From positions 1 through 64,000 of the forward strand of contig NZ_LSUQ01000010.1 of the NCBI RefSeq assembly GCF_001642725.1: a stretch of DNA of 64,000 nucleotides. Reading direction: 5' to 3'. The notes under the pieces were generated by a model that was given only the letters and a program-made list of their open reading frames with translations, made no database searches and was not told the DNA's origin. This document shows positions 1 to 64,000 of this stretch, in pieces (positions within the stretch are counted from its first letter, which is position 1; every line of letters begins with the position of its first letter). The position numbers and the translations under genes are program-made. This stretch comes from Ferroacidibacillus organovorans. GTDB lineage: Bacteria; Bacillota; Bacilli; Alicyclobacillales; SLC66.

Positions 1-3
1 CAT

Positions 4-87
4 GGAGGGGTACCAAAGTGGCCAACTGGGGCGGACTGTAAATCCGTTGCGCAAGCTTCGTAGGTTCGAATCCTACCCCCTCCACCA
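4..87 (+). tRNA. tRNA-Tyr (GTA)
   Basis: The gene folds as a class II tRNA with a long variable arm. The seven-base acceptor stem (GGAGGGG with CCCCTCC) closes at 4-10 and 77-83, the anticodon GTA is at 38-40, a TTCGAAT T-loop follows, and the 3' CCA is encoded. It is the first of six tandem tRNA genes, and the cluster probably continues upstream of the window. Confidence 0.96.
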
Positions 88-94
88 TACATTT

Positions 95-169
95 TGGGGA
101 GTCGCCAAGTGGTAAGGCAACGGACTTTGACTCCGTCACTCGTAGGTTCGATCCCTACCTCCCCAGCCA
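95..169 (+). tRNA. tRNA-Gln (TTG)
   Basis: Cloverleaf with acceptor stem TGGGGAG/CTCCCCA, anticodon TTG at 127-129 in the loop CTTTGAC, discriminator G and encoded CCA. It lies seven bases after tRNA-Tyr, so the two are presumably processed from one transcript. Confidence 0.95.
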
Positions 170-176
170 GAAGTTC

Positions 177-252
177 GCTCCCATAGCTCAGTAGGTAGAG
201 CGCATCCATGGTAAGGATGAGGTCACCAGTTCGAATCTGGTTGGGAGCTCCA
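177..252 (+). tRNA. tRNA-Thr (GGT)
   Basis: Acceptor stem GCTCCCA/TGGGAGC, D-arm with AGCTCAGTAGG, anticodon GGT at 210-212, standard T-arm and encoded CCA. Confidence 0.95.
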
Positions 253-260
253 TATCCTAT

Positions 261-336
261 CGCGGGGTGGAGCAGTTGGCAGCTCGTCGGGCTCATAACC
301 CGAAGGTCGCAGGTTCGAGTCCTGCCCCCGCAACCA
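261..336 (+). tRNA. initiator tRNA-fMet (CAT)
   Basis: Anticodon CAT at 294-296. The first base C faces an A at the end of the acceptor stem, giving the unpaired C1-A72 typical of bacterial initiator tRNA. The anticodon stem has the three consecutive G-C pairs (GGG/CCC) required for P-site binding. These two features separate it from elongator Met. CCA is encoded. Confidence 0.95.
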
Positions 337-384
337 ACACCTTATAATGCGTGATTCCTTCGTTTGGTTTATAATACGACATAG

Positions 385-460
<76 letters not shown>

Positions 461-464
461 TTGT

Positions 465-539
465 GGCGCCATAGCCAAGTGGTAAGGCCAAGGTCTGCAA
501 AACCTTCACTCCCCGGTTCGAATCCGGGTGGCGCCTCCA
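465..539 (+). tRNA. tRNA-Cys (GCA)
   Basis: Acceptor stem GGCGCCA/TGGCGCC, anticodon GCA at 497-499, discriminator T and encoded CCA. It is the last gene of the tRNA cluster and is followed within 16 bases by a strong terminator hairpin. Confidence 0.95.
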
Positions 540-554
540 TTCACAGGTTGTTGT

Positions 555-593
555 AAGAGTGGTCTCTCTACATACTGAGAGACCACTCTTTCT
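555..593 (+). terminator. terminator of the tRNA cluster
   Basis: A perfect 14-bp inverted repeat (555-568 against 577-590) with an 8-base loop is followed by a short T-rich tail (CTTTCT). The opposite strand lacks a T-run after the hairpin, so it most likely ends only the rightward tRNA transcript. Confidence 0.85.
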
Positions 594-599
594 ATGAAT

Positions 600-887
600 T
601 CAAGGACGATTTTTTACAGGGTTTTCTTTTTTGGAGAGGGTACCCATTCGATTTAATTTTGGTTGTAAACTTTGATCTGATTTTTTTACGCGATGCCTCC
701 ACATTGATGCAGCGAGTGGACTAGCTGTTGCATACAGTGAAATGGATAATAAGGTTGCGCCAATGAATCCAGTCACCCAACCACCATCAATTACTGAATT
801 ATAAATCAACCCTGTCGCATAAACACCTACAATACAAAATACACCAACTACCCATCTTTTAGGAACCAAAACTTTATGTTGTTTCAT
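600..887 (-). CDS. small membrane protein, last gene of cytochrome b module
   Basis: About 95 residues with two predicted membrane segments (roughly residues 13-31 and 38-58), then a basic, Lys/Arg-rich cytoplasmic tail. I do not recognise the family. The open frame extends back to 956, but starting there would overlap the upstream cytochrome gene by 83 bases. The ATG at 887 overlaps it by only 14 and is preferred, although its ribosome binding site is weak. Its place at the end of the operon suggests an accessory or assembly subunit of the same complex; that is inference from position only. Confidence 0.5.
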   Translation of the reverse strand: MKQHKVLVPKRWVVGVFCIVGVYATGLIYNSVIDGGWVTGFIGATLLSISLYATASPLAASMWRHRVKKSDQSLQPKLNRMGTLSKKENPVKNRP

Positions 888-1863
888 GACTTTTTTCACG
901 CCTTCCATTGCCATATTCACGATAGTACCTTCGCCAAATGAGCTTGTAAATTCCAATCCATCTAGGAATGGAACGCACCACTGGAATAAACGGTGTCAGC
1001 ATTAGTAATACAGTAACAATTCCCACCGTTAATACAACCAACAAATCTGCGGAGGATGATGTTGAAAATGGGGGGATCTGATACAGTAGTGTGTAGTACC
1101 ATAGCCAAACTGCACCTGGATAGTTTCCGGTCTCCTTAATAATTCCCCACTGATTACCCGTCATATCGAGTTGGTTTGCGTATTGTTCATCGGGAGTTGC
1201 TTGAAACAACAACAGGGACTTGGTTCTGTTCATCGCAGGCATGGGTCCCGTAGCGCCGTCGATTGCAGATTCAAGTAATCCTGTTCGTGCTAGCGCAAGG
1301 TACGCATTGATCAGTTGTGGCACCGGTCCGTAATCCGTTGTCATATTTCCTGGCAGGATGAGTTTGCCATTTGTAATTTTCGCCTTGTTTAAAGCGTTGC
1401 TTACTGTGTCTGCCCAGTGGATCTGCGTTGAACGTGTCGCATGGTTCCACGCGGTTAGAGGAGCCTCTAAGGATGGTGCGATTGGAAGAAATCGGGTCAG
1501 TGGACCAATGACATTGTCTTGCGCTGAGTTCACGGGTATTTGTACCCCTGCCCATGACTCTGGTGAGATCGGCCCTAGATGTTGCGCTGCATTAGGCGTA
1601 TGGTTATAGGGTGGGCCATATGTAGAAATTGCATCTTGCAAAGAAAGATCATCGAGAGCGGTTTGTATGAGAAGTTTGGGATCTTGTTGTACCACTTGCT
1701 TTGCAGTTAATGCAGGTACATCTGGTGTAGAAAATATTCCTGCAAGGACAAGTACGATAACACCGATCACACTTAACGCAACGAGCATTTCTTTGATCAG
1801 GTCGTATGGCACTTGGGGATATTGGCTATTGGTGTTTGTCCACGTTCTGCGCAATCGACTCAT
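874..1863 (-). CDS. cytochrome b6-f subunit IV-like protein with large insertion
   Basis: About 329 residues. The N-terminus carries a motif like the start of subunit IV (VPYDL followed by a membrane helix), and the C-terminus carries two further hydrophobic segments resembling subunit IV helices F and G. Between them lies a soluble region of roughly 200 residues, presumably extracytoplasmic, which normal subunit IV lacks. At the position of the quinol-site PEWY motif the sequence reads WLWYYTLLYQI, so PEWY is not conserved. There is no CxxCH heme c site, unlike Bacillus QcrC. The open frame reaches back to 1899, but ATG 1863 is preferred because it reduces overlap with the upstream b6 gene to 38 bases. 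The likely role is the second membrane subunit of a quinol-oxidising b-type complex. The partner electron acceptor is not visible. Confidence 0.6.
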   Translation of the reverse strand: MSRLRRTWTNTNSQYPQVPYDLIKEMLVALSVIGVIVLVLAGIFSTPDVPALTAKQVVQQDPKLLIQTALDDLSLQDAISTYGPPYNHTPNAAQHLGPISPESWAGVQIPVNSAQDNVIGPLTRFLPIAPSLEAPLTAWNHATRSTQIHWADTVSNALNKAKITNGKLILPGNMTTDYGPVPQLINAYLALARTGLLESAIDGATGPMPAMNRTKSLLLFQATPDEQYANQLDMTGNQWGIIKETGNYPGAVWLWYYTLLYQIPPFSTSSSADLLVVLTVGIVTVLLMLTPFIPVVRSIPRWIGIYKLIWRRYYREYGNGRREKSHETT

Positions 1864-2467
1864 CTCCTTCAAGCGGATGTGAAAATGGTTCCACGACACC
1901 GTGCATTCGGACGAGCATTAAATGAACAATTAGCAGAACAATAATCGCCATGGGTAATACAAAAATATGAAGACCATACATTTGACCAAAATTTAGAATG
2001 TTGAAGAATCCGTCAATTCCTGTGGCATTCATCGCGTCTTTTCCTTGTACACCGATCCATTGTGCATCAAAGTTGGTCTGTGATAGATAGCCTGTCAATG
2101 CGGCGACAATGGAAACAAGAAACAATAACCATCCGCCAATCCACGTCCAGTGGCGGCCACCGCGCCATGCCGCCATCAAAAACTGTGCCCATAGGTGTAG
2201 AATCATGAAAAAAAAGAATGCCTGCACGGACCAGAAGTGCATACTGTTAAAGAAGTGACCAACGGTTGAAACATGCCACCAATCAGGTCCGAAGACCGCC
2301 AGTATCGTGCCTGTAACGATAAGCCATACCAATGCAGCAACCGTTAAAATTCCGAATAGATACACATACGAATCAACATATGCAGGCATTGTATCCGGTA
2401 AAAGATTTTCCATAGGTAAAACATCTTGGATCCACAAACGGATCGTTTTTGTCAGATTTGTTTTCAT
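1826..2467 (-). CDS. qcrB: cytochrome b6-like diheme subunit (QcrB-type)
   Basis: 213 residues, the usual length of a b6 protein. Four membrane helices carry two histidine pairs: one spaced H-x13-H (in FNSMHFW to ILHLW) and one spaced H-x14-H (GLHIF to IVHLM). The latter spacing is typical of the b6 and Firmicute QcrB branch. These would ligate the two b hemes of a quinol:acceptor oxidoreductase. The start ATG overlaps the stop of the preceding 51-residue gene (ATGA), so the two are translationally coupled. No Rieske (QcrA) gene is next to it, which is unusual for Bacilli. The symbol is used for family resemblance. Confidence 0.8.
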   Translation of the reverse strand: MKTNLTKTIRLWIQDVLPMENLLPDTMPAYVDSYVYLFGILTVAALVWLIVTGTILAVFGPDWWHVSTVGHFFNSMHFWSVQAFFFFMILHLWAQFLMAAWRGGRHWTWIGGWLLFLVSIVAALTGYLSQTNFDAQWIGVQGKDAMNATGIDGFFNILNFGQMYGLHIFVLPMAIIVLLIVHLMLVRMHGVVEPFSHPLEGDESIAQNVDKHQ

Positions 2468-2619
2468 TTATTGTCCTCCCTTGGAAACGGAAGTACCAAT
2501 GCCAATGCAAAAACAATCACCATCAGCGCTACAACAATCATGTCTGCGACAGAGAGATTTAACCACTGATATTGCCATGCCCAGCCAGCATGTATTGGCG
2601 GTTGTAATTGACCGTTCAT
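2464..2619 (-). CDS. 51-residue single-span protein, first gene of cytochrome b module
   Basis: A short frame starting at ATG 2619 with an AAAAGGGG ribosome binding site seven bases upstream, ending in ATGA overlap with the b6 gene. The peptide has a Trp-rich N-terminus (about residues 13-19) and one membrane helix (about residues 26-44) ending in a basic/acidic tail (FPREDNK). The strong SD and exact coupling argue that it is real. It resembles the tiny single-helix subunits of cytochrome complexes in size and topology only; I cannot name a family. It is a candidate structural subunit of the b-type complex. Confidence 0.7.
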   Translation of the reverse strand: MNGQLQPPIHAGWAWQYQWLNLSVADMIVVALMVIVFALALVLPFPREDNK

Positions 2620-2798
2620 CTGTTAATCCCCTTTTCATTTCTAAATTTAATGTACCTCAGCGATTATTTTTTAAACAGAAACAAATCCTTCAATTGATGA
2701 AGACGAACGATTCGATCGCAATTCGTAGAATCATGCTGATTCGAGATAATCCAATTCGTTGATTTTTGAAAATGTCACCTTTTTCCGAAGATAGACAT

Positions 2799-2807
2799 AG
2801 TATATCA
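2799..2807 (-). promoter_or_regulatory. possible extended -10 promoter for the cytochrome b module
   Basis: Read on the minus strand the bases give TGATATACT, an extended -10 element (TGn plus TATACT). No good -35 is present at 17 bases. It would leave a leader of about 170 bases before ATG 2619. Another start nearer the gene is possible. Confidence 0.3.
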
Positions 2808-2896
2808 AAAATGCTGAGTCTTGCGGACAAGCGTGATTTTCAATAAATGGCTATGCATTTTGAAGTAGAACGAGCCATAGCGAAAGGGAGTCTACG

Positions 2897-4012
2897 ATGT
2901 CAGTTTATCGCGGCAAACATATGTGGATATGGGAAGTGGCAAGTACGCTCAGCGGAGATGTTCAATCCATCATTTCTTTGGGACAACGTCTCGGCATTGA
3001 TGGTTTTCTCGTGAAGAGCCATGATGGAACCACCGTTTTGTCACAATTTTCGAAGGTTGTTAAACCACTTCAACAGGCAGGATTTATGGTTGGTGCATGG
3101 GGTTTTGTCTACGGCAGTCAACCGACAGCGGAAGCACAAGCCGCACAGCAGGGAATTGATGCGGGGGCAGACTGGTATGTGATTGATGCAGAGACGGCGT
3201 ATGATGGAAAGGCGCCGGAGGCAACAGTATTTGGACATGCGCTACGCACAAAAAACCCTCATCTCGTGATCGGATACGCACCTTTTGCGTTCCCAAGTCT
3301 TCATCCGCAATTCCCATACACAGCGTTTAGCGCATTTTGTGACGTATGTCTCCCGCAAATTTATTGGGCGGAATTTGGTCAGACAGTTACAAGTGCATTC
3401 GATCAATCAATCGCTGAATTAAAGCCGCTGGGTCACCCGATTGCCCCGATTGGTCAGTCTTTCGCAGCGGCAACAGCCGCAGAGATAGAACAGTTTGCCG
3501 TATTAGCCCATCAGGCTTTATGTCCCGGGATCAGTTACTATGACCTGCAATCGGCAAGCAGTGTGCAACTTCAGGCCATCAAAAATGTAACTGTGTATCC
3601 CGCGCCGTCGTATGCACACGCGTCTGCGACCTCAGGATCAACGCCTGCGACCTCAGGATCAACGTCTGCGACCTCAGGATCAACGCCTGCGACCTCAGGA
3701 TCAACGTCTGCGACCTCAGGATCAACGTCGACGCCAACTTCAGCGGCTGGGTCGTCATCCGCATCGACAACGCCAAGCGTTACACCATCACCATCGGCGG
3801 TGACGCGCTCACTGCCTGTCACTCCGTCTGACGTTTCAACGTCAGACTGGTTTTATGCGGCTGTTACAGATCTTCTCAAGCTGGGAATCGTGACTGCGTA
3901 TCAAGATGGGTTGTTTAAGCCAAACGAAACGATCACCCGCGCACAAGCTGCGGATTGGATTAATCGCCTGCGAATCTATCTTGAAAAGGCATCAGGTTTG
4001 CCGATTGCGTAA
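2897..4012 (+). CDS. glycoside hydrolase-like TIM-barrel protein with C-terminal SLH domain
   Basis: 371 residues. Residues 1-235 look like a TIM-barrel glycosidase-like domain (GFLVKSHDG; ADWYVIDAET with acidic residues; LPQIYWAEF). Residues 236-310 form a low-complexity Ala/Thr/Ser/Pro linker containing five seven-residue repeats. Residues about 314-358 match one S-layer homology repeat, ending in the ITRAQAADWI signature. A single SLH suggests binding to secondary cell-wall polymer or S-layer. No signal peptide is visible at the chosen ATG (SD AAAGGGAG), so export is unexplained. The substrate is unknown. The 3' end overlaps the converging aminotransferase by 21 bases. Confidence 0.7.
   Translation: MSVYRGKHMWIWEVASTLSGDVQSIISLGQRLGIDGFLVKSHDGTTVLSQFSKVVKPLQQAGFMVGAWGFVYGSQPTAEAQAAQQGIDAGADWYVIDAETAYDGKAPEATVFGHALRTKNPHLVIGYAPFAFPSLHPQFPYTAFSAFCDVCLPQIYWAEFGQTVTSAFDQSIAELKPLGHPIAPIGQSFAAATAAEIEQFAVLAHQALCPGISYYDLQSASSVQLQAIKNVTVYPAPSYAHASATSGSTPATSGSTSATSGSTPATSGSTSATSGSTSTPTSAAGSSSASTTPSVTPSPSAVTRSLPVTPSDVSTSDWFYAAVTDLLKLGIVTAYQDGLFKPNETITRAQAADWINRLRIYLEKASGLPIA
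3626..3730 (+). repeat. five tandem 21-bp repeats inside a coding linker
   Basis: The 21-bp unit GCGACCTCAGGATCAACG plus CCT, TCT or TCG occurs five times without gaps, encoding ATSGSTP or ATSGSTS. The last codon alternates P,S,P,S, so a 42-bp higher-order unit is visible. Near-identity at the DNA level points to recent slippage expansion; copy number may vary between strains. Confidence 0.95.
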
Positions 4013-5173
4013 ACGATCGATTTTTTTCGCGATTTGTGATGCGATGTCGCTAAGTTCATCCTTTGAAGTCACCATTGCAAAACGTACGTAACCCTCACCA
4101 GAAGGACCAAAACCAACACCTGGGACGCTGACGACACCGGTTTCTTCTAGCAGTCGACGAGCAAATGTTCGTGAATCTTGTCCGAACGTATGCGCGAATA
4201 CGAACATTGTGCCTTCAGGTATACGGATGTCCCATCCAGCAGCATGCAGAGGCGCGAGAAATTGATCGCGCCTCTCTTTATACATGGCGCGTAGCGATCG
4301 ATGATGTCCGCGATCATTATCGAGGGTAGCCATCGCGGCTTTTTGGATAGGCATAAAAATTCCGTAATCCACCTGTGATTTTACAATTCGAAGTGCCTCA
4401 AGCATATCCTGTTGGCCAACGGCGAACGCGACGCGAGCACCTGCAAAATTGAATGTCTTTGAAAGCGAGTGCAGTTCAATTCCTAGTTCCTTAGCACCTG
4501 GAACGGAAAGAAACGATGGGGTTTGGTGTTCATCAAACTGCAACTCGATATACGTTGCGTCATGGATGATTGCGATCTCGTGAAGACGCGCGAAATGGAT
4601 GGCTTCTTCAAAAACGCGTCGTGATCCGACAGCCGTTGTCGGATTTCCCGGGAAGTTTAAAATCATGAGTTTTGCACGTTCAGCGATGGTCGACGGAATC
4701 ATTGACCAATCAGGGAGAAAATCATGCTCCCCCCGCAGCGGATAAAAATAAGGTGTTGCGCCGGCGAGATGCACGGCGACCTCGTAGATTGGATATCCAG
4801 GATCAGGAATCAAAACAATATCGCCGGGATCGACCAGTGCGAGCGTGATGTGGGAGAGACCGTCTTGTGCGCCGATGAGCGGAAGCACTTCACATTCAGG
4901 ATCAACCTGTACGCCGTATTGAGCGGCCATGAAGCGAGAGATGCATGCTCGGAAATCTGTCAATCCTTCTGTTCGTTGGTAAGAAAATGAAGAGGGGTCT
5001 AGTAAGGCTTCTCGCAATACGTCAATGCTGTGCAGTGGCGGTGGAAGATCGGGGGAACCGATGCCTAAGGGAAAAACGGGCAATCCATCCTGTTTTCGCT
5101 TTTCTGTGAGATTGGATAATTCATAGAAAACAGCGGATGAAAATAAGTTGAGCCGTTTCGATCTCAGATTCAC
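3992..5173 (-). CDS. class I/II PLP-dependent aminotransferase
   Basis: 393 residues, full length for fold-type I aminotransferases. Visible features are the N-terminal substrate-binding GIGSPDL, the PLP-phosphate region (GAQDGLSH), the DPGYPIY motif, FPGNPTT, and the Schiff-base lysine in SLSKTFNFAGARV. Overall it is closest in style to LL-diaminopimelate/alanine-type aminotransferases (DapL, AlaC group); the substrate cannot be fixed from sequence. GTG start with SD ATAGGAGG. It is monocistronic on the minus strand, and its 3' end overlaps the SLH gene tail-to-tail. Confidence 0.88.
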   Translation of the reverse strand: MNLRSKRLNLFSSAVFYELSNLTEKRKQDGLPVFPLGIGSPDLPPPLHSIDVLREALLDPSSFSYQRTEGLTDFRACISRFMAAQYGVQVDPECEVLPLIGAQDGLSHITLALVDPGDIVLIPDPGYPIYEVAVHLAGATPYFYPLRGEHDFLPDWSMIPSTIAERAKLMILNFPGNPTTAVGSRRVFEEAIHFARLHEIAIIHDATYIELQFDEHQTPSFLSVPGAKELGIELHSLSKTFNFAGARVAFAVGQQDMLEALRIVKSQVDYGIFMPIQKAAMATLDNDRGHHRSLRAMYKERRDQFLAPLHAAGWDIRIPEGTMFVFAHTFGQDSRTFARRLLEETGVVSVPGVGFGPSGEGYVRFAMVTSKDELSDIASQIAKKIDRLRNRQT

Positions 5174-5340
5174 GAGAAGTGCCTCCTATCCTATTTTTAG
5201 ATCTTAACGCAATGCTCACAACGTTGCAAAATGCGTATGCGGCTGAGAATGCAGGAGGGGTGTGGGGCAATCGATCACTTGCATGGAATTAGGCCATCGT
5301 ATAGGCTTAAGAAAAGGTTGAAACACAGGGGAGTCAAGAA

Positions 5341-6636
5341 TTGATACAAACGGATATCATCGTGATTGGTGGCGGCCCAGCGGGTCTCATGGCGGCCATT
5401 GCCGCCGCCCAATCGGGGGCGAACGTGACGATGCTAGAAAAAGGTGATCGTCTTGGACGCAAATTGCTGATCTCAGGCGGCGGGCGCTGTAACGTGACAA
5501 ACGCTAAAGGGACAGAGCATATTCTTCACAACATACCAGGGAATGGCCGTTTTTTACACAGTGTATTCTCGCAGTGGTCGAGCTATGAGATCATTCATTT
5601 TTTTGAATCGCGGGGCGTCAAACTAAAAGAAGAGGATCGGGGGCGTCTTTTCCCTGTCACCGATCGCGCGCAAACGGTTCTTGACGCGGTATTGCGTGAA
5701 TTGGAGCGTCAGGATGTGAAGATCCGCTATGCGTCTCACGTCAGTCATATCCTCGGTGAGGGTGGCGGTGTCGCGGGTGTTCTTTTACAAACTGGAGAGC
5801 GCGTAAAAGCGCGGGCAATCGTTCTTGCAACAGGTGGCTGTAGCGCTCCGCTCACAGGCTCTACAGGGGATGGGTATGTGATGGCGGAAGAGCATGGTCA
5901 TACGATTGTGGCGCCTTATCCCACATCGGTCGCACTCGTATCACACGATGTGCTCATTCAAGAAAAAAGATTGCAGGGGCTTTCTTTAAAAAGTGTGAAG
6001 GCAACACTTTTTGATGAGCGAGGCAAACGCGTTATTCAAGAAGAAGGAGATTTACTTTTTACGCACTTTGGTTTGTCTGGTCCGCTCGCGCTGAGATTAA
6101 GTCACAGTGTCGTGACGCGACAAATGAAAACAGGTAAACAGCCATTAATGGTACAATTAGATCTGTTGCCAGGATTTACAAAGGAAGCTTTTATGCAAAT
6201 GCTTGATGAGAACCGTGATGCGCATTCAAAAAAATCGGTGCGCAGCATGCTGAGGGAGATTGTGCCTGAACGTTTGGCAGATGTTGTCTTTGAACGCTGT
6301 GGATTCAAAGCTTCGGTCACACTTCGCGAACTTTTGTCAAAGAATGGAGAAGAAATTGTCGATCAGTTGAAGCGATTTGAAGTAGTGGTCCATGATACAC
6401 TTGGGTTGGCAAAATCGACAGTGACAGGCGGTGGAATACGTCTTTCAGAAGTCGATCCGCGCACACTGCAATCTAAACAAATACGCGGACTATTTTTTGC
6501 TGGTGAAATTCTCGATGTGCATGCCCATACAGGAGGGTATAATATTACTGTAGCTTTTACGACGGGACATGTCGCAGGAACGCATGCGGCGAGTTTCGCT
6601 CTTCAGCAAGATGCGGATAGGGGAGTACATTCCTGA
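5341..6636 (+). CDS. HI0933/BaiN-family FAD-dependent oxidoreductase
   Basis: 431 residues. The N-terminal Rossmann dinucleotide-binding motif is GGGPAGLMAAIAAA, followed by the family signature ISGGGRCNVTN and a C-terminal FAD motif around FAGEILDVHAHTGGYN. This matches the conserved flavoprotein family TIGR00275 (Bacillus YtfP; some members act as bile-acid dehydratase-type reductases). The physiological substrate is unknown. TTG start preceded by CAGGGGAG. Its stop overlaps the folB start (TGATG), so translation is coupled. Confidence 0.88.
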   Translation: MIQTDIIVIGGGPAGLMAAIAAAQSGANVTMLEKGDRLGRKLLISGGGRCNVTNAKGTEHILHNIPGNGRFLHSVFSQWSSYEIIHFFESRGVKLKEEDRGRLFPVTDRAQTVLDAVLRELERQDVKIRYASHVSHILGEGGGVAGVLLQTGERVKARAIVLATGGCSAPLTGSTGDGYVMAEEHGHTIVAPYPTSVALVSHDVLIQEKRLQGLSLKSVKATLFDERGKRVIQEEGDLLFTHFGLSGPLALRLSHSVVTRQMKTGKQPLMVQLDLLPGFTKEAFMQMLDENRDAHSKKSVRSMLREIVPERLADVVFERCGFKASVTLRELLSKNGEEIVDQLKRFEVVVHDTLGLAKSTVTGGGIRLSEVDPRTLQSKQIRGLFFAGEILDVHAHTGGYNITVAFTTGHVAGTHAASFALQQDADRGVHS

Positions 6637-7004
6637 TGGATTGCATCGTTATGGACGATCTAGCGTTTTATGGTCGTCACGGCGTGTATGGAGAAGAGAC
6701 GACACTTGGTCAACGATTCGTTGTTACTTTGCGTTTATATGGAGATTTTCAAGAGGCTGCCACGTTTGACGACGTGACAGCAACCGTTGACTACGGAAAA
6801 GTATATGAGGTCGTAAAACTCATTGTCGAAGGTTCTCCTGTAAAACTTGTCGAAACCGTTGCGCAACGTATCGCGCAGGCGATCTTAGAATCGTTTTCGC
6901 GAATTCTAACCGTTACCGTTCGAGTCGAAAAACCGGGGGCGCCCATTCAAGGTGTTTTTGGAACCGTCGGAGTTGAGATGACGCGTTCTCAGAATGAATC
7001 ATGA
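6636..7004 (+). CDS. folB: dihydroneopterin aldolase
   Basis: 122 residues, the normal FolB length. Family hallmarks are present: LAFYGRHGVYGEE, GQRF, TVDYGKVYE, the ETVAQRIAQ helix and the C-terminal VEKPGAPIQG. The enzyme splits 7,8-dihydroneopterin into 6-hydroxymethyl-dihydropterin and glycolaldehyde in folate synthesis. Unlike Bacillus, where folB sits with folP and folK, no other folate gene is adjacent; it is coupled instead to an HI0933 flavoprotein. Confidence 0.95.
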   Translation: MDCIVMDDLAFYGRHGVYGEETTLGQRFVVTLRLYGDFQEAATFDDVTATVDYGKVYEVVKLIVEGSPVKLVETVAQRIAQAILESFSRILTVTVRVEKPGAPIQGVFGTVGVEMTRSQNES

Positions 7005-7018
7005 GGGAGGCATCTATT

Positions 7019-7132
7019 ATGCAGCGCGCAATGTGGATTGTTATGGGCGTTCTCGCCGTCATCGTCGCCTATTTTACCTTTACTTCACCTCAATGGACGA
7101 CCATTTCTTTGGTCCATCCGTTCTTTGTATAA
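7019..7132 (+). CDS. 37-residue single-span membrane peptide
   Basis: A short frame with a strong ribosome binding site (GAGGGAGG seven bases before ATG 7019). The peptide begins MQRAMWIVMGVLAVIVAYF, an almost continuous membrane helix, and ends in an aromatic tail. It sits 14 bases after folB and one base before the thioesterase ATG, so it may couple their translation. No family is recognised. Confidence 0.6.
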   Translation: MQRAMWIVMGVLAVIVAYFTFTSPQWTTISLVHPFFV

Positions 7133-7133
7133 G

Positions 7134-7643
7134 ATGAGTATGGAAGCGAAACCTGTCTCTGCTTCACGCACAACGATGTCCGATCTCGTGTTGCCTCCAG
7201 ACACAAATAATCACGGAACGATTTTTGGTGGACGCGTGATGGCGTATGTTGATAAACTTGCGAGTATCACTGCCATGCGTCACGCGCGAATGCCTGTTGT
7301 CACGGCGTCGAGTGACAGTCTCGATTTTCTTGCACCGATTCGTGTGGGAGAAGCGATTATCTTAGAGGCGTTTGTCACATGTACATACAAGACGTCCATG
7401 GAGATTTTCTGTAAGATTGAATCTGAAAATCTACTCACTGGGGAACGCCGCCTTACAGGAGCGTCGTATCTCACGTTTGTTGGTCTGGGCCCAGACGGGA
7501 AACCAGCGACAGTTCCTCCTGTTTATCCGGAAACCGATGAAGAAAAACGGCACTATGAAACAGCTCCAGAGCGTCGCGCACATCGTATCGAGCGCCGTCT
7601 CGCGAAACGCGAAGTTCTTGAAGTGAGTCATCCTGCCCAGTAG
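7134..7643 (+). CDS. hotdog-fold acyl-CoA thioesterase (YkhA/YciA type)
   Basis: 169 residues. The start of the hotdog domain reads PDTNNHGTIFGGRVMAYVD, carrying the N-x-x-G-x-(I/V)-x-G-G signature of the YciA/ACOT family, and the second half has FLAPIRVGE and the conserved acyl-binding strands. It hydrolyses acyl-CoA thioesters in the cytoplasm. The C-terminus (about 40 residues) is charged and Arg-rich. Start ATG 7134 is chosen because the longer frame would run through the small membrane peptide gene; a second ATG at 7140 is possible. Confidence 0.88.
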   Translation: MSMEAKPVSASRTTMSDLVLPPDTNNHGTIFGGRVMAYVDKLASITAMRHARMPVVTASSDSLDFLAPIRVGEAIILEAFVTCTYKTSMEIFCKIESENLLTGERRLTGASYLTFVGLGPDGKPATVPPVYPETDEEKRHYETAPERRAHRIERRLAKREVLEVSHPAQ

Positions 7644-7657
7644 GAGTTGAGACACAC

Positions 7658-9052
7658 ATGCACTGGACCGAGCGCTACAATGCGTCGTCCCTTGAATTGG
7701 GCGAAGATGGTTGGCGCATGGGTGTCGCGCAAGATGTGCGACTGAATCGCAGTGTTTTTCTGGCAGTTCGCAAGGTTCATCGCGATGAACGTTCAATTAT
7801 CGAACAATGGCTTGCAACCCGCTCAGCCTTTTCTCACGAGTACGTCGCAGACGTATTAGACTGTGTATTTTCAGAAGATGAACTCGCGTGTGTCTTTCTG
7901 ATGCCGTCGACGTTTGCCAAAGCAGAATCGTTTACACCGAAAGAACGCCTTTTGACGCGTTGTCTAAGTGTCATTGAGGGGGCAGAGTCTCTCTGGCGGG
8001 CAGGCTTGCCAGTGACGATTCGCAATGCCCAAGTCCTTTGGGACCAACATGTCGGTCCACAAATGCTTGCGCTGCTACCTACGCATCTTCCAACACTAAA
8101 AGAGCGTGTTCGCTCGGTTCGCGTGTATTTGTCGCATCTGTTGCGACTGCACGGAGCCGCCTGTGGAATGACGGCGGAATCGATCGAAAGGTTTGAACAC
8201 TCTTCGATTCAGGAAGATGAGACGTTAAGCGATTTGAAAACTTCGCTTTTTGACTTGTTCCAGGTTGACCCGCTACAAACTCTACGTAGTGCGTTGAACC
8301 CATCGGAGGATACGCTCTCGCGCAATGCCGATATGCAATTTCAGGATACGATTGAAGTCCCCATCATTGTTCAACGCATGATGGAGGCTGATGCAGAGAA
8401 AAAAGCGCGTGAACATCGGGATCGCGCAATCGCAGCGCAGACGGAGTCAATGAATGAGTCAACGGTTGAGCGAACGCTGCCGTTTGCCGCAAAGAGAAAG
8501 CTATTGCGTGTCGGATTTATCGTCTTCGTTTTGGCAGTTCTTGTTTTGAGTACAGGGATTTGGATCTCGCAAAATCTCGGACAACAATCCGCTGTAAACC
8601 AAACGAGCACAGGGACAATTTCGCATGCTTTGAAACCCCAGTCACCGCATGCGCTTCACATGCCTGATCTTAAAAACGCGACACTGCATCAGGCGATGGC
8701 TCGATTGCAAGCGCTCGGCATCCCTGCATCGCATATCCATGTGCTCTCTCAAGCAGGACCTTCTCAACGCGTGGTGAACACGACTCCACAAGCGGGGCAG
8801 TCGCTCGTCAAAACGACGCCTGTCACACTTTATGTAGGGATCGCGCAAGGACAAATTCTTGTCCCATCGCTCCTTGGAATGAGTTATGCGCAAGCCGTTT
8901 CTGTGCTCTCGGCGCGCCACATTCACTATTCCTATACATTGCAAGGGCAGTCGAAGATCGCGTCGAGTGTCGTTCTCTCCCAGCATCCAATGCCGCACGG
9001 TGCAATGCAGTCGAGTGCGTCGCTCACGTTTACACTCGGCACAAAGCCATAA
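7658..9052 (+). CDS. kinase-like protein with membrane span and two PASTA domains
   Basis: 464 residues. Residues 1-240 resemble the start of a PrkC-type Ser/Thr kinase (DVRLNRSVFLAVRKV in place of the ATP-lysine strand, then FSHEYVADVLDCVF), but no HRD catalytic loop, DFG motif or glycine-rich loop can be found, so it is probably a pseudokinase. A single membrane helix lies near residues 284-305. Two PASTA repeats follow outside (about 333-399 and 400-464; PDLKNATLHQAMARLQALG and PSLLGMSYAQAVSVLSARH). PASTA domains bind peptidoglycan fragments or lipid II in PrkC/StkP. The likely role is wall sensing or scaffolding; its partner is not visible nearby. Confidence 0.72.
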   Translation: MHWTERYNASSLELGEDGWRMGVAQDVRLNRSVFLAVRKVHRDERSIIEQWLATRSAFSHEYVADVLDCVFSEDELACVFLMPSTFAKAESFTPKERLLTRCLSVIEGAESLWRAGLPVTIRNAQVLWDQHVGPQMLALLPTHLPTLKERVRSVRVYLSHLLRLHGAACGMTAESIERFEHSSIQEDETLSDLKTSLFDLFQVDPLQTLRSALNPSEDTLSRNADMQFQDTIEVPIIVQRMMEADAEKKAREHRDRAIAAQTESMNESTVERTLPFAAKRKLLRVGFIVFVLAVLVLSTGIWISQNLGQQSAVNQTSTGTISHALKPQSPHALHMPDLKNATLHQAMARLQALGIPASHIHVLSQAGPSQRVVNTTPQAGQSLVKTTPVTLYVGIAQGQILVPSLLGMSYAQAVSVLSARHIHYSYTLQGQSKIASSVVLSQHPMPHGAMQSSASLTFTLGTKP

Positions 9053-9110
9053 ATTTGTCGATTGCGTAAAGACAAACCTATCGCGCATGACGTGATTCAG
9101 CAAATGAAAC

Positions 9111-9155
9111 GGCGTCAATCCTTCCGACGTGTTGCGGGATGATTGGCGCCTTTTT
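9111..9155 (+). terminator. probable terminator after the PASTA gene
   Basis: GGCGTCAATC (9111-9120) pairs with GATTGGCGCC (9141-9150) with one G-U pair around a 20-base loop, followed by TTTTT. The loop is long, so efficiency is uncertain. Confidence 0.55.
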
Positions 9156-9169
9156 CAATTTATCGGGCG

Positions 9170-9198
9170 TTCACCTTCTGCGCGGAAGGTGATAGAGT
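9170..9198 (+). promoter_or_regulatory. possible promoter with dyad spacer upstream of asparaginase
   Basis: TTCACC (9170-9175), a 17-base spacer and TAGAGT (9193-9198) form a weak sigma-A-like pair. The spacer is almost filled by a perfect 8-bp dyad, TCACCTTC against GAAGGTGA (9171-9178 and 9185-9192), which could be an operator. No T-run follows, so it is not a terminator. Confidence 0.35.
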
Positions 9199-9239
9199 AA
9201 GAGGAAGATGGTGCGTTCTATTCACGAGGAGGATATGAG

Positions 9240-10250
9240 TTGAGTCACGGCGTAGAGTTAGTACATGTAACGCGAGGAAAGTCTACGGAGTCAATCCACA
9301 TGGGGCATGTGGCGATTGTTTCAGCGGACGGTCGACTGCTTTGTGGGTGGGGGGATCCGCACGTTAACGTATTTGCGCGATCTTCAATGAAACCGTTTCA
9401 AGCGCTTGGTCTCGTCATGTCAGGCGCGCTTGAAAAGTATGGATTTACGGAGCAAGAGTTAGCGCTCGCTTGCGCGTCACACAGTGGAGAAGAGCGACAT
9501 GTCGCATTGGCGTGGTCGATGCTGCAAAAATCGGGGACGAGTGAAGAAGAACTACAGTGTGGGGCGCATCTCCCTTATGATGAACACGCGTCGCGCGAGC
9601 TGTTGAGATTAGGAATCGCCACGCGTCAGCTTCACAACAATTGCTCGGGCAAGCACGCAGGAATGATTGCGGCAGCCAAAGCACGCGCAGAGTCTACCGA
9701 CGATTATCTGGATAAAAACCATCCATTACAACGCTTTATTTTGAATGCGATTGCTGAAATTGGCGAGGTGGACATTCAGCGGATCGAAGTAGAAACAGAT
9801 GGGTGTGGAGCGCCTGTGTTTGGTGTACCTCTAAAAACGCTTGCGCTGCTCTTCGCGCGCCTTGCCAATCCGGAATTTGCCCCTCAGATTTATCGTGATC
9901 CGCTCGCGAAAATTGCCCAGGCGATGAATCACTACCCAGAAATGGTCGGAGGAACAGCGCGCTTTGATACGGCACTTATGAACGCCTTTAAAGAGCGGAT
10001 TGTCGGCAAAGAAGGTGCTGAAGGGGTGCACGGTTTAGGCGTCATGAAAGAGGGGTTAGGCATTGCAGTAAAGATTGCAGACGGTTCCAAACGGGCGATC
10101 TACCCAACCGTGCTGCGGGCGCTTGAGCTTCAGGGGATTCAGGCGACAGATCGCGATGCATTAGCGTCGTTTGCAAAAGGAACAGTGAAAAATGTCGCAC
10201 AGCGGACAGTCGGTGAAATTTACGCGGTCTACGGGGAGGACTCGAATTGA
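9240..10250 (+). CDS. L-asparaginase, type PF06089 (asparaginase II family)
   Basis: 336 residues, usual length for this family, which is unrelated to AnsA/AnsB. Conserved segments seen are FARSSMKPFQ, CASHSGE, HNNCSGKHAGM and ETDGCGAPVFGVP. These contain the Ser-Lys pairs and cysteine used by the Rhizobium etli type asparaginase (serine hydrolase-like fold). Predicted reaction: L-asparagine to aspartate and ammonia. TTG start at 9240 with GAGGAGG upstream; the ATG five bases before is followed at once by a stop in its own frame. It overlaps the thiolase gene by four bases. Confidence 0.85.
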   Translation: MSHGVELVHVTRGKSTESIHMGHVAIVSADGRLLCGWGDPHVNVFARSSMKPFQALGLVMSGALEKYGFTEQELALACASHSGEERHVALAWSMLQKSGTSEEELQCGAHLPYDEHASRELLRLGIATRQLHNNCSGKHAGMIAAAKARAESTDDYLDKNHPLQRFILNAIAEIGEVDIQRIEVETDGCGAPVFGVPLKTLALLFARLANPEFAPQIYRDPLAKIAQAMNHYPEMVGGTARFDTALMNAFKERIVGKEGAEGVHGLGVMKEGLGIAVKIADGSKRAIYPTVLRALELQGIQATDRDALASFAKGTVKNVAQRTVGEIYAVYGEDSN

Positions 10251-11422
10251 AACATGTCTATGTGTTAGGTGGGGCGAGAACGCCTTTTGGCTCGTTTGGT
10301 GGCGCGCTAAAAGATGTTTCTGCAGAAGAGCTCGCGGTAGTCGCTTCCGTTGAGGCGATGAGGCGAAGCGGTATTGAACCGTCTCACATCGACCAAGTTG
10401 TTCTTGGGAACGTCGTTCAATCATCCGCTAATGCAGCGTACATGTCGCGGCATGTTGCGCTTCGCTCAGGGATTCCGCAAACTTCGACTGCGCTCACGCT
10501 CAATCGGCTTTGTGGATCAGGTCTGCAGGCTGTCGTGAGTGCCGTCGAGTCGTTGATGCTTGATCACGGAGAAATGGCGCTCGTCGGGGGAACGGAGAGT
10601 ATGAGTCAGATCCCCTACGCGATGCATGGTGCGCGGTTTGGCGCTGGTATCGGAAAGCCAGAACTGACAGATATGCTGTGGGCTACGCTGAAAGATGAAT
10701 ACGTAGGATGCGGAATGGGAGAGACGGCGGAGAATCTTGCGGTTGACTATGAAATTACGAGAGAAGCGCAGGATGCGTTTGCCCTACGCTCGCACGCGCG
10801 CGCTGCCGCATCTCGTCACATGTTTGCAAAGGAGATTATCCCGGTGAGTGTCAAGGGGCGGAAGGGGATGACGCTCGTCACACAGGATGAGCATATTCGT
10901 GAAGAGACCTCCCTTGAGAGACTTAGTGCATTAAAACCTGCATTTCGCACGAATGGATCGGTGACTGCCGGAAATTCAAGCGGAATAAACGACGGCGCGG
11001 CCATGCTCGTACTCGCAGGAGAAGAGGGGGTTGCGCGGGAAAAAGTGCAACCGCTCGCCCGCATCATCAGTTTTGGCATCGCTGGTGTCGATCCATCGCG
11101 CATGGGAATTGGTCCCGTCCCCGCGTTGACGCAGGCGCTCCATCGGGCGAACCTTGATTTGAGCGAGATGGATTTGATCGAGGTCAATGAGGCGTTTGCA
11201 TCGCAAGTACTCGCGGTGCAAAAGACATTGGGTATTCGCGATGATCAGTTGAATCCGCTAGGCGGTGCAATCGCTCTTGGCCATCCGGTCGGGGCGAGTG
11301 GTGCTCGCCTACTTCTCTCAGCCATCCTTCAGCTTCATGAGAGACAAGGGCGCTTTGCAGCTGTATCTTTATGCATCGGAGGCGGACAGGGAATCGCGAT
11401 GATTGTCGAACGCGTGTCCTGA
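10247..11422 (+). CDS. acetyl-CoA C-acetyltransferase (thiolase)
   Basis: 391 residues. The acyl-accepting cysteine is in NRLCGSGLQAV, the catalytic histidine in GGAIALGHPVGASGARL, and the C-terminal cysteine in SLCIGGGQG. NEAFA and GGTESMSQ are also conserved. Biosynthetic-type thiolase condensing two acetyl-CoA, or degradative beta-ketothiolase. TTG start overlaps the asparaginase stop. Pairing of thiolase with asparaginase is not a known pathway; co-transcription is inferred from the overlap. Confidence 0.93.
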   Translation: MKHVYVLGGARTPFGSFGGALKDVSAEELAVVASVEAMRRSGIEPSHIDQVVLGNVVQSSANAAYMSRHVALRSGIPQTSTALTLNRLCGSGLQAVVSAVESLMLDHGEMALVGGTESMSQIPYAMHGARFGAGIGKPELTDMLWATLKDEYVGCGMGETAENLAVDYEITREAQDAFALRSHARAAASRHMFAKEIIPVSVKGRKGMTLVTQDEHIREETSLERLSALKPAFRTNGSVTAGNSSGINDGAAMLVLAGEEGVAREKVQPLARIISFGIAGVDPSRMGIGPVPALTQALHRANLDLSEMDLIEVNEAFASQVLAVQKTLGIRDDQLNPLGGAIALGHPVGASGARLLLSAILQLHERQGRFAAVSLCIGGGQGIAMIVERVS

Positions 11423-11486
11423 TCCACAGTTTTCCCAAAAATATGATGGAAATCTCTCTTTTTCTTGCAAAAGATGTCGTTTTTCG

Positions 11487-11516
11487 TTGACAGAGTTTAC
11501 GGCTCCTCTCCATAAT
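11487..11516 (+). promoter_or_regulatory. sigma-A promoter of the glucosaminidase/envelope locus
   Basis: Perfect -35 TTGACA (11487-11492), 18-base spacer, -10 CATAAT (11511-11516, five of six). Start of transcription would fall near 11523, giving a leader that begins almost at the GGAGGGG ribosome binding site of the glucosaminidase gene. Confidence 0.7.
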
Positions 11517-11533
11517 AACGTTGGAGGGGAGCC
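11501..11533 (+). promoter_or_regulatory. 11-bp dyad surrounding the -10 element (possible operator or SD-masking hairpin)
   Basis: GGCTCCTCTCC (11501-11511) is the reverse complement, with one G-T mismatch, of GGAGGGGAGCC (11523-11533); the -10 lies at the edge and in the loop. As DNA it could bind a dimeric repressor over the promoter. As RNA in read-through from the thiolase gene it would pair with the ribosome binding site of the next gene. Confidence 0.55.
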
Positions 11534-11537
11534 TCAT

Positions 11538-13811
11538 TTGTCTCGATATCGTTTGAACGTTCTATTACCTTGGGCTGTAACGATCACGCTCAGCACGTCG
11601 ATGAGTGCACACGCCATGTCGATGGGCACAACGCATTCTTCTGGATCTGAATACGCGCAAACTGCAACGCGCGCTGTACGCACGATGACCCTTCCTGGCC
11701 GATACCGCGTCGTTGTCGACACTGGCCACGGCTTGCGCACGGTTCTCACGACGAATGTGTTGTCGGCAGCCATGAAGCAGGAAATGCATCTTCGCGACAG
11801 CACCGTGTTCGATTTGTCGACAGGTCGTATTGTTCAGTCGAACGTTGTGAATCCATACCGCATTCAATCGTCTGCCACATTCGCTTCGGCAAATTCACTG
11901 CCGTCACCATCGACTTTTAAAACCCTGGATCAAGCGATTGCCGCGGCGACATCACTGCAGGAAGTCTATGTCATCAATCGCGAAACAGGTTCCATCGTCT
12001 ATAGCAAGATGGATAATTACGAGGTGTCCTTAGGGACAGGCCTTGCTCCTTATCAGTCGCTTCAGGATGCGCTTGCAGCCGTACGCCGCGCGCCTCAAGG
12101 TTCGGTCTATTCGACCATCACGCACCAGGCGCTTTTTACCGCGCGCTACGATGTCTATGTCAACAACCAGTTTGTCGACGCGTACCAAACACTGCAACAC
12201 GCGATCCAGTCTACCTCCGCGACGCCAAACAGTGAGATCAAGTCCGTTTCGACGAATCAAGATGTGTGGGATAATATTCTGCGCTATAACGTCTATCAAA
12301 ACGGTGTGCTTGTCAAACAGTTTTCGACAGAACAAGAAGCGCTCGCGTATGTAAAAGGGTTAACGGATGTGAGTGTTTCATCGATCGCGACAGGTACCGT
12401 TGTGTTTTCAAACGTTCCGGCTTATGCGGTTGAGGTGGGTTCGAGCACGGTCGGTTCGTATACCACAGAATCCGCTGCGATCGCAGACGCGAAAACGTTG
12501 CCAAATTCCGTGGTCATTCAACTCTCTACGAATCAAATCGTCTGGTCAAACGCTGGGGCGTTTGGGGTCTACCGCTATCTCCAATTGGTTCGCTCATTCC
12601 AATCCGAACAGACCGCGATCGCCTATGCAAAAACACTCGATCACGTACAGGTTATCGAAACGGCGACGCACCAAGTTGACTATTCAAATTACCCGACCAG
12701 CGTGTCATCACCCTATGGTGATACGTTCACGAATGTGAACGGCATGGTTGTTGATCACTGGGGGCCAGAGATTACGACGCTCGCGCCGGCGCCTGCGTTC
12801 ATGCAGTCAGGTGTCACGTATGTCTCCAATGATTACGATCACTGGTATGCAAAAACGGCAAGCGGTGTGACGTATGTAGGACAGTGGCAAAACCCTTACC
12901 AAACGATGAATTTGGAAACGTCTTCGACCCTCACGGCACAAGAGATTAACGCCTTTTTTGCCGCGCACGCGGCATCGAACAGCGTCTTGCAAAATTCCGG
13001 CGCCTACTTTATTGAGGCGGAACAAGCGTATGGTGTAAACGCGCAATATCTTGTAGCGCATGCTATTATTGAGTCTGCATGGGGTACGTCCTATTTTGCC
13101 CGTGCGCGAAACAATCTGTTTGGCTATGAGGCGTACACCTCCAATCCAAACGCGGCGGCAACGTTCCGCTCTGTGGAGTACGATATCAATTTTCAAGCGT
13201 GGTTTGTTCGCAATCTCTATTTAAATCCTGCCGGTTCGTTTTTTAACGGTCCTAATTTGAATGGGATGAATGTCGATTATGCGACCGATCCATATTGGGC
13301 AAACAGCATCGCGCGCGTGATGTCAATGATTGCTTCGTATTCGCAAACGACTGGATCGCAGCCTCTGATGCCCGTGCAGAGCACGCGCCCGTTTTTTGCC
13401 TATCCGAATGGTGCGCGCGGCTATACAAGTGTCATTATGAACGTTTATCAGGCGCCAAACGACACTGGAATGGTGCAGCCTTTGCTTGGGGTCATACCCA
13501 AAGGTTCTTACTTTAATGTCTATGGCGACTCACCTGGATGGGACAAGGTGGCCTTGCCTAGTGGACAAACAGGGTTTGTCGATTGGAATCAAGTCAGCCT
13601 GCAAAACGTCGTGGAGGTAAATGGTCTCAGTGAAGGTGGAGTTCTCGATGTGCACCAGTCGAACTCACTTTCATCTCCCGTGATTGACACGGTGACAAAT
13701 GGCCAATATCTTGTCTTATTGGCGCCGAGTGCTGGAGGTTTTTCAGAGATTATCGATGGCCAGGAGAAAAAAGGGTATGTCAACTCCCAGTACATCGTTA
13801 CGATTCATTGA
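11538..13811 (+). CDS. secreted glucosaminidase with N-terminal repeats and SH3-like domains
   Basis: 757 residues from TTG 11538, chosen because GGAGGGG lies upstream and a signal peptide follows directly (hydrophobic stretch ending in SAHA, cleavage near residue 25). Residues about 100-384 hold six or more degenerate repeats of roughly 46 residues (pattern Y-x-V ... F-x-T-x-x-x-A-I-x-Y-x-K-x-L ... V-x-S-N) that resemble SPOR-like units. Residues about 465-605 are a glucosaminidase domain (AHAIIESAWGTSYFA with catalytic Glu; NNLFGYEAY). Two SH3-like wall-binding modules follow (about 634-690 and 695-757). Predicted role is cutting the glycan strand of peptidoglycan outside the cell. Confidence 0.85.
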   Translation: MSRYRLNVLLPWAVTITLSTSMSAHAMSMGTTHSSGSEYAQTATRAVRTMTLPGRYRVVVDTGHGLRTVLTTNVLSAAMKQEMHLRDSTVFDLSTGRIVQSNVVNPYRIQSSATFASANSLPSPSTFKTLDQAIAAATSLQEVYVINRETGSIVYSKMDNYEVSLGTGLAPYQSLQDALAAVRRAPQGSVYSTITHQALFTARYDVYVNNQFVDAYQTLQHAIQSTSATPNSEIKSVSTNQDVWDNILRYNVYQNGVLVKQFSTEQEALAYVKGLTDVSVSSIATGTVVFSNVPAYAVEVGSSTVGSYTTESAAIADAKTLPNSVVIQLSTNQIVWSNAGAFGVYRYLQLVRSFQSEQTAIAYAKTLDHVQVIETATHQVDYSNYPTSVSSPYGDTFTNVNGMVVDHWGPEITTLAPAPAFMQSGVTYVSNDYDHWYAKTASGVTYVGQWQNPYQTMNLETSSTLTAQEINAFFAAHAASNSVLQNSGAYFIEAEQAYGVNAQYLVAHAIIESAWGTSYFARARNNLFGYEAYTSNPNAAATFRSVEYDINFQAWFVRNLYLNPAGSFFNGPNLNGMNVDYATDPYWANSIARVMSMIASYSQTTGSQPLMPVQSTRPFFAYPNGARGYTSVIMNVYQAPNDTGMVQPLLGVIPKGSYFNVYGDSPGWDKVALPSGQTGFVDWNQVSLQNVVEVNGLSEGGVLDVHQSNSLSSPVIDTVTNGQYLVLLAPSAGGFSEIIDGQEKKGYVNSQYIVTIH

Positions 13812-13853
13812 TGGTGCACGGTTTGTTTTGCAGATTTTGTGTGGGGTGAGAAG

Positions 13854-15080
13854 ATGGATTTAAGCGCGCTGCGGGAACCTAGGCGCTGGATGATATATAT
13901 GCTCGGATCTTTCCCGCTTGTCGATTACTTTTTGCATATTTACCCTTGGGGCATTATTGGGGGTAGCTGGGACAAGATTGTGCTTTTGTTTCTCGCGTTT
14001 TACGCATTGCGAAAATACATGGCAGAAGGCAAGCCTTCGCTTTACCCCACGCATCGCTATCTCGTGTTCATGGTTGTACTCGGGCTCGTTTACGTCTTGA
14101 TGGACGTCGACTACATCGTCGTCGCACTCGCGGGATACCGTGTTGACTTCTGGTACATGCTGTACGCTCTTTTACTGCCGTTTGTGGTGGAAAAAGAGGA
14201 TGTGATTCCGCTCTTGCGAACGATCGCTTTCACAGGGTTTCTCATGTCACTGCATGGCGTCTATCAATACATCATCAGGGCGCCGATTCCTCCTCAGTGG
14301 GTGGATATCACACAACATGTGAGAACGCGCGTGTATTCACTTTTTGGCAGCCCCAACATTTTTGGTGACTACGCAGCGTTTGTCACGCCGATCTCAGCCG
14401 CGATTGCGTTGTATGAAAAAGAACGCGCGCAAAGGCTCTTTTATGGATTCGGGGCATTGCTATCGGCTGCTACGCTGGTTTTCACAGACACGCGCGCAGC
14501 TTGGCTATCCTTTTTCATCGGAGCTTTAGTTTTCACGTGGCTACTCGATCGTAGGATGGCGATTATTACCTTCGCGGTCGCAGTTCTCGCGGCACTTTTT
14601 GTCCCACCGATTCACGCGCGACTCGGCGAATTTTTCACACCTGTCTATTGGTCAAAAACGTTTGCCAACGGGCGAATCTCGGAAGCTGAACGAGCGTTTG
14701 ATCAAATGCGCGCCAATCCGCTTTTTGGCGCCGGGTTGGGACGCTACGGAGGCGCGATTGCGTCGCGCTACTTTGGCGTGATTTACGTGGATAATTATTA
14801 CGCGAAAACGCTCGCGGAGATTGGTCTGCTTGGATTATTCACCTTTGTTGCGCTTATTTTTGTGTATCTCCGCGATGTGTTTCGCGTGGTGAAACGCACT
14901 GTCAATCGACGGAAGCGAATTCTGTTTATCGGCGCCTATGTTGGGATTGTGATTGTCGCGATCAACAATCTTTTTGAGAACGTATTTGAGGTCCCCGACA
15001 TGAATGCGCTGTTCTGGTTGACGGGCTCCCTGCTTTTGATCTATGCGGCAAAAGGGGGGCTACAGGATGAAGAATCGTAA
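13854..15080 (+). CDS. O-antigen ligase/polymerase-like membrane protein
   Basis: 408 residues from ATG 13854 (SD GGGGTGAG), with about ten membrane segments. A long extracytoplasmic loop begins near HVRTRVYSLFGSPNIFGDY, and RISEAERAFDQMRANPLFGAGLGRYG in the C-terminal half is the typical Wzy_C region of the O-antigen ligase family (PF04932). Likely polymerises or ligates a cell-surface glycan. No glycosyltransferase or flippase is adjacent, so the substrate is unknown. Overlaps the next gene by 14 bases. Confidence 0.78.
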   Translation: MDLSALREPRRWMIYMLGSFPLVDYFLHIYPWGIIGGSWDKIVLLFLAFYALRKYMAEGKPSLYPTHRYLVFMVVLGLVYVLMDVDYIVVALAGYRVDFWYMLYALLLPFVVEKEDVIPLLRTIAFTGFLMSLHGVYQYIIRAPIPPQWVDITQHVRTRVYSLFGSPNIFGDYAAFVTPISAAIALYEKERAQRLFYGFGALLSAATLVFTDTRAAWLSFFIGALVFTWLLDRRMAIITFAVAVLAALFVPPIHARLGEFFTPVYWSKTFANGRISEAERAFDQMRANPLFGAGLGRYGGAIASRYFGVIYVDNYYAKTLAEIGLLGLFTFVALIFVYLRDVFRVVKRTVNRRKRILFIGAYVGIVIVAINNLFENVFEVPDMNALFWLTGSLLLIYAAKGGLQDEES

Positions 15081-16710
15081 GATCCGGCGCATCGGCATCG
15101 GCCTTGGGATCGTGCTATACAGCATTTGGGCCACCCTCTTTTATCAATTGACGTTTACAGGATGGACGCTTGAGTATTCATACTATGGCGTTGCAATGGT
15201 GGTCGGACTCTCGCTGCTATTTATGTACGCATTCCCAAAGCGAGATCGCCGCGTCGTGGTTCGCTTCACGCTTTATGCGGTAATCCTTAGCTTGGGTATC
15301 GCAAACTTCGCCCCCGCCGCCGGGATGTGGCGCATTATCGATACGATCGTTTTTATAATCCTGGCGATTGGGTTGGGACGCTGGCTCGTTCCTGTGCGGA
15401 TGGGCTGGCAGTTGTTGACGCTCGTATCGCTGCTTTTGTTTGAGATGTGGATTCCGCTCAGTGACGTCAATCTGCTGACAGCGTTTAACGTGAACTATGT
15501 GGGACATCTATCGAGTCAGGATGCACAGGTACCGAGCATCCCAGTGACCGTGATTCCAAATTCCCGGGGTTTGCAGACCATGATTACGATACGGGGTCAT
15601 CGTCCCGTCCCGCACGAGGCGCAGACGCTGATTGACGCGATGGCGACGAGTGGCAATCCGACACTGACCAAAGACGCGATCATTCAACTGCAACATTCGT
15701 ATGATTTGATCTCCATTAAACCCGGGAAGGTTTTCTTTCACACTAGCCTTGCAACGCCACAACAACTGGCGAGAACCAGTGTCGATTCTTTGGCGATGAT
15801 TGACTTTCCCTTCTCGCAACCACATTTTCTTTCTGTGGAAGGCAATGTTCGAATGTATGTCACGCTTGCAAAGGATCCAGGCTACTATACGTCAATGCTT
15901 TTGAATCCTGGAACGTTGTCGACTGCAGTGGGGCAAATGGCGCTGCAAACAGCGGCCACAACGCAAGAAGAGTGGAAAGCGATAGGTGGCAATACGCAAA
16001 ATAGCGTGCAAGGTTTGTCACTTCAGAATGGCTACCTGAGCGGGTCTTATCAGGGGCATCCGATTCATGTTAAGACGGTTGGCGTTACGATTCTTGGAAT
16101 TAAACCGCTCTTGCCAAGCCATATCTCTACGGAACCGCAAGCGGTGGTAGAGGGTGACAATGTCATTCAAGTGATTTCCCTTGGGGCAAGACCGCACGTG
16201 ATTGCTACGTTAAACGGATCGTATCTGCATCCACTGACGACTGACCTTGTGTTTGCAGACGTCACAGGTAATGGATCAGACGCAATGCTGATCAATACAG
16301 TACCTGCGCAAATTGTTCAATTGACGCCGAGTGGCACTTGGAAAACTCTGTGGGTAAGCGGACGCAGCACATTTCGTTTTGAAGCGGTCTTACCGCGTGC
16401 AGGGGGTGACCTAATCATCGCGAATTCGCCGAGTTTGATCAGTCAAAATCCCATTCGCTATCTCGGCGGCTATGTCTATCAAAATGGAACGCTGAATACG
16501 GTGTTTCGCTCATACCACGGCAATCTTGTCGATCTGCATGTCGTGCATATCTTGAACGGTTCGCCACAGATCTTGACGTCCGTTTATGCGCATCAAGAGA
16601 TCATTTTGTTGTCTCAGTCTAAGATTCCGTGGTACCCGGTCGTACTCGTGGTTTATGGCTTCGTCGTTCTCGCTGGTTTGGTGCGGCGTACGCGGGGGGT
16701 GAAGGCGTGA
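15067..16710 (+). CDS. membrane protein with large extracytoplasmic domain, unknown function
   Basis: 547 residues from ATG 15067 (SD AAAGGGGGG). Four or five N-terminal membrane helices (residues about 10-155) are followed by a 370-residue outer domain and a final membrane helix (about residues 522-541) with a basic tail. Within the outer domain LVFADVTGNGSDAMLIN resembles the calcium-loop/FG-GAP-like strand motif of beta-propellers. No enzyme motif is recognised. Tight overlaps (14 bases with the polymerase before it, four bases with the lipoprotein after it) indicate a shared envelope function. Confidence 0.6.
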   Translation: MKNRKIRRIGIGLGIVLYSIWATLFYQLTFTGWTLEYSYYGVAMVVGLSLLFMYAFPKRDRRVVVRFTLYAVILSLGIANFAPAAGMWRIIDTIVFIILAIGLGRWLVPVRMGWQLLTLVSLLLFEMWIPLSDVNLLTAFNVNYVGHLSSQDAQVPSIPVTVIPNSRGLQTMITIRGHRPVPHEAQTLIDAMATSGNPTLTKDAIIQLQHSYDLISIKPGKVFFHTSLATPQQLARTSVDSLAMIDFPFSQPHFLSVEGNVRMYVTLAKDPGYYTSMLLNPGTLSTAVGQMALQTAATTQEEWKAIGGNTQNSVQGLSLQNGYLSGSYQGHPIHVKTVGVTILGIKPLLPSHISTEPQAVVEGDNVIQVISLGARPHVIATLNGSYLHPLTTDLVFADVTGNGSDAMLINTVPAQIVQLTPSGTWKTLWVSGRSTFRFEAVLPRAGGDLIIANSPSLISQNPIRYLGGYVYQNGTLNTVFRSYHGNLVDLHVVHILNGSPQILTSVYAHQEIILLSQSKIPWYPVVLVVYGFVVLAGLVRRTRGVKA

Positions 16711-17444
16711 AGCGATCCTTATCGATCGGTTTAGTCAGTCTTTTTGCAATGGCGCTTATCAGTGGATGCGGACTGACGTCAACGCCGACGGCACTGACTA
16801 GTCAAATCGTCGCCCGAACGGTTGACCCGAATGGATTATCCCAAGTAGAATCAGCGTTACTCGGTGTTTCAAACGATCACTCATATCAAGTCAAGGCGGG
16901 AATGACAGTCGCGGCAGGTCACTATCTGAGGCGAATCAGCTACTACGGTTATGTCTCCTTGCCTGGATTTGTGAGCATGGATGAGACGATTGGCGGCGTT
17001 GACTATCAGATCTACCAAATGAACAACTTCGCGTATGCGAAGACGGGTGGAAAATGGTCACCAATTCAGCCGATTACCGATTTGACGCCGTGGACTTCTA
17101 TGCTCGCACTGTTGCATTCGCATCCACCACGCGTTGTTTATACATTGCCACAGCAAACGCTCGTCTCGTGGCCGTGTTATGTGTACCAATTCCGGGCGAA
17201 TGATTTAAACACTTCATTGACTAAGCTTGGCGCAAAAGGGAAGCTCATTGCGCACCAGGCGCTGTATACGGTCTATGTCGATGTGAAGGATGGTAAACTT
17301 CGACAAATTCAGGTGCAGTCTACGGTTGGTGTACCTGGATTGGGAACTGCGTCACTCGAAAGCACTGAGCTGCTGTTCAACTACAACAAGATTGTGCCGA
17401 TGTCCGCTCCGAGTGATTTGATGACACAGATCGAGCTACCATAA
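16707..17444 (+). CDS. predicted lipoprotein, unknown function
   Basis: 245 residues from GTG 16707, which overlaps the upstream stop (GTGA). The signal peptide ends in the lipobox ISGC near residue 19, so Cys would be lipidated and the protein anchored on the outer face of the membrane. The mature part is rich in beta-type sequence and has no recognised catalytic motif; it loosely resembles LolA/outer lipoprotein-sorting-like folds in style, but I cannot support that. Last gene of the envelope locus. Confidence 0.62.
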   Translation: MKRSLSIGLVSLFAMALISGCGLTSTPTALTSQIVARTVDPNGLSQVESALLGVSNDHSYQVKAGMTVAAGHYLRRISYYGYVSLPGFVSMDETIGGVDYQIYQMNNFAYAKTGGKWSPIQPITDLTPWTSMLALLHSHPPRVVYTLPQQTLVSWPCYVYQFRANDLNTSLTKLGAKGKLIAHQALYTVYVDVKDGKLRQIQVQSTVGVPGLGTASLESTELLFNYNKIVPMSAPSDLMTQIELP

Positions 17445-17503
17445 GAACGATATCGGATACGCGATTCGGTTTTTCAGATTGCTTTTCTTTTATGGACCAT
17501 CTG

Positions 17504-17512
17504 TGGTATACT
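17504..17512 (+). promoter_or_regulatory. extended -10 promoter of rplS
   Basis: TGGTATACT at 17504-17512 is an extended -10 (TGn plus TATACT). The -35 at 17 bases is poor (TTTCTT-like), as often seen with extended -10 promoters. It would give a leader of about 75 bases before rplS. Confidence 0.6.
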
Positions 17513-17518
17513 ACCAGA

Positions 17519-17594
17519 CGGTATCAAGGTGGTCCGCTGCTTCGATTTCATGTGAATGTAGAGGCATGAACGCCTGGCGGGAGGAGGTTGGTTT
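17519..17594 (+). promoter_or_regulatory. rplS 5' leader, possible L19 autoregulatory leader
   Basis: The untranslated leader contains a short hairpin (AGGC-ATGAAC-GCCT near 17562-17575) just upstream of the GGGAGGAGG ribosome binding site. L19 leaders are known regulatory RNAs in Bacilli. Position and hairpin are consistent, but I cannot confirm the family by eye. Confidence 0.35.
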
Positions 17595-17939
17595 ATGAAC
17601 CAGTTGTTGCGAGAAATCGTTGCTGAGCAGTTGCGCAGTGACTTTCCAAAGTTTCGCCCTGGGGATACGGTGCGTGTGCATGTTAAAGTGCGCGAGGGCA
17701 CGCGTGAACGAATTCAGGTGTTTGAAGGCGTTGTGATTCGCCGTCGCGGCACATCTGTGAGTGAGACATTCACAGTACGCAAAGTATCGTATGGTGTGGG
17801 TGTTGAGCGAACATTCCCACTGCACACACCAAAGATTGACAAGCTTGAAGTGATGCGCCGTGGTAAAGTTCGCCGCGCAAAACTTTACTATCTCCGTAAT
17901 TTGCGAGGTAAGAAAGCGCGTATTAAAGAACGCATCTAG
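17595..17939 (+). CDS. rplS: ribosomal protein L19
   Basis: 114 residues, exact family length. Signature segments seen are [54 protein letters not shown] and the basic C-terminus [20 protein letters not shown]. It sits at the 30S-50S interface of the ribosome. Strong SD GGGAGGAGG; followed at once by its own terminator. Confidence 0.98.
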
Positions 17940-17953
17940 CTTGCGAGGAGAAG

Positions 17954-17986
17954 GAGGCTTGGATTATCCAAGTCTCTTTTCTTTTA
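17954..17986 (+). terminator. terminator after rplS
   Basis: GAGGCTTGGA (17954-17963) pairs with TCCAAGTCTC (17967-17976), one G-U pair, three-base loop, followed by TTTTCTTTTA. It lies within 15 bases of the rplS stop and only 20 bases before rbgA, so rbgA is reached by read-through or from an unseen promoter. Confidence 0.75.
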
Positions 17987-18004
17987 TTCCGGATGGGAAA
18001 GAGA

Positions 18005-18901
18005 ATGAATGTGAGCATTCAATGGTTTCCCGGCCATATGGCCAAAGCAAAGCGAGAAATTCAAGCGAATTTATCCCTTGTCGACGTGGTAATCGAACTG
18101 CGTGACGCGCGATTGCCAGAATCGAGCGGCAATCCTCTTCTGTCTGAGTTGCTCCAGCAAAAGATACGCGTTTTAGCGTTGACGAAGGCCGATTTGGCGG
18201 ATCCTTCCGAGACACAACGCTTCTGCTCATACTATAAGTCTGTCGGCATGGGCGTGGATGCAGTGATCCCTGTGAACATACGCAAAAATGTTGGGTTAAA
18301 ATCTTTGAAATTGGCGTGTGAGCAGGCGATGGAGAGTAAGTTTGAACGCATGGCAAAACGAGGGATTCGCAAACGCGCAGTACGCGCGATGGTTGTGGGC
18401 ATTCCCAATGTGGGAAAATCTTCGTTGATCAATGCGATGGCTGGCCGAAGTGTTGCAAAGACTGGAGATCGTCCCGGAGTAACGCAATCCCAACAGTGGA
18501 TTAAACTTGCTGGATCGATTGAGTTGCTTGATACGCCAGGGCTTCTTTGGCCGAAATTTGAGGATCGGGATGCAGCGCTGCGCCTGGCGTGGTCGGGTGC
18601 GATAAAATCCAGTCTGCTTCGACCTGTCGAGCTTGCACTGGCACTTCTCACTTTCATGAATGAACACTACCCAATTGCTCTAGAATCACGCTATGGTGTA
18701 AAACCGTTTGCGTCTGTGAATGATGAACAGGTGCTTGGTGTTTTAGAACAAATTGGCATGCGTCGGGGCGCGCTGCGCAGCGGTGGCCAGGTTGACGATG
18801 AACTTGCGGCACAAATGCTCTTGCGCGATTACCAGACGGGGCTTCTTGGACCGATGACGCTTGAGAAGGCGCCGAGTGTTGAGGGGCAGATGCTTGAGTG
18901 A
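18005..18901 (+). CDS. rbgA: ribosome biogenesis GTPase RbgA (YlqF)
   Basis: 298 residues. Circularly permuted GTPase: G4 (TKAD) comes first, then G1 (GIPNVGKSS) and G3 (DTPG), with the diagnostic N-terminal IQWFPGHMAKAKRE. It acts late in assembly of the 50S subunit. ATG 18005 is preferred over 17993 because GGGAAAGAG precedes it. Overlaps rnhB by four bases. Confidence 0.95.
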   Translation: MNVSIQWFPGHMAKAKREIQANLSLVDVVIELRDARLPESSGNPLLSELLQQKIRVLALTKADLADPSETQRFCSYYKSVGMGVDAVIPVNIRKNVGLKSLKLACEQAMESKFERMAKRGIRKRAVRAMVVGIPNVGKSSLINAMAGRSVAKTGDRPGVTQSQQWIKLAGSIELLDTPGLLWPKFEDRDAALRLAWSGAIKSSLLRPVELALALLTFMNEHYPIALESRYGVKPFASVNDEQVLGVLEQIGMRRGALRSGGQVDDELAAQMLLRDYQTGLLGPMTLEKAPSVEGQMLE

Positions 18902-19932
18902 AACCCACAAAAAAAGACGCTGCCTATGCAGCGTATCGATTCGACCAAATGCTGCGGTGTGACTACCCGCAATTGGCTGGCATCGATGAGGCTGGACGCG
19001 GTCCGCTTGCGGGGCCAGTTGTGGCGGCAGTCGTCCTTTTGCCTCCGGATCGATCCGACGATTTGTATTATGACTCAAAGGTCCTCACTGAGCGTGAGCG
19101 GGAAGTCGCATTCGCGTCGATTATGACACATGCGCTTGATGTGCAGGTTGGCATAATTGATTCTAACGCGATTGACCATTACAATATCTTACAGGCTACG
19201 TTTCAGGCAGCTCGTGTCGCGGTGAATCAACTGCGGCATGTGCCTGATCTCTACTTAATTGACGGTATGCACGTACCTGAATTGGATGCGCCTCAGCGAA
19301 AGTTGATCAAAGGGGACGCAACGAGCCAATCCATTGCTGCCGCTTCAATTGTTGCAAAGGTGACACGAGATCACCTGATGATTGAACTTGACCAGCAGTA
19401 CCCAGAGTATGGCTTTGCTAAACACAAAGGATATGGTACGGCGCTACACTTAGAGCGACTCTCGATGTACGGACCGTGCGCTGCGCATCGCAAGACGTTT
19501 GCACCCGTTCGTGAACGCTTACAAGTTCGTGAACCCGTAAATGATCGTCGAGTGAGCGTATCAGATGAAGCAAGAGCGATTCAAGGCGCTAGTTCAGAAT
19601 CGTATGCGCGCGAGTATCTTGAACAGCAGGGATGGAAATTACTCGCGCAAAATTGGCGATGTTCACTAGGCGAACTCGATTTGATCTTTGAGTCTTTCAA
19701 TGAGATTATCTGCGTTGAGGTGCGCTCAAAGAAAGCGGCTTCTCTCAACGATGCGCTACGCCTTGCGGGAGAGTCGATTTCGCGAGTGAAGAAGAATAAG
19801 GTTCGCCAATTGGCAGAGATTTTTGCCAGGAGCAATCACGTGGATCCGCGTCGTATGCGGTGTGATGTCGTACTTGTAGGAATTTCTGAGAATGGAGAAT
19901 GGGAAATTTCCCATATTCCGTCTGTGCTGTGA
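18898..19932 (+). CDS. rnhB: RNase HII fused to YraN/UPF0102 endonuclease-like domain
   Basis: 344 residues, whereas RNase HII alone is about 200-255. Residues 20-205 are RNase HII: GIDEAGRGPLAGPVVAA with the catalytic Asp30-Glu31 pair, YLIDGMH with a third Asp, and SIAAASIVAKVTRDHLM with the fourth. It cuts RNA/DNA hybrids 5' of ribonucleotides. After a linker (about 205-228), residues 228-344 match the UPF0102/YraN family: SYAREYLEQQGWKLLAQNWR, GELDLIFE and the nuclease-like EVRSK. In many bacteria yraN is the separate next gene. Both reading parts are intact and in one frame. Confidence 0.92.
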   Translation: MKPTKKDAAYAAYRFDQMLRCDYPQLAGIDEAGRGPLAGPVVAAVVLLPPDRSDDLYYDSKVLTEREREVAFASIMTHALDVQVGIIDSNAIDHYNILQATFQAARVAVNQLRHVPDLYLIDGMHVPELDAPQRKLIKGDATSQSIAAASIVAKVTRDHLMIELDQQYPEYGFAKHKGYGTALHLERLSMYGPCAAHRKTFAPVRERLQVREPVNDRRVSVSDEARAIQGASSESYAREYLEQQGWKLLAQNWRCSLGELDLIFESFNEIICVEVRSKKAASLNDALRLAGESISRVKKNKVRQLAEIFARSNHVDPRRMRCDVVLVGISENGEWEISHIPSVL

Positions 19933-19998
19933 CGAATGAACGTCGCAATCACGTCGTAATTAAAATATAGACAGAATAAGATCAGGGGTGGATAGACT

Positions 19999-20280
19999 GT
20001 GGTTATTACCATTATTGTGGGTATTGTGGCTCTTTTATTGGGCCTTATCGGCGGCTTCTTCTTAGGAGCGTGGGCCTTGAGACGCAGTATGGCAAATGCC
20101 GATTTAGGTGATCAGGAGATCATCGATATGGCTAAAAAAATGGGGAGAAATCTCAACCCGCGTCAAGTTCAAATGATTCGTCAACAGATGAAAAAGGCAG
20201 GCAATAATCCTCCTCCGCTTTTGGGCAAAAGAGCGAGTGACAAAGGCAAGGGGAAGGTTTCTGCAATGAAGAAAAAATGA
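19999..20280 (+). CDS. yneF: YneF/UPF0154 family small membrane protein
   Basis: 93 residues: an N-terminal membrane helix (VVITIIVGIVALLLGLIGGF) followed by the family signature LNPRQVQMIRQQMKKAG. The usual length is about 72; this copy has an extra basic tail of about 20 residues rich in Lys/Gly. GTG start with AGGGGTGG upstream. Function unknown. Confidence 0.82.
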   Translation: MVITIIVGIVALLLGLIGGFFLGAWALRRSMANADLGDQEIIDMAKKMGRNLNPRQVQMIRQQMKKAGNNPPPLLGKRASDKGKGKVSAMKKK

Positions 20281-20359
20281 CACAGGTTCAGTGTTAGGAA
20301 CTTGTGCGATGGTAATGCGTATTGAGCGATCGCGATGAGCAAAACAATTTAAAACAGTG

Positions 20360-20411
20360 GAACGCCTGTCATCTGCGTAATTTCGATGCTAAAGGCGTTC
20401 TTTTCTTTGTT
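20360..20411 (+). terminator. possible terminator after yneF
   Basis: GAACGCCT (20360-20367) pairs with AGGCGTTC (20393-20400) around a 25-base loop, followed by TTTTCTTTGTTTTT. The 3' part lies inside the end of the converging patatin gene. The loop is long, so strength is uncertain. Confidence 0.5.
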
Positions 20412-21285
20412 TTTCGTCCAGGATTCGCAAGATGGTATCCATTCGCTCTTTTGTATAGGCGTAACCGGCTTCTGCAACGGCTGTCAGTCGATCAAATTGA
20501 AGTGCCCCGATCGGTCCGACGGGAGGTGTTAAAAAAATGTCTGCTGTTCTTGATGAGAGCGCAGCGTGGCGAGCCAATCCGATATTGACCATCTGTTGGA
20601 ATAGATGGCGAGGGCGAAGTGACAAGCGAGAAGGCAGTCGCAAAAACGGTGTAATCGTGTCGGACGCGATGACAAAGTCTGCACCTAGCGCGCGTGCAGG
20701 TTCTACGGGACAATTGTCAATGAGCCCCCCATCTGCGAGAATGCGTTGGTTGAACATGACAGGTTGAAACACGAGTGGAATACTAATGCTGGCGCGTATT
20801 GCCCGCGCAAGCGTAATGTCCTCTTCGGTGTCCCACAATGCGATCGCTCGCTCATTGAGCGCTTGAATGGAAGGGGACGGACAAGGACGAGAGGAAAAGA
20901 CAATCTCTCGACCATTCTGCATGTCAGTGGCGACAATCGCGAGTGGCTTTTTTACATCACGAAGTGCGATCCCTTTTGTTTTTTCAAAAATGAAATGCTC
21001 TAAGCGATCACCGCGTAATAACCCCCCTTTACGCTCTCGCTTAGTCCAGAATGTCAAAAGACTTGTATCAGGATCAAGGTATCTACGATTAAGTGTCGGC
21101 AGTGTACTTAACATATCTTCAATCGAGTTGTCAGCAGCGTAGAGGCCAGCCACCATTGCGCCACTGCTTGTTCCGCTAACGATTTCCGGGTGGATACCGC
21201 CTTCAGTCAACGCTTGTAAAACGCCGATGTGCGCACCTCCTGACGCGCCTCCACCAGCAAAGGTGAGTCCCACCAGCACATGCAT
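20389..21285 (-). CDS. patatin-like phospholipase/serine hydrolase
   Basis: 298 residues. The oxyanion motif is GGGASGGAHIG, the nucleophile elbow is GTSSG, and the catalytic aspartate lies in DGGL, making a Ser-Asp dyad as in patatin/RssA/YlbK proteins. Predicted acyl hydrolase acting on membrane or storage lipids; no signal peptide, so cytoplasmic. Probably transcribed alone. Confidence 0.88.
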   Translation of the reverse strand: MHVLVGLTFAGGGASGGAHIGVLQALTEGGIHPEIVSGTSSGAMVAGLYAADNSIEDMLSTLPTLNRRYLDPDTSLLTFWTKRERKGGLLRGDRLEHFIFEKTKGIALRDVKKPLAIVATDMQNGREIVFSSRPCPSPSIQALNERAIALWDTEEDITLARAIRASISIPLVFQPVMFNQRILADGGLIDNCPVEPARALGADFVIASDTITPFLRLPSRLSLRPRHLFQQMVNIGLARHAALSSRTADIFLTPPVGPIGALQFDRLTAVAEAGYAYTKERMDTILRILDEKQRKERL

Positions 21286-21313
21286 TCCATCCTTTCGTTC
21301 ATTTTCTTAAGGA

Positions 21314-21322
21314 AGTATATCA
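21314..21322 (-). promoter_or_regulatory. possible extended -10 promoter of the patatin gene
   Basis: On the minus strand the bases read TGATATACT, an extended -10; no convincing -35 at 17 bases. It lies about 30 bases upstream of the patatin start. Confidence 0.35.
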
Positions 21323-21358
21323 ATGGAGCGTGATTTCTACCGCAAATCGGAAAAGATG

Positions 21359-22918
21359 TCACACCTCAACAGGAGTATTTTCAACCCGATGCAGAGCGCG
21401 CATGAGAACAGCCTCTGCAAGATCCGAAGAAATTATTTCGATGCGGTTGTCGAGATAGGCAATGGTTTGTGCCACACGCAAAATTCGCTTTGCGCTGCGC
21501 ATGTTAAGGTGCAACTGATTGGCTAGGCGAGAGAATAATTCTTGCGTTGCGGGCGCTAGAGATGAGAGAGTGAAGGAATCCGCACGATTTTCGACAAGTT
21601 GTTCGTGATGTGCTTTTAATTTACGCGCGTGAATGACCTGTTCCCGCGCGATTCCAGATGTTAAGATCATATCACATGATGATGGTGATTGATTTTCGGA
21701 GAGACTGACTGTATACTCGCTTTCCATCCAGACGCTCATATCAAATCGATCGAGTAGTGGACCTGAAAGTTTTGCTTGATACCGTCGAATGGAATTCGTG
21801 TCACATCTGCAAGCATGTGCGGTTGAGCCCGCATAGCCGCACGGACATGGATTCATCGCTGCGATTAAAAGAAATTGGCTCGGAAATGTGCAAGAAAGCG
21901 AAGAGCGCGCGATCGTAATGGAACCGGCTTCAAGAGGTTGACGCAAACCCTCTAGGGCTTGACGAGTAAACTCGGGTAACTCGTCCAAGAAGAGGACGCC
22001 GTGGTGCGCCAGGCTCACTTCGCCAGGCCGGGGTTGTGCTCCGCCTCCCAGCAACCCTTGCGTGGATACGGTGTGATGTGGTGAGCGAAATGGTCGCAAA
22101 TCATGGTCTTGCATAGGTATTCCAGCGACGCTGTAGATTTGGCGAAGAGAGCTCAGTTCGAGCTGCGTAAGTGGGGGGAGTAACGTTTTTAGCCGTTCTG
22201 CGAGCATGCTTTTTCCCGATCCGGGAGGCCCGCACAACAAAATAGGGTGATTTCCTGCGGCTGCGATCAAGAGTGCCCGTTTAGCGACGCGCTGTCCAAT
22301 CAGATCTGATAAGTCAAGCGATTGATGTTTGATGTGATGCTTGAGAGAAGTTTGCGCAATAATCGAAGCGGCTGTCCCAGCGTGATGAGTTGTGTGTTTG
22401 CTTATGTCCCCATCGCGGAGCCAACCTATGACATTAGCTAAATTGTTAAAGGTCAACAGCGTTTTTTGCTCTGAACACAAAGGGCGGATTTCATCGGATG
22501 AAGGCGAGATGACCACCGATTGAAGCGATTGATCAAGCGCGAATTCAGCCGCTGTGTACAGCCCGCGAAAACCTCGTAAACTGCCATCGAGCGCCAATTC
22601 GCCCAATGCGATATGGTGGGATGGGAGTGGTGTGATTTGTTGGGTTGCTGAGAGAATGGTCAATGCGATCGCTAAATCAAGCCCAGTCCCATTTTTTCTC
22701 CAATCAGAAGGTGATAAGCTGATCACAATGCGACCTTTAGGCCATTGATATCCCGAATTGATCAGCGCGGATCGGACGCGCTCTTTGGCTTCGCGAATGG
22801 ATGACGCAGGTAGTCCCACAAGTTCAAACGTAGGCAATCCGTTTTGGACATCACCTTCAACACCAACCATAAAGCCATTCAGACCGTTCAAGGCGACGCT
22901 ATACACGACGGTGTACAC
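21359..22918 (-). CDS. YifB/ComM-family Mg-chelatase-like AAA+ ATPase
   Basis: 519 residues, full length. The N-terminal ChlI-type domain (GEVDVQNGLP-like GVEGDVQNGLPTFELVG) is followed by the AAA+ core with Walker A GPPGSGKSMLAERL and Walker B GVLFLDELPEF, a zinc-like cysteine cluster (CPCGYAGSTAHACRC), and the C-terminal helical domain. Proteobacterial ComM is a helicase that promotes branch migration in natural transformation; this homologue may act likewise with DprA encoded downstream on the other strand. GTG start preceded by GGGGG. Confidence 0.9.
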   Translation of the reverse strand: MYTVVYSVALNGLNGFMVGVEGDVQNGLPTFELVGLPASSIREAKERVRSALINSGYQWPKGRIVISLSPSDWRKNGTGLDLAIALTILSATQQITPLPSHHIALGELALDGSLRGFRGLYTAAEFALDQSLQSVVISPSSDEIRPLCSEQKTLLTFNNLANVIGWLRDGDISKHTTHHAGTAASIIAQTSLKHHIKHQSLDLSDLIGQRVAKRALLIAAAGNHPILLCGPPGSGKSMLAERLKTLLPPLTQLELSSLRQIYSVAGIPMQDHDLRPFRSPHHTVSTQGLLGGGAQPRPGEVSLAHHGVLFLDELPEFTRQALEGLRQPLEAGSITIARSSLSCTFPSQFLLIAAMNPCPCGYAGSTAHACRCDTNSIRRYQAKLSGPLLDRFDMSVWMESEYTVSLSENQSPSSCDMILTSGIAREQVIHARKLKAHHEQLVENRADSFTLSSLAPATQELFSRLANQLHLNMRSAKRILRVAQTIAYLDNRIEIISSDLAEAVLMRALHRVENTPVEV

Positions 22919-22986
22919 AAAATAAACCCCCGTTTCTCTCTAAGCATATGAGAAGAGAACGAGGTTGACCATGCCGTATAGCAGAA

Positions 22987-23412
22987 TTACTGCTGATTTT
23001 GAAAATCTCTCGTTTGGTTAAGGTGAAGTGCGTGGATATCACAGAGTGTTTTTCGCACCTCGTCGATCCAGGCCACATCACCGAGTTCTTGCGCCACATT
23101 CCACACATCGAGCAAATGATCGATTTGCGCTTCCGTGACATAAGGTTTGGACGATGGATCAGGACCCGGGTACATCGCCAAAATAGCATCAATCTGCCCA
23201 CTCGCGAGAATGTCGAAAAGGCTTGCGCGCTTTAGGCCATCTGTCTCACAGTGATGGGTATAGAGTGTAACTTCCGTAAAAATTTGCGGTGCCACGCGCA
23301 TGGTGTGACAGGTGTGGCAGAAAAGGAATGGAACATCTGTGAGCAGTACACCGCCTTCGGAGTATAAGGGCGCTAAACGAGCAGTCATGGTGGTACCACA
23401 GCAGAAGTCCAT
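22987..23412 (-). CDS. zinc-finger-like hypothetical protein (CxxC)
   Basis: 141 residues from ATG 23412, chosen for its AAGGGGG ribosome binding site; the open frame runs further back to 23484. The N-terminal part has a CC pair and, about 28 residues later, CHTC, together suggesting a YgiT-like zinc knuckle (MDFCCGTTM; FLFCHTCHTM). The remaining 100 residues are helical and acidic with no recognised domain. It has its own strong promoter and diverges from an MFS gene. Confidence 0.6.
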   Translation of the reverse strand: MDFCCGTTMTARLAPLYSEGGVLLTDVPFLFCHTCHTMRVAPQIFTEVTLYTHHCETDGLKRASLFDILASGQIDAILAMYPGPDPSSKPYVTEAQIDHLLDVWNVAQELGDVAWIDEVRKTLCDIHALHLNQTRDFQNQQ

Positions 23413-23435
23413 TTCAATTCCCCCTTGTATAATTG

Positions 23436-23463
23436 TATTATAACAGAGCTGTTGTTTCTTGCA
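23436..23463 (-). promoter_or_regulatory. strong sigma-A promoter of the zinc-finger-like gene
   Basis: Minus strand: -35 TTGCAA, 16-base spacer, and a perfect -10 TATAAT that is also extended (TGT before it). Transcription would begin about 18 bases before the ATG's ribosome binding site region. Confidence 0.75.
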
Positions 23464-23498
23464 ATACCGATACAGCATTTTCACACTTCTTCCACCTG

Positions 23499-23527
23499 TT
23501 GTCCATAAGGTTATAAACCAGTAAAAT
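23499..23527 (+). promoter_or_regulatory. sigma-A promoter of the MFS gene
   Basis: -35 TTGTCC (23499-23504), exactly 17 bases, -10 TAAAAT (23522-23527). It lies 28 bases before the GTG start and back-to-back with the promoter of the divergent gene. Confidence 0.6.
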
Positions 23528-23554
23528 GATACGAAAAAAGGGGATTAATCGTCA

Positions 23555-24775
23555 GTGTTAACGCGTGAATCTTTAAGCCGATTACTCCACTTGCCGAGAG
23601 ATATGAAGATTTTTCTTTGGACAGACGCTTGCTTTGGATTGTCGATAGGAATCTCGAATACGCTATTAAATCTCCATCTCAACGCGCTCGGATACGGCGC
23701 GACCATGCTCTCCCTGGTCAATGATGTGGTGCCTATGGTGGCGCTTATCCTCTCCGTACCGCTTGGACATCTGGCGGATCGCTATGGACGAAGCAAGACG
23801 CTGTGGCTCGGGACTCTGCTCATGGCACTTGGGGCGGTGCTCGTCCCCTTGTTTTTGACGAGACTGGGAATTCTATTTGGAGAGGTCGTATTTGCAGTCG
23901 GCCAGGCGATGATTATGTCTACTGAATTCGCCGTCGTCGCGCAGTACATGCCAGCCAATGACCGCCATTTTAGCATTTCACTCGTTTACGCAAACTTTAC
24001 ATTGATGATCGGAATAGGGGCGCTGCTCGGTGGTTTTTTGCCAGCGCATCTGCCGCTTTTTCACACCCTATACGGCTCAACGCTCTTGCTTGGAGGACTG
24101 ATTTTTCTTATCGCCCCAGTCGGGCGGTTATTTCTTACACCCGTTCCGTCGATGCACAAGCAAGGTGAGAAACCGGCAGCTCTCTTTGAGCGACCGAATC
24201 GTCAGATTCTTACGTTCTCGATTTTTTCCTTTATTTCGGGACTTGCTTATGGTTTTGTCGGGCCGTATTTGAATCTGATCATTAAAAATCAATTTCACAT
24301 GTCGGTGTCGCTGATTGGTCTTTTGCTCGCGCTTAATCAATGCGCGCTTTTCATCGGATCCGTAAGTACCTCGTGGCTCGTCGAGCGATTTGCTTTACAA
24401 CGCACGATTGCCTTTTTGCTGATAATCGTTTCACTATCCTACGCAAGTCTTGGCTTTGGAGCTTCGTTTTTACTATTTATTGTGCTTTTACTTATTCAAT
24501 CAATGAGCAGTATGGCCTTTTTTCCACTGCTCGACAGTACAGCAATCGATGTCGTTCGCGACGCGTTACGCGCAAAAATGCAATCGTATCGAGCGCTTTT
24601 TCGCGGTGTTGGGAATGTGATTTCCGTTTATACCGGAGGGCTATGTTTGGCGCACCATGCATATGGGCTCGCTTTTTTATTGACGGGTTTCATCTATGGG
24701 GGAATGCTCATCTACTATCTTCGCTTCATTCGTTCACAGATTGGAAACACATCCAGTGAAACGCTTGGCGCCTAG
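23555..24775 (+). CDS. major facilitator superfamily transporter
   Basis: 406 residues with about twelve membrane helices. The loop 2-3 motif A is visible (GHLADRYGRSKTLWLG). No drug- or sugar-specific motif can be read, so the substrate is open. GTG start with AAAAGGGG about ten bases upstream. Apparently monocistronic; the next gene has its own promoter. Confidence 0.88.
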   Translation: MLTRESLSRLLHLPRDMKIFLWTDACFGLSIGISNTLLNLHLNALGYGATMLSLVNDVVPMVALILSVPLGHLADRYGRSKTLWLGTLLMALGAVLVPLFLTRLGILFGEVVFAVGQAMIMSTEFAVVAQYMPANDRHFSISLVYANFTLMIGIGALLGGFLPAHLPLFHTLYGSTLLLGGLIFLIAPVGRLFLTPVPSMHKQGEKPAALFERPNRQILTFSIFSFISGLAYGFVGPYLNLIIKNQFHMSVSLIGLLLALNQCALFIGSVSTSWLVERFALQRTIAFLLIIVSLSYASLGFGASFLLFIVLLLIQSMSSMAFFPLLDSTAIDVVRDALRAKMQSYRALFRGVGNVISVYTGGLCLAHHAYGLAFLLTGFIYGGMLIYYLRFIRSQIGNTSSETLGA

Positions 24776-24827
24776 TGGGTGTAACGCAGAAAGAAAGGAA
24801 TTTACGTCATCAACGTGTTCCTGATCC

Positions 24828-24856
24828 TTGAAATTTGTACCCTATTCGGTCATACT
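24828..24856 (+). promoter_or_regulatory. sigma-A promoter of sucCD
   Basis: -35 TTGAAA (24828-24833), 17-base spacer, -10 CATACT (24851-24856). The leader to the sucC ATG is about 73 bases, with no obvious hairpin. Confidence 0.6.
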
Positions 24857-24935
24857 TCGAGAGTCAGGATTGTCTTATTCACAGAGTTTTTTCACTCAGT
24901 TTGGCGCGAGTTCATCGTGCTCGGGAGGAATAGGC

Positions 24936-26093
24936 ATGAATATTCACGAGTATCAAGCAAAATCCGTTTTAAAACAGTACGGTGTTTCGGTACCCGATGG
25001 AACGGTTGCCTTTACAGTAGAAGAAGCTGTAAAAGCTGCAGAAGTTTTCGGTGGCCGGGCGGTTGTGAAAGCGCAGATTCATGCGGGTGGTCGAGGCAAA
25101 GCGGGTGGGGTAAAGCTTGCGCGATCGATGGATGAAGTGCGCGCGCACGCGCAGGAAATTCTCGGAAAAACGCTTGTGACCCATCAAACGGGTCCTGAAG
25201 GTAAAGTGGTCAAACGACTTCTCATCGAAGCGCTTACGGATATTAAAAAAGAGTATTATATTGGCGTCGTAGTCGACCGAGCGACCAGTCGGGTTGTGCT
25301 TATGGGTTCTGAAGAAGGCGGGATGGAGATCGAAGAAGTCGCCGCTCACTCACCCGAAAAGATTTTCCGACAAGTGGTTGATCCGGCTGTTGGACTTCGC
25401 CCTTTTCAGGCTCGCGCCTTGGCCTACGCGATGAATATTCCGACAGATCTCATTTCAAAAGCGGCAGAATTCATGCTTTCACTTTATCAGGCGTTTGTCG
25501 ATAAGGATTGTTCGATCGCCGAAATCAATCCGCTTGTTGTCACAGGAGACGGAAATGTGATGGCACTGGACGCAAAATTGAATTTTGACAGTAATGCTCT
25601 TTATCGACATAAAGATATTCTTCAATTGCGCGATCTTAATGAAGAGGATGACAGAGAGATCGAGGCTTCGAAGTATGATTTGAGTTACATTTCCCTCGCT
25701 GGAAATATTGGTTGCATGGTCAATGGCGCTGGACTCGCAATGGCGACAATGGATACGATTAAGTACTTTGGAGGATCTCCGGCAAACTTTCTTGACGTGG
25801 GCGGTGGCGCAACGGAAGAAAAGGTCACTGCAGCGTTTAAAATCATCCTCTCGGATCCTGGCGTCAAAGGGATTCTCGTGAACATTTTTGGTGGCATTAT
25901 GAAATGTGACGTCATCGCAAATGGCGTGATTGCCGCCGCTCGACAAATCGGTCTTGATCGTCCTTTGGTTGTTCGCTTGGAAGGAACGAATGTAGAACTA
26001 GGAAAAAAATTGCTCGCTGAGTCAGGTCTTGCAATTTCATCAGCCGATTCACTCGCTGAGGCGGCACAAAAGATCATTCAATTGGTTCAATAA
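24936..26093 (+). CDS. sucC: succinyl-CoA ligase (ADP-forming) beta subunit
   Basis: 385 residues from ATG 24936 (SD GGGAGGAA); the frame extends upstream but lacks support. ATP-grasp domain with [29 protein letters not shown], and the C-terminal ligase motif [14 protein letters not shown]-cycle step converting succinyl-CoA to succinate with nucleoside triphosphate formation, in complex with SucD. Confidence 0.97.
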
Positions 26094-26114
26094 GATAGAA
26101 CAGGAGGGATTTTC

Positions 26115-27020
26115 TTGAGCATTTTGGTCAATCGACAAACGCGTGTCATCACTCAAGGAATCAGTGGTAAAACTGGACTTTTTCATACACAACAAGCGAT
26201 TGCGTATGGTACAAAAATGGTTGGTGGCGTCACTCCTGGAAAGGGTGGTACGAACATAGAAGGTGTCCCTGTATTCAACACAGTTGAACAGGCAGTTCGT
26301 GAAACGGGTGCGAACGCTTCGGTGATCTACGTGCCTCCCGCGTTTGCGGCCGATGCAATCATGGAAGCGGCGGATGCGAATTTACCGCTCGTCATTTGCA
26401 TCACAGAAGGGATTCCGGTGCTCGATATGGTCCGTGTAAAGCGTTACCTTGAGGGCCGTAAAACGCGTCTCATTGGACCCAACTGTCCAGGGGTGATCAC
26501 GCCTGATGAGTGTAAGATTGGCATCATGCCTGGATACATCCACAAGCGTGGTAGAGTCGGTGTCGTAAGCCGCAGCGGAACGCTTACGTATGAAGCTGTT
26601 CATCAATTGTCGACGCTTGGCATTGGTCAATCGACAGCCGTCGGAATTGGCGGAGATCCTGTAAATGGGACGAATTTTGTCGACGTCTTGACGATGTTTA
26701 ATGAAGATCCTGAAACGGAAGCGGTCATCATGATCGGTGAGATCGGCGGTACTGCAGAAGAAGAAGCGGCAAACTATGTAAAAAATCACATGAAAAAGCC
26801 AGTGGCTGGCTTTATCGCGGGACAAAGCGCGCCTGAAGGAAAGCGCATGGGTCACGCCGGCGCGATCATCTCAGGTGGTAAAGGAACTGCCGTGGAAAAG
26901 GTTGCGGCGATGGAAGCTGCAGGAATTCACGTTGCCAAAACGCCTTCTGAGATGGGGAGTACACTTTACAAAATGCTGGAGGAACGCAATCTGCTAGAAG
27001 TTTGTAAGATTGCCCAGTGA
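26115..27020 (+). CDS. sucD: succinyl-CoA ligase alpha subunit
   Basis: 301 residues. CoA-binding domain starts [26 protein letters not shown] is present, and the phosphohistidine is in [20 protein letters not shown] start with CAGGAGGGA, 21 bases after sucC. The transcript most likely ends at the hairpin 60 bases downstream. Confidence 0.97.
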
Positions 27021-27080
27021 GATAAGACTTCTGTATTTATCTCTGACACATGTAAATTATTTACAAAATTTGATCGCGGT

Positions 27081-27123
27081 CCCTCTGGTGATATGTGAAA
27101 CTATCGCTAGAGGGGGTTTTTTT
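27081..27123 (+). terminator. sucD terminator overlapping the dprA ribosome binding site
   Basis: CCCTCTGGTGAT (27081-27092) pairs with ATCGCTAGAGGG (27103-27114) as a 12-bp stem with two wobble pairs and a 10-base loop, followed by GG and seven T residues. The 3' arm and following GGs (AGAGGGGG) are also the only SD for the dprA GTG at 27124. Confidence 0.75.
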
Positions 27124-28233
27124 GTGGCTGATTCGATCGATCGAATGAAGGAGATGCTCTTCTGGTTGAAGCTGCTCTCGGTGCAAGGAATTGGCATTCA
27201 GCGTGCCTTTCAGATCAGGGGTGAACTCGTATCATTCGATGAAGCGGATCGCGCAACCATCGAACAATGGCGACATTTGTGTGGCTCTGAAAAAATTGCG
27301 GAATCGCTATACCAGGCTTTTCGCGTCTCGCATGAATATCTCGAGGAAAAAATAATCACACAAAAAGTCAGTTTTGTCGTATGGTCGGATGGTGACTACC
27401 CACATTTATTGCGTGAGATTGCGGCCCCGCCTCCATTCTATTTTTACAAAGGCAAACGATTGACGGATCATCATCGCATCGCAATCGTAGGGACTCGCAA
27501 CTGTACATCGTATGGTAGACATGTGGCATATGAAACGGCACTCGCATTATCGAATGCGGGCACTGAAGTAGTGTCTGGTCTGGCGCAGGGGATTGACGGA
27601 AATGCACACCGGGGAGCAATCGCAGGTGGAACACCTACCATTGCCGTTCTCGGATCAGGTGTACACACGATTTACCCTCAAGAGCATCGCGCTTTGGCAC
27701 AACAGATTATCGATCAAGGAGGCTCACTTCTTAGTGAACACCTTCCTTGGATAGGTCCACAAAAACACCATTTTCCGAGAAGAAACCGAATGATTAGCGG
27801 ATTGTGTCGCGCCGTGATCGTCGTTGAGGCGCCAGTCAAAAGCGGTGCGCTGATTTCAGCTCGCTATGCGCTTGAAGATAATCGCGAAGTGCTTGCGGTA
27901 CCTGGAAACATCACGTCTGATCGTTCAGCGGGTACAAATTTACTCATTATGGATGGGGCGACGCCACTGCTTTGCTCTTCGTCTGCTCCGCTTCAGGTTG
28001 GTTCTCCGCTCGCGGTTCCTTTCGTGCAGGCCGAAACGGCGATCAGAAATGGAGAGACATCACTTGTAGAAAAGATTATTGCTGAACTTCAGACAGGATC
28101 AAAAAGTGTCGAAACGTTGTGTACTGCACTCTCTCTTTCGAGCGAATCGGCAGCGGTTCATCTTCTCTCACTTGAATTGGATGGGAAGATTCAGAAAAGA
28201 TTGGACGGAAGATATGAATGGCAAGCTCGTTGA
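27124..28233 (+). CDS. dprA: DNA processing protein DprA (Smf)
   Basis: 369 residues. The Rossmann-like core has IAIVGTRNCTSYG, EVVSGLAQGIDGNAH, AVLGSGVHTIYP and FPRRNRMISGL, the standard DprA signature. A C-terminal winged-helix-like region follows (about 300-369). It loads RecA on incoming single-stranded DNA during transformation. GTG 27124 is chosen for its SD (AGAGGGGG, seven bases away); the longer frame back to 27010 runs through the sucD terminator. Gene order sucCD-dprA-topA is the Bacillus order. Confidence 0.93.
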   Translation: MADSIDRMKEMLFWLKLLSVQGIGIQRAFQIRGELVSFDEADRATIEQWRHLCGSEKIAESLYQAFRVSHEYLEEKIITQKVSFVVWSDGDYPHLLREIAAPPPFYFYKGKRLTDHHRIAIVGTRNCTSYGRHVAYETALALSNAGTEVVSGLAQGIDGNAHRGAIAGGTPTIAVLGSGVHTIYPQEHRALAQQIIDQGGSLLSEHLPWIGPQKHHFPRRNRMISGLCRAVIVVEAPVKSGALISARYALEDNREVLAVPGNITSDRSAGTNLLIMDGATPLLCSSSAPLQVGSPLAVPFVQAETAIRNGETSLVEKIIAELQTGSKSVETLCTALSLSSESAAVHLLSLELDGKIQKRLDGRYEWQAR

Positions 28234-28300
28234 GGATTTGCATATCCTTTCAATCGAGTGATAAGATGTGTTGAATCTTCAGTATGCGAGGAGGAGACCG

Positions 28301-30406
28301 ATGGCCGACTATCTTGTCATCGTTGAGTCACCCGCAAAAGCCAAAACCATCGGGAAATATTTAGGAAGCAAGTACATCGTGAAAGCTTCCATGGGGCATG
28401 TGAGAGACCTTCCAAAAAGTCAACTAGGTGTCGATATTGATCACGGATTTGAACCGAAATATATTACGATTCGTGGAAAAGGCGACGTCCTGAAAGAGTT
28501 AAAAGACTCCGGTCGAAAAGTAAAATCAATCTTCCTGGCTGCTGACCCTGATCGGGAAGGAGAGGCGATTGCGTGGCATTTAGCGCAGAGTTTGGACGTT
28601 GATCCTTCCCGACCGTGTCGCGTAGTCTTTAACGAGATTACGAAGCAGGCGGTCAAAGATGCGTTTAAACACCCGCGAGCAGTAAACATGGATCTCGTTC
28701 ACGCCCAACAGGCGCGACGTATCCTTGATCGCCTTGTAGGGTATCGCATCAGTCCGCTTTTGTGGAAAAAGGTGAAACGCGGTCTTTCGGCAGGTCGTGT
28801 TCAATCCGTCGCGGTGCGCTTGGTCGTTGATCGAGAGCGCGAGATACGCGCCTTCACACCAGAAGAATACTGGACTGTGCGTGCACAATGCAACGTCTCA
28901 GGGGAGCGTTTTGTGGCTCAGTTTTACGGATATAAAGGAAAAAAACAAGAATTAAAAACACATGAAGATGTGGTATCACTCTTTACGCGTGTCAAAGGGC
29001 AACCATTTGTCGTAGACAAGGTTCGCGCCAGTGAGCGAAAAAGGAATCCATCCCCTCCTTTTACAACGAGTAGTTTACAGCAGGAAGCGGCGAGGCGACT
29101 GGGGTTTCGCGCGCAGCGCACCATGTCTGTCGCCCAACAATTATATGAGGGAATTGATTTGCCCAAAGAGGGCGCTGTAGGGTTGATCACGTACATGCGA
29201 ACGGATTCAACACGCTTGTCAGATACTGCGCTCACAGAAGCGCGCGCGCAAATCGTAGCAGTTTATGGTGATGCCTATGTGCCAGATCAACCGCGCGTCT
29301 ACTCAACGCGCCAAGGCGCACAGGATGCGCACGAGGCGATTCGTCCAACCTCCGCCATGCGTGACCCGGAATCACTCAAATCAATTCTCAGTCGCGATCA
29401 ATATCGATTGTATAAGTTGATCTATGAGCGATTCCTTGCGTGTCAAATGGCGTCCGCTGTGCTTGATACTTTACAGGTAGAAATTCTGGCAGGAGAAGCA
29501 ACGTTTCGCGCGTCAGGTTCAAAAATCAAGTTTCCTGGTTTTATGAAACTCTACATCGAAGGTTCTGATGATCAAGAAGAAGAAGAAGGTTTTCTGCCGC
29601 CTTTGCAAGAGGGACAGACCCTGGAGCCAAGGCCGACATTAAAAGAAGAACAACATTTTACCCAACCGCCACCGCGTTTTTCTGAAGCGCGTCTTGTCAA
29701 AAGCATGGAGGAGTTGGGGATTGGTCGCCCGAGTACGTATGCGCCAACGATTGAAACGATTCAAAAACGCGGGTATGTCTTGCTGCAAGAAAAACGTTTT
29801 GTGCCAACTGAACTCGGTGAACTGGTCATTGACCTCTTGAAGGAATTTTTTCCGACCATTGTCGATGCTGATTTTACAGCACAACTCGAAAAGCAGTTGG
29901 ATGATGTGGAAGATGGCGATGTCGACTACGTCAAGATGCTTGATCTCTTCAATCGAGACTTTGAGCAGTATCTTGAAATCGCAGAAAAGAGTATGGAACA
30001 CGTTACACTTGAAGACGAATTGTCAGACGAAATCTGCGAAAAATGCGGAAGACAGATGGTTTTTAAACACGGCCGATTCGGAAAGTTTTTGGCATGTCCA
30101 GGATTTCCGGAGTGCAGAAATGCCAAACCAATTCTAAAACCGCTTGATGTCGCGTGTCCACGTTGCAGCAAACCGCTCGTTCAACGCAGTGGGAAAAAAA
30201 GAAGAGTCTTTTACGGATGTTCCGGTTATCCAGAGTGTAACTATGTACTGTGGGATGAACCGGCAATGCGTCCTTGCCCGTCTTGTGGTGAACCTCTTAT
30301 AAAGAAGAAAAATAAGCGCGGTGAACAAATCGTCTGTTCGAATGCGGACTGCCAACATGTTGAACAAAGCGATGAGAGCGTTACGGTGGGCTCTGACGGA
30401 AGGTGA
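28301..30406 (+). CDS. topA: DNA topoisomerase I
   Basis: 701 residues from ATG 28301 (SD GAGGAGGAG). Toprim domain begins [31 protein letters not shown] is the metal-binding acidic motif; the active tyrosine lies in [14 protein letters not shown]. Three C-terminal zinc-finger-type domains follow (CEKCG...CPGFPEC, CPRC...CSGYPEC, CPSC...CSNADC). Relaxes negative supercoils. Six bases separate its stop from trmFO. Confidence 0.98.
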
Positions 30407-30411
30407 GAGAC

Positions 30412-31749
30412 GTGAGTGAATCATCCAATCATGTCACGGTTGTCGGTGCTGGGTTAGCCGGTTCCGAGGCAGCTTGGCAATTGGCAAATCGCGGTGTTGC
30501 CGTGACGCTCGTGGAGATGAGAGGCGTTGTTCAGACACCTGCACATCGTGGGGTTGATTTTGCGGAACTGGTTTGTTCAAACAGTTTGCGATCAAACGCA
30601 CTTACAAACGCAGTGGGCCTGTTAAAAGAGGAAATGAGACGCCTCAATTCGCTGATCATGCTCTGCGCGGATCGACACGCAGTTCCTGCGGGCGGCGCGC
30701 TCGCAGTGGATCGAGAAGCATTCTCGCGCGAAATCACAGATCGGCTGTCGAATCATCCGCAGATCTGCGTGCGCAGAGAAGTTGTAGAAGCGATTCCTGA
30801 AGGTGTGACCATTCTTGCGACAGGTCCGCTTACGAGTGAACGACTGAGCGAATCAATCGCTTCTTTTACCGGTCAGTCTTCTCTGTATTTTTACGATGCG
30901 GCCGCGCCGATTGTAGAGCATGCATCCATTGATATGACGAAAGCGTTTATCGCTTCACGTTATGGAAAAGGTGAAGCTGCGTACATCAACTGCCCGATGG
31001 ATGAAGAGGAGTTTAACCGGTTTTATGACGCACTTGTTGCTGCGCAGACGGCAGAATTGCACTCGTTTGAAAAGGAAATTTATTTTGAAGGGTGCATGCC
31101 GGTCGAAGTAATGGCAAAAAGAGGACGACAGACGCTGCTTTTTGGACCGTTAAAACCGGTTGGTCTCGCTCATCCGGAGACGGGGAAAGAGGCGTTTGCC
31201 GTGGTGCAATTGCGCCAGGATAATGCAGCGGCTACTCTTTACAACATGGTCGGTTTTCAGACGCATCTTAAGTGGGGAGAACAAAAGCGAGTATTTCAAT
31301 TGATTCCAGGGCTTGAGAATGCCGAATTTGTAAGATTCGGTGTAATGCATCGCAATACCTTTTTGCGCTCACCGCTCGTGATTAAAGAGACGTATCAAGC
31401 AAAAGACCGTTCTTCGCTCTTTTTTGCGGGCCAAATTACTGGTGTGGAAGGGTATGTTGAATCGGCTGCATCTGGGCTGGTCGCTGGTATCAATGCGGCT
31501 CGTTACATATCGTCGCAAGAGCTGCTTGTCTTTCCTCGTGAAACTGCGATCGGTAGTCTCGCTTATTACATTACACACGCCGATCCCGAACATTTTCAAC
31601 CGATGAACGCCACGTTCGGATTATTGCCGCCTCTTGAGCAACGAGTGAGGTCAAAAATCGAAAAGAATGAGAAACTTTCGTTACGGTCTCTTGATATTGT
31701 TCAGAATCTTATAGATAAAGATGTCAATTCGCTTGCAAGTCGATTCTGA
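30412..31749 (+). CDS. trmFO: tRNA (uracil-5-)-methyltransferase, folate/FAD-dependent
   Basis: 445 residues. FAD-binding N-terminus [18 protein letters not shown], conserved [10 protein letters not shown] with its cysteine, the [11 protein letters not shown] cysteine, and the C-terminal [16 protein letters not shown]. Makes m5U54 in tRNA T-loops using methylenetetrahydrofolate. GTG 30412 is preferred over 30403 because GGTGAGAG lies at proper spacing. Confidence 0.96.
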
Positions 31750-31803
31750 ACTGTGTTACCATACATCAGCCGGGTCGAATGGTGTCGAAAGCGGGGAGCG
31801 TTC

Positions 31804-32757
31804 GTGGAACATTCGCTTGACGTAGAGCTGTGGGAGCATGAACTTCTTCACTTTGAGCGTTGGATGGTTGCGCAACGCAATTATTCACCACATACGGTTC
31901 GTGCCTATCGTGCCGATATTCACGCTTTTCTCGAATCCTATCGCGGCGCTCCAGGCTCGATTTCGCCGCAAGTGATTCGTTCCTATCTCGCAACGCTTAT
32001 GGCTAGAGGCGTTGGGAAAAGAACGATCGCTCGCAAGGTCAGCGCGTTGCGCTCATTTCATCGTGCACTCTGCATTCAAGGCTCGGAGGATATGAACGCA
32101 GCGAACCACGTTAACCTGCCAAAGATGGATCGCAAGCTGCCCTCCTTCTTGACGATTGATGAGATGCACGAACTGCTTAAATTGCCGGGTACTTCAACTC
32201 CGCTAGGCATGCGCGATCAAGCAATTTTGGAGTTTCTATACGCGACGGGTACCCGCGTTTCTGAATGTGTTGCACTCAATGTTAACGATCTGGATTTACG
32301 GACGTTTTCAATTCGCATCATGGGAAAAGGGCGAAAAGAACGCGTGGTTTTATTTGGTCGAAGAGCAGCAAATGCCGTTTCAGACTATCTGGAACAGGGC
32401 CGCGCTACACTTGCCGATGTAAACGAAAAAGCGCTCTTTGTGAATCGCAACGGCGGGCGACTGACTGATCGATCTGTTCGTCGAATGCTTGATCGGTATA
32501 TCGATCAACTCGCGATCACCAAGCGAATTTCGCCGCATTCCATTCGACACACATTCGCGACCCATATGCTTGAGGGCGGGGCAGATTTGCGCGTTGTTCA
32601 GGAACTTCTTGGTCACGCGAGTCTCTCTTCTACGCAGATCTACACACACACACTGCGCGAGAACATCTCGTGCGTGTGTACGAGGCGGCTCATCCGCGCG
32701 CGCATTCCAATTCCATGGCAGAGTAAATGCGAGCAAGGAACCGTAAACGGTGATTGA
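31804..32757 (+). CDS. xerC: tyrosine recombinase XerC (CodV) with frame-shifted C-terminus
   Basis: 317 residues from GTG 31804 (SD CGGGGAG). N-terminal SAM-like domain (NYSPHTVRAYRADIHAFL), catalytic ATGTRVSE arginine, GKGRKER lysine, HSIRHTFATHML and GHASLSSTQIY with the nucleophile tyrosine. After THTLRE the frame is wrong: the expected C-tail is found in another frame as HLVRVYEAAHPRA, ending at TAA 32724-32726. The break lies near 32659-32664 (GAGAAC: two extra bases or one missing). Function in dif-site dimer resolution would depend on the tail that normally contacts the partner. Catalytic residues are intact, so partial function is possible. Sequence error is an alternative. Confidence 0.9.
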   Translation: MEHSLDVELWEHELLHFERWMVAQRNYSPHTVRAYRADIHAFLESYRGAPGSISPQVIRSYLATLMARGVGKRTIARKVSALRSFHRALCIQGSEDMNAANHVNLPKMDRKLPSFLTIDEMHELLKLPGTSTPLGMRDQAILEFLYATGTRVSECVALNVNDLDLRTFSIRIMGKGRKERVVLFGRRAANAVSDYLEQGRATLADVNEKALFVNRNGGRLTDRSVRRMLDRYIDQLAITKRISPHSIRHTFATHMLEGGADLRVVQELLGHASLSSTQIYTHTLRENISCVCTRRLIRARIPIPWQSKCEQGTVNGD

Positions 32758-32775
32758 GAGTAGGGGGACAAGGCA

Positions 32776-33336
32776 GTGAGCTTTCATGCAACGACGATCC
32801 TGGCGATTCGCACTCCACTCGGTGGCGCGATGGCGGGTGATGGTCAGGTTACCTTCGGTAACGCAATGATTATGAAATCAACGGCGAGAAAAGTGCGGAG
32901 ACTTTATCGGGGTGAGGTCATTGTCGGGTTTGCAGGAAGTGTCGCGGACGCGATGACGCTCTCAGAAAAGTTTGAGCAGAAGCTTGAAGAACATAAGGGA
33001 AATGTGCCGCGCGCAGCAGTTGAATTGGCAAAGATGTGGCGAACGGATCGCATGTTAAGTAAGCTTGAAGCGATGCTTATTGCACTCTCAAAAGACCATC
33101 TCTTGATGATTTCTGGGACGGGTGAAGTGATTGAGCCGGATGACGGCATTTGTGCGATTGGCTCCGGAGGTTCGTACGCACTCGCTGCAGCGCGAGCGCT
33201 TGTGCGCCACACGGAGTTAAGCCCTGAGTCGACTGTTCGTGAAGCGCTGAAAATTGCCAGTGAGCTATGCGTCTACACGAATGAAAACATCATTGTCGAG
33301 CAGATCAATCCCGGACGAGAGGATGGTTCGTTGTGA
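32776..33336 (+). CDS. hslV: HslV/ClpQ (CodW) protease subunit
   Basis: 186 residues. The N-terminus [12 protein letters not shown] matches Bacillus CodW, in which N-terminal serine serves as nucleophile instead of threonine. [24 protein letters not shown] and [12 protein letters not shown] are family segments. Forms the proteolytic chamber capped by HslU. GTG start, SD TAGGGGG; overlaps hslU by four bases. Confidence 0.96.
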
Positions 33337-34709
33337 GTGCGTCATTCTCGCCTAAAGAAATTGTCGACGAACTAGACATTCATGTCGTCGGCCAAAAGGC
33401 AGCCAAACGGGCTGTCGCGATAGCGCTTCGCAATCGTTTCCGGCGTGCAAAGCTCGATCCGGAATTGCGCGATGAGGTATCTCCAAAAAATATCTTGATG
33501 ATTGGACCTACAGGAGTTGGAAAAACGGAAATCGCGCGACGAATCGCTAAACTAACCGGCGCCCCGTTTGTCAAGGTAGAAGCCACGAAGTTTACAGAGG
33601 TTGGCTATGTGGGACGCGATGTGGATTCCATGGTTCGGGATCTGGTAGAAACAGGAATCCGCACGTTAAAAGCGGAGCGAATATCGGCTGTTGAGGATCG
33701 GGCAAAGGATGCGGTAAACGAACGAATCCTTGATGCGATGATGCCGGATTCAAACCGTGAGCGAACGTTTCGCAATCCGCTTGAGGCGCTGTTTCAAGCG
33801 AGTGAGCCTACTAAACCTGCGTCGGAGTCTGTCCGTCTGGAGCGCGATCGGCTTCGTCGGGAATTGCTGACGGGTGCGCTTGATGACCGTGTCATTGAGA
33901 TCAATGTCGAGGATACCTCATCTCCGAATCTTGACTTCATGCCTGGCATGGGTGCGGAAAACCTCGGCAACCTCCAGGAAATGCTCGGTAATTTCTTTCC
34001 GAAGCGCAAGCGGCAACGACGTGTGACCGTTCATGAGGCAAAGAAGCTTCTGGTTGCAGAAGAAGCGCAAAAGTTGATCGACATGGATGAATTGACGCGC
34101 GACGCGGTTCGCCGGGCTGAAGAAGCCGGGATTATCTTCATTGATGAGATTGACAAGATCGCGAGTCGCGAAGGACGTGGCGGTGCCGACGTATCGCGTG
34201 AAGGTGTGCAGCGCGACATTCTACCGATTGTTGAAGGTTCGACCGTGATGACAAAACATGGGCCAGTAAAAACGGATCATATCTTGTTCATCGCGGCAGG
34301 CGCATTCCATATGTCCAAGCCGTCAGACTTGATTCCAGAACTTCAGGGACGTTTTCCTATTCGCGTTGAACTGACAAGTCTAAGTGCGAACGATATGGAG
34401 AAAATACTGACAGAGCCGAAGAGTGCGCTTATTACACAATACAAGGCGCTCCTTGCGACAGAAGGGGTTACGCTTGAATTCGCTGAGGGGTCTGTTCGGC
34501 GCATTGCTGAAATCGCAACCGATGTGAATGCAAACACAGAAGACATCGGCGCCCGTCGTTTGCATACGCTGCTCGAAAAGCTGTTGGAAGATGTCATGTT
34601 TGAAGCGCCCAACATTAGTCCGACGAGCATTGTGGTCACACCGGACTATGTGGACGAAAAATTGGCCGGAATCGCGGGAGACAGAGATTTAAGTCACTTT
34701 ATTTTATAG
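33333..34709 (+). CDS. hslU: HslU/ClpY ATPase subunit
   Basis: 458 residues. Walker [31 protein letters not shown], Walker B IIFIDEID, and the C-terminal sensor region ending in SHFIL, the tail that activates HslV. The I-domain (about 110-240) is present. Unfolds substrates for HslV. Confidence 0.97.
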
Positions 34710-34721
34710 GAGGATGTTGAC

Positions 34722-35489
34722 ATGGATTTGTTAAAAAAGGCACGGAGTATCAATCGATTATTGCAGCGAGCAGGGCAGTTTGTGGACTTTCTGGAAATGG
34801 CGGAACTTCTACGTGACGTGATTCAAGCGAATGTGTACGTCGTTTCGAGAACGGGTAAAATTTTGGGCTTAGCCGAGATTCGCGCGGAAGGGACGTACGA
34901 AACGGATTTGCAGCGGCTGTTTCCTTCTGAGTACAACGCAGGTCTTCTTCGTCAGGATACGACACTTGCCAATACGCATAACATGAACCCATTGGCCGAG
35001 TTGAACGAACAACACCACGAGTCGCAGGATTCGGAAGTCACAACGATTGTTCCTGTCATTGGTGGTGGAGATCGTCTTGGAACATTGATACTCGCGCGTC
35101 AGTCACCTGACTTCACAGATGAAGATTTGTTGTTGGCGGAGTTTGGTGCAACGGTTGTAGGAATGGAAATTTTGCGTTCGCGCGCGCACGAAATGGAAGA
35201 AGAATCGCGTTCCCGCGCGATCGTTCAGATGGCAGTCGACTCTCTTTCTTACAGTGAACTGGAAGCTGTGGACCACATCTTTGAAGAATTGGACGGCCGT
35301 GAAGGACTCTTGGTTGCGAGTAAAATCGCGGATCGCGTCGGCATTACCCGCTCGGTGATTGTCAATGCGTTGCGCAAACTTGAGAGTGCGGGTGTTATTG
35401 AGTCGCGTTCGCTCGGAATGAAAGGGACATACATCAAGATTTTGAATGACAAACTGCTTGCGCAATTGCACAAAGTGCGCAACCGCTAA
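34722..35489 (+). CDS. codY: global transcriptional regulator CodY
   Basis: 255 residues. N-terminal GAF domain for branched-chain amino acids ([15 protein letters not shown]...), and a C-terminal winged helix ([26 protein letters not shown]). Represses nutrient-acquisition genes when GTP and isoleucine are high. SD TAGGAGG. Last gene of the dprA-codY block, followed by a strong terminator. Confidence 0.97.
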
Positions 35490-35545
35490 GCGCAGTTCAA
35501 ATTCGAGTTTGTGAAATTCGATTGAAACGGATCGCGGATTTGGGT

Positions 35546-35586
35546 GGGTTGCCACAGGATCGCTGTGGCAACCCTTTGTCGTTTTT
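35546..35586 (+). terminator. terminator after codY
   Basis: GGGTTGCCACA (35546-35556) pairs perfectly with TGTGGCAACCC (35564-35574), seven-base loop, followed by TTTGTCGTTTTT. It separates the codY block from the flagellar operon. Between 35587 and 35683 I see no convincing sigma-A or sigma-D promoter for flgB. Confidence 0.85.
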
Positions 35587-35683
35587 CGAAGAAATCCCCA
35601 AATTCGCTGTCATAGATGCAGGGAAAACGTCGATTCTTGTTGAATTCTAATTGATGATCGTTCAAGAAGGGGCGTGATAATGT

Positions 35684-36091
35684 TTGTCTGGTTCCTTCAC
35701 CATCGCGGCACTCCAGTCTGCGCTTGACGCAGCTCAGTTAAGACAACAAGTTTATGCGAATAACATTGCAAATGCTAATACGCCGGGGTACCACCGCGAA
35801 ACTGTTCAATTTAACTCGCTCTTGCAACAGGCGATCGCACAGTCAAATGGTTCCGGTACACTTGCGATGCTGCAAAATAGTTCGAGTGACCTGTCAACGG
35901 TGCAGACGTTGCAAAATGTCGCGCCGGTCGTAACGGTTGATCAAAATACAGCCGTTTCGTCCAATGGGAATAATGTCAATTTGGACGCGGAAATGAGCGG
36001 TCTTGCCATGAACCAATTGGACGCGGCGGCGATGGTCACTGAGTTGAATAACCAGTTTACCTTGCTTAGAACTGCAATTCTCGGGAGTTGA
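35684..36091 (+). CDS. flgB: flagellar basal-body rod protein FlgB
   Basis: 135 residues, standard length. The rod/hook N-terminal motif YANNIANANTPGYHRE and the C-terminal heptad region (AMVTELNNQFTLLRTAI) are present. Proximal rod subunit. TTG start at 35684 with AAGGGG eleven bases upstream; the ATG at 35680 is out of frame. First gene of the operon and overlaps the flgC frame. Confidence 0.93.
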   Translation: MSGSFTIAALQSALDAAQLRQQVYANNIANANTPGYHRETVQFNSLLQQAIAQSNGSGTLAMLQNSSSDLSTVQTLQNVAPVVTVDQNTAVSSNGNNVNLDAEMSGLAMNQLDAAAMVTELNNQFTLLRTAILGS

Positions 36092-36096
36092 TCGAG

Positions 36097-36531
36097 ATGG
36101 GACTATTTGATGGTTTGACGATAAGCGCGACCGGCTTGACCGCGAATCGTCTCTGGCTTGATGTGATTTCGAACAATATCGCTAACGCAAACACGACGCG
36201 GACGCCAACGGGAGGCCCGTATCGAAGAGAAGAGGTTGTCCTCAATTCGGTTCCTACTTCCTTCCAGAGTGTTTTAGGGAACGCCGTAAATTCTTCTTTG
36301 TCGGGCGGGGGAGTTGTGGTTCAGTCCGTTGTCAAAGATCCTTCTCCGTTTCGACTTGTGTACGATCCGACGAACCCGAACGCTGTAAATGGGTATGTTC
36401 AAATGCCGAATGTCGATATCGCGAAAGAGATGGTAGATATGATTACCGCTTCACGCGCGTATGAGGCGAATGTGACTGCGTTCGATGCGGCAAAAGCGAT
36501 CGATGTTCAGACGCTCAATATTGGAAAGTAG
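36097..36531 (+). CDS. flgC: flagellar basal-body rod protein FlgC
   Basis: 144 residues from ATG 36097. MGLFDGLTISATGLTANR and VISNNIANANTTRT mark the N-terminal rod domain; the C-terminus MVDMITASRAYEANVTAFD is diagnostic of rod/hook proteins. Rod subunit exported through the flagellar type III apparatus. Confidence 0.95.
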   Translation: MGLFDGLTISATGLTANRLWLDVISNNIANANTTRTPTGGPYRREEVVLNSVPTSFQSVLGNAVNSSLSGGGVVVQSVVKDPSPFRLVYDPTNPNAVNGYVQMPNVDIAKEMVDMITASRAYEANVTAFDAAKAIDVQTLNIGK

Positions 36532-36540
36532 GTTTACATC

Positions 36541-36831
36541 TTGATAAACCCGATTTCTAACGTAATGATGGCGACACCCGCACTGGCGACACCAGCTGCT
36601 GCGAATGGGGGCACGTCATTCTCGCAGATGCTGACAAGCGCCCTGCAAGGGGTCAATACTTCTGTCGCACAATCCCAGTCACAAGGGTTGGCCTTGGCGG
36701 CAGGGACTGCGCCAAATCTCAGCAATGTCATGGTTTCAGCGACACAGGCGCAACTCGCACTCGATCTTACCGTACAGGTGCGCAACCGCGCAGTCAGTGC
36801 TTATAACCAATTGATGAGTATGCAAGTATAA
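36541..36831 (+). CDS. fliE: flagellar hook-basal body complex protein FliE
   Basis: 96 residues. Ends in the FliE signature (VMVSATQAQLALDLTVQVRNRAVSAYNQLMSMQV region). Joins the MS ring to the rod. TTG start with a weak ribosome binding site; ATG 36565 is an alternative. Confidence 0.9.
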   Translation: MINPISNVMMATPALATPAAANGGTSFSQMLTSALQGVNTSVAQSQSQGLALAAGTAPNLSNVMVSATQAQLALDLTVQVRNRAVSAYNQLMSMQV

Positions 36832-36877
36832 TCCGCGAACCGCGTAGAGGGTGAGTTGCACTGGGTGATGGTTCAGG

Positions 36878-38386
36878 ATGAATTATGATTTGCAATCTCT
36901 TATAAAGCGGTTTTCTGAATGGTATGGTTCACTTGAGAGACGTCAGAAACGCAATCTGATCGCAATCGGCATTTTCTTTTTGCTAACGGTGTCTTTGCTA
37001 TCCCTTTTTCTGCTCAATCCGAATTACCAGGTGGTCTTTTCGAATCTCAATTCAAAGTCTGCCGGTGAGATCACCCAAAAACTGGATCAGTTAAAAATTC
37101 CCTATCAATTACAGGGCAATACGATTCTGATTCCATCAGCGCAGGCGGATCAAGCGAGAATCGATATGGCGATGAATGGATTGCCGAGTACGGGGATGGT
37201 GGATTATTCCCAAATTATTCAAAATTCTTCGCCGCTCGGAATGACAGATCAGGCCATGAATCTCGAAGTGCTTTCTGTTTTGCAAACCCGTCTTGCGCAA
37301 TCGATTGAATTGATCAACGGAATTTCTAATGCACAGGTCAATATTGTAATGCCGCAATCATCCAGCTTTTTGGTGAATCCGACACAATCCGGCACGGCGA
37401 AGGCTTCTGTCATTCTTAATGTGGCCCCGGGCAACGTACTCACATCTTCGCAAGTGTTTGGGATTCAGCAATTGGTTGCTCACTCAGTAACGGGGTTGAG
37501 CGCGGCAGACGTTTCTGTCATCGATCAAAATGGCAATGATCTCTCTGCCTCCACCGGGTCAAGTGGTGCCGCAATTTCCGGTCAAGTCGCGCAGGAAATT
37601 GCAATTAAACAGCAGATTGAGACAACGCTTGCGATGCAGCTACAAAATAGCTTGACCCAGTTTGTTGGCGCGGGAAACGTCCAGGTCATCGTTCACGCAA
37701 ACGTGACTTTTAACTCGGAAGTTCAATCAAGCCACGTTGTAACGGCAGGGCCACCACTCTCATCGCAAACGTCGACGAGTTCATCGACAGGTGGCGGGAC
37801 AGGAGGCGGCGTTGCGGGGCAGGCGACGCAAAATCCGAATGTCGTCACCTATGGAAGTACGGGCGGGGGAACCGGATCTACGTCCAATACGCGATCAAGC
37901 ACGACAAATTACGAAAACAGCAATACGAATACGACGACAAAACTCGACCCTATGCAAGTCAATGGCTATAACGTGAGTGTACTGATCAACGCAAAGGCGG
38001 TTGCACTGACGCCGACGCTTAGCGCGAATCTTCAGCAGTTTGTTTTAACGGCCGTAGGTGCGCGCGGGGCTGGTGCGAAAGGATCGGCCGTGAGTGTACT
38101 GACGGTTCCGTTTGTCAATTCTTCTCTAACAGGCACAGTTCCAAGTTCATTTGTCACACCCCTCGCGCTAGGTGCGGTTGGAGCGCTTGTTCTTGGAGGA
38201 ATTCTTATCTTTATCATCAGGCGACGCAAACGGCCAGATCCGGTTACGGCGCAGCGCCAGCTCCTGGGTGATGACAACACCGAGCAATCGCCTGAAGCAA
38301 TGATGACACGCCAATTGCAGGAAATGGCTTTTAAAAAACCAGAAGCAATGGCATCACTCATTCGCACGTGGCTATCCGATGATTGA
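36878..38386 (+). CDS. fliF: flagellar MS-ring protein FliF
   Basis: 502 residues. Membrane helix at about 26-46, YscJ/FliF ring-building domains (SNLNSKSAGEITQKLDQLKIPYQL), a Gly/Ser/Thr-rich stretch at about 298-350, a second membrane helix at about 427-447 and a cytoplasmic tail that binds FliG (MMTRQLQEMAFKKPEAMA). Forms the MS ring in the inner membrane. Confidence 0.96.
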   Translation: MNYDLQSLIKRFSEWYGSLERRQKRNLIAIGIFFLLTVSLLSLFLLNPNYQVVFSNLNSKSAGEITQKLDQLKIPYQLQGNTILIPSAQADQARIDMAMNGLPSTGMVDYSQIIQNSSPLGMTDQAMNLEVLSVLQTRLAQSIELINGISNAQVNIVMPQSSSFLVNPTQSGTAKASVILNVAPGNVLTSSQVFGIQQLVAHSVTGLSAADVSVIDQNGNDLSASTGSSGAAISGQVAQEIAIKQQIETTLAMQLQNSLTQFVGAGNVQVIVHANVTFNSEVQSSHVVTAGPPLSSQTSTSSSTGGGTGGGVAGQATQNPNVVTYGSTGGGTGSTSNTRSSTTNYENSNTNTTTKLDPMQVNGYNVSVLINAKAVALTPTLSANLQQFVLTAVGARGAGAKGSAVSVLTVPFVNSSLTGTVPSSFVTPLALGAVGALVLGGILIFIIRRRKRPDPVTAQRQLLGDDNTEQSPEAMMTRQLQEMAFKKPEAMASLIRTWLSDD

Positions 38387-38449
38387 ATCATTTTTTCGCG
38401 CTGATGGAGCGAAGAATTTGAAACTGGAAAATCAAGGGGGTGTGGCGTG

Positions 38450-39466
38450 ATGAGTGTTCGACGAGGTGGGGAGTTGTCGGGTAAGCAGAAGGCCGCACTC
38501 CTTCTGATTTCTCTCGGTCCAGAGACGGCGGCGAACGTCTACAAACATCTTCGAGAAGAGGAAATCGAAAAACTAACACTTGAAATTGCGTCAGTTCAAC
38601 GGGTGGAGCACGGTGATCGCTCGCGAATCCTCGAAGAATTTCAGCAGCTTGCAATCGCCGAGCAATACATCTCTGAGGGTGGGATTGAATACGCGCGCGA
38701 GATTTTGCAAAAGGCTCTTGGCAAAGAGCGGGCGCTTGAACTGGTCGAACGTCTGACCTCCTCATTGCAGGTGCGACCCTTTGAGTTTGCGCGAAAGGCG
38801 AATCCGCTGCAAATTCTGAACTTTATACAGACCGAACACCCGCAAACGATCGCTCTTGTTCTATCGTACTTGGAACCTAAACAGGCGTCCGGAATTCTTG
38901 CGGAACTTCCGCAAAACGTGCGCTATGAAGTTGCCATGCGGATTGCCACGATGGATTCAACGAGTCCGGAAGTCGTGAGTTCAGTAGAACGTGTTCTTGA
39001 GAGTAAACTCGCCTCGATGACATCGCTTGGAACGATGAACATCGGTGGACTCGACGCGCTTGTTCAAATTTTGAATGGCGTGGATCGCAGTACAGAGCGC
39101 GGGATTCTTGATTACGTCGAAACCACCGATCCAGAACTGGCGGAAGAGATTAAGCGGCGCATGTTTATTTTTGAAGACATCGTCATGCTTGATCCCAAAT
39201 CGGTTCAGCGCGTGATTCGCGATATCGAGCAGTCAGATTTGCAACTCGCATTGCGAACTGCGAGTGAGGAAGTCAAGGAACTCGTATTCTCTAACATGTC
39301 AAAACGGATGGTCGAGACGTTCAAGGAAGATATGGAGTTCGCAGGTCCTGTGCGGTTGCGCGATGTCGAAGAGGCTCAACAGCGCATCGTTGCGCAGATT
39401 CGCAGGTTAGAAGATATGGGAGAAATCGTAATTCGACGAGGTGGCAGCGAAGATGTCCTTGTCTAA
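38450..39466 (+). CDS. fliG: flagellar motor switch protein FliG
   Basis: 338 residues. Contains the EHPQT motif, GGLDALVQILNGVDRSTER and the torque-generating C-terminal domain with MFIFEDIVMLDPKSVQRVIRD charged residues. Couples stator to rotor. GTG at 38447 directly before ATG 38450 is an alternative start; SD AAGGGGG. Confidence 0.97.
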   Translation: MSVRRGGELSGKQKAALLLISLGPETAANVYKHLREEEIEKLTLEIASVQRVEHGDRSRILEEFQQLAIAEQYISEGGIEYAREILQKALGKERALELVERLTSSLQVRPFEFARKANPLQILNFIQTEHPQTIALVLSYLEPKQASGILAELPQNVRYEVAMRIATMDSTSPEVVSSVERVLESKLASMTSLGTMNIGGLDALVQILNGVDRSTERGILDYVETTDPELAEEIKRRMFIFEDIVMLDPKSVQRVIRDIEQSDLQLALRTASEEVKELVFSNMSKRMVETFKEDMEFAGPVRLRDVEEAQQRIVAQIRRLEDMGEIVIRRGGSEDVLV

Positions 39467-40253
39467 AATTTACAGACTTCCGTGTGACGATATTGCGAAT
39501 CGCACCATCACCTCTCCTCTCAGCGAATCCTTTTTACAGCGTTCTAGTCAGCGCAACTTGACGGATGGACATGAAACGGATGCGGTTGAGCAGGATCTCT
39601 CGCAAAATGCACAGAGTGAAATGGAAATTTCGCTGCGAGAGTTGGGAGCGGAACTTTTGCGACTCGAGGGCGAGCGGGAAACTCTGACGCGCGAACTGGT
39701 AAGCATGGAGGAAGAAGCTAAATTACGTGCAGAACATCTCTTTGCACAAGCGCGTGACGAAGGGTTTAGGGATGGTTTTGAAGTCGGCGTCAGGCAAGGT
39801 GAACAATCGGTTTCCGAAAAAATAGACATGGTGGACAAGCTTCTGCGCCTCGCGGGAGAAGAGCGCGCACGCGCGCTGCTTGAACGCGAGAGCGATGTTG
39901 TAAGGCTTGCCATGCAGATCGCGCGAAGGGTTGTCTGCGCGACAATTGCGGATGATGATGAGATGGCGCAAGCGGTGATTCGCCCGCTGCTCGCGAAGGT
40001 GCGAAAAACGAACCGTTTAGAACTCCGCGTGGCGAGCGCAGATTTTGCTTCCGTTCTTTCCGAAAAACCAGATCTTGAGTCACTCCTTTTTTTTGATGCT
40101 CGTCTTGACGTCGTGCCGGATCTGAGTTTGAAGCGTGGGGACGTCGTTTTGATCACGGATTTTGGGACCATGGATGGGCGGGTCGAAACGCGCATGGATC
40201 TCATCTCCCAGGCGCTGCTTAAAGTCGCAAAACGATCGGGTGATCTAGAATGA
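39453..40253 (+). CDS. fliH: flagellar assembly protein FliH
   Basis: 266 residues from ATG 39453. Central coiled coil (about 60-130, ELGAELLRLEGERETLTREL) and the C-terminal FliH/HrpE domain (RRVVCATIADDDEMAQAVIRPLLAKV; DVVLITDFGTMDGRVETRMD). Regulates the FliI ATPase. Overlaps fliG by 14 and fliI by four bases. Confidence 0.92.
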   Translation: MSLSKIYRLPCDDIANRTITSPLSESFLQRSSQRNLTDGHETDAVEQDLSQNAQSEMEISLRELGAELLRLEGERETLTRELVSMEEEAKLRAEHLFAQARDEGFRDGFEVGVRQGEQSVSEKIDMVDKLLRLAGEERARALLERESDVVRLAMQIARRVVCATIADDDEMAQAVIRPLLAKVRKTNRLELRVASADFASVLSEKPDLESLLFFDARLDVVPDLSLKRGDVVLITDFGTMDGRVETRMDLISQALLKVAKRSGDLE

Positions 40254-41566
40254 GCCAGGGACGCATTGCGCGCTATGAAGCTATTCTTGATCAAACCGAT
40301 CTTTTTCGCGTCCACGGCCATGTACAGAATGTCGTCGGAACGTTGATTGAATCGATTGGGCCGATGACGAAGATCGGAGAAATTTGCCGGATTAGTGGTT
40401 CCGATAACCAGGATATTCTCTGTGAGGTCATCGGGTTTCGCAGTGAGCGCGTGTTACTGGTTCCCCTTTCTACGCTTGAGGGGCTAGCACCCGGCAGCGT
40501 CGTAATGGCGACGGGCAAACCGCTCACGGTGGGTGTTGGGGACGGATTGCTCGGGCGTGTCCTTGATGGTCTCGGCTTACCGATCGATGGACTAGGCGCG
40601 TTGCGTACGTATGAGGAGCGGTCCACACTGCGGGAACCCCCCTTGCCGCTATCGCGACCGCGCATTGACTCGGTGTTGTCGACAGGCGTCCGCGTGATCG
40701 ACGCGTTTTTAACGCTTGGAAAAGGGCAGCGTATCGGTCTTTTTGCAGGTAGTGGCGTAGGGAAAAGCACACTGCTCGGCATGATTGCAAAAGAAAGTCA
40801 AGCGGATGTGAACGTGATTGCGCTCGTCGGGGAGCGTGGTCGTGAGGTCAACGAGTTTATTGAGCGGGATCTTGCAATGGCTCGGGATCGCACGGTAGTG
40901 GTCGTGGCAACATCAGATCAACCGGCGGTCGTGCGCGCAAAGGCGGCCTATGTCGCGACGACGATTGCAGAGTATTTTCGCGATAAAGGGTTGTCGGTGA
41001 ACCTCATGATGGATTCGGTGACTCGCTTTGCGATGGCGCTTCGCGAAATGGGACTGGCAGTAGGAGAGCCGCCTACGGCGCGCGGGTACACGCCATCTGT
41101 CTTTGCGGCACTTCCGCGCCTGCTTGAACGCACTGGGAAGAATGAGCGAGGCACAATCACAGGCATCTACACAGTGCTCGTTGACGGGGACGACATGCAG
41201 GAACCGATCGTCGACGCGGTGCGCGGAATTCTTGACGGACATATCACGCTGAGCCGCGCGCTTGCTGAACGTGGACACTATCCGGCGGTGGATTTACTAC
41301 AAAGTGTGAGTCGCCTCATGACGGATCTTGTAGATCAAGAACATCGCCAGGCCGCACTTGAAGTGAGACGCTGGATTGGAGCGGGGCGAGATGCGGAGGA
41401 TCTGATTCGCATCGGTGCGTATAAACGTGGTACAGATCCGCTGATCGACCAATGGATGGCGATGGAGACTGCGATAAAACAATTCTTGGTACAGGATGTC
41501 GAGGATCACAGCGTGTATGATCAAGCACGCTCACTGCTTTTGGATCTCTTGAAGGGGGGCGTGTAG
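40250..41566 (+). CDS. fliI: flagellar export ATPase FliI
   Basis: 438 residues, standard. Walker A GLFAGSGVGKSTLLG, Walker B-region VNLMMDSVTRFAMALREMGL, and the type III ATPase signature GEPPTARGYTPSVFA. Powers export of axial proteins. Confidence 0.98.
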   Translation: MSQGRIARYEAILDQTDLFRVHGHVQNVVGTLIESIGPMTKIGEICRISGSDNQDILCEVIGFRSERVLLVPLSTLEGLAPGSVVMATGKPLTVGVGDGLLGRVLDGLGLPIDGLGALRTYEERSTLREPPLPLSRPRIDSVLSTGVRVIDAFLTLGKGQRIGLFAGSGVGKSTLLGMIAKESQADVNVIALVGERGREVNEFIERDLAMARDRTVVVVATSDQPAVVRAKAAYVATTIAEYFRDKGLSVNLMMDSVTRFAMALREMGLAVGEPPTARGYTPSVFAALPRLLERTGKNERGTITGIYTVLVDGDDMQEPIVDAVRGILDGHITLSRALAERGHYPAVDLLQSVSRLMTDLVDQEHRQAALEVRRWIGAGRDAEDLIRIGAYKRGTDPLIDQWMAMETAIKQFLVQDVEDHSVYDQARSLLLDLLKGGV

Positions 41567-41567
41567 C

Positions 41568-41996
41568 GTGGATTACGCACGCGCGGTCCGCCTGAAAAAA
41601 ATGAAGATCTATGAAGAGAAGCAGCGGCTAGAAGAGCGCATGCACGCTGATCAAAAGGTGGATCACGCACGTCAACACGTCAGCGATTTGCGAGCGGAGC
41701 AAGAAATTGCGTTTGCACAACTTCACCGGGGTGCGCGAACGGCGGCCGATTTTCAACAGTGGGCGCGCTATGATGAAGCTTTGCGCGAAAAGGAAGGACT
41801 AGCGCTTCATCAATTAGAGGAGTGTGTGGATGAGGCCAATCAAGCAAGCGAGGCTGTGTTTCGCGCTTATCAGGATGTGTACCGCTTTCGGCAACTCGCA
41901 GAATTGGAAAGGTCGAGATTGCAAAAAGAGCGCCTGTCTCGCGAGTGGCACGCGCTTGACGAATGGGTTCTCAATCGCAGCGTGACGAACCCATGA
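41568..41996 (+). CDS. fliJ: flagellar export protein FliJ
   Basis: 142 residues, nearly all predicted coiled coil with heptads and charged residues (RLKKMKIYEEKQRLEERM, LEERM...). Identified by length, composition and position directly after fliI. GTG start one base after the fliI stop. Confidence 0.85.
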   Translation: MDYARAVRLKKMKIYEEKQRLEERMHADQKVDHARQHVSDLRAEQEIAFAQLHRGARTAADFQQWARYDEALREKEGLALHQLEECVDEANQASEAVFRAYQDVYRFRQLAELERSRLQKERLSREWHALDEWVLNRSVTNP

Positions 41997-42021
41997 CGGG
42001 TCGATTGGAGGGAGAAAGATC

Positions 42022-42594
42022 ATGGAAGAAGCAGTGAAGAGAAAATCGCGCTCCCTTTCCTTTCTCTTTTATATGATTCTGCTTCCACTTCTTGTTTCGG
42101 TTATTTTAGTGATCGGCGCACTACAGATTCTCGGCTATAACGTCGTAGGGAATCTTTCACGCTTTGCGACGCAAAATCCGGTGATTCGACACTCGATCGG
42201 ATTACCTCCGCTTGCACAGCCTATTCCGGTTCAGGTTAAAGCGCTCCGCGGACAACTAACTGCCGCACAGAAAACACTTCAAAATCTTCACGATCAACTG
42301 ACACGCGAAAACCACGCGCTCCTCGCGAGTCAATCGCTTGCGGTTGCGGAAAAGACCAAGATTTCAGCGCTTGAAAAACAGGTGGCGACGTCGCAAAAAA
42401 CGCTCTCAACTGCCAAAGGAGCTGCGGCTGTGTATATGAACATGTCGCCGAGTCAAGCGGCGCAGATTATGCAACTTCAACCTTTTGCGCAACAGGTGGC
42501 CATTTTGCGATCCATGGATCAGGCGACACAGGCATCGATCCTCTCGGGGATGCCGCCCAAGTTGGCGGCGAAATTGATTCAAGCTGGGGCGTAA
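42022..42594 (+). CDS. MotE-like / YlxF flagellar protein
   Basis: 190 residues: one membrane helix (about 16-37), then a coiled-coil region (about 75-130) and a C-terminal MgtE_N-like segment (YMNMSPSQAAQIMQLQPF ... ILSGMPPKLAAKLIQ). This is the architecture of YlxF/MotE, a chaperone-like partner of motor proteins in other species. Occupies the ylxF place between fliJ and fliK. Confidence 0.8.
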   Translation: MEEAVKRKSRSLSFLFYMILLPLLVSVILVIGALQILGYNVVGNLSRFATQNPVIRHSIGLPPLAQPIPVQVKALRGQLTAAQKTLQNLHDQLTRENHALLASQSLAVAEKTKISALEKQVATSQKTLSTAKGAAAVYMNMSPSQAAQIMQLQPFAQQVAILRSMDQATQASILSGMPPKLAAKLIQAGA

Positions 42595-42672
42595 TGAAGT
42601 GCAGACCGATTCACGGTGAAAGGGGTGATGCCAGTATTGCTTTTATGTAACGGTTGAGAGGGGGTGAAATTC

Positions 42673-43089
42673 ATGATTCAGGGATCACTTTCCATTTCAT
42701 TACAAGGCGTGAAAGCGGCTGCTTTGCCGATTGATGCGCGAAAATCTACTGTGCTTCGATCCAATGCTTCTGAACACGCCAAAAATGCTCGTGTTTTAAA
42801 GCATTCTGGCAGACTTGGCAAGGTTGCACTGCACAAGAAAGCGGCTGCTGCAAAACCGCCGGTGAGCGGGGCCACCTCTCCATTTCTGGCGGCGCTTTTA
42901 CTGACGAATGCGACGCAGCAAACGCCTGTGCGTACAGCGCAGCGAGTGTGGGAAATGCGCACCGCGTCCTGCGCACGTCGTCAGGAGTTGGCGCAGTCAC
43001 GCTTCAGTCAGAGATCGCGCATACCTCTGAACAGCACGCTAAGCCGGGAACGTCGGCAAGAGTGTCGGCTTATCCGCGTACGCTTTTGA
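42673..43089 (+). CDS. fliK: fliK, N-terminal fragment (frame-disrupted)
   Basis: 138 residues from ATG 42673 (SD GAGAGGGGG). The first part (MIQGSLSISLQGVKAAALP ... PFLAALLLTNATQQTP) reads like the secreted N-terminal domain of FliK. From about residue 92 it turns into Arg/Cys-rich text that looks like out-of-frame translation, while the other frame reads on naturally into the hook domain. The break is within about 42,905-42,980, and equals one missing base. Confidence 0.65.
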   Translation: MIQGSLSISLQGVKAAALPIDARKSTVLRSNASEHAKNARVLKHSGRLGKVALHKKAAAAKPPVSGATSPFLAALLLTNATQQTPVRTAQRVWEMRTASCARRQELAQSRFSQRSRIPLNSTLSRERRQECRLIRVRF

Positions 43090-44189
43090 CGCAGAGCGCT
43101 GCACGTGAAATGCCGATCGCGCAAGAAAGCAATTCTGTGATTGGAGTGAACGTTCTGCAGAAGTTTGTTGCAAAAACGATGCCACTCGGGCGCGAGCAGC
43201 CTGGTGTTGTCGTGCAGCAAAGCGCGAACGCCTCTTTGCTCACGCATCCGCTAAAGCGTAGTGGACAGCAAGCACACTCCCTTACTGCAGCACTGCAAAG
43301 CGATCAAATTCAAGGAATAGAGAAGCCTTCTGTGTCGTCAGCATTCATCGCGTCGGCGCAAGGGGGTGGAGTGCAGGCTGGAGTGAAGCGAGCGAATCAT
43401 TCGAACGTCTCAACTTCAAGTGCTGAAAGTGGCGGTGCATTGGCGCCAGGTTTAGGGGTTCGGAGAACGTATCCGAGCGCTCTTGGGTTGATTACCTCCG
43501 CGAAAGTGCATGGCTCAAGCACCAATCAAACAGGAGCAGCGATTGCCAGTCAAGGCGTTAGTGCACTTCAAATTGCGCTGCAGCAGGCAAAATCGATGAA
43601 ACGTTTACCGCGGACAGTTCACACAGGTGCTGCGACGATGCAGGCGAACATGATCCGATTGCACGCGATTCTGCCGCTTCGATCACCACAGCGTCACGGA
43701 ATGATCGCAGTGGCGATGGAGCGACCGTCGCTACCCCATCCTGTGACGGTTGGGTTTGTACAAAGTGGAACGGCGATTCAAAATTCGCCTGTCGCATGGT
43801 CGGAGCTAGGTAAGTTTTTACAGTCTAAACTTCAGTCGAGTGACGCACAGACTCAAGTGACGGTGCAACTCACGCTTCATCCTGCGCATCTTGGACAGGT
43901 CAATGTCATCATGGATGTGCGCGCATCACAACATGTGAATGTCCAGCTTGTCGCCGCCAATGCAGATGCAAAACTAATGATTCAAACGCATCGTGCGGAG
44001 CTCATTCAACAGTTGACGCAAGGCGGCTTTGTGAGTGTGCATGTCGATGTGCGTCAAGAACAGGGGAGGGCGTCGGCACACGCGGAGCGACCACTGACCG
44101 TCACAAAAAATCGCTCGCCAATTGTCGCGGCATCCAGGGCTTCATCATATCAGGAACAATTCGCGACAGGATTTTATGCGGAAGGGTAG
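42948..44189 (+). pseudogene. fliK: fliK, C-terminal part in the other frame
   Basis: The frame is open from before 42900 but its first possible start is GTG 42948, without an SD, inside the N-terminal fragment. 413 residues; the low-complexity middle is typical of FliK and the end holds the Flg_hook domain (residues about 285-375: WSELGKFLQSKLQSSD, LTLHPAHLGQVNVIMD, LVAANADAKLMIQTHR). FliK measures hook length and switches export specificity. If the frame break is real, hook-length control would be lost; if it is a sequencing error the gene is normal, about 500 residues. Confidence 0.75.
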
Positions 44190-44197
44190 GGAATTGA

Positions 44198-44656
44198 ATG
44201 ACGGCAATCGGAGGCATTTTATCTACGTCGGCATCGTCCACGACGACATTGCAAGTGAGTACGAGCGGCACCGTGGCGCCTGGGGGCGCATTGAATCAAA
44301 ATTCATTCTTGCAACTCTTGGCGACCCAATTGCAGTACCAGAATCCATTGCAACCGACAAGCAACACGCAATTCATTGCTCAGTTGGCGCAGTTCTCATC
44401 GCTTGAGCAGATGACCAATGTGGCGACAGGTGAGACGCAATTGCAGAGTGGACTCGCAACGATCAACAGCAACACACAACTTGCGACAGCATTTTCCATC
44501 ATGGGTGACACCGTCTCGGTACAAACGGGGAGTGGGACTACCGTAAGCGGGATTGTCACTTCGGTGAATACGCAGTCAGGCGCGATCATGGTTACGGTCG
44601 GAAGCCAAAGCTATCCGCTTCAAACGATTGTCTCTGTGACAAAGCCGGGTCTTTAA
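44198..44656 (+). CDS. flgD: flagellar hook capping protein FlgD
   Basis: 152 residues, the short Bacilli form. Signature NQNSFLQLLATQLQYQNPLQPTSN and FIAQLAQFSSLEQMTN. Scaffold for hook polymerisation. Starts nine bases after fliK. Confidence 0.94.
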   Translation: MTAIGGILSTSASSTTTLQVSTSGTVAPGGALNQNSFLQLLATQLQYQNPLQPTSNTQFIAQLAQFSSLEQMTNVATGETQLQSGLATINSNTQLATAFSIMGDTVSVQTGSGTTVSGIVTSVNTQSGAIMVTVGSQSYPLQTIVSVTKPGL

Positions 44657-44658
44657 GA

Positions 44659-45060
44659 ATGAACGATTGGATTGCAAAGCGTCTGCATGAAGCGGTTACG
44701 CCAAACGTTCACCCGGCGGCGACGAAGATTCAACCACCGTCACGCACGACGTCCGCAAACAAAGCACAAGAGCCGCGATTTTCGGATGTGCTTTCGCAAG
44801 CGAGTCAAAAATTGACCTTTTCTCATCACGCGCAAGAAAGATTGAAATCGAGAAACATTATTATGTCGCAGGAACTGCATCAAAAACTTTTACAGGCAAC
44901 GGATGCACTGGCTTGCAAGCGCGCGCAAAACGCGCTCATTGTAGCGATGGGAACACAGTTTCTCATCAATGTTCCGAACCGCACAGTTGTCACTGTGATG
45001 ACAAAAGAAGAGTCGAGCGCTCAAGTCATCACAAATATTGATAGTGCAGTCGTTTTGTAA
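44659..45060 (+). CDS. flagellar operon protein, TIGR02530 type
   Basis: 133 residues. The C-terminal half matches the flagellar operon protein family by its FSHHAQERLKSR, MGTQFLINVPNRTVVTVM and TNIDSAVVL segments. Function unknown; it always lies between flgD and the hook gene. Two bases after flgD. Confidence 0.8.
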   Translation: MNDWIAKRLHEAVTPNVHPAATKIQPPSRTTSANKAQEPRFSDVLSQASQKLTFSHHAQERLKSRNIIMSQELHQKLLQATDALACKRAQNALIVAMGTQFLINVPNRTVVTVMTKEESSAQVITNIDSAVVL

Positions 45061-45176
45061 TTGAGGTGGGCCGGACCGCTTGTCGGAAGCCCAAGGCGAA
45101 CGCGGATGGATCGAAGCGACGCCCGTGAGTTGACAGGATATGCGCGATTTGAAACCATCAATCAGGAGGAATGGAC

Positions 45177-46121
45177 ATGCTTCGCTCGCTTTACTCTGCC
45201 GTTTCCGGAATGAATGCCTACCAGACCAGTCTTGATGTTGTAGGAAATAACATTGCAAACGTCGATACGACAGGATTTAAGTCGGGTCGTGTCGAATTTA
45301 GTGATATCCTCAGTCAAACGGTGTCTGGCGCATCGAGCCCGACTGCCAACCTGGGCGGGATCAACGCACAACAGATAGGACTCGGTGTGAACATCTCCGC
45401 CGTGCAAAACTCGTTTACGCAAGGCGCCGATCAGGTGACGGGCGTGCCGACCGACATCGCATTAAATGGGGATGGATTTTTTGTAGTGTCCCCGCAAGGG
45501 CAATTGTCTTCGGCTACTGGGACGCCTCCGGCGAATGCCTCAACCGTTCCACTGTACTATTCGCGCGCGGGTAATTTTTCAGTGGATGGAGCAGGCAATT
45601 TGGTTCTTCCTGACGGTTCGAAATTGATGGGGCAATTTGTTCCTGCAAACGCTGGTACGCCAGGTCCAGCGCCAACAAGCTTCTCATCAACCAATCTTTC
45701 AGCCGTAAACTTGGGAATGCCAGCGTCTGCATCGGGTGGACCAAACGTTACGTTGAACAATTATACGATTGGTCAAAACGGGCAAATCACTCTGACCGAC
45801 CCAACAAACGGCACGATCGTGGGTACGTATTACGTCCCTGTGGCGCGCGTGACAAATCCGGCCGGGATGACCAAAGTGGGTGCCAACCTTTTTACCACAA
45901 GTGTCAATTCGGGAGGTGGCAACATTCCACCGCTTTATACACCAGGGCAGAATGGCGCCGCAAGTTTTCAATCGGGCGCGCTGGAGGCGTCAAATGTCAA
46001 TTTGACTGACCAGTTTACAGCAATGATCATCGCGCAGCAGGCGTTTGACGCCAACTCGAAGGTCATTAACACGGATAATAACATTTTGAGTACTGTGCTA
46101 AATCTTGAGCAGCAAGCGTAA
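45177..46121 (+). CDS. flgE: flagellar hook protein FlgE (FlgE/F/G family)
   Basis: 314 residues. N-terminal SAVSGMNAYQTSLDVVGNNIANVDTTGF motif (within MLRSLYSAVSGMNAYQ) and a C-terminal SNVNLTDQFTAMIIAQQAFDANSKVI signature of axial proteins. Position after flgD identifies it as the hook subunit. ATG 45177 is preferred over 45171 because AGGAGG is then seven bases away. The 110 bases upstream hold no recognisable gene. Confidence 0.93.
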   Translation: MLRSLYSAVSGMNAYQTSLDVVGNNIANVDTTGFKSGRVEFSDILSQTVSGASSPTANLGGINAQQIGLGVNISAVQNSFTQGADQVTGVPTDIALNGDGFFVVSPQGQLSSATGTPPANASTVPLYYSRAGNFSVDGAGNLVLPDGSKLMGQFVPANAGTPGPAPTSFSSTNLSAVNLGMPASASGGPNVTLNNYTIGQNGQITLTDPTNGTIVGTYYVPVARVTNPAGMTKVGANLFTTSVNSGGGNIPPLYTPGQNGAASFQSGALEASNVNLTDQFTAMIIAQQAFDANSKVINTDNNILSTVLNLEQQA

Positions 46122-46187
46122 ACGCGCCTGCCAAGAGATGAATAACCGAGTTTCTTGAAACGATTGTGAAATCCGGAGGTGTGCGGA

Positions 46188-46415
46188 ATGATCGCGTTGA
46201 CACGTATGGATGGTTCGCATTTGATCATTAGCGCTTTAATGATTGAGACGATAGAATCGACGCCAGATACGGTGATTTCGCTCACCTCCGGACGTAAGTA
46301 TGTCGTTAAAGAATTGGCGAGCGATGTCGTTCACCAAGTGACCGTTTATTTACAAGAGATCGGTCTTGTTGGTGCGCACGCTGCAAATCGACATGAGGTG
46401 TCGCATGAACGCTAG
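46188..46415 (+). CDS. swrD: FlbD/SwrD family small flagellar protein
   Basis: 75 residues. MIALTRMDGSHLIISALMIE and TPDTVISLTSGRKYVVKE are the FlbD-family core. In Bacillus SwrD raises stator power for swarming. SD GGAGGT. Overlaps fliL by 11 bases. Confidence 0.9.
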   Translation: MIALTRMDGSHLIISALMIETIESTPDTVISLTSGRKYVVKELASDVVHQVTVYLQEIGLVGAHAANRHEVSHER

Positions 46416-46824
46416 AAAGGTCTCCTTTATTCTTATTCCCGCGCTTGCCGTAGTGGTTTTGGGCGGAGCGGCCGCCTACAAGTTTCTCTTTTCGTCCAAG
46501 GTTCACGCACCGCCTACGGCTGCACAACTTCAGTCGTGGCAGTACAACGTTGACAAGATCACAACCAATCTGCAGGGCAGCAGCATGATTCAAATTCAGT
46601 TGACGTTACAGGCGCTCAGCACGAAAGTTGATACAGAATTGACAGAGAGAAATGCTCAGTTGGACGATGTCGTCATCGGTGTGTTACACAATCTGAGTGC
46701 GAGCCAAATTGAGGCACCAGGTGGGCGTACGTATATGAAAGACCTGATTTTAAAACGTGTAAACGCCATTTTGACTACAGGAAAGATAACGGCCGTCTAT
46801 ATTCAAAACATGATTGTACAGTAG
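46405..46824 (+). CDS. fliL: flagellar basal body-associated protein FliL
   Basis: 139 residues: membrane helix at about 8-28, then the FliL domain with VDKITTNLQG and the C-terminal RVNAILTTGKITAVYIQNMIVQ. ATG 46405 chosen for GAGGTG upstream. Associates with the stator around the motor. Confidence 0.92.
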   Translation: MNARKVSFILIPALAVVVLGGAAAYKFLFSSKVHAPPTAAQLQSWQYNVDKITTNLQGSSMIQIQLTLQALSTKVDTELTERNAQLDDVVIGVLHNLSASQIEAPGGRTYMKDLILKRVNAILTTGKITAVYIQNMIVQ

Positions 46825-46834
46825 GGGGAACACC

Positions 46835-47830
46835 ATGCCGGATGTCTTGTCTCAGGATGAGATTGACGCGCTTTTAACAGCGCTAAACTCAGGTGAACTC
46901 ACTGCTGATGAGATTCGCAATGAATCGGATTCGGGTCGCGTTCGCGTGTATGATTTTAAGCGCGCCATGCGCTTTTCAAAAGAGCATACGCGTACCATCT
47001 CTGGGATTTATGAGAATTTTTCTAGGTTGCTGACCAACTATTTCTCTGCGCAATTGCGCACGGGCGTGCAATTCTCCGTCGCCTCGATTGATCAGTTGCC
47101 TTTTGAAGAATTTATGGGTTCAATCGCGCCGATCACCGTGCTACACGTGATCGACGTAAAACCGCTTAGTGGTAAATTTCTGCTGGAAGTTCCGAACAGT
47201 GCGTCGTACGCCATGTTGGATCGTCTCCTAGGCGGACAAGGGCAATACCAGAATGTGGGCAGGCGCATGACGGAAATCGATGTGATGGTGTTGGAGCGGC
47301 TGTTTTCTCGCACGATGAGTGCGCTCACCGCTTCGTGGGCGGATGTGGCGCAACTGCAATTCACCTATGACACGTTGGAAGTGAATCCGCAGTTTACACA
47401 GATTGCCAATCAGGGCGACATTGTGCTTCTCGTCACGTTTAGCATTGTCATCGGAAAAACGAGTGGCATCATGAATTTATGCATGCCGCATGTCGTACTT
47501 GAGCCACTGATGCAACGTTTGACATCGCGCTTTGCAATCACGCAGAAGCGGAATGACGCAGAGGCAGAAGTATCCAGAGAACATCTGCGAAGGCAATTGC
47601 ACAGCGTTGCGGTTGACCTTCAGGTGCAACTCGGAAAATCCACGCTGCCGACGAGTGATCTGTTGCGTCTGCAAATTGGTGATGTTATTCCGCTCGATTT
47701 ACGCGTAGATGAGAGCCTGTCCGTCGCCGTGGAGGATGTTGTGAAATTAAAAGGCGCTCCGGGACATTTCAGGGGTCATTACGCCGTGCGCATCACAGAA
47801 CAGGTTGAGGAGGTGAAGTTCGATGAGTAG
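46835..47830 (+). CDS. fliM: flagellar motor switch protein FliM
   Basis: 331 residues. N-terminal CheY-binding LSQDEIDALL, middle domain with VRVYDFKRAMRFSKE, and the C-terminal SpoA (surface presentation) domain with LGKSTLPTSDLLRLQIGDVIPLD. C-ring component that receives CheY-P. SD TAGGGGG. Overlaps fliY by eight bases. Confidence 0.97.
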   Translation: MPDVLSQDEIDALLTALNSGELTADEIRNESDSGRVRVYDFKRAMRFSKEHTRTISGIYENFSRLLTNYFSAQLRTGVQFSVASIDQLPFEEFMGSIAPITVLHVIDVKPLSGKFLLEVPNSASYAMLDRLLGGQGQYQNVGRRMTEIDVMVLERLFSRTMSALTASWADVAQLQFTYDTLEVNPQFTQIANQGDIVLLVTFSIVIGKTSGIMNLCMPHVVLEPLMQRLTSRFAITQKRNDAEAEVSREHLRRQLHSVAVDLQVQLGKSTLPTSDLLRLQIGDVIPLDLRVDESLSVAVEDVVKLKGAPGHFRGHYAVRITEQVEEVKFDE

Positions 47831-48998
47831 TGATTTTCTTTCACAGGATGAGATCGATGCACTGTTGCGCGGTGAATCTGCAAAAGGCGAAGATACGGAA
47901 CATGTCGAAACGCTATCAGAAATGGAATGTGACGCGATTGGGGAAATCGGAAACATTGCGTTTGGCACGGCGGCAACGACGCTGTCCATGTTGTTGCGCC
48001 ACAAAGTAAACATCACAGCACCGCGCGTAAGCGTGATACAACCCAACGATATTTCTATGGATATGTCCATACCGCACATCGCTGCGCGCGTTGATTATAC
48101 TGAGGGATTAACCGGTTCGAACGTTTTGGCCATCAAACAAACGGATGCACAAATCATTGCTGATTTGATGCTGGGTGGGGATGGCAGTAACCCTTCACCT
48201 GAAGTGAGCGAGATGCATTTGAGCGCGGTTGCGGAAGCGATGAATCAAATGATGGGCTCGGCGGCGACGTCCATGTCCACGATGCTTATGCGAACGGTTA
48301 ACATCTCGACACCGCATGTCAAAACAATCACGTCACTTGATACGGATTCGAATGAGTATCTTCCCCAGGGGAATTTTCTGGTAAGAATCCTCTTTCGATT
48401 GCAGGTTGGTGAATTGATTGACTCAAATATCATTCAGATTCTCTCTATGGAATTTGCTCACGAACTCGTGGCGACGCTTATGGCGCAGAGTTATGGAACC
48501 TATGAACCGCAAGCGCCGATCACGTCTCCTGAGCCGATTTTAGCAACGCCAAGCGCAGCCGCTCGAAGTGCTTACGCACAGACTGCGCAAGCCACGCAAC
48601 CAATTGCGCCTAGCGTGCCGCGGGGGGGCGCACCGATTCCGGAGTTTGACACAGAATCGGCAATTGAGACCGTTCACCCTGATCGCGTGGAGCGCGCGGT
48701 ATTCGCACCGCTTGACGAGCGGCCTTACGGGGAAGGGATCAAAAACCTTGATCTCTTGATGGATGTGCCTCTTGAGGTGACTGTTGAATTGGGGCGGGCG
48801 AAAAAATTGCTGCGCGATGTGCTTGATATGAGCATCGGATCCGTCTTGGAATTGGAGACGCTCGCCGGTGAACCGGTTGACATTCTTGTCAATCGAAAGA
48901 GAATTGCGCGCGGCGAAGTGGTGGTGATAGACGAACACTTTGGCGTGCGTGTCACAGATATTTTAAGCCCTGCTGAGCGGGTCAAACGCTTGCAGTAA
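47823..48998 (+). CDS. fliY: flagellar motor switch phosphatase FliY
   Basis: 391 residues. Begins LSQDEIDALLRGE (CheY-binding), followed by CheC-like phosphatase halves with EIGNIAFGTAATTL and EAMNQMMGSAATSM active-site helices, a Pro/Ala/Thr-rich linker (about 225-290), and a C-terminal SpoA/FliN domain (LEVTVELGRAKKLLRDVL). Part of the C ring and removes phosphate from CheY-P. Confidence 0.96.
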   Translation: MSSDFLSQDEIDALLRGESAKGEDTEHVETLSEMECDAIGEIGNIAFGTAATTLSMLLRHKVNITAPRVSVIQPNDISMDMSIPHIAARVDYTEGLTGSNVLAIKQTDAQIIADLMLGGDGSNPSPEVSEMHLSAVAEAMNQMMGSAATSMSTMLMRTVNISTPHVKTITSLDTDSNEYLPQGNFLVRILFRLQVGELIDSNIIQILSMEFAHELVATLMAQSYGTYEPQAPITSPEPILATPSAAARSAYAQTAQATQPIAPSVPRGGAPIPEFDTESAIETVHPDRVERAVFAPLDERPYGEGIKNLDLLMDVPLEVTVELGRAKKLLRDVLDMSIGSVLELETLAGEPVDILVNRKRIARGEVVVIDEHFGVRVTDILSPAERVKRLQ

Positions 48999-49073
48999 CG
49001 TGATTTGGTTTGCCTTTGACGTGTAGCGTAGTGAGGATTCAAAAGATGACGATGGCAATGGAGGAATTGGACA

Positions 49074-49436
49074 ATGAATCAAACCGTACTCGTTGTGGAT
49101 GACGCAGCATTTATGCGCATGATGGTCAAAGAAATTCTTACGAAAAATGGATTTCAGGTGATCGGGGAAGCGAACGACGGCGCGCAAGCGGTTGAGCGTT
49201 ATAAAGAATTGCGACCAGATCTTGTGACGATGGATATCACGATGCCGGAGATGGATGGTATTCAGGCTTTACGCGAGATCAAATCGTTTGATCCTGCAGC
49301 AAAAGTGATCATGTGTTCTGCGATGGGACAGCAGGCTATGGTCATCGAAGCCATTCAGGCTGGCGCGCGCGACTTCATTGTAAAACCGTTTCAGGCTGAG
49401 CGGGTCGTTGAAGCTGTAAAGAAAACGTTGGGCTAG
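49074..49436 (+). CDS. cheY: chemotaxis response regulator CheY
   Basis: 120-residue single receiver domain. Acidic pair Asp9-Asp10, phospho-acceptor Asp54 (TMDITMPEMDG), Ser82 in MCSAMG and Lys104 in KPF are intact. Its kinase CheA is not encoded in this window. Confidence 0.96.
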   Translation: MNQTVLVVDDAAFMRMMVKEILTKNGFQVIGEANDGAQAVERYKELRPDLVTMDITMPEMDGIQALREIKSFDPAAKVIMCSAMGQQAMVIEAIQAGARDFIVKPFQAERVVEAVKKTLG

Positions 49437-49440
49437 TCAA

Positions 49441-49869
49441 ATGAACGCGATGATGACTTTGCGGTACGTTCTCAGCTTTTTCTTTATTCTCGTGCTTGCC
49501 TATTACTCGATACGCCTGTTAGGCAAACGCGTGCCGAGCGCGCAGGGACGATCACGCGTCTTGCGTGTCGTGTCGGCTCACCCGCTAGGCCAAAACAAGA
49601 CGTTACAGGTGGTCGTCTTTGATGAAAAAACTGTTTTGCTCCTAGGGGTCGGCAGCGACGTGTCCTGTGTTGCGCGCTTTGACGATGAAGAACTGGTTGC
49701 TCGTTTGACGCGCACGCAACGCGAGAGTCAGATTGTTGAGCCTGCATTTTCGTGGATGCGCAATCGACTGCAAAAAAATCGCGCACTTTCGGACGAAGCG
49801 GCGTTTTCGGAGCTTCTCTCCAAGCGAATTGACGGTATGATGCAGTATCGCAGTCAGCATTCAGATTGA
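49441..49869 (+). CDS. fliO: flagellar biosynthetic protein FliO
   Basis: 142 residues with a single N-terminal membrane helix (about 6-24) and the FliO domain (SAHPLGQNKTLQVVVFDEKTVLLLGVG). Assists FliP ring assembly. Four bases after cheY, directly before fliP as in Bacillus. Confidence 0.92.
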   Translation: MNAMMTLRYVLSFFFILVLAYYSIRLLGKRVPSAQGRSRVLRVVSAHPLGQNKTLQVVVFDEKTVLLLGVGSDVSCVARFDDEELVARLTRTQRESQIVEPAFSWMRNRLQKNRALSDEAAFSELLSKRIDGMMQYRSQHSD

Positions 49870-49888
49870 TGAAGAGGGGAAATGGTTT

Positions 49889-50641
49889 GTGAAGAGACGC
49901 ATGGTGTGGTTTAGCGCGCCAGCTTTGTTTTTGGCGCTACCCGTTGCGCTCGCACACGCTCAAACCTCTTCGTCGGGTCTCGCGATCCATCTCACGGCGC
50001 CCACCACGCCTTCAGGAACCGTTGGCGTTTTACAAATCATCCTGTTGCTCACAGTGCTCAGCGTTGCGCCAGCGATTCTTATCATGATGACTTCGTTTAC
50101 GCGTATCATCATCGTCCTCTCCTTTGTGAGAAGCGCATTATCACTGCAGCAGTCCCCACCCAATCAGGTGCTGATTGGGCTCGCCATTTTTCTCTCGATG
50201 TTCATAATGGCGCCAACGTTTTCTGCCGTAAATCACAATGCACTTCAGCCGTATCTGGCGGGGCACATTTCGCAGTCCACAGCATTGGCAGAAGCTGAGC
50301 AACCATTTAAAGTGTTTATGGCAAGGCAGACGCGCGTGGCGGATGTACAATTGTTGCTAACGTATCGGCACGAAAAGACGCCGTCCAATTTAACCGACTT
50401 GCCGATTACAACGCTCATACCAGCGTTCGCGCTCAGTGAACTGAAAACCGCTTTTCAAATTGGATTCATGATTTATATTCCATTTCTCGTTATTGATTTA
50501 GTCGTTGCTACAACACTTATGTCTATGGGAATGATGATGCTCCCACCTGTATTGATATCACTTCCTTTCAAGTTGTTGCTCTTTGTCATGGTAGACGGAT
50601 GGTATCTTGTCGTGCGCTCTTTACTGTATGGATTCCACTAG
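49889..50641 (+). CDS. fliP: flagellar export gate protein FliP
   Basis: 250 residues with an N-terminal signal sequence ending near AHAQ and four membrane helices. SFTRIIIVLSFVRSALSLQQSPPNQVLIG and SELKTAFQIGFMIYIPFLVIDLVV-type segments (MMLPPVLISLPFKLLLFV) are the family hallmark. Core of the type III gate. Confidence 0.97.
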   Translation: MKRRMVWFSAPALFLALPVALAHAQTSSSGLAIHLTAPTTPSGTVGVLQIILLLTVLSVAPAILIMMTSFTRIIIVLSFVRSALSLQQSPPNQVLIGLAIFLSMFIMAPTFSAVNHNALQPYLAGHISQSTALAEAEQPFKVFMARQTRVADVQLLLTYRHEKTPSNLTDLPITTLIPAFALSELKTAFQIGFMIYIPFLVIDLVVATTLMSMGMMMLPPVLISLPFKLLLFVMVDGWYLVVRSLLYGFH

Positions 50642-50699
50642 ATTGAAAGAGGATTTTGTCAAATCTTGTCGAATTGAGTAGGTTAAGCGGAGTGATTGT

Positions 50700-50969
50700 G
50701 TGAATGCGAACTTTGTGGTCGGATTGGGGCAGCAGGTCGTCCTCTTAATTCTCGAACTCGCAGGCCCGCTTTTGTTGGTGGGACTTGTCGTTGGACTTTT
50801 GATCAGTATTTTTCAGGCTACGACACAAATTCAGGAGCAATCGCTGACGTTTATTCCGAAGATTGTCGCGGTGATTGTCGTTTTGTTTCTCGCAGGTCCG
50901 TGGATGCTTTCGCAAATTACGGATTTTACCAGCAACATTCTCGGTAATCTCGGTCAATTTGTAAACTGA
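50700..50969 (+). CDS. fliQ: flagellar export gate protein FliQ
   Basis: 89 residues with two membrane helices; GLLISIFQATTQIQEQSLTF and the C-terminal family residues are clear. GTG start; ends in a TGATG overlap with fliR. Confidence 0.97.
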   Translation: MNANFVVGLGQQVVLLILELAGPLLLVGLVVGLLISIFQATTQIQEQSLTFIPKIVAVIVVLFLAGPWMLSQITDFTSNILGNLGQFVN

Positions 50970-51754
50970 TGTTGACTGCGTTTGTCTTGCAAAACGTCTG
51001 GGTGTTTCTCTTGATCTTTACGCGTGTCGTGAGTTTTGTCGGGATTATGCCGGGGTTTCCTCAAGCACAGATTCCAGGTATGGTAAAGGTGTTGCTCAGT
51101 TTTTTTCTAACGTTTGTACTCTATAATTCTCTGCCTCATCCAGTGCTGTCTGAGACGCTCACGAGCATGATCGTTCCGCTATTTCTTGAAGCGGGCACAG
51201 GATTTGCGATCGGCATTGTGGCGAATGCCATATTTCTTGGCATTCAGTTCGCAGGTGAACTGTTGGATGTTCAAACCGGTTTTTCTATCAGTTCGATTGT
51301 CAGTCCGGGGACGATTGGGCCGACTAGCCTTATAACGAATCTCTATACTGTTCTATTCACGCTATGGTTTTTTTCCGTTGATGGTCACGATGTGTTGTTT
51401 TTGGCTTTATTTCACAGTTTTCGTGTCATTCCGCTTGGGCACGCGCAATTTGGCGGGCAGGGCGTCTCAAGCACCATGCTTGACGCGCTTGCATCGCTTA
51501 CGCTATTGGGCGTTGAGGTAGCTGCACCGATCTTGCTAGCGCTTTTTCTGACGAATGTCTCTCTTGCCGTCGCATCGCGCGCCGTTCCACAAATGAACGT
51601 TTTTTTTGTAGGCTTGCCGATTACTCTCTTCATTGGACTGGCGCTGATCTTGCTGCTGATTCCGGATATGACTGTTGCTTTTCAACAAGTCATGCTCGCG
51701 ATGGATGATGAGACCAACAGGATGATTCAAATGCTTGGGGGCTTTCACGCGTGA
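50969..51754 (+). CDS. fliR: flagellar export gate protein FliR
   Basis: 261 residues, six membrane helices. GIMPGFPQAQIPGMVKVLL and SLAVASRAVPQMNVFFVGLP are characteristic. Gate component next to FliP/FliQ. Overlaps flhB by four bases (GTGA). Confidence 0.96.
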   Translation: MLTAFVLQNVWVFLLIFTRVVSFVGIMPGFPQAQIPGMVKVLLSFFLTFVLYNSLPHPVLSETLTSMIVPLFLEAGTGFAIGIVANAIFLGIQFAGELLDVQTGFSISSIVSPGTIGPTSLITNLYTVLFTLWFFSVDGHDVLFLALFHSFRVIPLGHAQFGGQGVSSTMLDALASLTLLGVEVAAPILLALFLTNVSLAVASRAVPQMNVFFVGLPITLFIGLALILLLIPDMTVAFQQVMLAMDDETNRMIQMLGGFHA

Positions 51755-52833
51755 TTCGACTTGAGTTGCAGCGTTTTGCTGAAAAAACGGAACAGGCGAC
51801 ACCTAAGCGGAGGCAGGATGCTCGTCAAAAGGGACGCGTAGCAAAAAGTCCCGACCTCACTTCGAGTTTGAGTTTTTTGGCGGCGGTGGTCGGAATGTCT
51901 GTCTTTGGCAGTAATCTGCTCGGCGCAGTGATGCGGCTCTTGCAAAATTGCCTCAGCCTGTTTGTCGTATCGGCGAGTCAAAAAACACCCCACATTAAGC
52001 AACTCATTCTTCCGGGCATTACGCAAGTGGGGCTCGCGCTCATACCGATTGTTCTGACGATCATGCTTATCGGCATGCTTGCCGCTTTTTTTCAGGTGGG
52101 TCCTATGTTCACACTGTCGACGATTATGCCCGACTTTTCGAAAATTAACCCGCTTGAAGGTATTCGTCGTCTGTTCTCTTTGCACGCAATCGTTGAGTCG
52201 ATCAAGTCGATTGTCAAACTGTCGCTGATCGGTGTCGCGCTTTATGCCGCAGTGGTTCACACACAGGTTCAATACGCCTTTTTGATGGAATCGTCGACGC
52301 CAGTCATCATCGATTCTTATCTCACGAACGCAAATACCATCTTGCTGTACTCTGCGGTAATGTTTGCAGCGGTGTCTGTCGCAGACTATTTTTATCAACG
52401 CTATCAGTTTTCCCAGTCGCTACGCATGTCGCGACAAGATGTTCGCGACGAGCAGCGCGACCAAGAGGGAAATCCGCAAATGCGCCGCAGAATACGCGAA
52501 CAGGGCAGAGCAATCGCGCGAAGAAGAATGATGCAAAAGGTACCGAATGCGGATGTGATCATCACCAACCCCACCCACTTTGCCGTCGCTCTACGCTATG
52601 ACGCAAAGACAATGCAAGCGCCTCAGGTGGTGGCAAAAGGCATTGACGAAACGGCGCAACGCATTCGCGAAGTGGCGCGTCAACACGATGTTCCGATTGT
52701 CGAGAACAAGCCATTGGCGCGCGCGCTTTACCAGACGGTCGAACTGGATGAGTTTGTGCCAGGAACGCTGTTTCAAGCGGTGGCGGAAGTTTTGGCGTAT
52801 GTGTACCGCTTGCGCGGACGCGCGCTTTCGTGA
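51751..52833 (+). CDS. flhB: flagellar export switch protein FlhB
   Basis: 360 residues. EKTEQATPKRRQDARQKG N-terminus, four membrane helices, and the autocleavage site NPTH (Asn273-Pro274) in VIITNPTHFAVALRYD. Sets substrate specificity with FliK, which is frame-disrupted here. Confidence 0.97.
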   Translation: MIRLELQRFAEKTEQATPKRRQDARQKGRVAKSPDLTSSLSFLAAVVGMSVFGSNLLGAVMRLLQNCLSLFVVSASQKTPHIKQLILPGITQVGLALIPIVLTIMLIGMLAAFFQVGPMFTLSTIMPDFSKINPLEGIRRLFSLHAIVESIKSIVKLSLIGVALYAAVVHTQVQYAFLMESSTPVIIDSYLTNANTILLYSAVMFAAVSVADYFYQRYQFSQSLRMSRQDVRDEQRDQEGNPQMRRRIREQGRAIARRRMMQKVPNADVIITNPTHFAVALRYDAKTMQAPQVVAKGIDETAQRIREVARQHDVPIVENKPLARALYQTVELDEFVPGTLFQAVAEVLAYVYRLRGRALS

Positions 52834-52873
52834 GTGTATTAAATATGGGTTTTACTGAGAGGAGGATTGGTGG

Positions 52874-54907
52874 ATGAGTCGTTTTGTGTGGCTGCCTTTG
52901 CTCGGTATTATCGGGATTATTGCCATGCTCGTCATTCCGATTCCCCCGACACTGTTGGATGTGCTTCTCATCATCAATCTTTCTATTTCACTTACGGTAC
53001 TGCTCGTCGCCATGTCGATCCGGGAAGCGCTCGACTTCTCCGTTTTCCCTTCACTTTTATTGGTGACGACGTTGTTTCGACTCGCGTTAAACGTATCGTC
53101 GACACGTCTGATCCTCACGCAGGGCTATGCGGGTCATGTGATTGAAACGTTTGGCAGCTTTGTCATCGGGAGCAACGCAGTGGTCGGCGTCATTGTTTTT
53201 ATTATTTTAATTATTATTCAGTTTATTGTCATCACACGCGGTGCGGAGCGGGTCGCCGAAGTCGCTGCGCGCTTTACGCTCGATGCGATGCCCGGAAAAC
53301 AGATCAGCATTGACGCCGATTTGAACTCGGGGCTTATTAATGAAACGGATGCCCGGCAAAGGAGGAAGGCGATCGAACAAGAGGCGGACTTTTACGGCGC
53401 GATGGACGGCGCGAGCAAATTTGTCAAAGGGGATGCGATCGCCTCGATGATCATCGTTGCCGTCAACATCATTGGCGGCTTCATTATCGGAATGGCGCAG
53501 CTCAACCTGTCGTTTTCTCAAGCCATCACCCAGTTTACACAATTGTCTGTGGGAGACGGCCTTGTGAGTCAGATTCCAGCGCTTCTTTTGTCCACGGCAA
53601 CCGGCCTCATCGTTACGAGGTCTGCAACGTCTGAGCATCTTGGAAAAGACATCTTGCAACAGATTTTCTCGAATTCTACCATGCTCTCCATTGTGGCGGG
53701 GTTGATCGTGTTACTCGGCATTTTCACGCCAATCAGTATTCTTCCGACGCTCCCCGTGGCGATCATTTTTTTATTCGCCTCGCGGCGATTGGTCAGACGA
53801 AAAAAGGAGGCGGACGCGCGCGCGCTGCAGGAGGCGGAACAAAAGAAAACGGCGACGACCAAAAGCCCAGAGAGCATGTACGGGTTGCTACATATTGAAC
53901 CGATTGAATTTGAATTTGGTTATGCGTTAGTCCCTATGGCTGATCGCAGTCAAGGCGGAGATCTACTGGAACGCGTAGGCTTAATAAGAAAACAATGTGC
54001 GCTTGATCTCGGTATTGTCGTGCCTATGATACGATTTCGTGATAATCTTCAATTAAAACCGAATGAGTATATCATTAAAATTCGAGGTACTGAGGTTGCA
54101 AGGTTTGAACTTGTCCCCAATCACTACTTGGCGATGAGCGGTCCGGTTTCCGATCCGATGATTATGGGTATTCCGACAAAGGAGCCTGCGTTTGGACTGC
54201 CGGCAGAGTGGGTCAACGATACGATGCGCGAGCGCGCTGTGCTTTCTGGCTACACAGTCGTCGATCCACCTTCGCTGATTGCGACGCATCTCACCGAAAT
54301 TTTGAAGACCCATGCAGATGAGCTTTTAGGGCGTCAGGAAGTGCGCACACTCCTTGATGCAGTAAAAGAGAGACACCCTGTCCTGCTTGAAGAATTGGTG
54401 CCGCAACTGCTCGCCGTTGGAGATGTACAGCGCGTCCTGTGCAATCTTTTGCGCGAGCGTGTGAGCATTCGCGATCTTGTAAGCATCCTTGAAGCGCTCG
54501 CCGATCAGGCTCGCTTTACAAGAGACCCGGATGCACTATCTGAGTATGTCAGACAGCGTCTCGCGCGCCAGATTACAGATCAGGTGCGTTCTGGCGCCCC
54601 GTCGATCACGGCGATTACGCTCAGTCAAGCGACAGAGCGTCGGATCCAGGAGCACTTGACGCAAAACGAGCAAGGGTCACAGTTGGCGCTTGATCCACGT
54701 TTTACGGCACAGCTGATCAAAAATTTGGGAGAACACATCAACCGCTTGGCGGCGCTAGGTAAGAATTCGATTCTTTTGGTGTCGCCAGCCATTCGCGCGC
54801 AGTTGCGCAAAGTTATTCAACGAACACTTCCAGATCTTTCGGTTCTTTCGTATGCAGAACTGGATCCGGACGCACCGATTGAGAGTGGGGGGGTTGTCAA
54901 TCTCTGA
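52874..54907 (+). CDS. flhA: flagellar export protein FlhA
   Basis: 677 residues. About eight N-terminal membrane helices with FHIPEP-family residues (LFRLALNVSSTRLIL; RFTLDAMPGKQISIDADLN), and a soluble C-terminal domain (about 345-677) that docks chaperone-substrate complexes. SD GAGAGGAGG. Overlaps flhF by one base. Confidence 0.97.
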   Translation: MSRFVWLPLLGIIGIIAMLVIPIPPTLLDVLLIINLSISLTVLLVAMSIREALDFSVFPSLLLVTTLFRLALNVSSTRLILTQGYAGHVIETFGSFVIGSNAVVGVIVFIILIIIQFIVITRGAERVAEVAARFTLDAMPGKQISIDADLNSGLINETDARQRRKAIEQEADFYGAMDGASKFVKGDAIASMIIVAVNIIGGFIIGMAQLNLSFSQAITQFTQLSVGDGLVSQIPALLLSTATGLIVTRSATSEHLGKDILQQIFSNSTMLSIVAGLIVLLGIFTPISILPTLPVAIIFLFASRRLVRRKKEADARALQEAEQKKTATTKSPESMYGLLHIEPIEFEFGYALVPMADRSQGGDLLERVGLIRKQCALDLGIVVPMIRFRDNLQLKPNEYIIKIRGTEVARFELVPNHYLAMSGPVSDPMIMGIPTKEPAFGLPAEWVNDTMRERAVLSGYTVVDPPSLIATHLTEILKTHADELLGRQEVRTLLDAVKERHPVLLEELVPQLLAVGDVQRVLCNLLRERVSIRDLVSILEALADQARFTRDPDALSEYVRQRLARQITDQVRSGAPSITAITLSQATERRIQEHLTQNEQGSQLALDPRFTAQLIKNLGEHINRLAALGKNSILLVSPAIRAQLRKVIQRTLPDLSVLSYAELDPDAPIESGGVVNL

Positions 54908-56130
54908 TGTTCATCAAGAAGTTTGTCTACAAGACCATGCCACAGGCAATGGACGCAATTAAACAAGAGTTAGGGTCAGATGCCGTGATTCTGTCCAGCA
55001 GACGAATTCGCGCTCCAGGGATACTGGGGTGGTTTGGCGCTCAGTGGTATGAGGTTGTTGCGGCTGTAGATAGCGCAAAGGTACAGGATGAACGCGGCGC
55101 TATAAAACCCGAACGATTGCTATCTCAAGCACAATCACCAGCGCAAGTACCTCACCAGATCGCGGCTGGCGCACTTCGCGACATGTCCACGTTTCAGAGT
55201 GACGGACCTGCACTACCTCCTGTATTGTTGCGAGATAGCGCATTAGACCGCGGCGAAATCATGAAAAAGAGCGCGCCAAACGATCCGAGTACAAAGCGTT
55301 TGGACGTCGCGGCAATGACGCAACCGCGTTCGTCCGCGGGTGAACCACTTGATCGAGCCGTTGTTTCAACTGTGGCATTTTCCGATTCGTTGTCTATGGG
55401 TGATTCTACTGCACAGTTGGCTCGTGACATCAAGGATTTGCGAATGATGATTGCAACGATGGTTGCCAAAGATGCGGATCCAGAAGCGAGTGAACTTGGC
55501 TTACTTCTGACGCACTGGCGCGAAACGGGAATGTCGGCGACGCTTATAAAAAAATTCGAGGACTTGTATGGGTCAGTACCGTCGGCAAACCTTGGTGACT
55601 TGATTGCGCAATTTATTGAGCAGACACTCGTTCTGCCGACGCGCACGATACGCGCGGATGATCGGTGTGTTCTTTTTCTAGGGCCGACGGGTGTCGGGAA
55701 AACGACGACGATTGCCAAATTGGCGGCGCAGGCGAGACTGCGCGATCGTCGTAAAGTGGGACTGCTTACGGTAGATACGTTTCGCATCGCGGCGGTTGAA
55801 CAGTTGGGTGTCTACGCAACGATTCTGAACGTCCCCGTGGTTGTCGCTAAATCGCCTGAAGAGATTCCGGGATGTTTAGAACAATTAGCGTCGTGTGACC
55901 TGATTCTCGTTGATACAACGGGGCGAAGCTACCTTGACCAACAGGCCGTTCTAGAGCACAAAGAGGTGATTGGCGTACTCCCGGTGGATCTCTGTTATGC
56001 AGTGCTGAGTCTCAATGCGCGATACGCTGAGACAAAGCAGATGCTCACTGCGTTGTCAACAATGCATGTCGACGCATTGCTTTTACAAAACACGATGAAT
56101 CGATGCTTCCGTCTCTCGGCCTCTCGATGA
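54907..56130 (+). CDS. flhF: flagellar SRP-like GTPase FlhF, frame broken near its 3' end
   Basis: 407 residues in this frame. N-terminal FlhF part (YKTMPQAMDAIKQELGSDAVILSSRR), variable linker, then the SRP-type NG domain: [28 protein letters not shown] and DTTGRS. After VDALLL the frame reads nonsense and stops. One frame over, the expected G4 motif and tail follow (TKHDES ... FNKPLSYITNGQHVP), see next entry. Inserting one base in the T-run at 56081-56084 restores the full protein. FlhF places flagella; without G4 this product should be inactive. Confidence 0.9.
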   Translation: MFIKKFVYKTMPQAMDAIKQELGSDAVILSSRRIRAPGILGWFGAQWYEVVAAVDSAKVQDERGAIKPERLLSQAQSPAQVPHQIAAGALRDMSTFQSDGPALPPVLLRDSALDRGEIMKKSAPNDPSTKRLDVAAMTQPRSSAGEPLDRAVVSTVAFSDSLSMGDSTAQLARDIKDLRMMIATMVAKDADPEASELGLLLTHWRETGMSATLIKKFEDLYGSVPSANLGDLIAQFIEQTLVLPTRTIRADDRCVLFLGPTGVGKTTTIAKLAAQARLRDRRKVGLLTVDTFRIAAVEQLGVYATILNVPVVVAKSPEEIPGCLEQLASCDLILVDTTGRSYLDQQAVLEHKEVIGVLPVDLCYAVLSLNARYAETKQMLTALSTMHVDALLLQNTMNRCFRLSASR

Positions 56131-56297
56131 GCGCAGAGTTCAATAAACCGTTATCCTATATTACAAACGGTCAGCATGTGCCGAATGATTTGTTTGAGGC
56201 GGATCTCCACACGATGATTTCAATTTTCCAGAGGAGAGACGAACGTGGCGGATCAAGCAGAGCGGTTGCGCGAGTGGACGAAGGCACAGACGACTGA
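56085..56297 (+). pseudogene. flhF: flhF C-terminal remnant in the shifted frame
   Basis: Beginning at ACA 56084-56086 this frame reads TKHDESMLPSLGLSMSAEFN then KPLSYITNGQHVPNDLFEAD, matching the G4 motif and conserved C-terminal segment of FlhF proteins. It has no own ribosome binding site and overlaps flhG by 53 bases. It is therefore the separated end of flhF, not an independent gene. Confidence 0.85.
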
Positions 56298-57117
56298 CGC
56301 GTATCTCAGCCACACCCGTATTACAGCGATTGCCTCAGGCAAAGGCGGCGTGGGAAAATCAAACTTTGCATTAAATTATGCGATCGCCTTGGCGCAATTT
56401 GGTCAACAAATTGCAATTCTGGATGGGGATGTAGGATTTGCCAACCTTGATATCTTGAGTGGGGTGCGCGGTACCTATACCTTATCTTCCGTGTTGCGTG
56501 GAGAAGTATCGCTGCGCGGCGCATTCGTTACCTGTTATCCTGGTGTACAGCTGGCATCCGGCGGAGCTTCATCGCTTCTGGATGAATCCTATGCCGCAAT
56601 AAAGCTATCACGTTTGACGCGGGAATTGTTGACGCTACAGCGGGATTACGACCGTATTTTAATCGATTTTGGCGCTGGGTTTGGCCGTTTTTCGTCTGAG
56701 ATGATGGGGCTCAGTGATGATCTCATTTTAATATTGACGCCGGAACCGACGTCGCTTGCAGATTCTTATGCACTCTTAAAATACATTTCGCAACATGGTC
56801 GCACACCGCTTGTTCACGTGGTAGTCAATCGCGTCGTTCATCCGTCAGAAGGGGCGCTCACTGCCCAACGATTTAAATTGGTTGCGGAACGTTTTCTGGA
56901 TGTAAAAATTCAGCACCTCGGTTCAATTCCTGAGGATGAGGCAGTCAAGCGAGCGATCCAAAAACAAACGCCGCATCTTGTGCTCGAACCACAGTCGCGC
57001 GCCTCGCGCAACATCGTGCAGATGGCGCATGTGGCCGTTCACGGAAATGAACTCGCGCAACCGCCGCGCGGTATTCGAGCGTTTGTCGAACGGTTTTATC
57101 GAAAATCCCACGTCTAA
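56245..57117 (+). CDS. flhG: flagellar MinD-like ATPase FlhG (YlxH)
   Basis: 290 residues. Begins VADQAERLREW: the DQAxxLR motif is the helix by which FlhG activates the FlhF GTPase. Deviant Walker A SGKGGVGKSN, switch regions DGDVGFANLDI and LIDFGAGFG. C-terminal amphipathic helix for membrane binding (AFVERFYRK). Controls flagellar number. GTG start, SD CAGAGGAGA. Confidence 0.93.
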   Translation: MADQAERLREWTKAQTTDAYLSHTRITAIASGKGGVGKSNFALNYAIALAQFGQQIAILDGDVGFANLDILSGVRGTYTLSSVLRGEVSLRGAFVTCYPGVQLASGGASSLLDESYAAIKLSRLTRELLTLQRDYDRILIDFGAGFGRFSSEMMGLSDDLILILTPEPTSLADSYALLKYISQHGRTPLVHVVVNRVVHPSEGALTAQRFKLVAERFLDVKIQHLGSIPEDEAVKRAIQKQTPHLVLEPQSRASRNIVQMAHVAVHGNELAQPPRGIRAFVERFYRKSHV

Positions 57118-57138
57118 AAACCAAAGGGGAAAATCTGT

Positions 57139-57597
57139 GTGGAGAAGGTTGTCCTATTTCGTGTAGGTTCAGAGCGGTTTGCAGTGCCAGTAGATCGTAT
57201 TCAATCGATTGAAAAGGTTCCAGAACTCACGCTTGTGCCGTATGTTCCAGCGTTTGTAAAAGGAATCACATCCCTGCGCGGTCAAGTCATCCCAGTGATC
57301 GATCTCGCTGAGCGTTTTTCATACGTGTCATCAGCGAGCGATCAAGAGCGCAGGATGCTTGTTGTTTCGACACGCGATGCGTGGGTCGGCCTTCTCGTGG
57401 ATGCGGCGCAGGACGTCATCGATGTTCAGGATGACGCGCGACGGCCTGCGCCGCGCGTCGGATTAGCCTTAAAACGGGAATTCTTGCTCGGCGTCCTTCA
57501 GCAAGAAGAGCAACTCATCATGATTCTTGACCTTGACGCTCTTTTTACAGATGAAGAAAAAAATGCGGTTCTCAGCGGAATGGAACAGAGCAAATGA
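57139..57597 (+). CDS. cheW: chemotaxis coupling protein CheW
   Basis: 152 residues. GSERFAVPVDRIQSIEKV, PAFVKGITSLRGQVIPVIDL and LGVLQQEEQLIMILDLD are CheW-domain hallmarks. Links receptors to CheA, which is missing at its usual place just upstream. GTG start, SD AAAGGGG. Confidence 0.94.
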   Translation: MEKVVLFRVGSERFAVPVDRIQSIEKVPELTLVPYVPAFVKGITSLRGQVIPVIDLAERFSYVSSASDQERRMLVVSTRDAWVGLLVDAAQDVIDVQDDARRPAPRVGLALKREFLLGVLQQEEQLIMILDLDALFTDEEKNAVLSGMEQSK

Positions 57598-58211
57598 CGC
57601 GTATCCTTTTACCTAAAGCTGCACAGGATGTCTTGCGCGAAATCGGGAACATCGGATCTGCCCACGCTGCAACTGCGCTTTCGACGATTCTTGACCACCG
57701 TGTCGATATGAATGTGCCGCTGGTCGAATTGGTCGAGTTTGATCATGTTGCAGATCTTGTCGGGGGTCCAGAGGAAGTCGTGGCGTGTGTTTTTTTGCGT
57801 GTCGAAGGAGAACTTTCGGGCAACCTCTTTCTTATCCTTTCGATAAGCGCGGCGAAGCGGTTGATTGCGAATTTGCTGCCCGCGGTTCATGAAGATGTAC
57901 CTTTTACTGCGATGGAAGAATCCGCACTATCCGAAATCGGGAACATTATGGCAGGGAGCTATCTTTCATCCCTTGCGACGCTTACGCGATTAAAGTTGTT
58001 TCCATCCGTTCCATCGATCGCGTTTGACATGGCGCAATCGCTCCTCACGATCGGCTTCTTGACAGGGGCCGCGAGTCGCGGGTATGCCATGATCATTCAC
58101 ACGGAGCTTGCATCCTCCCCGAAAGATGACCACGCCCACATTTTCTTTTTGCCTGATCCGGGGGAAGAGAATGTCTTACTAAAGGCGCTCGGCGTCGAGG
58201 TTGAGCCGTGA
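57594..58211 (+). CDS. cheC: CheY-P phosphatase CheC
   Basis: 205 residues. Both phosphatase helices are intact: EIGNIGSAHAATALS and SALSEIGNIMAGSYLSSL, each with the Glu and Asn pair. Overlaps cheW (ATGA) and cheD (GTGA), consistent with the known CheC-CheD complex. Confidence 0.95.
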   Translation: MTRILLPKAAQDVLREIGNIGSAHAATALSTILDHRVDMNVPLVELVEFDHVADLVGGPEEVVACVFLRVEGELSGNLFLILSISAAKRLIANLLPAVHEDVPFTAMEESALSEIGNIMAGSYLSSLATLTRLKLFPSVPSIAFDMAQSLLTIGFLTGAASRGYAMIIHTELASSPKDDHAHIFFLPDPGEENVLLKALGVEVEP

Positions 58212-58690
58212 CAGTGATTGTGAAGGTGGGAATGGCAGATGCTGCGGTGGCCCACGCTCCGAATGTTTTGCGGACGCTTGGGCTTGGTTCGTGTATCGGC
58301 ATTGCACTTTATGATCCAGACGTGAAAGTGGCTGGACTGTCCCACATCATGTTACCCTCCAGTGAGGGACATCACGACGAGAATCCGGCGAAGTATGCAA
58401 ACACAGGGGTTCCTCATCTTCTTGAAATGATGGAACGCGAAGGCGCTAAACGATCACGCATCAAAGCGAAAATTGCTGGAGGGGCGCAGATGTTTCACTC
58501 TGCCTCCCTTCCGGAGATTGCGCGCGTTGGACCGCGAAATGTAGAGGCAGTTCGCGCAATTCTCCAATCCGTATCCATTGAGATCATCGCGCAAGAAGTG
58601 GGGGGCTCCATTGGTCGAACGGTTGAACTGGATGCGGAAACCGGACTGTATCACATCAAAACGGCTATGGCGTCTCCCTATGCCGTATAA
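58208..58690 (+). CDS. cheD: chemoreceptor glutamine deamidase CheD
   Basis: 160 residues. Catalytic cysteine in LGLGSCIGIALYD, histidine in GLSHIMLP, and the following Thr/Asn region (KYANTGVP) and KIAGGAQMF are conserved. Deamidates receptor glutamines and stimulates CheC. No sigD follows, unlike Bacillus. Confidence 0.95.
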   Translation: MTVIVKVGMADAAVAHAPNVLRTLGLGSCIGIALYDPDVKVAGLSHIMLPSSEGHHDENPAKYANTGVPHLLEMMEREGAKRSRIKAKIAGGAQMFHSASLPEIARVGPRNVEAVRAILQSVSIEIIAQEVGGSIGRTVELDAETGLYHIKTAMASPYAV

Positions 58691-58734
58691 TGAAATCGTT
58701 CATATGGATGAGTGATCCGCAGGAGGTTTGAAGT

Positions 58735-59244
58735 GTGCAGACCCTAGCATTGCAGGTAGTCTTGCTGTTAGTGACCATTGTTGTTGTTGTTTATCCGTTA
58801 AGACTTCAAAAGGCTAAACCTTCTTCACGCGAATCTTCGTCTTGGATAAAAACAGCGAGTGTGAAACTGCAAGAGATTGAAGATGAGTATCGCGCGCTCT
58901 TGCGCATGACCGAGACGTTAAGCGAAGAGGTTTCGCGCCTTGCAGAGCAGTATCATGCGCTAAGCACGGACCAAATCGCTTTTGCAGATGTGCAGAGTCG
59001 TCTTTTGGAGCTGGAACAAATGCAGGTGATCAGAGAGCCCGCGATTAAAGTCAAAAGCGCTAAGGAACGAACGGGGATTCCGGATTTTTTGCCGACACGC
59101 TATAAAAAGCTCGCTCGTCGACTCGTAGCTGGTGAAGACGTACGCGACCTTGCGAGTGAGTTTCAAATGAGCATCGGTGAAATTGAACTGGTCAGAAGCA
59201 TGGTGCAGATACCGGATTCAGACCAGGTGAAGGCGCCGTTTTAA
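58735..59244 (+). CDS. SwrB/DUF6115-like membrane protein
   Basis: 169 residues: N-terminal membrane helix (about 5-23), a coiled-coil region (about 38-95), and a C-terminal helix-turn-helix-like part (LARRLVAGEDVRDLASEFQM) similar to DUF6115/SwrB proteins. Bacillus SwrB helps activate the flagellar export apparatus. It holds the swrB place before rpsB. GTG start, SD GCAGGAGG. Confidence 0.8.
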   Translation: MQTLALQVVLLLVTIVVVVYPLRLQKAKPSSRESSSWIKTASVKLQEIEDEYRALLRMTETLSEEVSRLAEQYHALSTDQIAFADVQSRLLELEQMQVIREPAIKVKSAKERTGIPDFLPTRYKKLARRLVAGEDVRDLASEFQMSIGEIELVRSMVQIPDSDQVKAPF

Positions 59245-59312
59245 AAAAGTGGTATCCTGTAGGCTTCTCTTGGCGCGGTATCTTGTGCAGAGTGTCTTTG
59301 GCCATCTGTGAC

Positions 59313-59341
59313 TTGTTCTATGCCGCTCCATATGGTATACT
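59313..59341 (+). promoter_or_regulatory. sigma-A promoter of rpsB-tsf
   Basis: -35 TTGTTC (59313-59318), 17-base spacer, -10 TATACT (59336-59341) preceded by TGG (extended). Transcription starts near 59348, giving a leader of about 95 bases. Confidence 0.75.
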
Positions 59342-59347
59342 TTCGCA

Positions 59348-59443
59348 GGTTGAATTCACACGCAGTCTGAGAGTGGGCAAGTCTGGCGTGCCAGGGCCTC
59401 ACTCGTCGAAGGCGGCGGAGGGAAAACTTGAGGAGGAATACCA
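59348..59443 (+). promoter_or_regulatory. structured rpsB leader, possible S2 autoregulatory site
   Basis: GAGTG (59371-59375) pairs with CACTC (59400-59404), extended inward by GGC/GCC, and encloses a tight hairpin CTGGC-GT-GCCAG (59383-59394). The structure lies between promoter and AGGAGG. Ribosomal protein S2 regulates its own mRNA in some bacteria; the match to a known motif is not confirmed. Confidence 0.45.
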
Positions 59444-60142
59444 TTGGCTGTCGTATCCATGAAGCAATTGCTTGAAGCAGGTGTTCATTTTGGCCACCAA
59501 ACCCGTCGTTGGAATCCGAAAATGGATCGTTACATTTTTACGGAGCGCAACGGCATTTATATCATTGATCTGCAAAAAACTGTAAAAAAAGTTGAAGAGG
59601 CTTATCAGTTTGTTCGGCAGATCGCGACAGAAGGCAAAACACTGCTTTTCGTAGGCACGAAAAAACAAGCGCAAGATTCAGTTCGTGATGAAGCGTTGCG
59701 TTGCGGCGGATACTATGTGAATCAACGTTGGTTGGGCGGCACGCTCACAAACTTTTCGACAATCCAAAAAAGAATCGATCGACTGCGCACGCTTGAGTGT
59801 ATGGAGTCGGACGGGACGTTTGATGTTCTCCCCAAAAAAGAAGTGATCATTCTTCGCAAGGAGCAAGAGCGCCTTGAAAAGTTTTTGGGCGGAATCAAAG
59901 ATATGAAGAAGATGCCAGGCGCGCTTTTCATCATCGATCCGCGTAAAGAACGCATTGCGGTCGCTGAGGCAAGAAAATTGGGAATTCCTATCGTTGGGAT
60001 CGTCGATACAAACTGTGATCCGGATGAGATTGACTATGTGATTCCGGGGAATGACGATGCGATTCGCGCTGTGAAACTTTTGTGTGGAAAAATGGCAGAC
60101 GCGATTTTAGAAGGAAGTCAGGACGAAGAGTCTGTGTCTTGA
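59444..60142 (+). CDS. rpsB: ribosomal protein S2
   Basis: 232 residues. [30 protein letters not shown] and [14 protein letters not shown] are S2 signatures. TTG start with AGGAGG eight bases away; the family N-terminus fits this start. Small-subunit protein near the mRNA exit. Confidence 0.98.
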
Positions 60143-60200
60143 TCTTCTTTGAATACTGCGTTTAAACTTACTTTTTGAACGAAACAGGAGTCGATACAGG

Positions 60201-60854
60201 ATGGCTACAATCACAGCTGCAGCGGTAAAAGAGTTACGGGAGAAAACGGGCGCTGGGATGCTTGATTGCAAAAAGGCGCTGACTGAGACGGACGGAAATT
60301 TAGAGAAGGCGATTGAGTTTTTGCGTGAGCAAGGACTCGCCTCGGCTGCCAAAAAGGCAGGGCGTATCGCGGCAGAAGGTGTTGTTGAGTCTTACATTCA
60401 CGCAGGCGGACGCATTGGCGTGCTCGTCGAAGTAAACTGTGAGACGGATTTTGTCGCAAAGACCGATGAGTTTCGCATGCTGGCGCGCGATATCGCAATG
60501 CATATTGCAGCCTCGCGCCCAGAGTATCTTCGTCGTGAGGACATTCCGCAAGAGGTTGTCGATCACGAAACGGAAGTGTTTCGTCAGCAGACCTTGAATG
60601 AAGGAAAGCCGGAAGCGATTGTCAATAAGATTGTCGCAGGCAAGGTTGACAAGTATTTGCGAGAACTCTGTCTTCTTGATCAGCCGTTTGTCAAAGATCC
60701 TTCCGCGACCGTCGCCAATATTGTCGCCACAAAGATCGGGAAAATTGGTGAAAACATCTCGATTCGGCGGTTTGTGCGCTATGAGATGGGCGAGGGATTG
60801 GAAAAGAAACAGGATGACTTCGTTGCGGAAGTGATGGCACAAGTGAAAAAGTGA
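60201..60854 (+). CDS. tsf: elongation factor Ts, short form
   Basis: 217 residues. [27 protein letters not shown] and [14 protein letters not shown] are typical. Bacillus subtilis EF-Ts has about 293 residues; this shorter form lacks part of the dimerisation/core repeat, as in some other Gram-positive and Thermus lineages. Exchanges nucleotide on EF-Tu. Confidence 0.97.
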
Positions 60855-60859
60855 TCAGT

Positions 60860-60889
60860 GAGGAGCACGGTGACGTGTTCCTCTTTTCT
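60860..60889 (+). terminator. terminator after tsf
   Basis: GAGGAGCACG pairs with CGTGTTCCTC across a GTGA loop (60860-60883, one G-U pair), followed by TTTTCT. Ends the rpsB-tsf unit. Confidence 0.75.
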
Positions 60890-60925
60890 GCCCCGCAGTG
60901 CGGGAATGAGTGATCAGGCGTTTCG

Positions 60926-60954
60926 TTGAAACGCGCGACATCCTTTGCCATAAA
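60926..60954 (+). promoter_or_regulatory. promoter of pyrH-frr-uppS-cdsA-dxr
   Basis: -35 TTGAAA (60926-60931), 17-base spacer, -10 CATAAA (60949-60954). It follows the tsf terminator. The start site would fall only about a dozen bases before the pyrH ATG, so the leader is very short. Confidence 0.5.
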
Positions 60955-60971
60955 CTGTGAGGGGGTACATA

Positions 60972-61694
60972 ATGGGGATGAAGTATCGCCGTGTCGTCTT
61001 AAAACTGAGTGGAGAAGCGTTGGCTGGTGACGGGGGATTTGGCATTTCGTCAGAGGTTGTAAAGACGGTTGCAGAACAAATCCGCGAAGCGACGGCGCTT
61101 GGTGTCCAAGTGGCGGTAGTCGTCGGCGGTGGCAACATTTGGCGGGGGGCTTCGGCGAGCGGCCAAGGGATGGAGCGCGCGCATGCGGATTACATGGGAA
61201 TGCTTGCAACGGTGCTAAACGCGCTTGCGCTCCAAGATGCGCTTGAAAAGTTTGAAGTGCCATCACGCGTTCAGACTTCCATTGAAATGAGACAGGTGGC
61301 AGAGCCGTACATTCGCCGTCGGGCGATACGTCACTTGGAAAAGGGTCGCGTGGTCATTTTTGCGGGCGGCACGGGTAATCCGTTTTTCACAACAGATACG
61401 ACTGCGGCGCTGCGCGCGGCGGAGATTGACGCAGACGTGATCTTGATGGCGAAAAATGGTGTGGATGGTGTCTATACGGCAGATCCCCAAAAAGTGGCGA
61501 CAGCAACCAAGTACGAAACACTGTCCTTCATGACGGTTCTCAGTCAAGGACTCGGTGTGATGGACGCCACGGCTACTTCGCTTTGTATGGATAACGACAT
61601 TCCCATTTTGGTCTTCTCGATCTCAATTGAAGGGAATATCGTTCGCGCAGTGCGCGGCGACGAGATCGGCACGATCGTACGAAGGGAGTCTTGA
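60972..61694 (+). CDS. pyrH: UMP kinase
   Basis: 240 residues from ATG 60972 (SD GAGGGGG). [39 protein letters not shown] and [16 protein letters not shown] are diagnostic. Converts UMP to UDP in the cytoplasm. Confidence 0.98.
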
Positions 61695-61697
61695 ATC

Positions 61698-62255
61698 ATG
61701 ACTGTGGATTACGTTAAACAGGCAGAGGAGCGCATGGAAAAGTCGGTCGCGGCTTTAAAGAGGGATTTTGCAACCGTGCGCGCGGGACGCGCGACACCGT
61801 CGCTGCTCGACAAGGTGATGGTCGAATATTACGGTTCTTTGGTACCTATTTCGCAGATGGCCAACATCAGCGTGCCGGATTCACGAACCTTGTTGATCCA
61901 ACCTTGGGATAAGAGCAGCCTGAGTGACATAGAACGCTCGATCATGAAATCCGATCTTGGCTTGTCACCCTCAAATGACGGTGTCGTCATTCGTTTGATT
62001 TTGCCTCAATTGACAGAACAGCGTCGTGTTGAGTTGACGAAGGTGATTCGCAAACTTGCGGAAGAGGGGCGCGTCGCGGTACGTAATGTTCGCCGCGATG
62101 TGAATGATGATGTGAAAAAGGCGGAGAAACAGTCACTGCTCCCGGAAGATGAGAGCCGTCGCCTGCAAGAGAAAATCCAAGATGTCACAGACAAAACCGT
62201 CGCTGAGATTGATCGTTTGCTGGCGCAAAAAGAACGCGAACTGCTCGAGGTTTAA
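61698..62255 (+). CDS. frr: ribosome recycling factor
   Basis: 185 residues, exact length. VRAGRATPSLLDKVMVEYYG, NISVPDSRTLLIQPWD and RRDVNDDVKKAEKQ are RRF segments. Splits ribosomes after termination with EF-G. Confidence 0.98.
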   Translation: MTVDYVKQAEERMEKSVAALKRDFATVRAGRATPSLLDKVMVEYYGSLVPISQMANISVPDSRTLLIQPWDKSSLSDIERSIMKSDLGLSPSNDGVVIRLILPQLTEQRRVELTKVIRKLAEEGRVAVRNVRRDVNDDVKKAEKQSLLPEDESRRLQEKIQDVTDKTVAEIDRLLAQKERELLEV

Positions 62256-62289
62256 ACAGGTTAAGGTCTAAACGGGTTGAGGGTAGATC

Positions 62290-63060
62290 ATGGCGCCTAA
62301 CTGGAAATCCATGTTTAAGAGCAAAGCGCGAAGTGTTCGTCTCCAGATCCCGGAAGGGATGCCTGTCCCTCAACATGTCGCGGTCATCATGGATGGCAAC
62401 GGCCGCTGGGCGACGGTGCGGGGACTCCCGCGTATGGCGGGTCATCACGCTGGGATGGGCGCGATGAGAGACGTGATTCGCGCGGCCGACGATGTTGGTG
62501 TGAAGTTTCTCACCATGTACGCGTTCTCCACGGAAAACTGGAAACGCCCCCGCCAAGAAATCCAATATCTCTGGCAACTTCTCGAGGAGTTTTTTTTACG
62601 CGATATCAAGGAACTCATCGAGCGCAATGTTGTAATTCGCTTTATTGGCGACACCACGCATCTCCCGCTTGCCTCGCAGAAAACAATTGAACGCGCAAAA
62701 GAGATGACTTGCTCCAATACAGGAATGGTCGTTCAATTCGCATTGAATTATGGCAGCCGTTTGGAGATTGTCGAAGCGATCAAAGCAATCGCGAAACGCG
62801 TCGAGTCAGGCGAGCTCTCACCCGATGATATTGACGATTCCGTTTTGTCCTCTCATTTGTCAACTGCAGGCATTCCTGACCCGGATCTGCTGATTCGCAC
62901 ATCCGGCGATCAACGCATCAGTAATTTTCTGCTATGGCAGATTGCGTACGCAGAACTCTATTTTTGTGATAAATTATGGCCAGAGTTTCATCGCGAAGAT
63001 TTTCTCGCAGCTCTTGAATCATATGGACGGCGCGAGCGTCGCTTTGGCGGTTTAAAATAG
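62290..63060 (+). CDS. uppS: undecaprenyl diphosphate synthase
   Basis: 256 residues. HVAVIMDGNGRWATVRG catalytic Asp, RMAGHHAGM, YAFSTENWKRP and DLLIRTSGDQRISNFLLWQ are the cis-prenyltransferase motifs. Makes the lipid carrier for wall and surface polymers. Confidence 0.97.
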   Translation: MAPNWKSMFKSKARSVRLQIPEGMPVPQHVAVIMDGNGRWATVRGLPRMAGHHAGMGAMRDVIRAADDVGVKFLTMYAFSTENWKRPRQEIQYLWQLLEEFFLRDIKELIERNVVIRFIGDTTHLPLASQKTIERAKEMTCSNTGMVVQFALNYGSRLEIVEAIKAIAKRVESGELSPDDIDDSVLSSHLSTAGIPDPDLLIRTSGDQRISNFLLWQIAYAELYFCDKLWPEFHREDFLAALESYGRRERRFGGLK

Positions 63061-63116
63061 GGATAACCTATTTTTGTTTCGCGCGCGTGAAAGTAAAATT
63101 TGAAGTAGGTGTTCTG

Positions 63117-63908
63117 GTGCTCTTTCAACGAGTCATCACGGCCGTGCTTGGCGTGATCCTGGTGCTTTCTGCACTTTGGGTGGGCGGTGTTTTTCTGGGT
63201 TTGCTTTTTGCGGCGATCGCCGTCGTCAGCACGCTCGAGATCGGTACGATGATGAAGATCGCAAAGACAAGCGCGGAGAGTGTCGTGGCGATCGTCTTTG
63301 CGATCTTGATCGTCTTATGGCCAGGCTTTGAACGATTCTGGTTTGCCCTTTTTTATGCTCTGCTCGTGTTGACGATCGTTCGTCGGGAGTCGTTTTCTTT
63401 TTCTGGAGCGGGTGTGCTTTTTGCGGGCGCCCTTTATTCAAGCTATGCGTTTCGAACGCTCCTTGATCTTCGCGAAACCGCACACGGTCTCGCTTTTGTC
63501 ATGATTATCTTGATCGCGATCTGGTCGACGGACACAGGCGCCTTTTTTGTTGGACGAGCGCTTGGCGGGCGTAAATTAATGCCGGAAGTTAGCCCGAAGA
63601 AAACGGTGTCCGGGGCGTTTGGTGGACTCGTGCTCGCTGTGATTTTAACGGTAGTGACAGGCCTTTTCATGCTGCCGCACGCGCTGAATGATTGGGGGAT
63701 GCTCGCGCTGCTTGGTGCGATTATTTCCGTCTCTGGACAAACGGGTGATCTGGTGGAATCCGCGCTAAAGAGGCACTATGCTGTAAAAGACTCCGGGTGG
63801 TTGCTACCAGGTCACGGTGGGCTGCTTGATCGCTTTGACAGTCTCTTACTGGCCGCTCCCATCGCGTATCATTTTATCATTTGGTTCTTTCCAGCATATA
63901 TTCTTTAA
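63117..63908 (+). CDS. cdsA: phosphatidate cytidylyltransferase
   Basis: 263 residues from GTG 63117, where AAGTAGGTG precedes; a longer frame from GTG 63087 exists but has no SD. About eight membrane helices and the CdsA signature S-A-L-K-R-x4-K-D ... PGHGGLLDRFD near residues 215-242. Makes CDP-diacylglycerol. Confidence 0.95.
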   Translation: MLFQRVITAVLGVILVLSALWVGGVFLGLLFAAIAVVSTLEIGTMMKIAKTSAESVVAIVFAILIVLWPGFERFWFALFYALLVLTIVRRESFSFSGAGVLFAGALYSSYAFRTLLDLRETAHGLAFVMIILIAIWSTDTGAFFVGRALGGRKLMPEVSPKKTVSGAFGGLVLAVILTVVTGLFMLPHALNDWGMLALLGAIISVSGQTGDLVESALKRHYAVKDSGWLLPGHGGLLDRFDSLLLAAPIAYHFIIWFFPAYIL

Positions 63909-63928
63909 GGATGAATCGAGGTGTCCGC

Positions 63929-64000
63929 GTGTCGAAAGCACTGATTCTTCTGGGGTGTACAGGCTCGATCGGTCGCCAGACGCTTGACGTCGTTTGTGCG
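63929..64000 (+). CDS. dxr: 1-deoxy-D-xylulose 5-phosphate reductoisomerase, 5' end
   Basis: Only the first 24 codons are in the window. The NADPH-binding start LLGCTGSIGRQTLDVV matches Dxr. GTG 63929 has GAGGTG six bases away; in-frame ATG 63911 is an alternative. Second step of the MEP isoprenoid pathway, upstream of UppS substrate supply. In many Dxr proteins the fourth motif residue is Ala (GATGSIG), here Cys. Confidence 0.9.
   Translation, partial: MSKALILLGCTGSIGRQTLDVVCA

Follow-up and report, generated by a model that had tools for sequence, protein, structure and literature searches.

A conserved b6-type cytochrome module with a rebuilt subunit IV and no evident need for a Rieske protein in Ferroacidibacillus organovorans

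Introduction

Cytochrome b and the Rieske protein are treated as a fixed pair of bioenergetics, and the quinol-oxidation (Qo) motif is regarded as universal in the cytochrome b family. We analysed a stretch of 64,000 nucleotides of Ferroacidibacillus organovorans (contig NZ_LSUQ01000010.1, positions 1 to 64,000; hereafter the window), near the beginning of which a short operon carries the diheme bis-His pairs of a Rieske/cytochrome b complex and lacks its Rieske protein, its Qo motif and its c-heme partner. The locus raises the question of what a b6-type cytochrome connects when the usual partners are gone. A preliminary description, made from the sequence alone, had read the operon as a divergent complex with an electron partner other than Rieske, or as one run in reverse. 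Here we combine profile searches, structure prediction, a survey of related loci and a phylogeny, and weigh the explanations that these data permit.

Results

A four-gene operon around a b6-type cytochrome b

The operon consists of four overlapping open reading frames that encode, in order, a single-TM peptide, a b6-like cytochrome b, a subunit-IV-like protein and a 2-TM protein (Table 1); the first two ORFs share a 4-bp ATGA overlap. The gene upstream is divergent, and six tRNA genes lie past the 3' end of the operon. A sequence scan of the module's four ORFs found no CxxCH site, and small membrane proteins stand at each end, both as first described. In Alicyclobacillales and Acidimicrobiia, homologues of the 51-aa protein (clusters 12 and 4) precede cytochrome b at the corresponding position, and the small 2-TM protein is kept beside the module across Bacilli (clusters 2, 4 and 63). 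Beyond these genes, neighbourhood clustering identified no linked partner gene in Bacilli, where the neighbours look random; a recurrent neighbour cluster considered as a partner proved to consist of GGDEF/EAL proteins and was rejected.

Table 1. Positions of the operon and its features within the window
Feature	Position	Strand	Remarks
Four-gene operon	600-2619	-	ORFs overlapping
First gene, 51-aa single-TM protein, IHAGWAWQYQWLNLSVADMIVVALMVIVFALALVLPFP	2464..2619	-	From ORF list; one TM predicted
b6-like diheme cytochrome b	1826..2467	-	213 aa, 4 TM; Pfam, PDB profile
Heme ligand H77	2237..2239	-	Invariant in all groups and in conventional QcrB
Heme ligand H91	2195..2197	-	Invariant
Heme ligand H167	1967..1969	-	Invariant
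Heme ligand H182	1922..1924	-	Invariant; spacing 15, b6-type
Subunit-IV-like protein	874..1863	-	329 aa, 2 TM; start ATG 1863; alternative GTG 1899 gives 341 aa
p-side (extracytoplasmic) insert of ~200 residues, predicted	1114..1731	-	Residues ~45-250, between both membrane helices
WLWYY, at the place of the PEWY/PDWY Qo motif	1093..1107	-	Residues 253-257; hhalign register against QcrC
Last gene, small 2-TM membrane protein	600..956	-	Start uncertain; ATG 914 gives 104 aa

The cytochrome b scored above the cut-offs of two Pfam families (PF13631, 34.1 bits against 27; PF00033, 29.1 bits against 27.2), and its best PDB profile match was cytochrome b6 of the b6f complex (1q90, E=1.6e-20). Together with a gene order that is repeated in dozens of genomes, these scores rule out a chance resemblance. 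The bis-His spacings of 14 (H77/H91) and 15 (H167/H182) follow the b6 pattern, and the ligands are invariant in the relatives examined, which bears out the earlier reading of a b6-like diheme subunit. Among NCBIfam models the best match was ExtP (NF040969), with 51.8 bits against a curated cut-off of 290. Similarity to Ni_hydr_CYTB was weak and under the cut-off, as was the score against PF01292 (Prokaryotic cytochrome b561 / hydrogenase cytochrome b; 15.6 bits against 30.1).

Other family features have disappeared. Aligned with the conventional QcrB of relatives, the protein lacks the GYLLPWD helix, with the PW of the cd helix, and part of the cd loop; this PW is lost throughout the three groups of relatives (A to C) defined below and in the actinobacterial sequences. 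The position of the heme-ci cysteine (YCFGG) is occupied by L in the window protein, by S in group B and by V or T elsewhere, with Cys occurring only in the distant group C and in conventional QcrB. Neither the cytochrome b nor the subunit-IV-like protein of the window contains a cysteine.

A subunit-IV-like protein without the Qo motif

No Pfam or NCBIfam family matched the subunit-IV-like protein. Its C-terminal part nevertheless aligned with QcrC in a profile-profile comparison (hhalign, probability 67, E=5e-5), in a register that sets WLWYY on PDWYF, with W255-Y256 on the WY, L254 on the acid and the next helix paired too; the loss of PEWY in favour of WLWYY, claimed earlier, is thereby upheld. 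We modelled the protein with AlphaFold (59 sequences, pLDDT 78.9), and the model and a hydropathy scan place its membrane helices at residues 22-43 and 272-292, while residues 252-261 form a short ef helix. Neither approach shows the third helix of subunit IV, which leaves the protein short of the three helices characteristic of b6f and QcrABC. Of the first picture, in which about 200 extra residues separated one helix from the last two, the insert survives and the count of helices does not, there being two in all. A model of the full cytochrome b plus subunit IV, taken from a natural fusion (L136), was of low confidence (pLDDT 67.7, pTM 0.53) and was kept out of the argument.

The insert between the two membrane helices is mostly helical in the AlphaFold model, with pLDDT >90 in its helical core. 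As both termini of the protein are rich in Arg and Lys, the positive-inside rule would place the insert on the extracytoplasmic side. Neither sequence searches nor Foldseek nor VIA-align found a PDB match for it. No His, Cys or Met in the insert is conserved above about 58% among 59 relatives, and it therefore gives no sign of a metal or heme.

Loss of the Qo acid is general: the position holds L in 56 and M in 3 of the 59 related subunit-IV-like proteins, and nine conventional QcrC proteins of relatives all have both PDWY and CxxCH. Around the old motif W253, Y257, T258, Y261 and P249-G250 are invariant. An acid near WLWY, E/D244, stands just before the ef helix in 98% of relatives and could belong to a rebuilt quinol site.

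Distribution, paralogues and natural fusions

A scan of GTDB confirmed 283 related loci. The best 80 of these are mostly from Alicyclobacillales and Acidimicrobiia, the Acidimicrobiia including many carriers from mine water, peat and permafrost; Alicyclobacillus, Sulfoacidibacillus, Cellulomonas, Pedococcus, a Nakamurella MAG and MAGs of Acidobacteria and Nitrospirae are also among them. To our knowledge, neither Cellulomonas nor Pedococcus is an acidophilic iron oxidiser. Two copies of the module's family occur in a distant relative (G218) that belongs to another class of the phylum.

Comparison of 60 relatives separated the window's own, closest group (A) from a paralogous group (B), in both of which the order cytochrome b, subunit IV, small 2-TM protein is repeated, and from a third group (C) that lies further off. 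The only other cytochrome b in the organism's own genome is a second copy of the module, assigned to group B (C5:84730-86426). In the tree, a branch with 100/99 support splits the module from conventional QcrB, and groups A, B and C each fall on one side of a branch. Several group B subunit-IV-like proteins carry a cysteine-rich cytoplasmic tail (NACANCPLRDSCSQEF...; L010:4730-5815, L057, L080, L153 and L177), which is present in the own genome's second copy and absent from group A; this tail could bind a metal or an iron-sulfur cluster.

At three loci (L124, L136 and L159, from Acidimicrobiaceae/Acidimicrobiales and Actinomycetes MAGs) cytochrome b and subunit IV are fused naturally into a single polypeptide of 528-537 aa, which indicates that the two function together. 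Of the Acidimicrobiia loci, 17 have the operon immediately behind ctaA (heme A synthase), and there ctaB and tlpA are divergent.

No bc-type Rieske protein in well-covered carriers

The own assembly is 96.8% complete and has four Rieske (PF00355) matches, which when read singly are two ring-hydroxylating oxygenases, a suf-linked ferredoxin and an FAD oxidoreductase. Neither this reading nor a profile of real QcrA proteins revealed a bc-type Rieske protein in the genome. The same profile found no QcrA in 13 carriers at least 91% complete (the own genome, G000, with G001, G004, G007, G011, G013, G015, G016, G026, G030, G031, G052 and G054). Among these, Alicyclobacillus sp. ALC3 (G054) is a complete chromosome that carries the module without a QcrA, G004 is devoid of Rieske domains altogether, and the sole Rieske domain of Sulfoacidibacillus thermotolerans Y002 (G015) is, at 109 aa, the size of a ferredoxin. 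The test is sensitive, since QcrA was recovered at E<=1e-20 in every genome at least 88% complete that has conventional qcrBC. A bc-type Rieske partner is ruled out in these 13 genomes, and the module therefore needs none. Across 61 genomes, association between the module and QcrA was not significant.

The preliminary description had named a normal QcrA/QcrC pair elsewhere in the genome as the finding that would speak against it. No such pair was found, and its view of a divergent complex with another electron partner gains support.

The conventional operon of Alicyclobacillales, ypiB-ypiF-qcrB-qcrC, has no adjacent qcrA, unlike those of the same-class outgroups G059 and G060 (detached at L198-L203 and L206-L208, in G037, G053, G056, G020, G049, G040, G003, G006 and G012). 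In these genomes a bc-type QcrA is encoded at another place and is about 205-220 aa long with a Tat-like RRQF start.

Oxidases and blue-copper proteins in the genome

Seven COX1 matches occur in the own genome (C58, C55, C9, C62, C23, C39 and C27; loci L180-L186). Three are quinol oxidases, whose subunit II lacks a CuA site. Two complete CuA oxidase operons (C62 and C23) each include a sulfocyanin and a second cupredoxin. The genes of another CuA oxidase are divided between contigs C27 and C39 and lie next to transposase-like genes. A cytochrome c search with the PF13442 profile gave no match. Blue-copper proteins are therefore the evident p-side carriers.

Co-occurrence of SoxE-type cupredoxins with the module was weak and not significant (23 of 28 genomes with the module, 20 of 33 without; p=0.09), and several module-bearing relatives lack a cupredoxin of the SoxE type, the only type searched for there. 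Elsewhere in the own genome (G000:C28:20500-24000; L191:3558-6776) we noted two similar Met-rich cupredoxin-like proteins in a cluster that also holds a P-type ATPase, a peroxiredoxin, an ArsR-type regulator and a DoxX/DoxD-like membrane protein.

Discussion

At the level of sequence, these comparisons establish two predicted b-heme sites, the loss of the hallmarks of bifurcation, conservation as a unit and independence of a Rieske protein. The best explanation, in which we place moderate confidence, is a diheme electron wire that does not bifurcate and that links the menaquinone pool with an acceptor on the p-side, independent of Rieske and free of cytochrome c. Its core would be a b6-type diheme cytochrome b with a two-helix remnant of subunit IV; the bifurcating Qo site would have been dismantled, and the new domain of ~200 residues would occupy the p-side surface where the Rieske head would dock. 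Through the two hemes, the menaquinone pool would then be joined with a one-electron partner that docks on that domain from outside the cytoplasm, in a branch that probably ends at heme-copper oxidases, with electrons favoured to run from quinol to the p-side acceptor. That acceptor is possibly a blue-copper protein, and the likeliest candidate here would be one of the sulfocyanin/rusticyanin-like proteins encoded with the CuA oxidases. The position of the operon behind ctaA in Acidimicrobiia speaks for this reading, and so would the expression of putative relatives in Sulfobacillus thermosulfidooxidans, described below (PMC6315122).

Several observations weigh against this wire: no partner gene is genetically linked to it in Bacilli, co-occurrence with SoxE-type cupredoxins is weak, and the conserved E/D244 so close to WLWY makes a working p-side quinone site possible. 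A partner specific to iron oxidation is unlikely as a general feature, because the family is also found in non-acidophilic actinobacteria.

The same two hemes might instead carry electrons inward. The module would then anchor an unlinked extracytoplasmic dehydrogenase in the membrane and serve as its quinone-reducing subunit, passing electrons from a low-potential p-side donor through bL and bH to menaquinone on the inner face and making pmf, as the cytochromes b of formate dehydrogenase and hydrogenase do. We consider this unlikely but deserving of real weight. Two hemes across the membrane and no functional-looking Qo site would suit such a role, this is thermodynamically the natural direction for a wire, and the similarity to Ni_hydr_CYTB, albeit under the cut-off, points the same way. 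The cytochrome is, however, clearly of the b6/QcrB kind and not hydrogenase-type, no dehydrogenase gene is kept beside the module in any lineage, and the linkage seen in Acidimicrobiia is to oxidase biogenesis.

A true Q-cycle, with a blue-copper protein, either soluble or tethered to the membrane, taking the place of Rieske at a rebuilt Qo site and docked by the new domain, strikes us as improbable. It would account for the acid before the ef helix and for the invariant residues around it, both hemes are retained as a Q-cycle requires, and the own genome encodes blue-copper proteins with its CuA oxidases. The Qo acid and the cd-helix PW are nonetheless gone in all of groups A to C, and several carriers have no cupredoxin of the SoxE type, the one searched for there. 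The broader proposal of a widespread Rieske-less complex III, oxidising quinol through a rebuilt Q-cycle with a blue-copper acceptor on the subunit-IV domain, would be a long shot.

The preliminary description had also considered reverse electron flow as in acidithiobacilli, that is, an uphill complex of acidophilic iron oxidisers in which quinone is reduced by electrons derived from Fe(II). This idea fared poorly, and we rate it distinctly improbable. A plain two-heme wire cannot use pmf to reduce menaquinone from a +0.6 V donor, the coupling being unavailable in the needed direction. Simple uphill flow is further disfavoured because pmf-driven quinone reduction by bc1 relies on the confurcating Qo/Rieske reaction that is missing here, and the carriers include soil actinobacteria such as Cellulomonas and Pedococcus. 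In its favour, many carriers come from acidic, iron-rich sites, and in S. thermosulfidooxidans a pair of neighbouring 'cytochrome b/b6 domain' genes, related-looking and putative relatives of the module, track iron-oxidation genes in expression, dropping along with those for sulfocyanin and CuA oxidase under Fe(II) shortage (PMC6315122).

That the module is an ordinary qcrBC complex in degenerate form, with its Rieske protein encoded at a distance, an arrangement that ordinary qcrBC of Alicyclobacillales does have, is highly improbable given the absence of bc-type Rieske from the own genome and 12 other well-covered carriers and the separate branch of the tree, and for genomes such as G054, G004 and G015 it is already refuted.

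Here a b6-type cytochrome is found without Rieske across several phyla, in genomes without any bc-type Rieske protein, beside a rebuilt subunit-IV homologue whose new domain matches no recognised fold. Its role, once known, would show how a cytochrome b works after bifurcation is lost. The module could also supply a missing electron-transport link in bacteria of acid mines, peat and permafrost, many of which carry it.

Among the open-licence literature we found no paper that describes the insert in subunit IV, the loss of the Qo motif or how widely the module occurs. The nearest precedent is a Sulfobacillus petB homologue, a diheme cytochrome b whose operons contain neither cytochrome c nor an iron-sulfur protein, which Justice et al. 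(2014; PMC4378227) called 'not canonical bc complexes' that 'may perform some other function' and left unexplained. Their paper is silent on the subunit-IV-like partner and its insert, on the Qo motif and on the distribution, and the likeness to our module is one of description. On the question of an already described bc variant, a Rieske-less petB has been noted before, and its membership of the present family is a candidate assignment. The ExtP b-type cytochrome of selenite/tellurite reduction operons shares a b6-like cytochrome with the module, which differs in having no ext-type multiheme operon around it and in its score. Archaeal FoxC/FoxD and CbsA/SoxN of acidophiles, compared by description, are likewise proposed b-type cytochromes of acidophile respiration; FoxC/FoxD were rejected as relatives, FoxC being reported to resemble the gamma subunit of ethylbenzene dehydrogenase and not the b6 fold (PMC10654088).

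The closest known systems remain cytochrome b6f and the QcrABC complex of Bacilli, with which the module shares a four-helix diheme cytochrome b, b6-type ligand spacing, the split into b6 and subunit IV and a recognisable C-terminal part of subunit IV. It differs from both in having no Rieske protein, c heme, PEWY/PDWY motif or cd-helix PW, in the missing heme-ci cysteine of groups A and B and of the actinobacterial sequences, and in a subunit IV that has two helices instead of three and has gained a p-side insert of ~200 aa.
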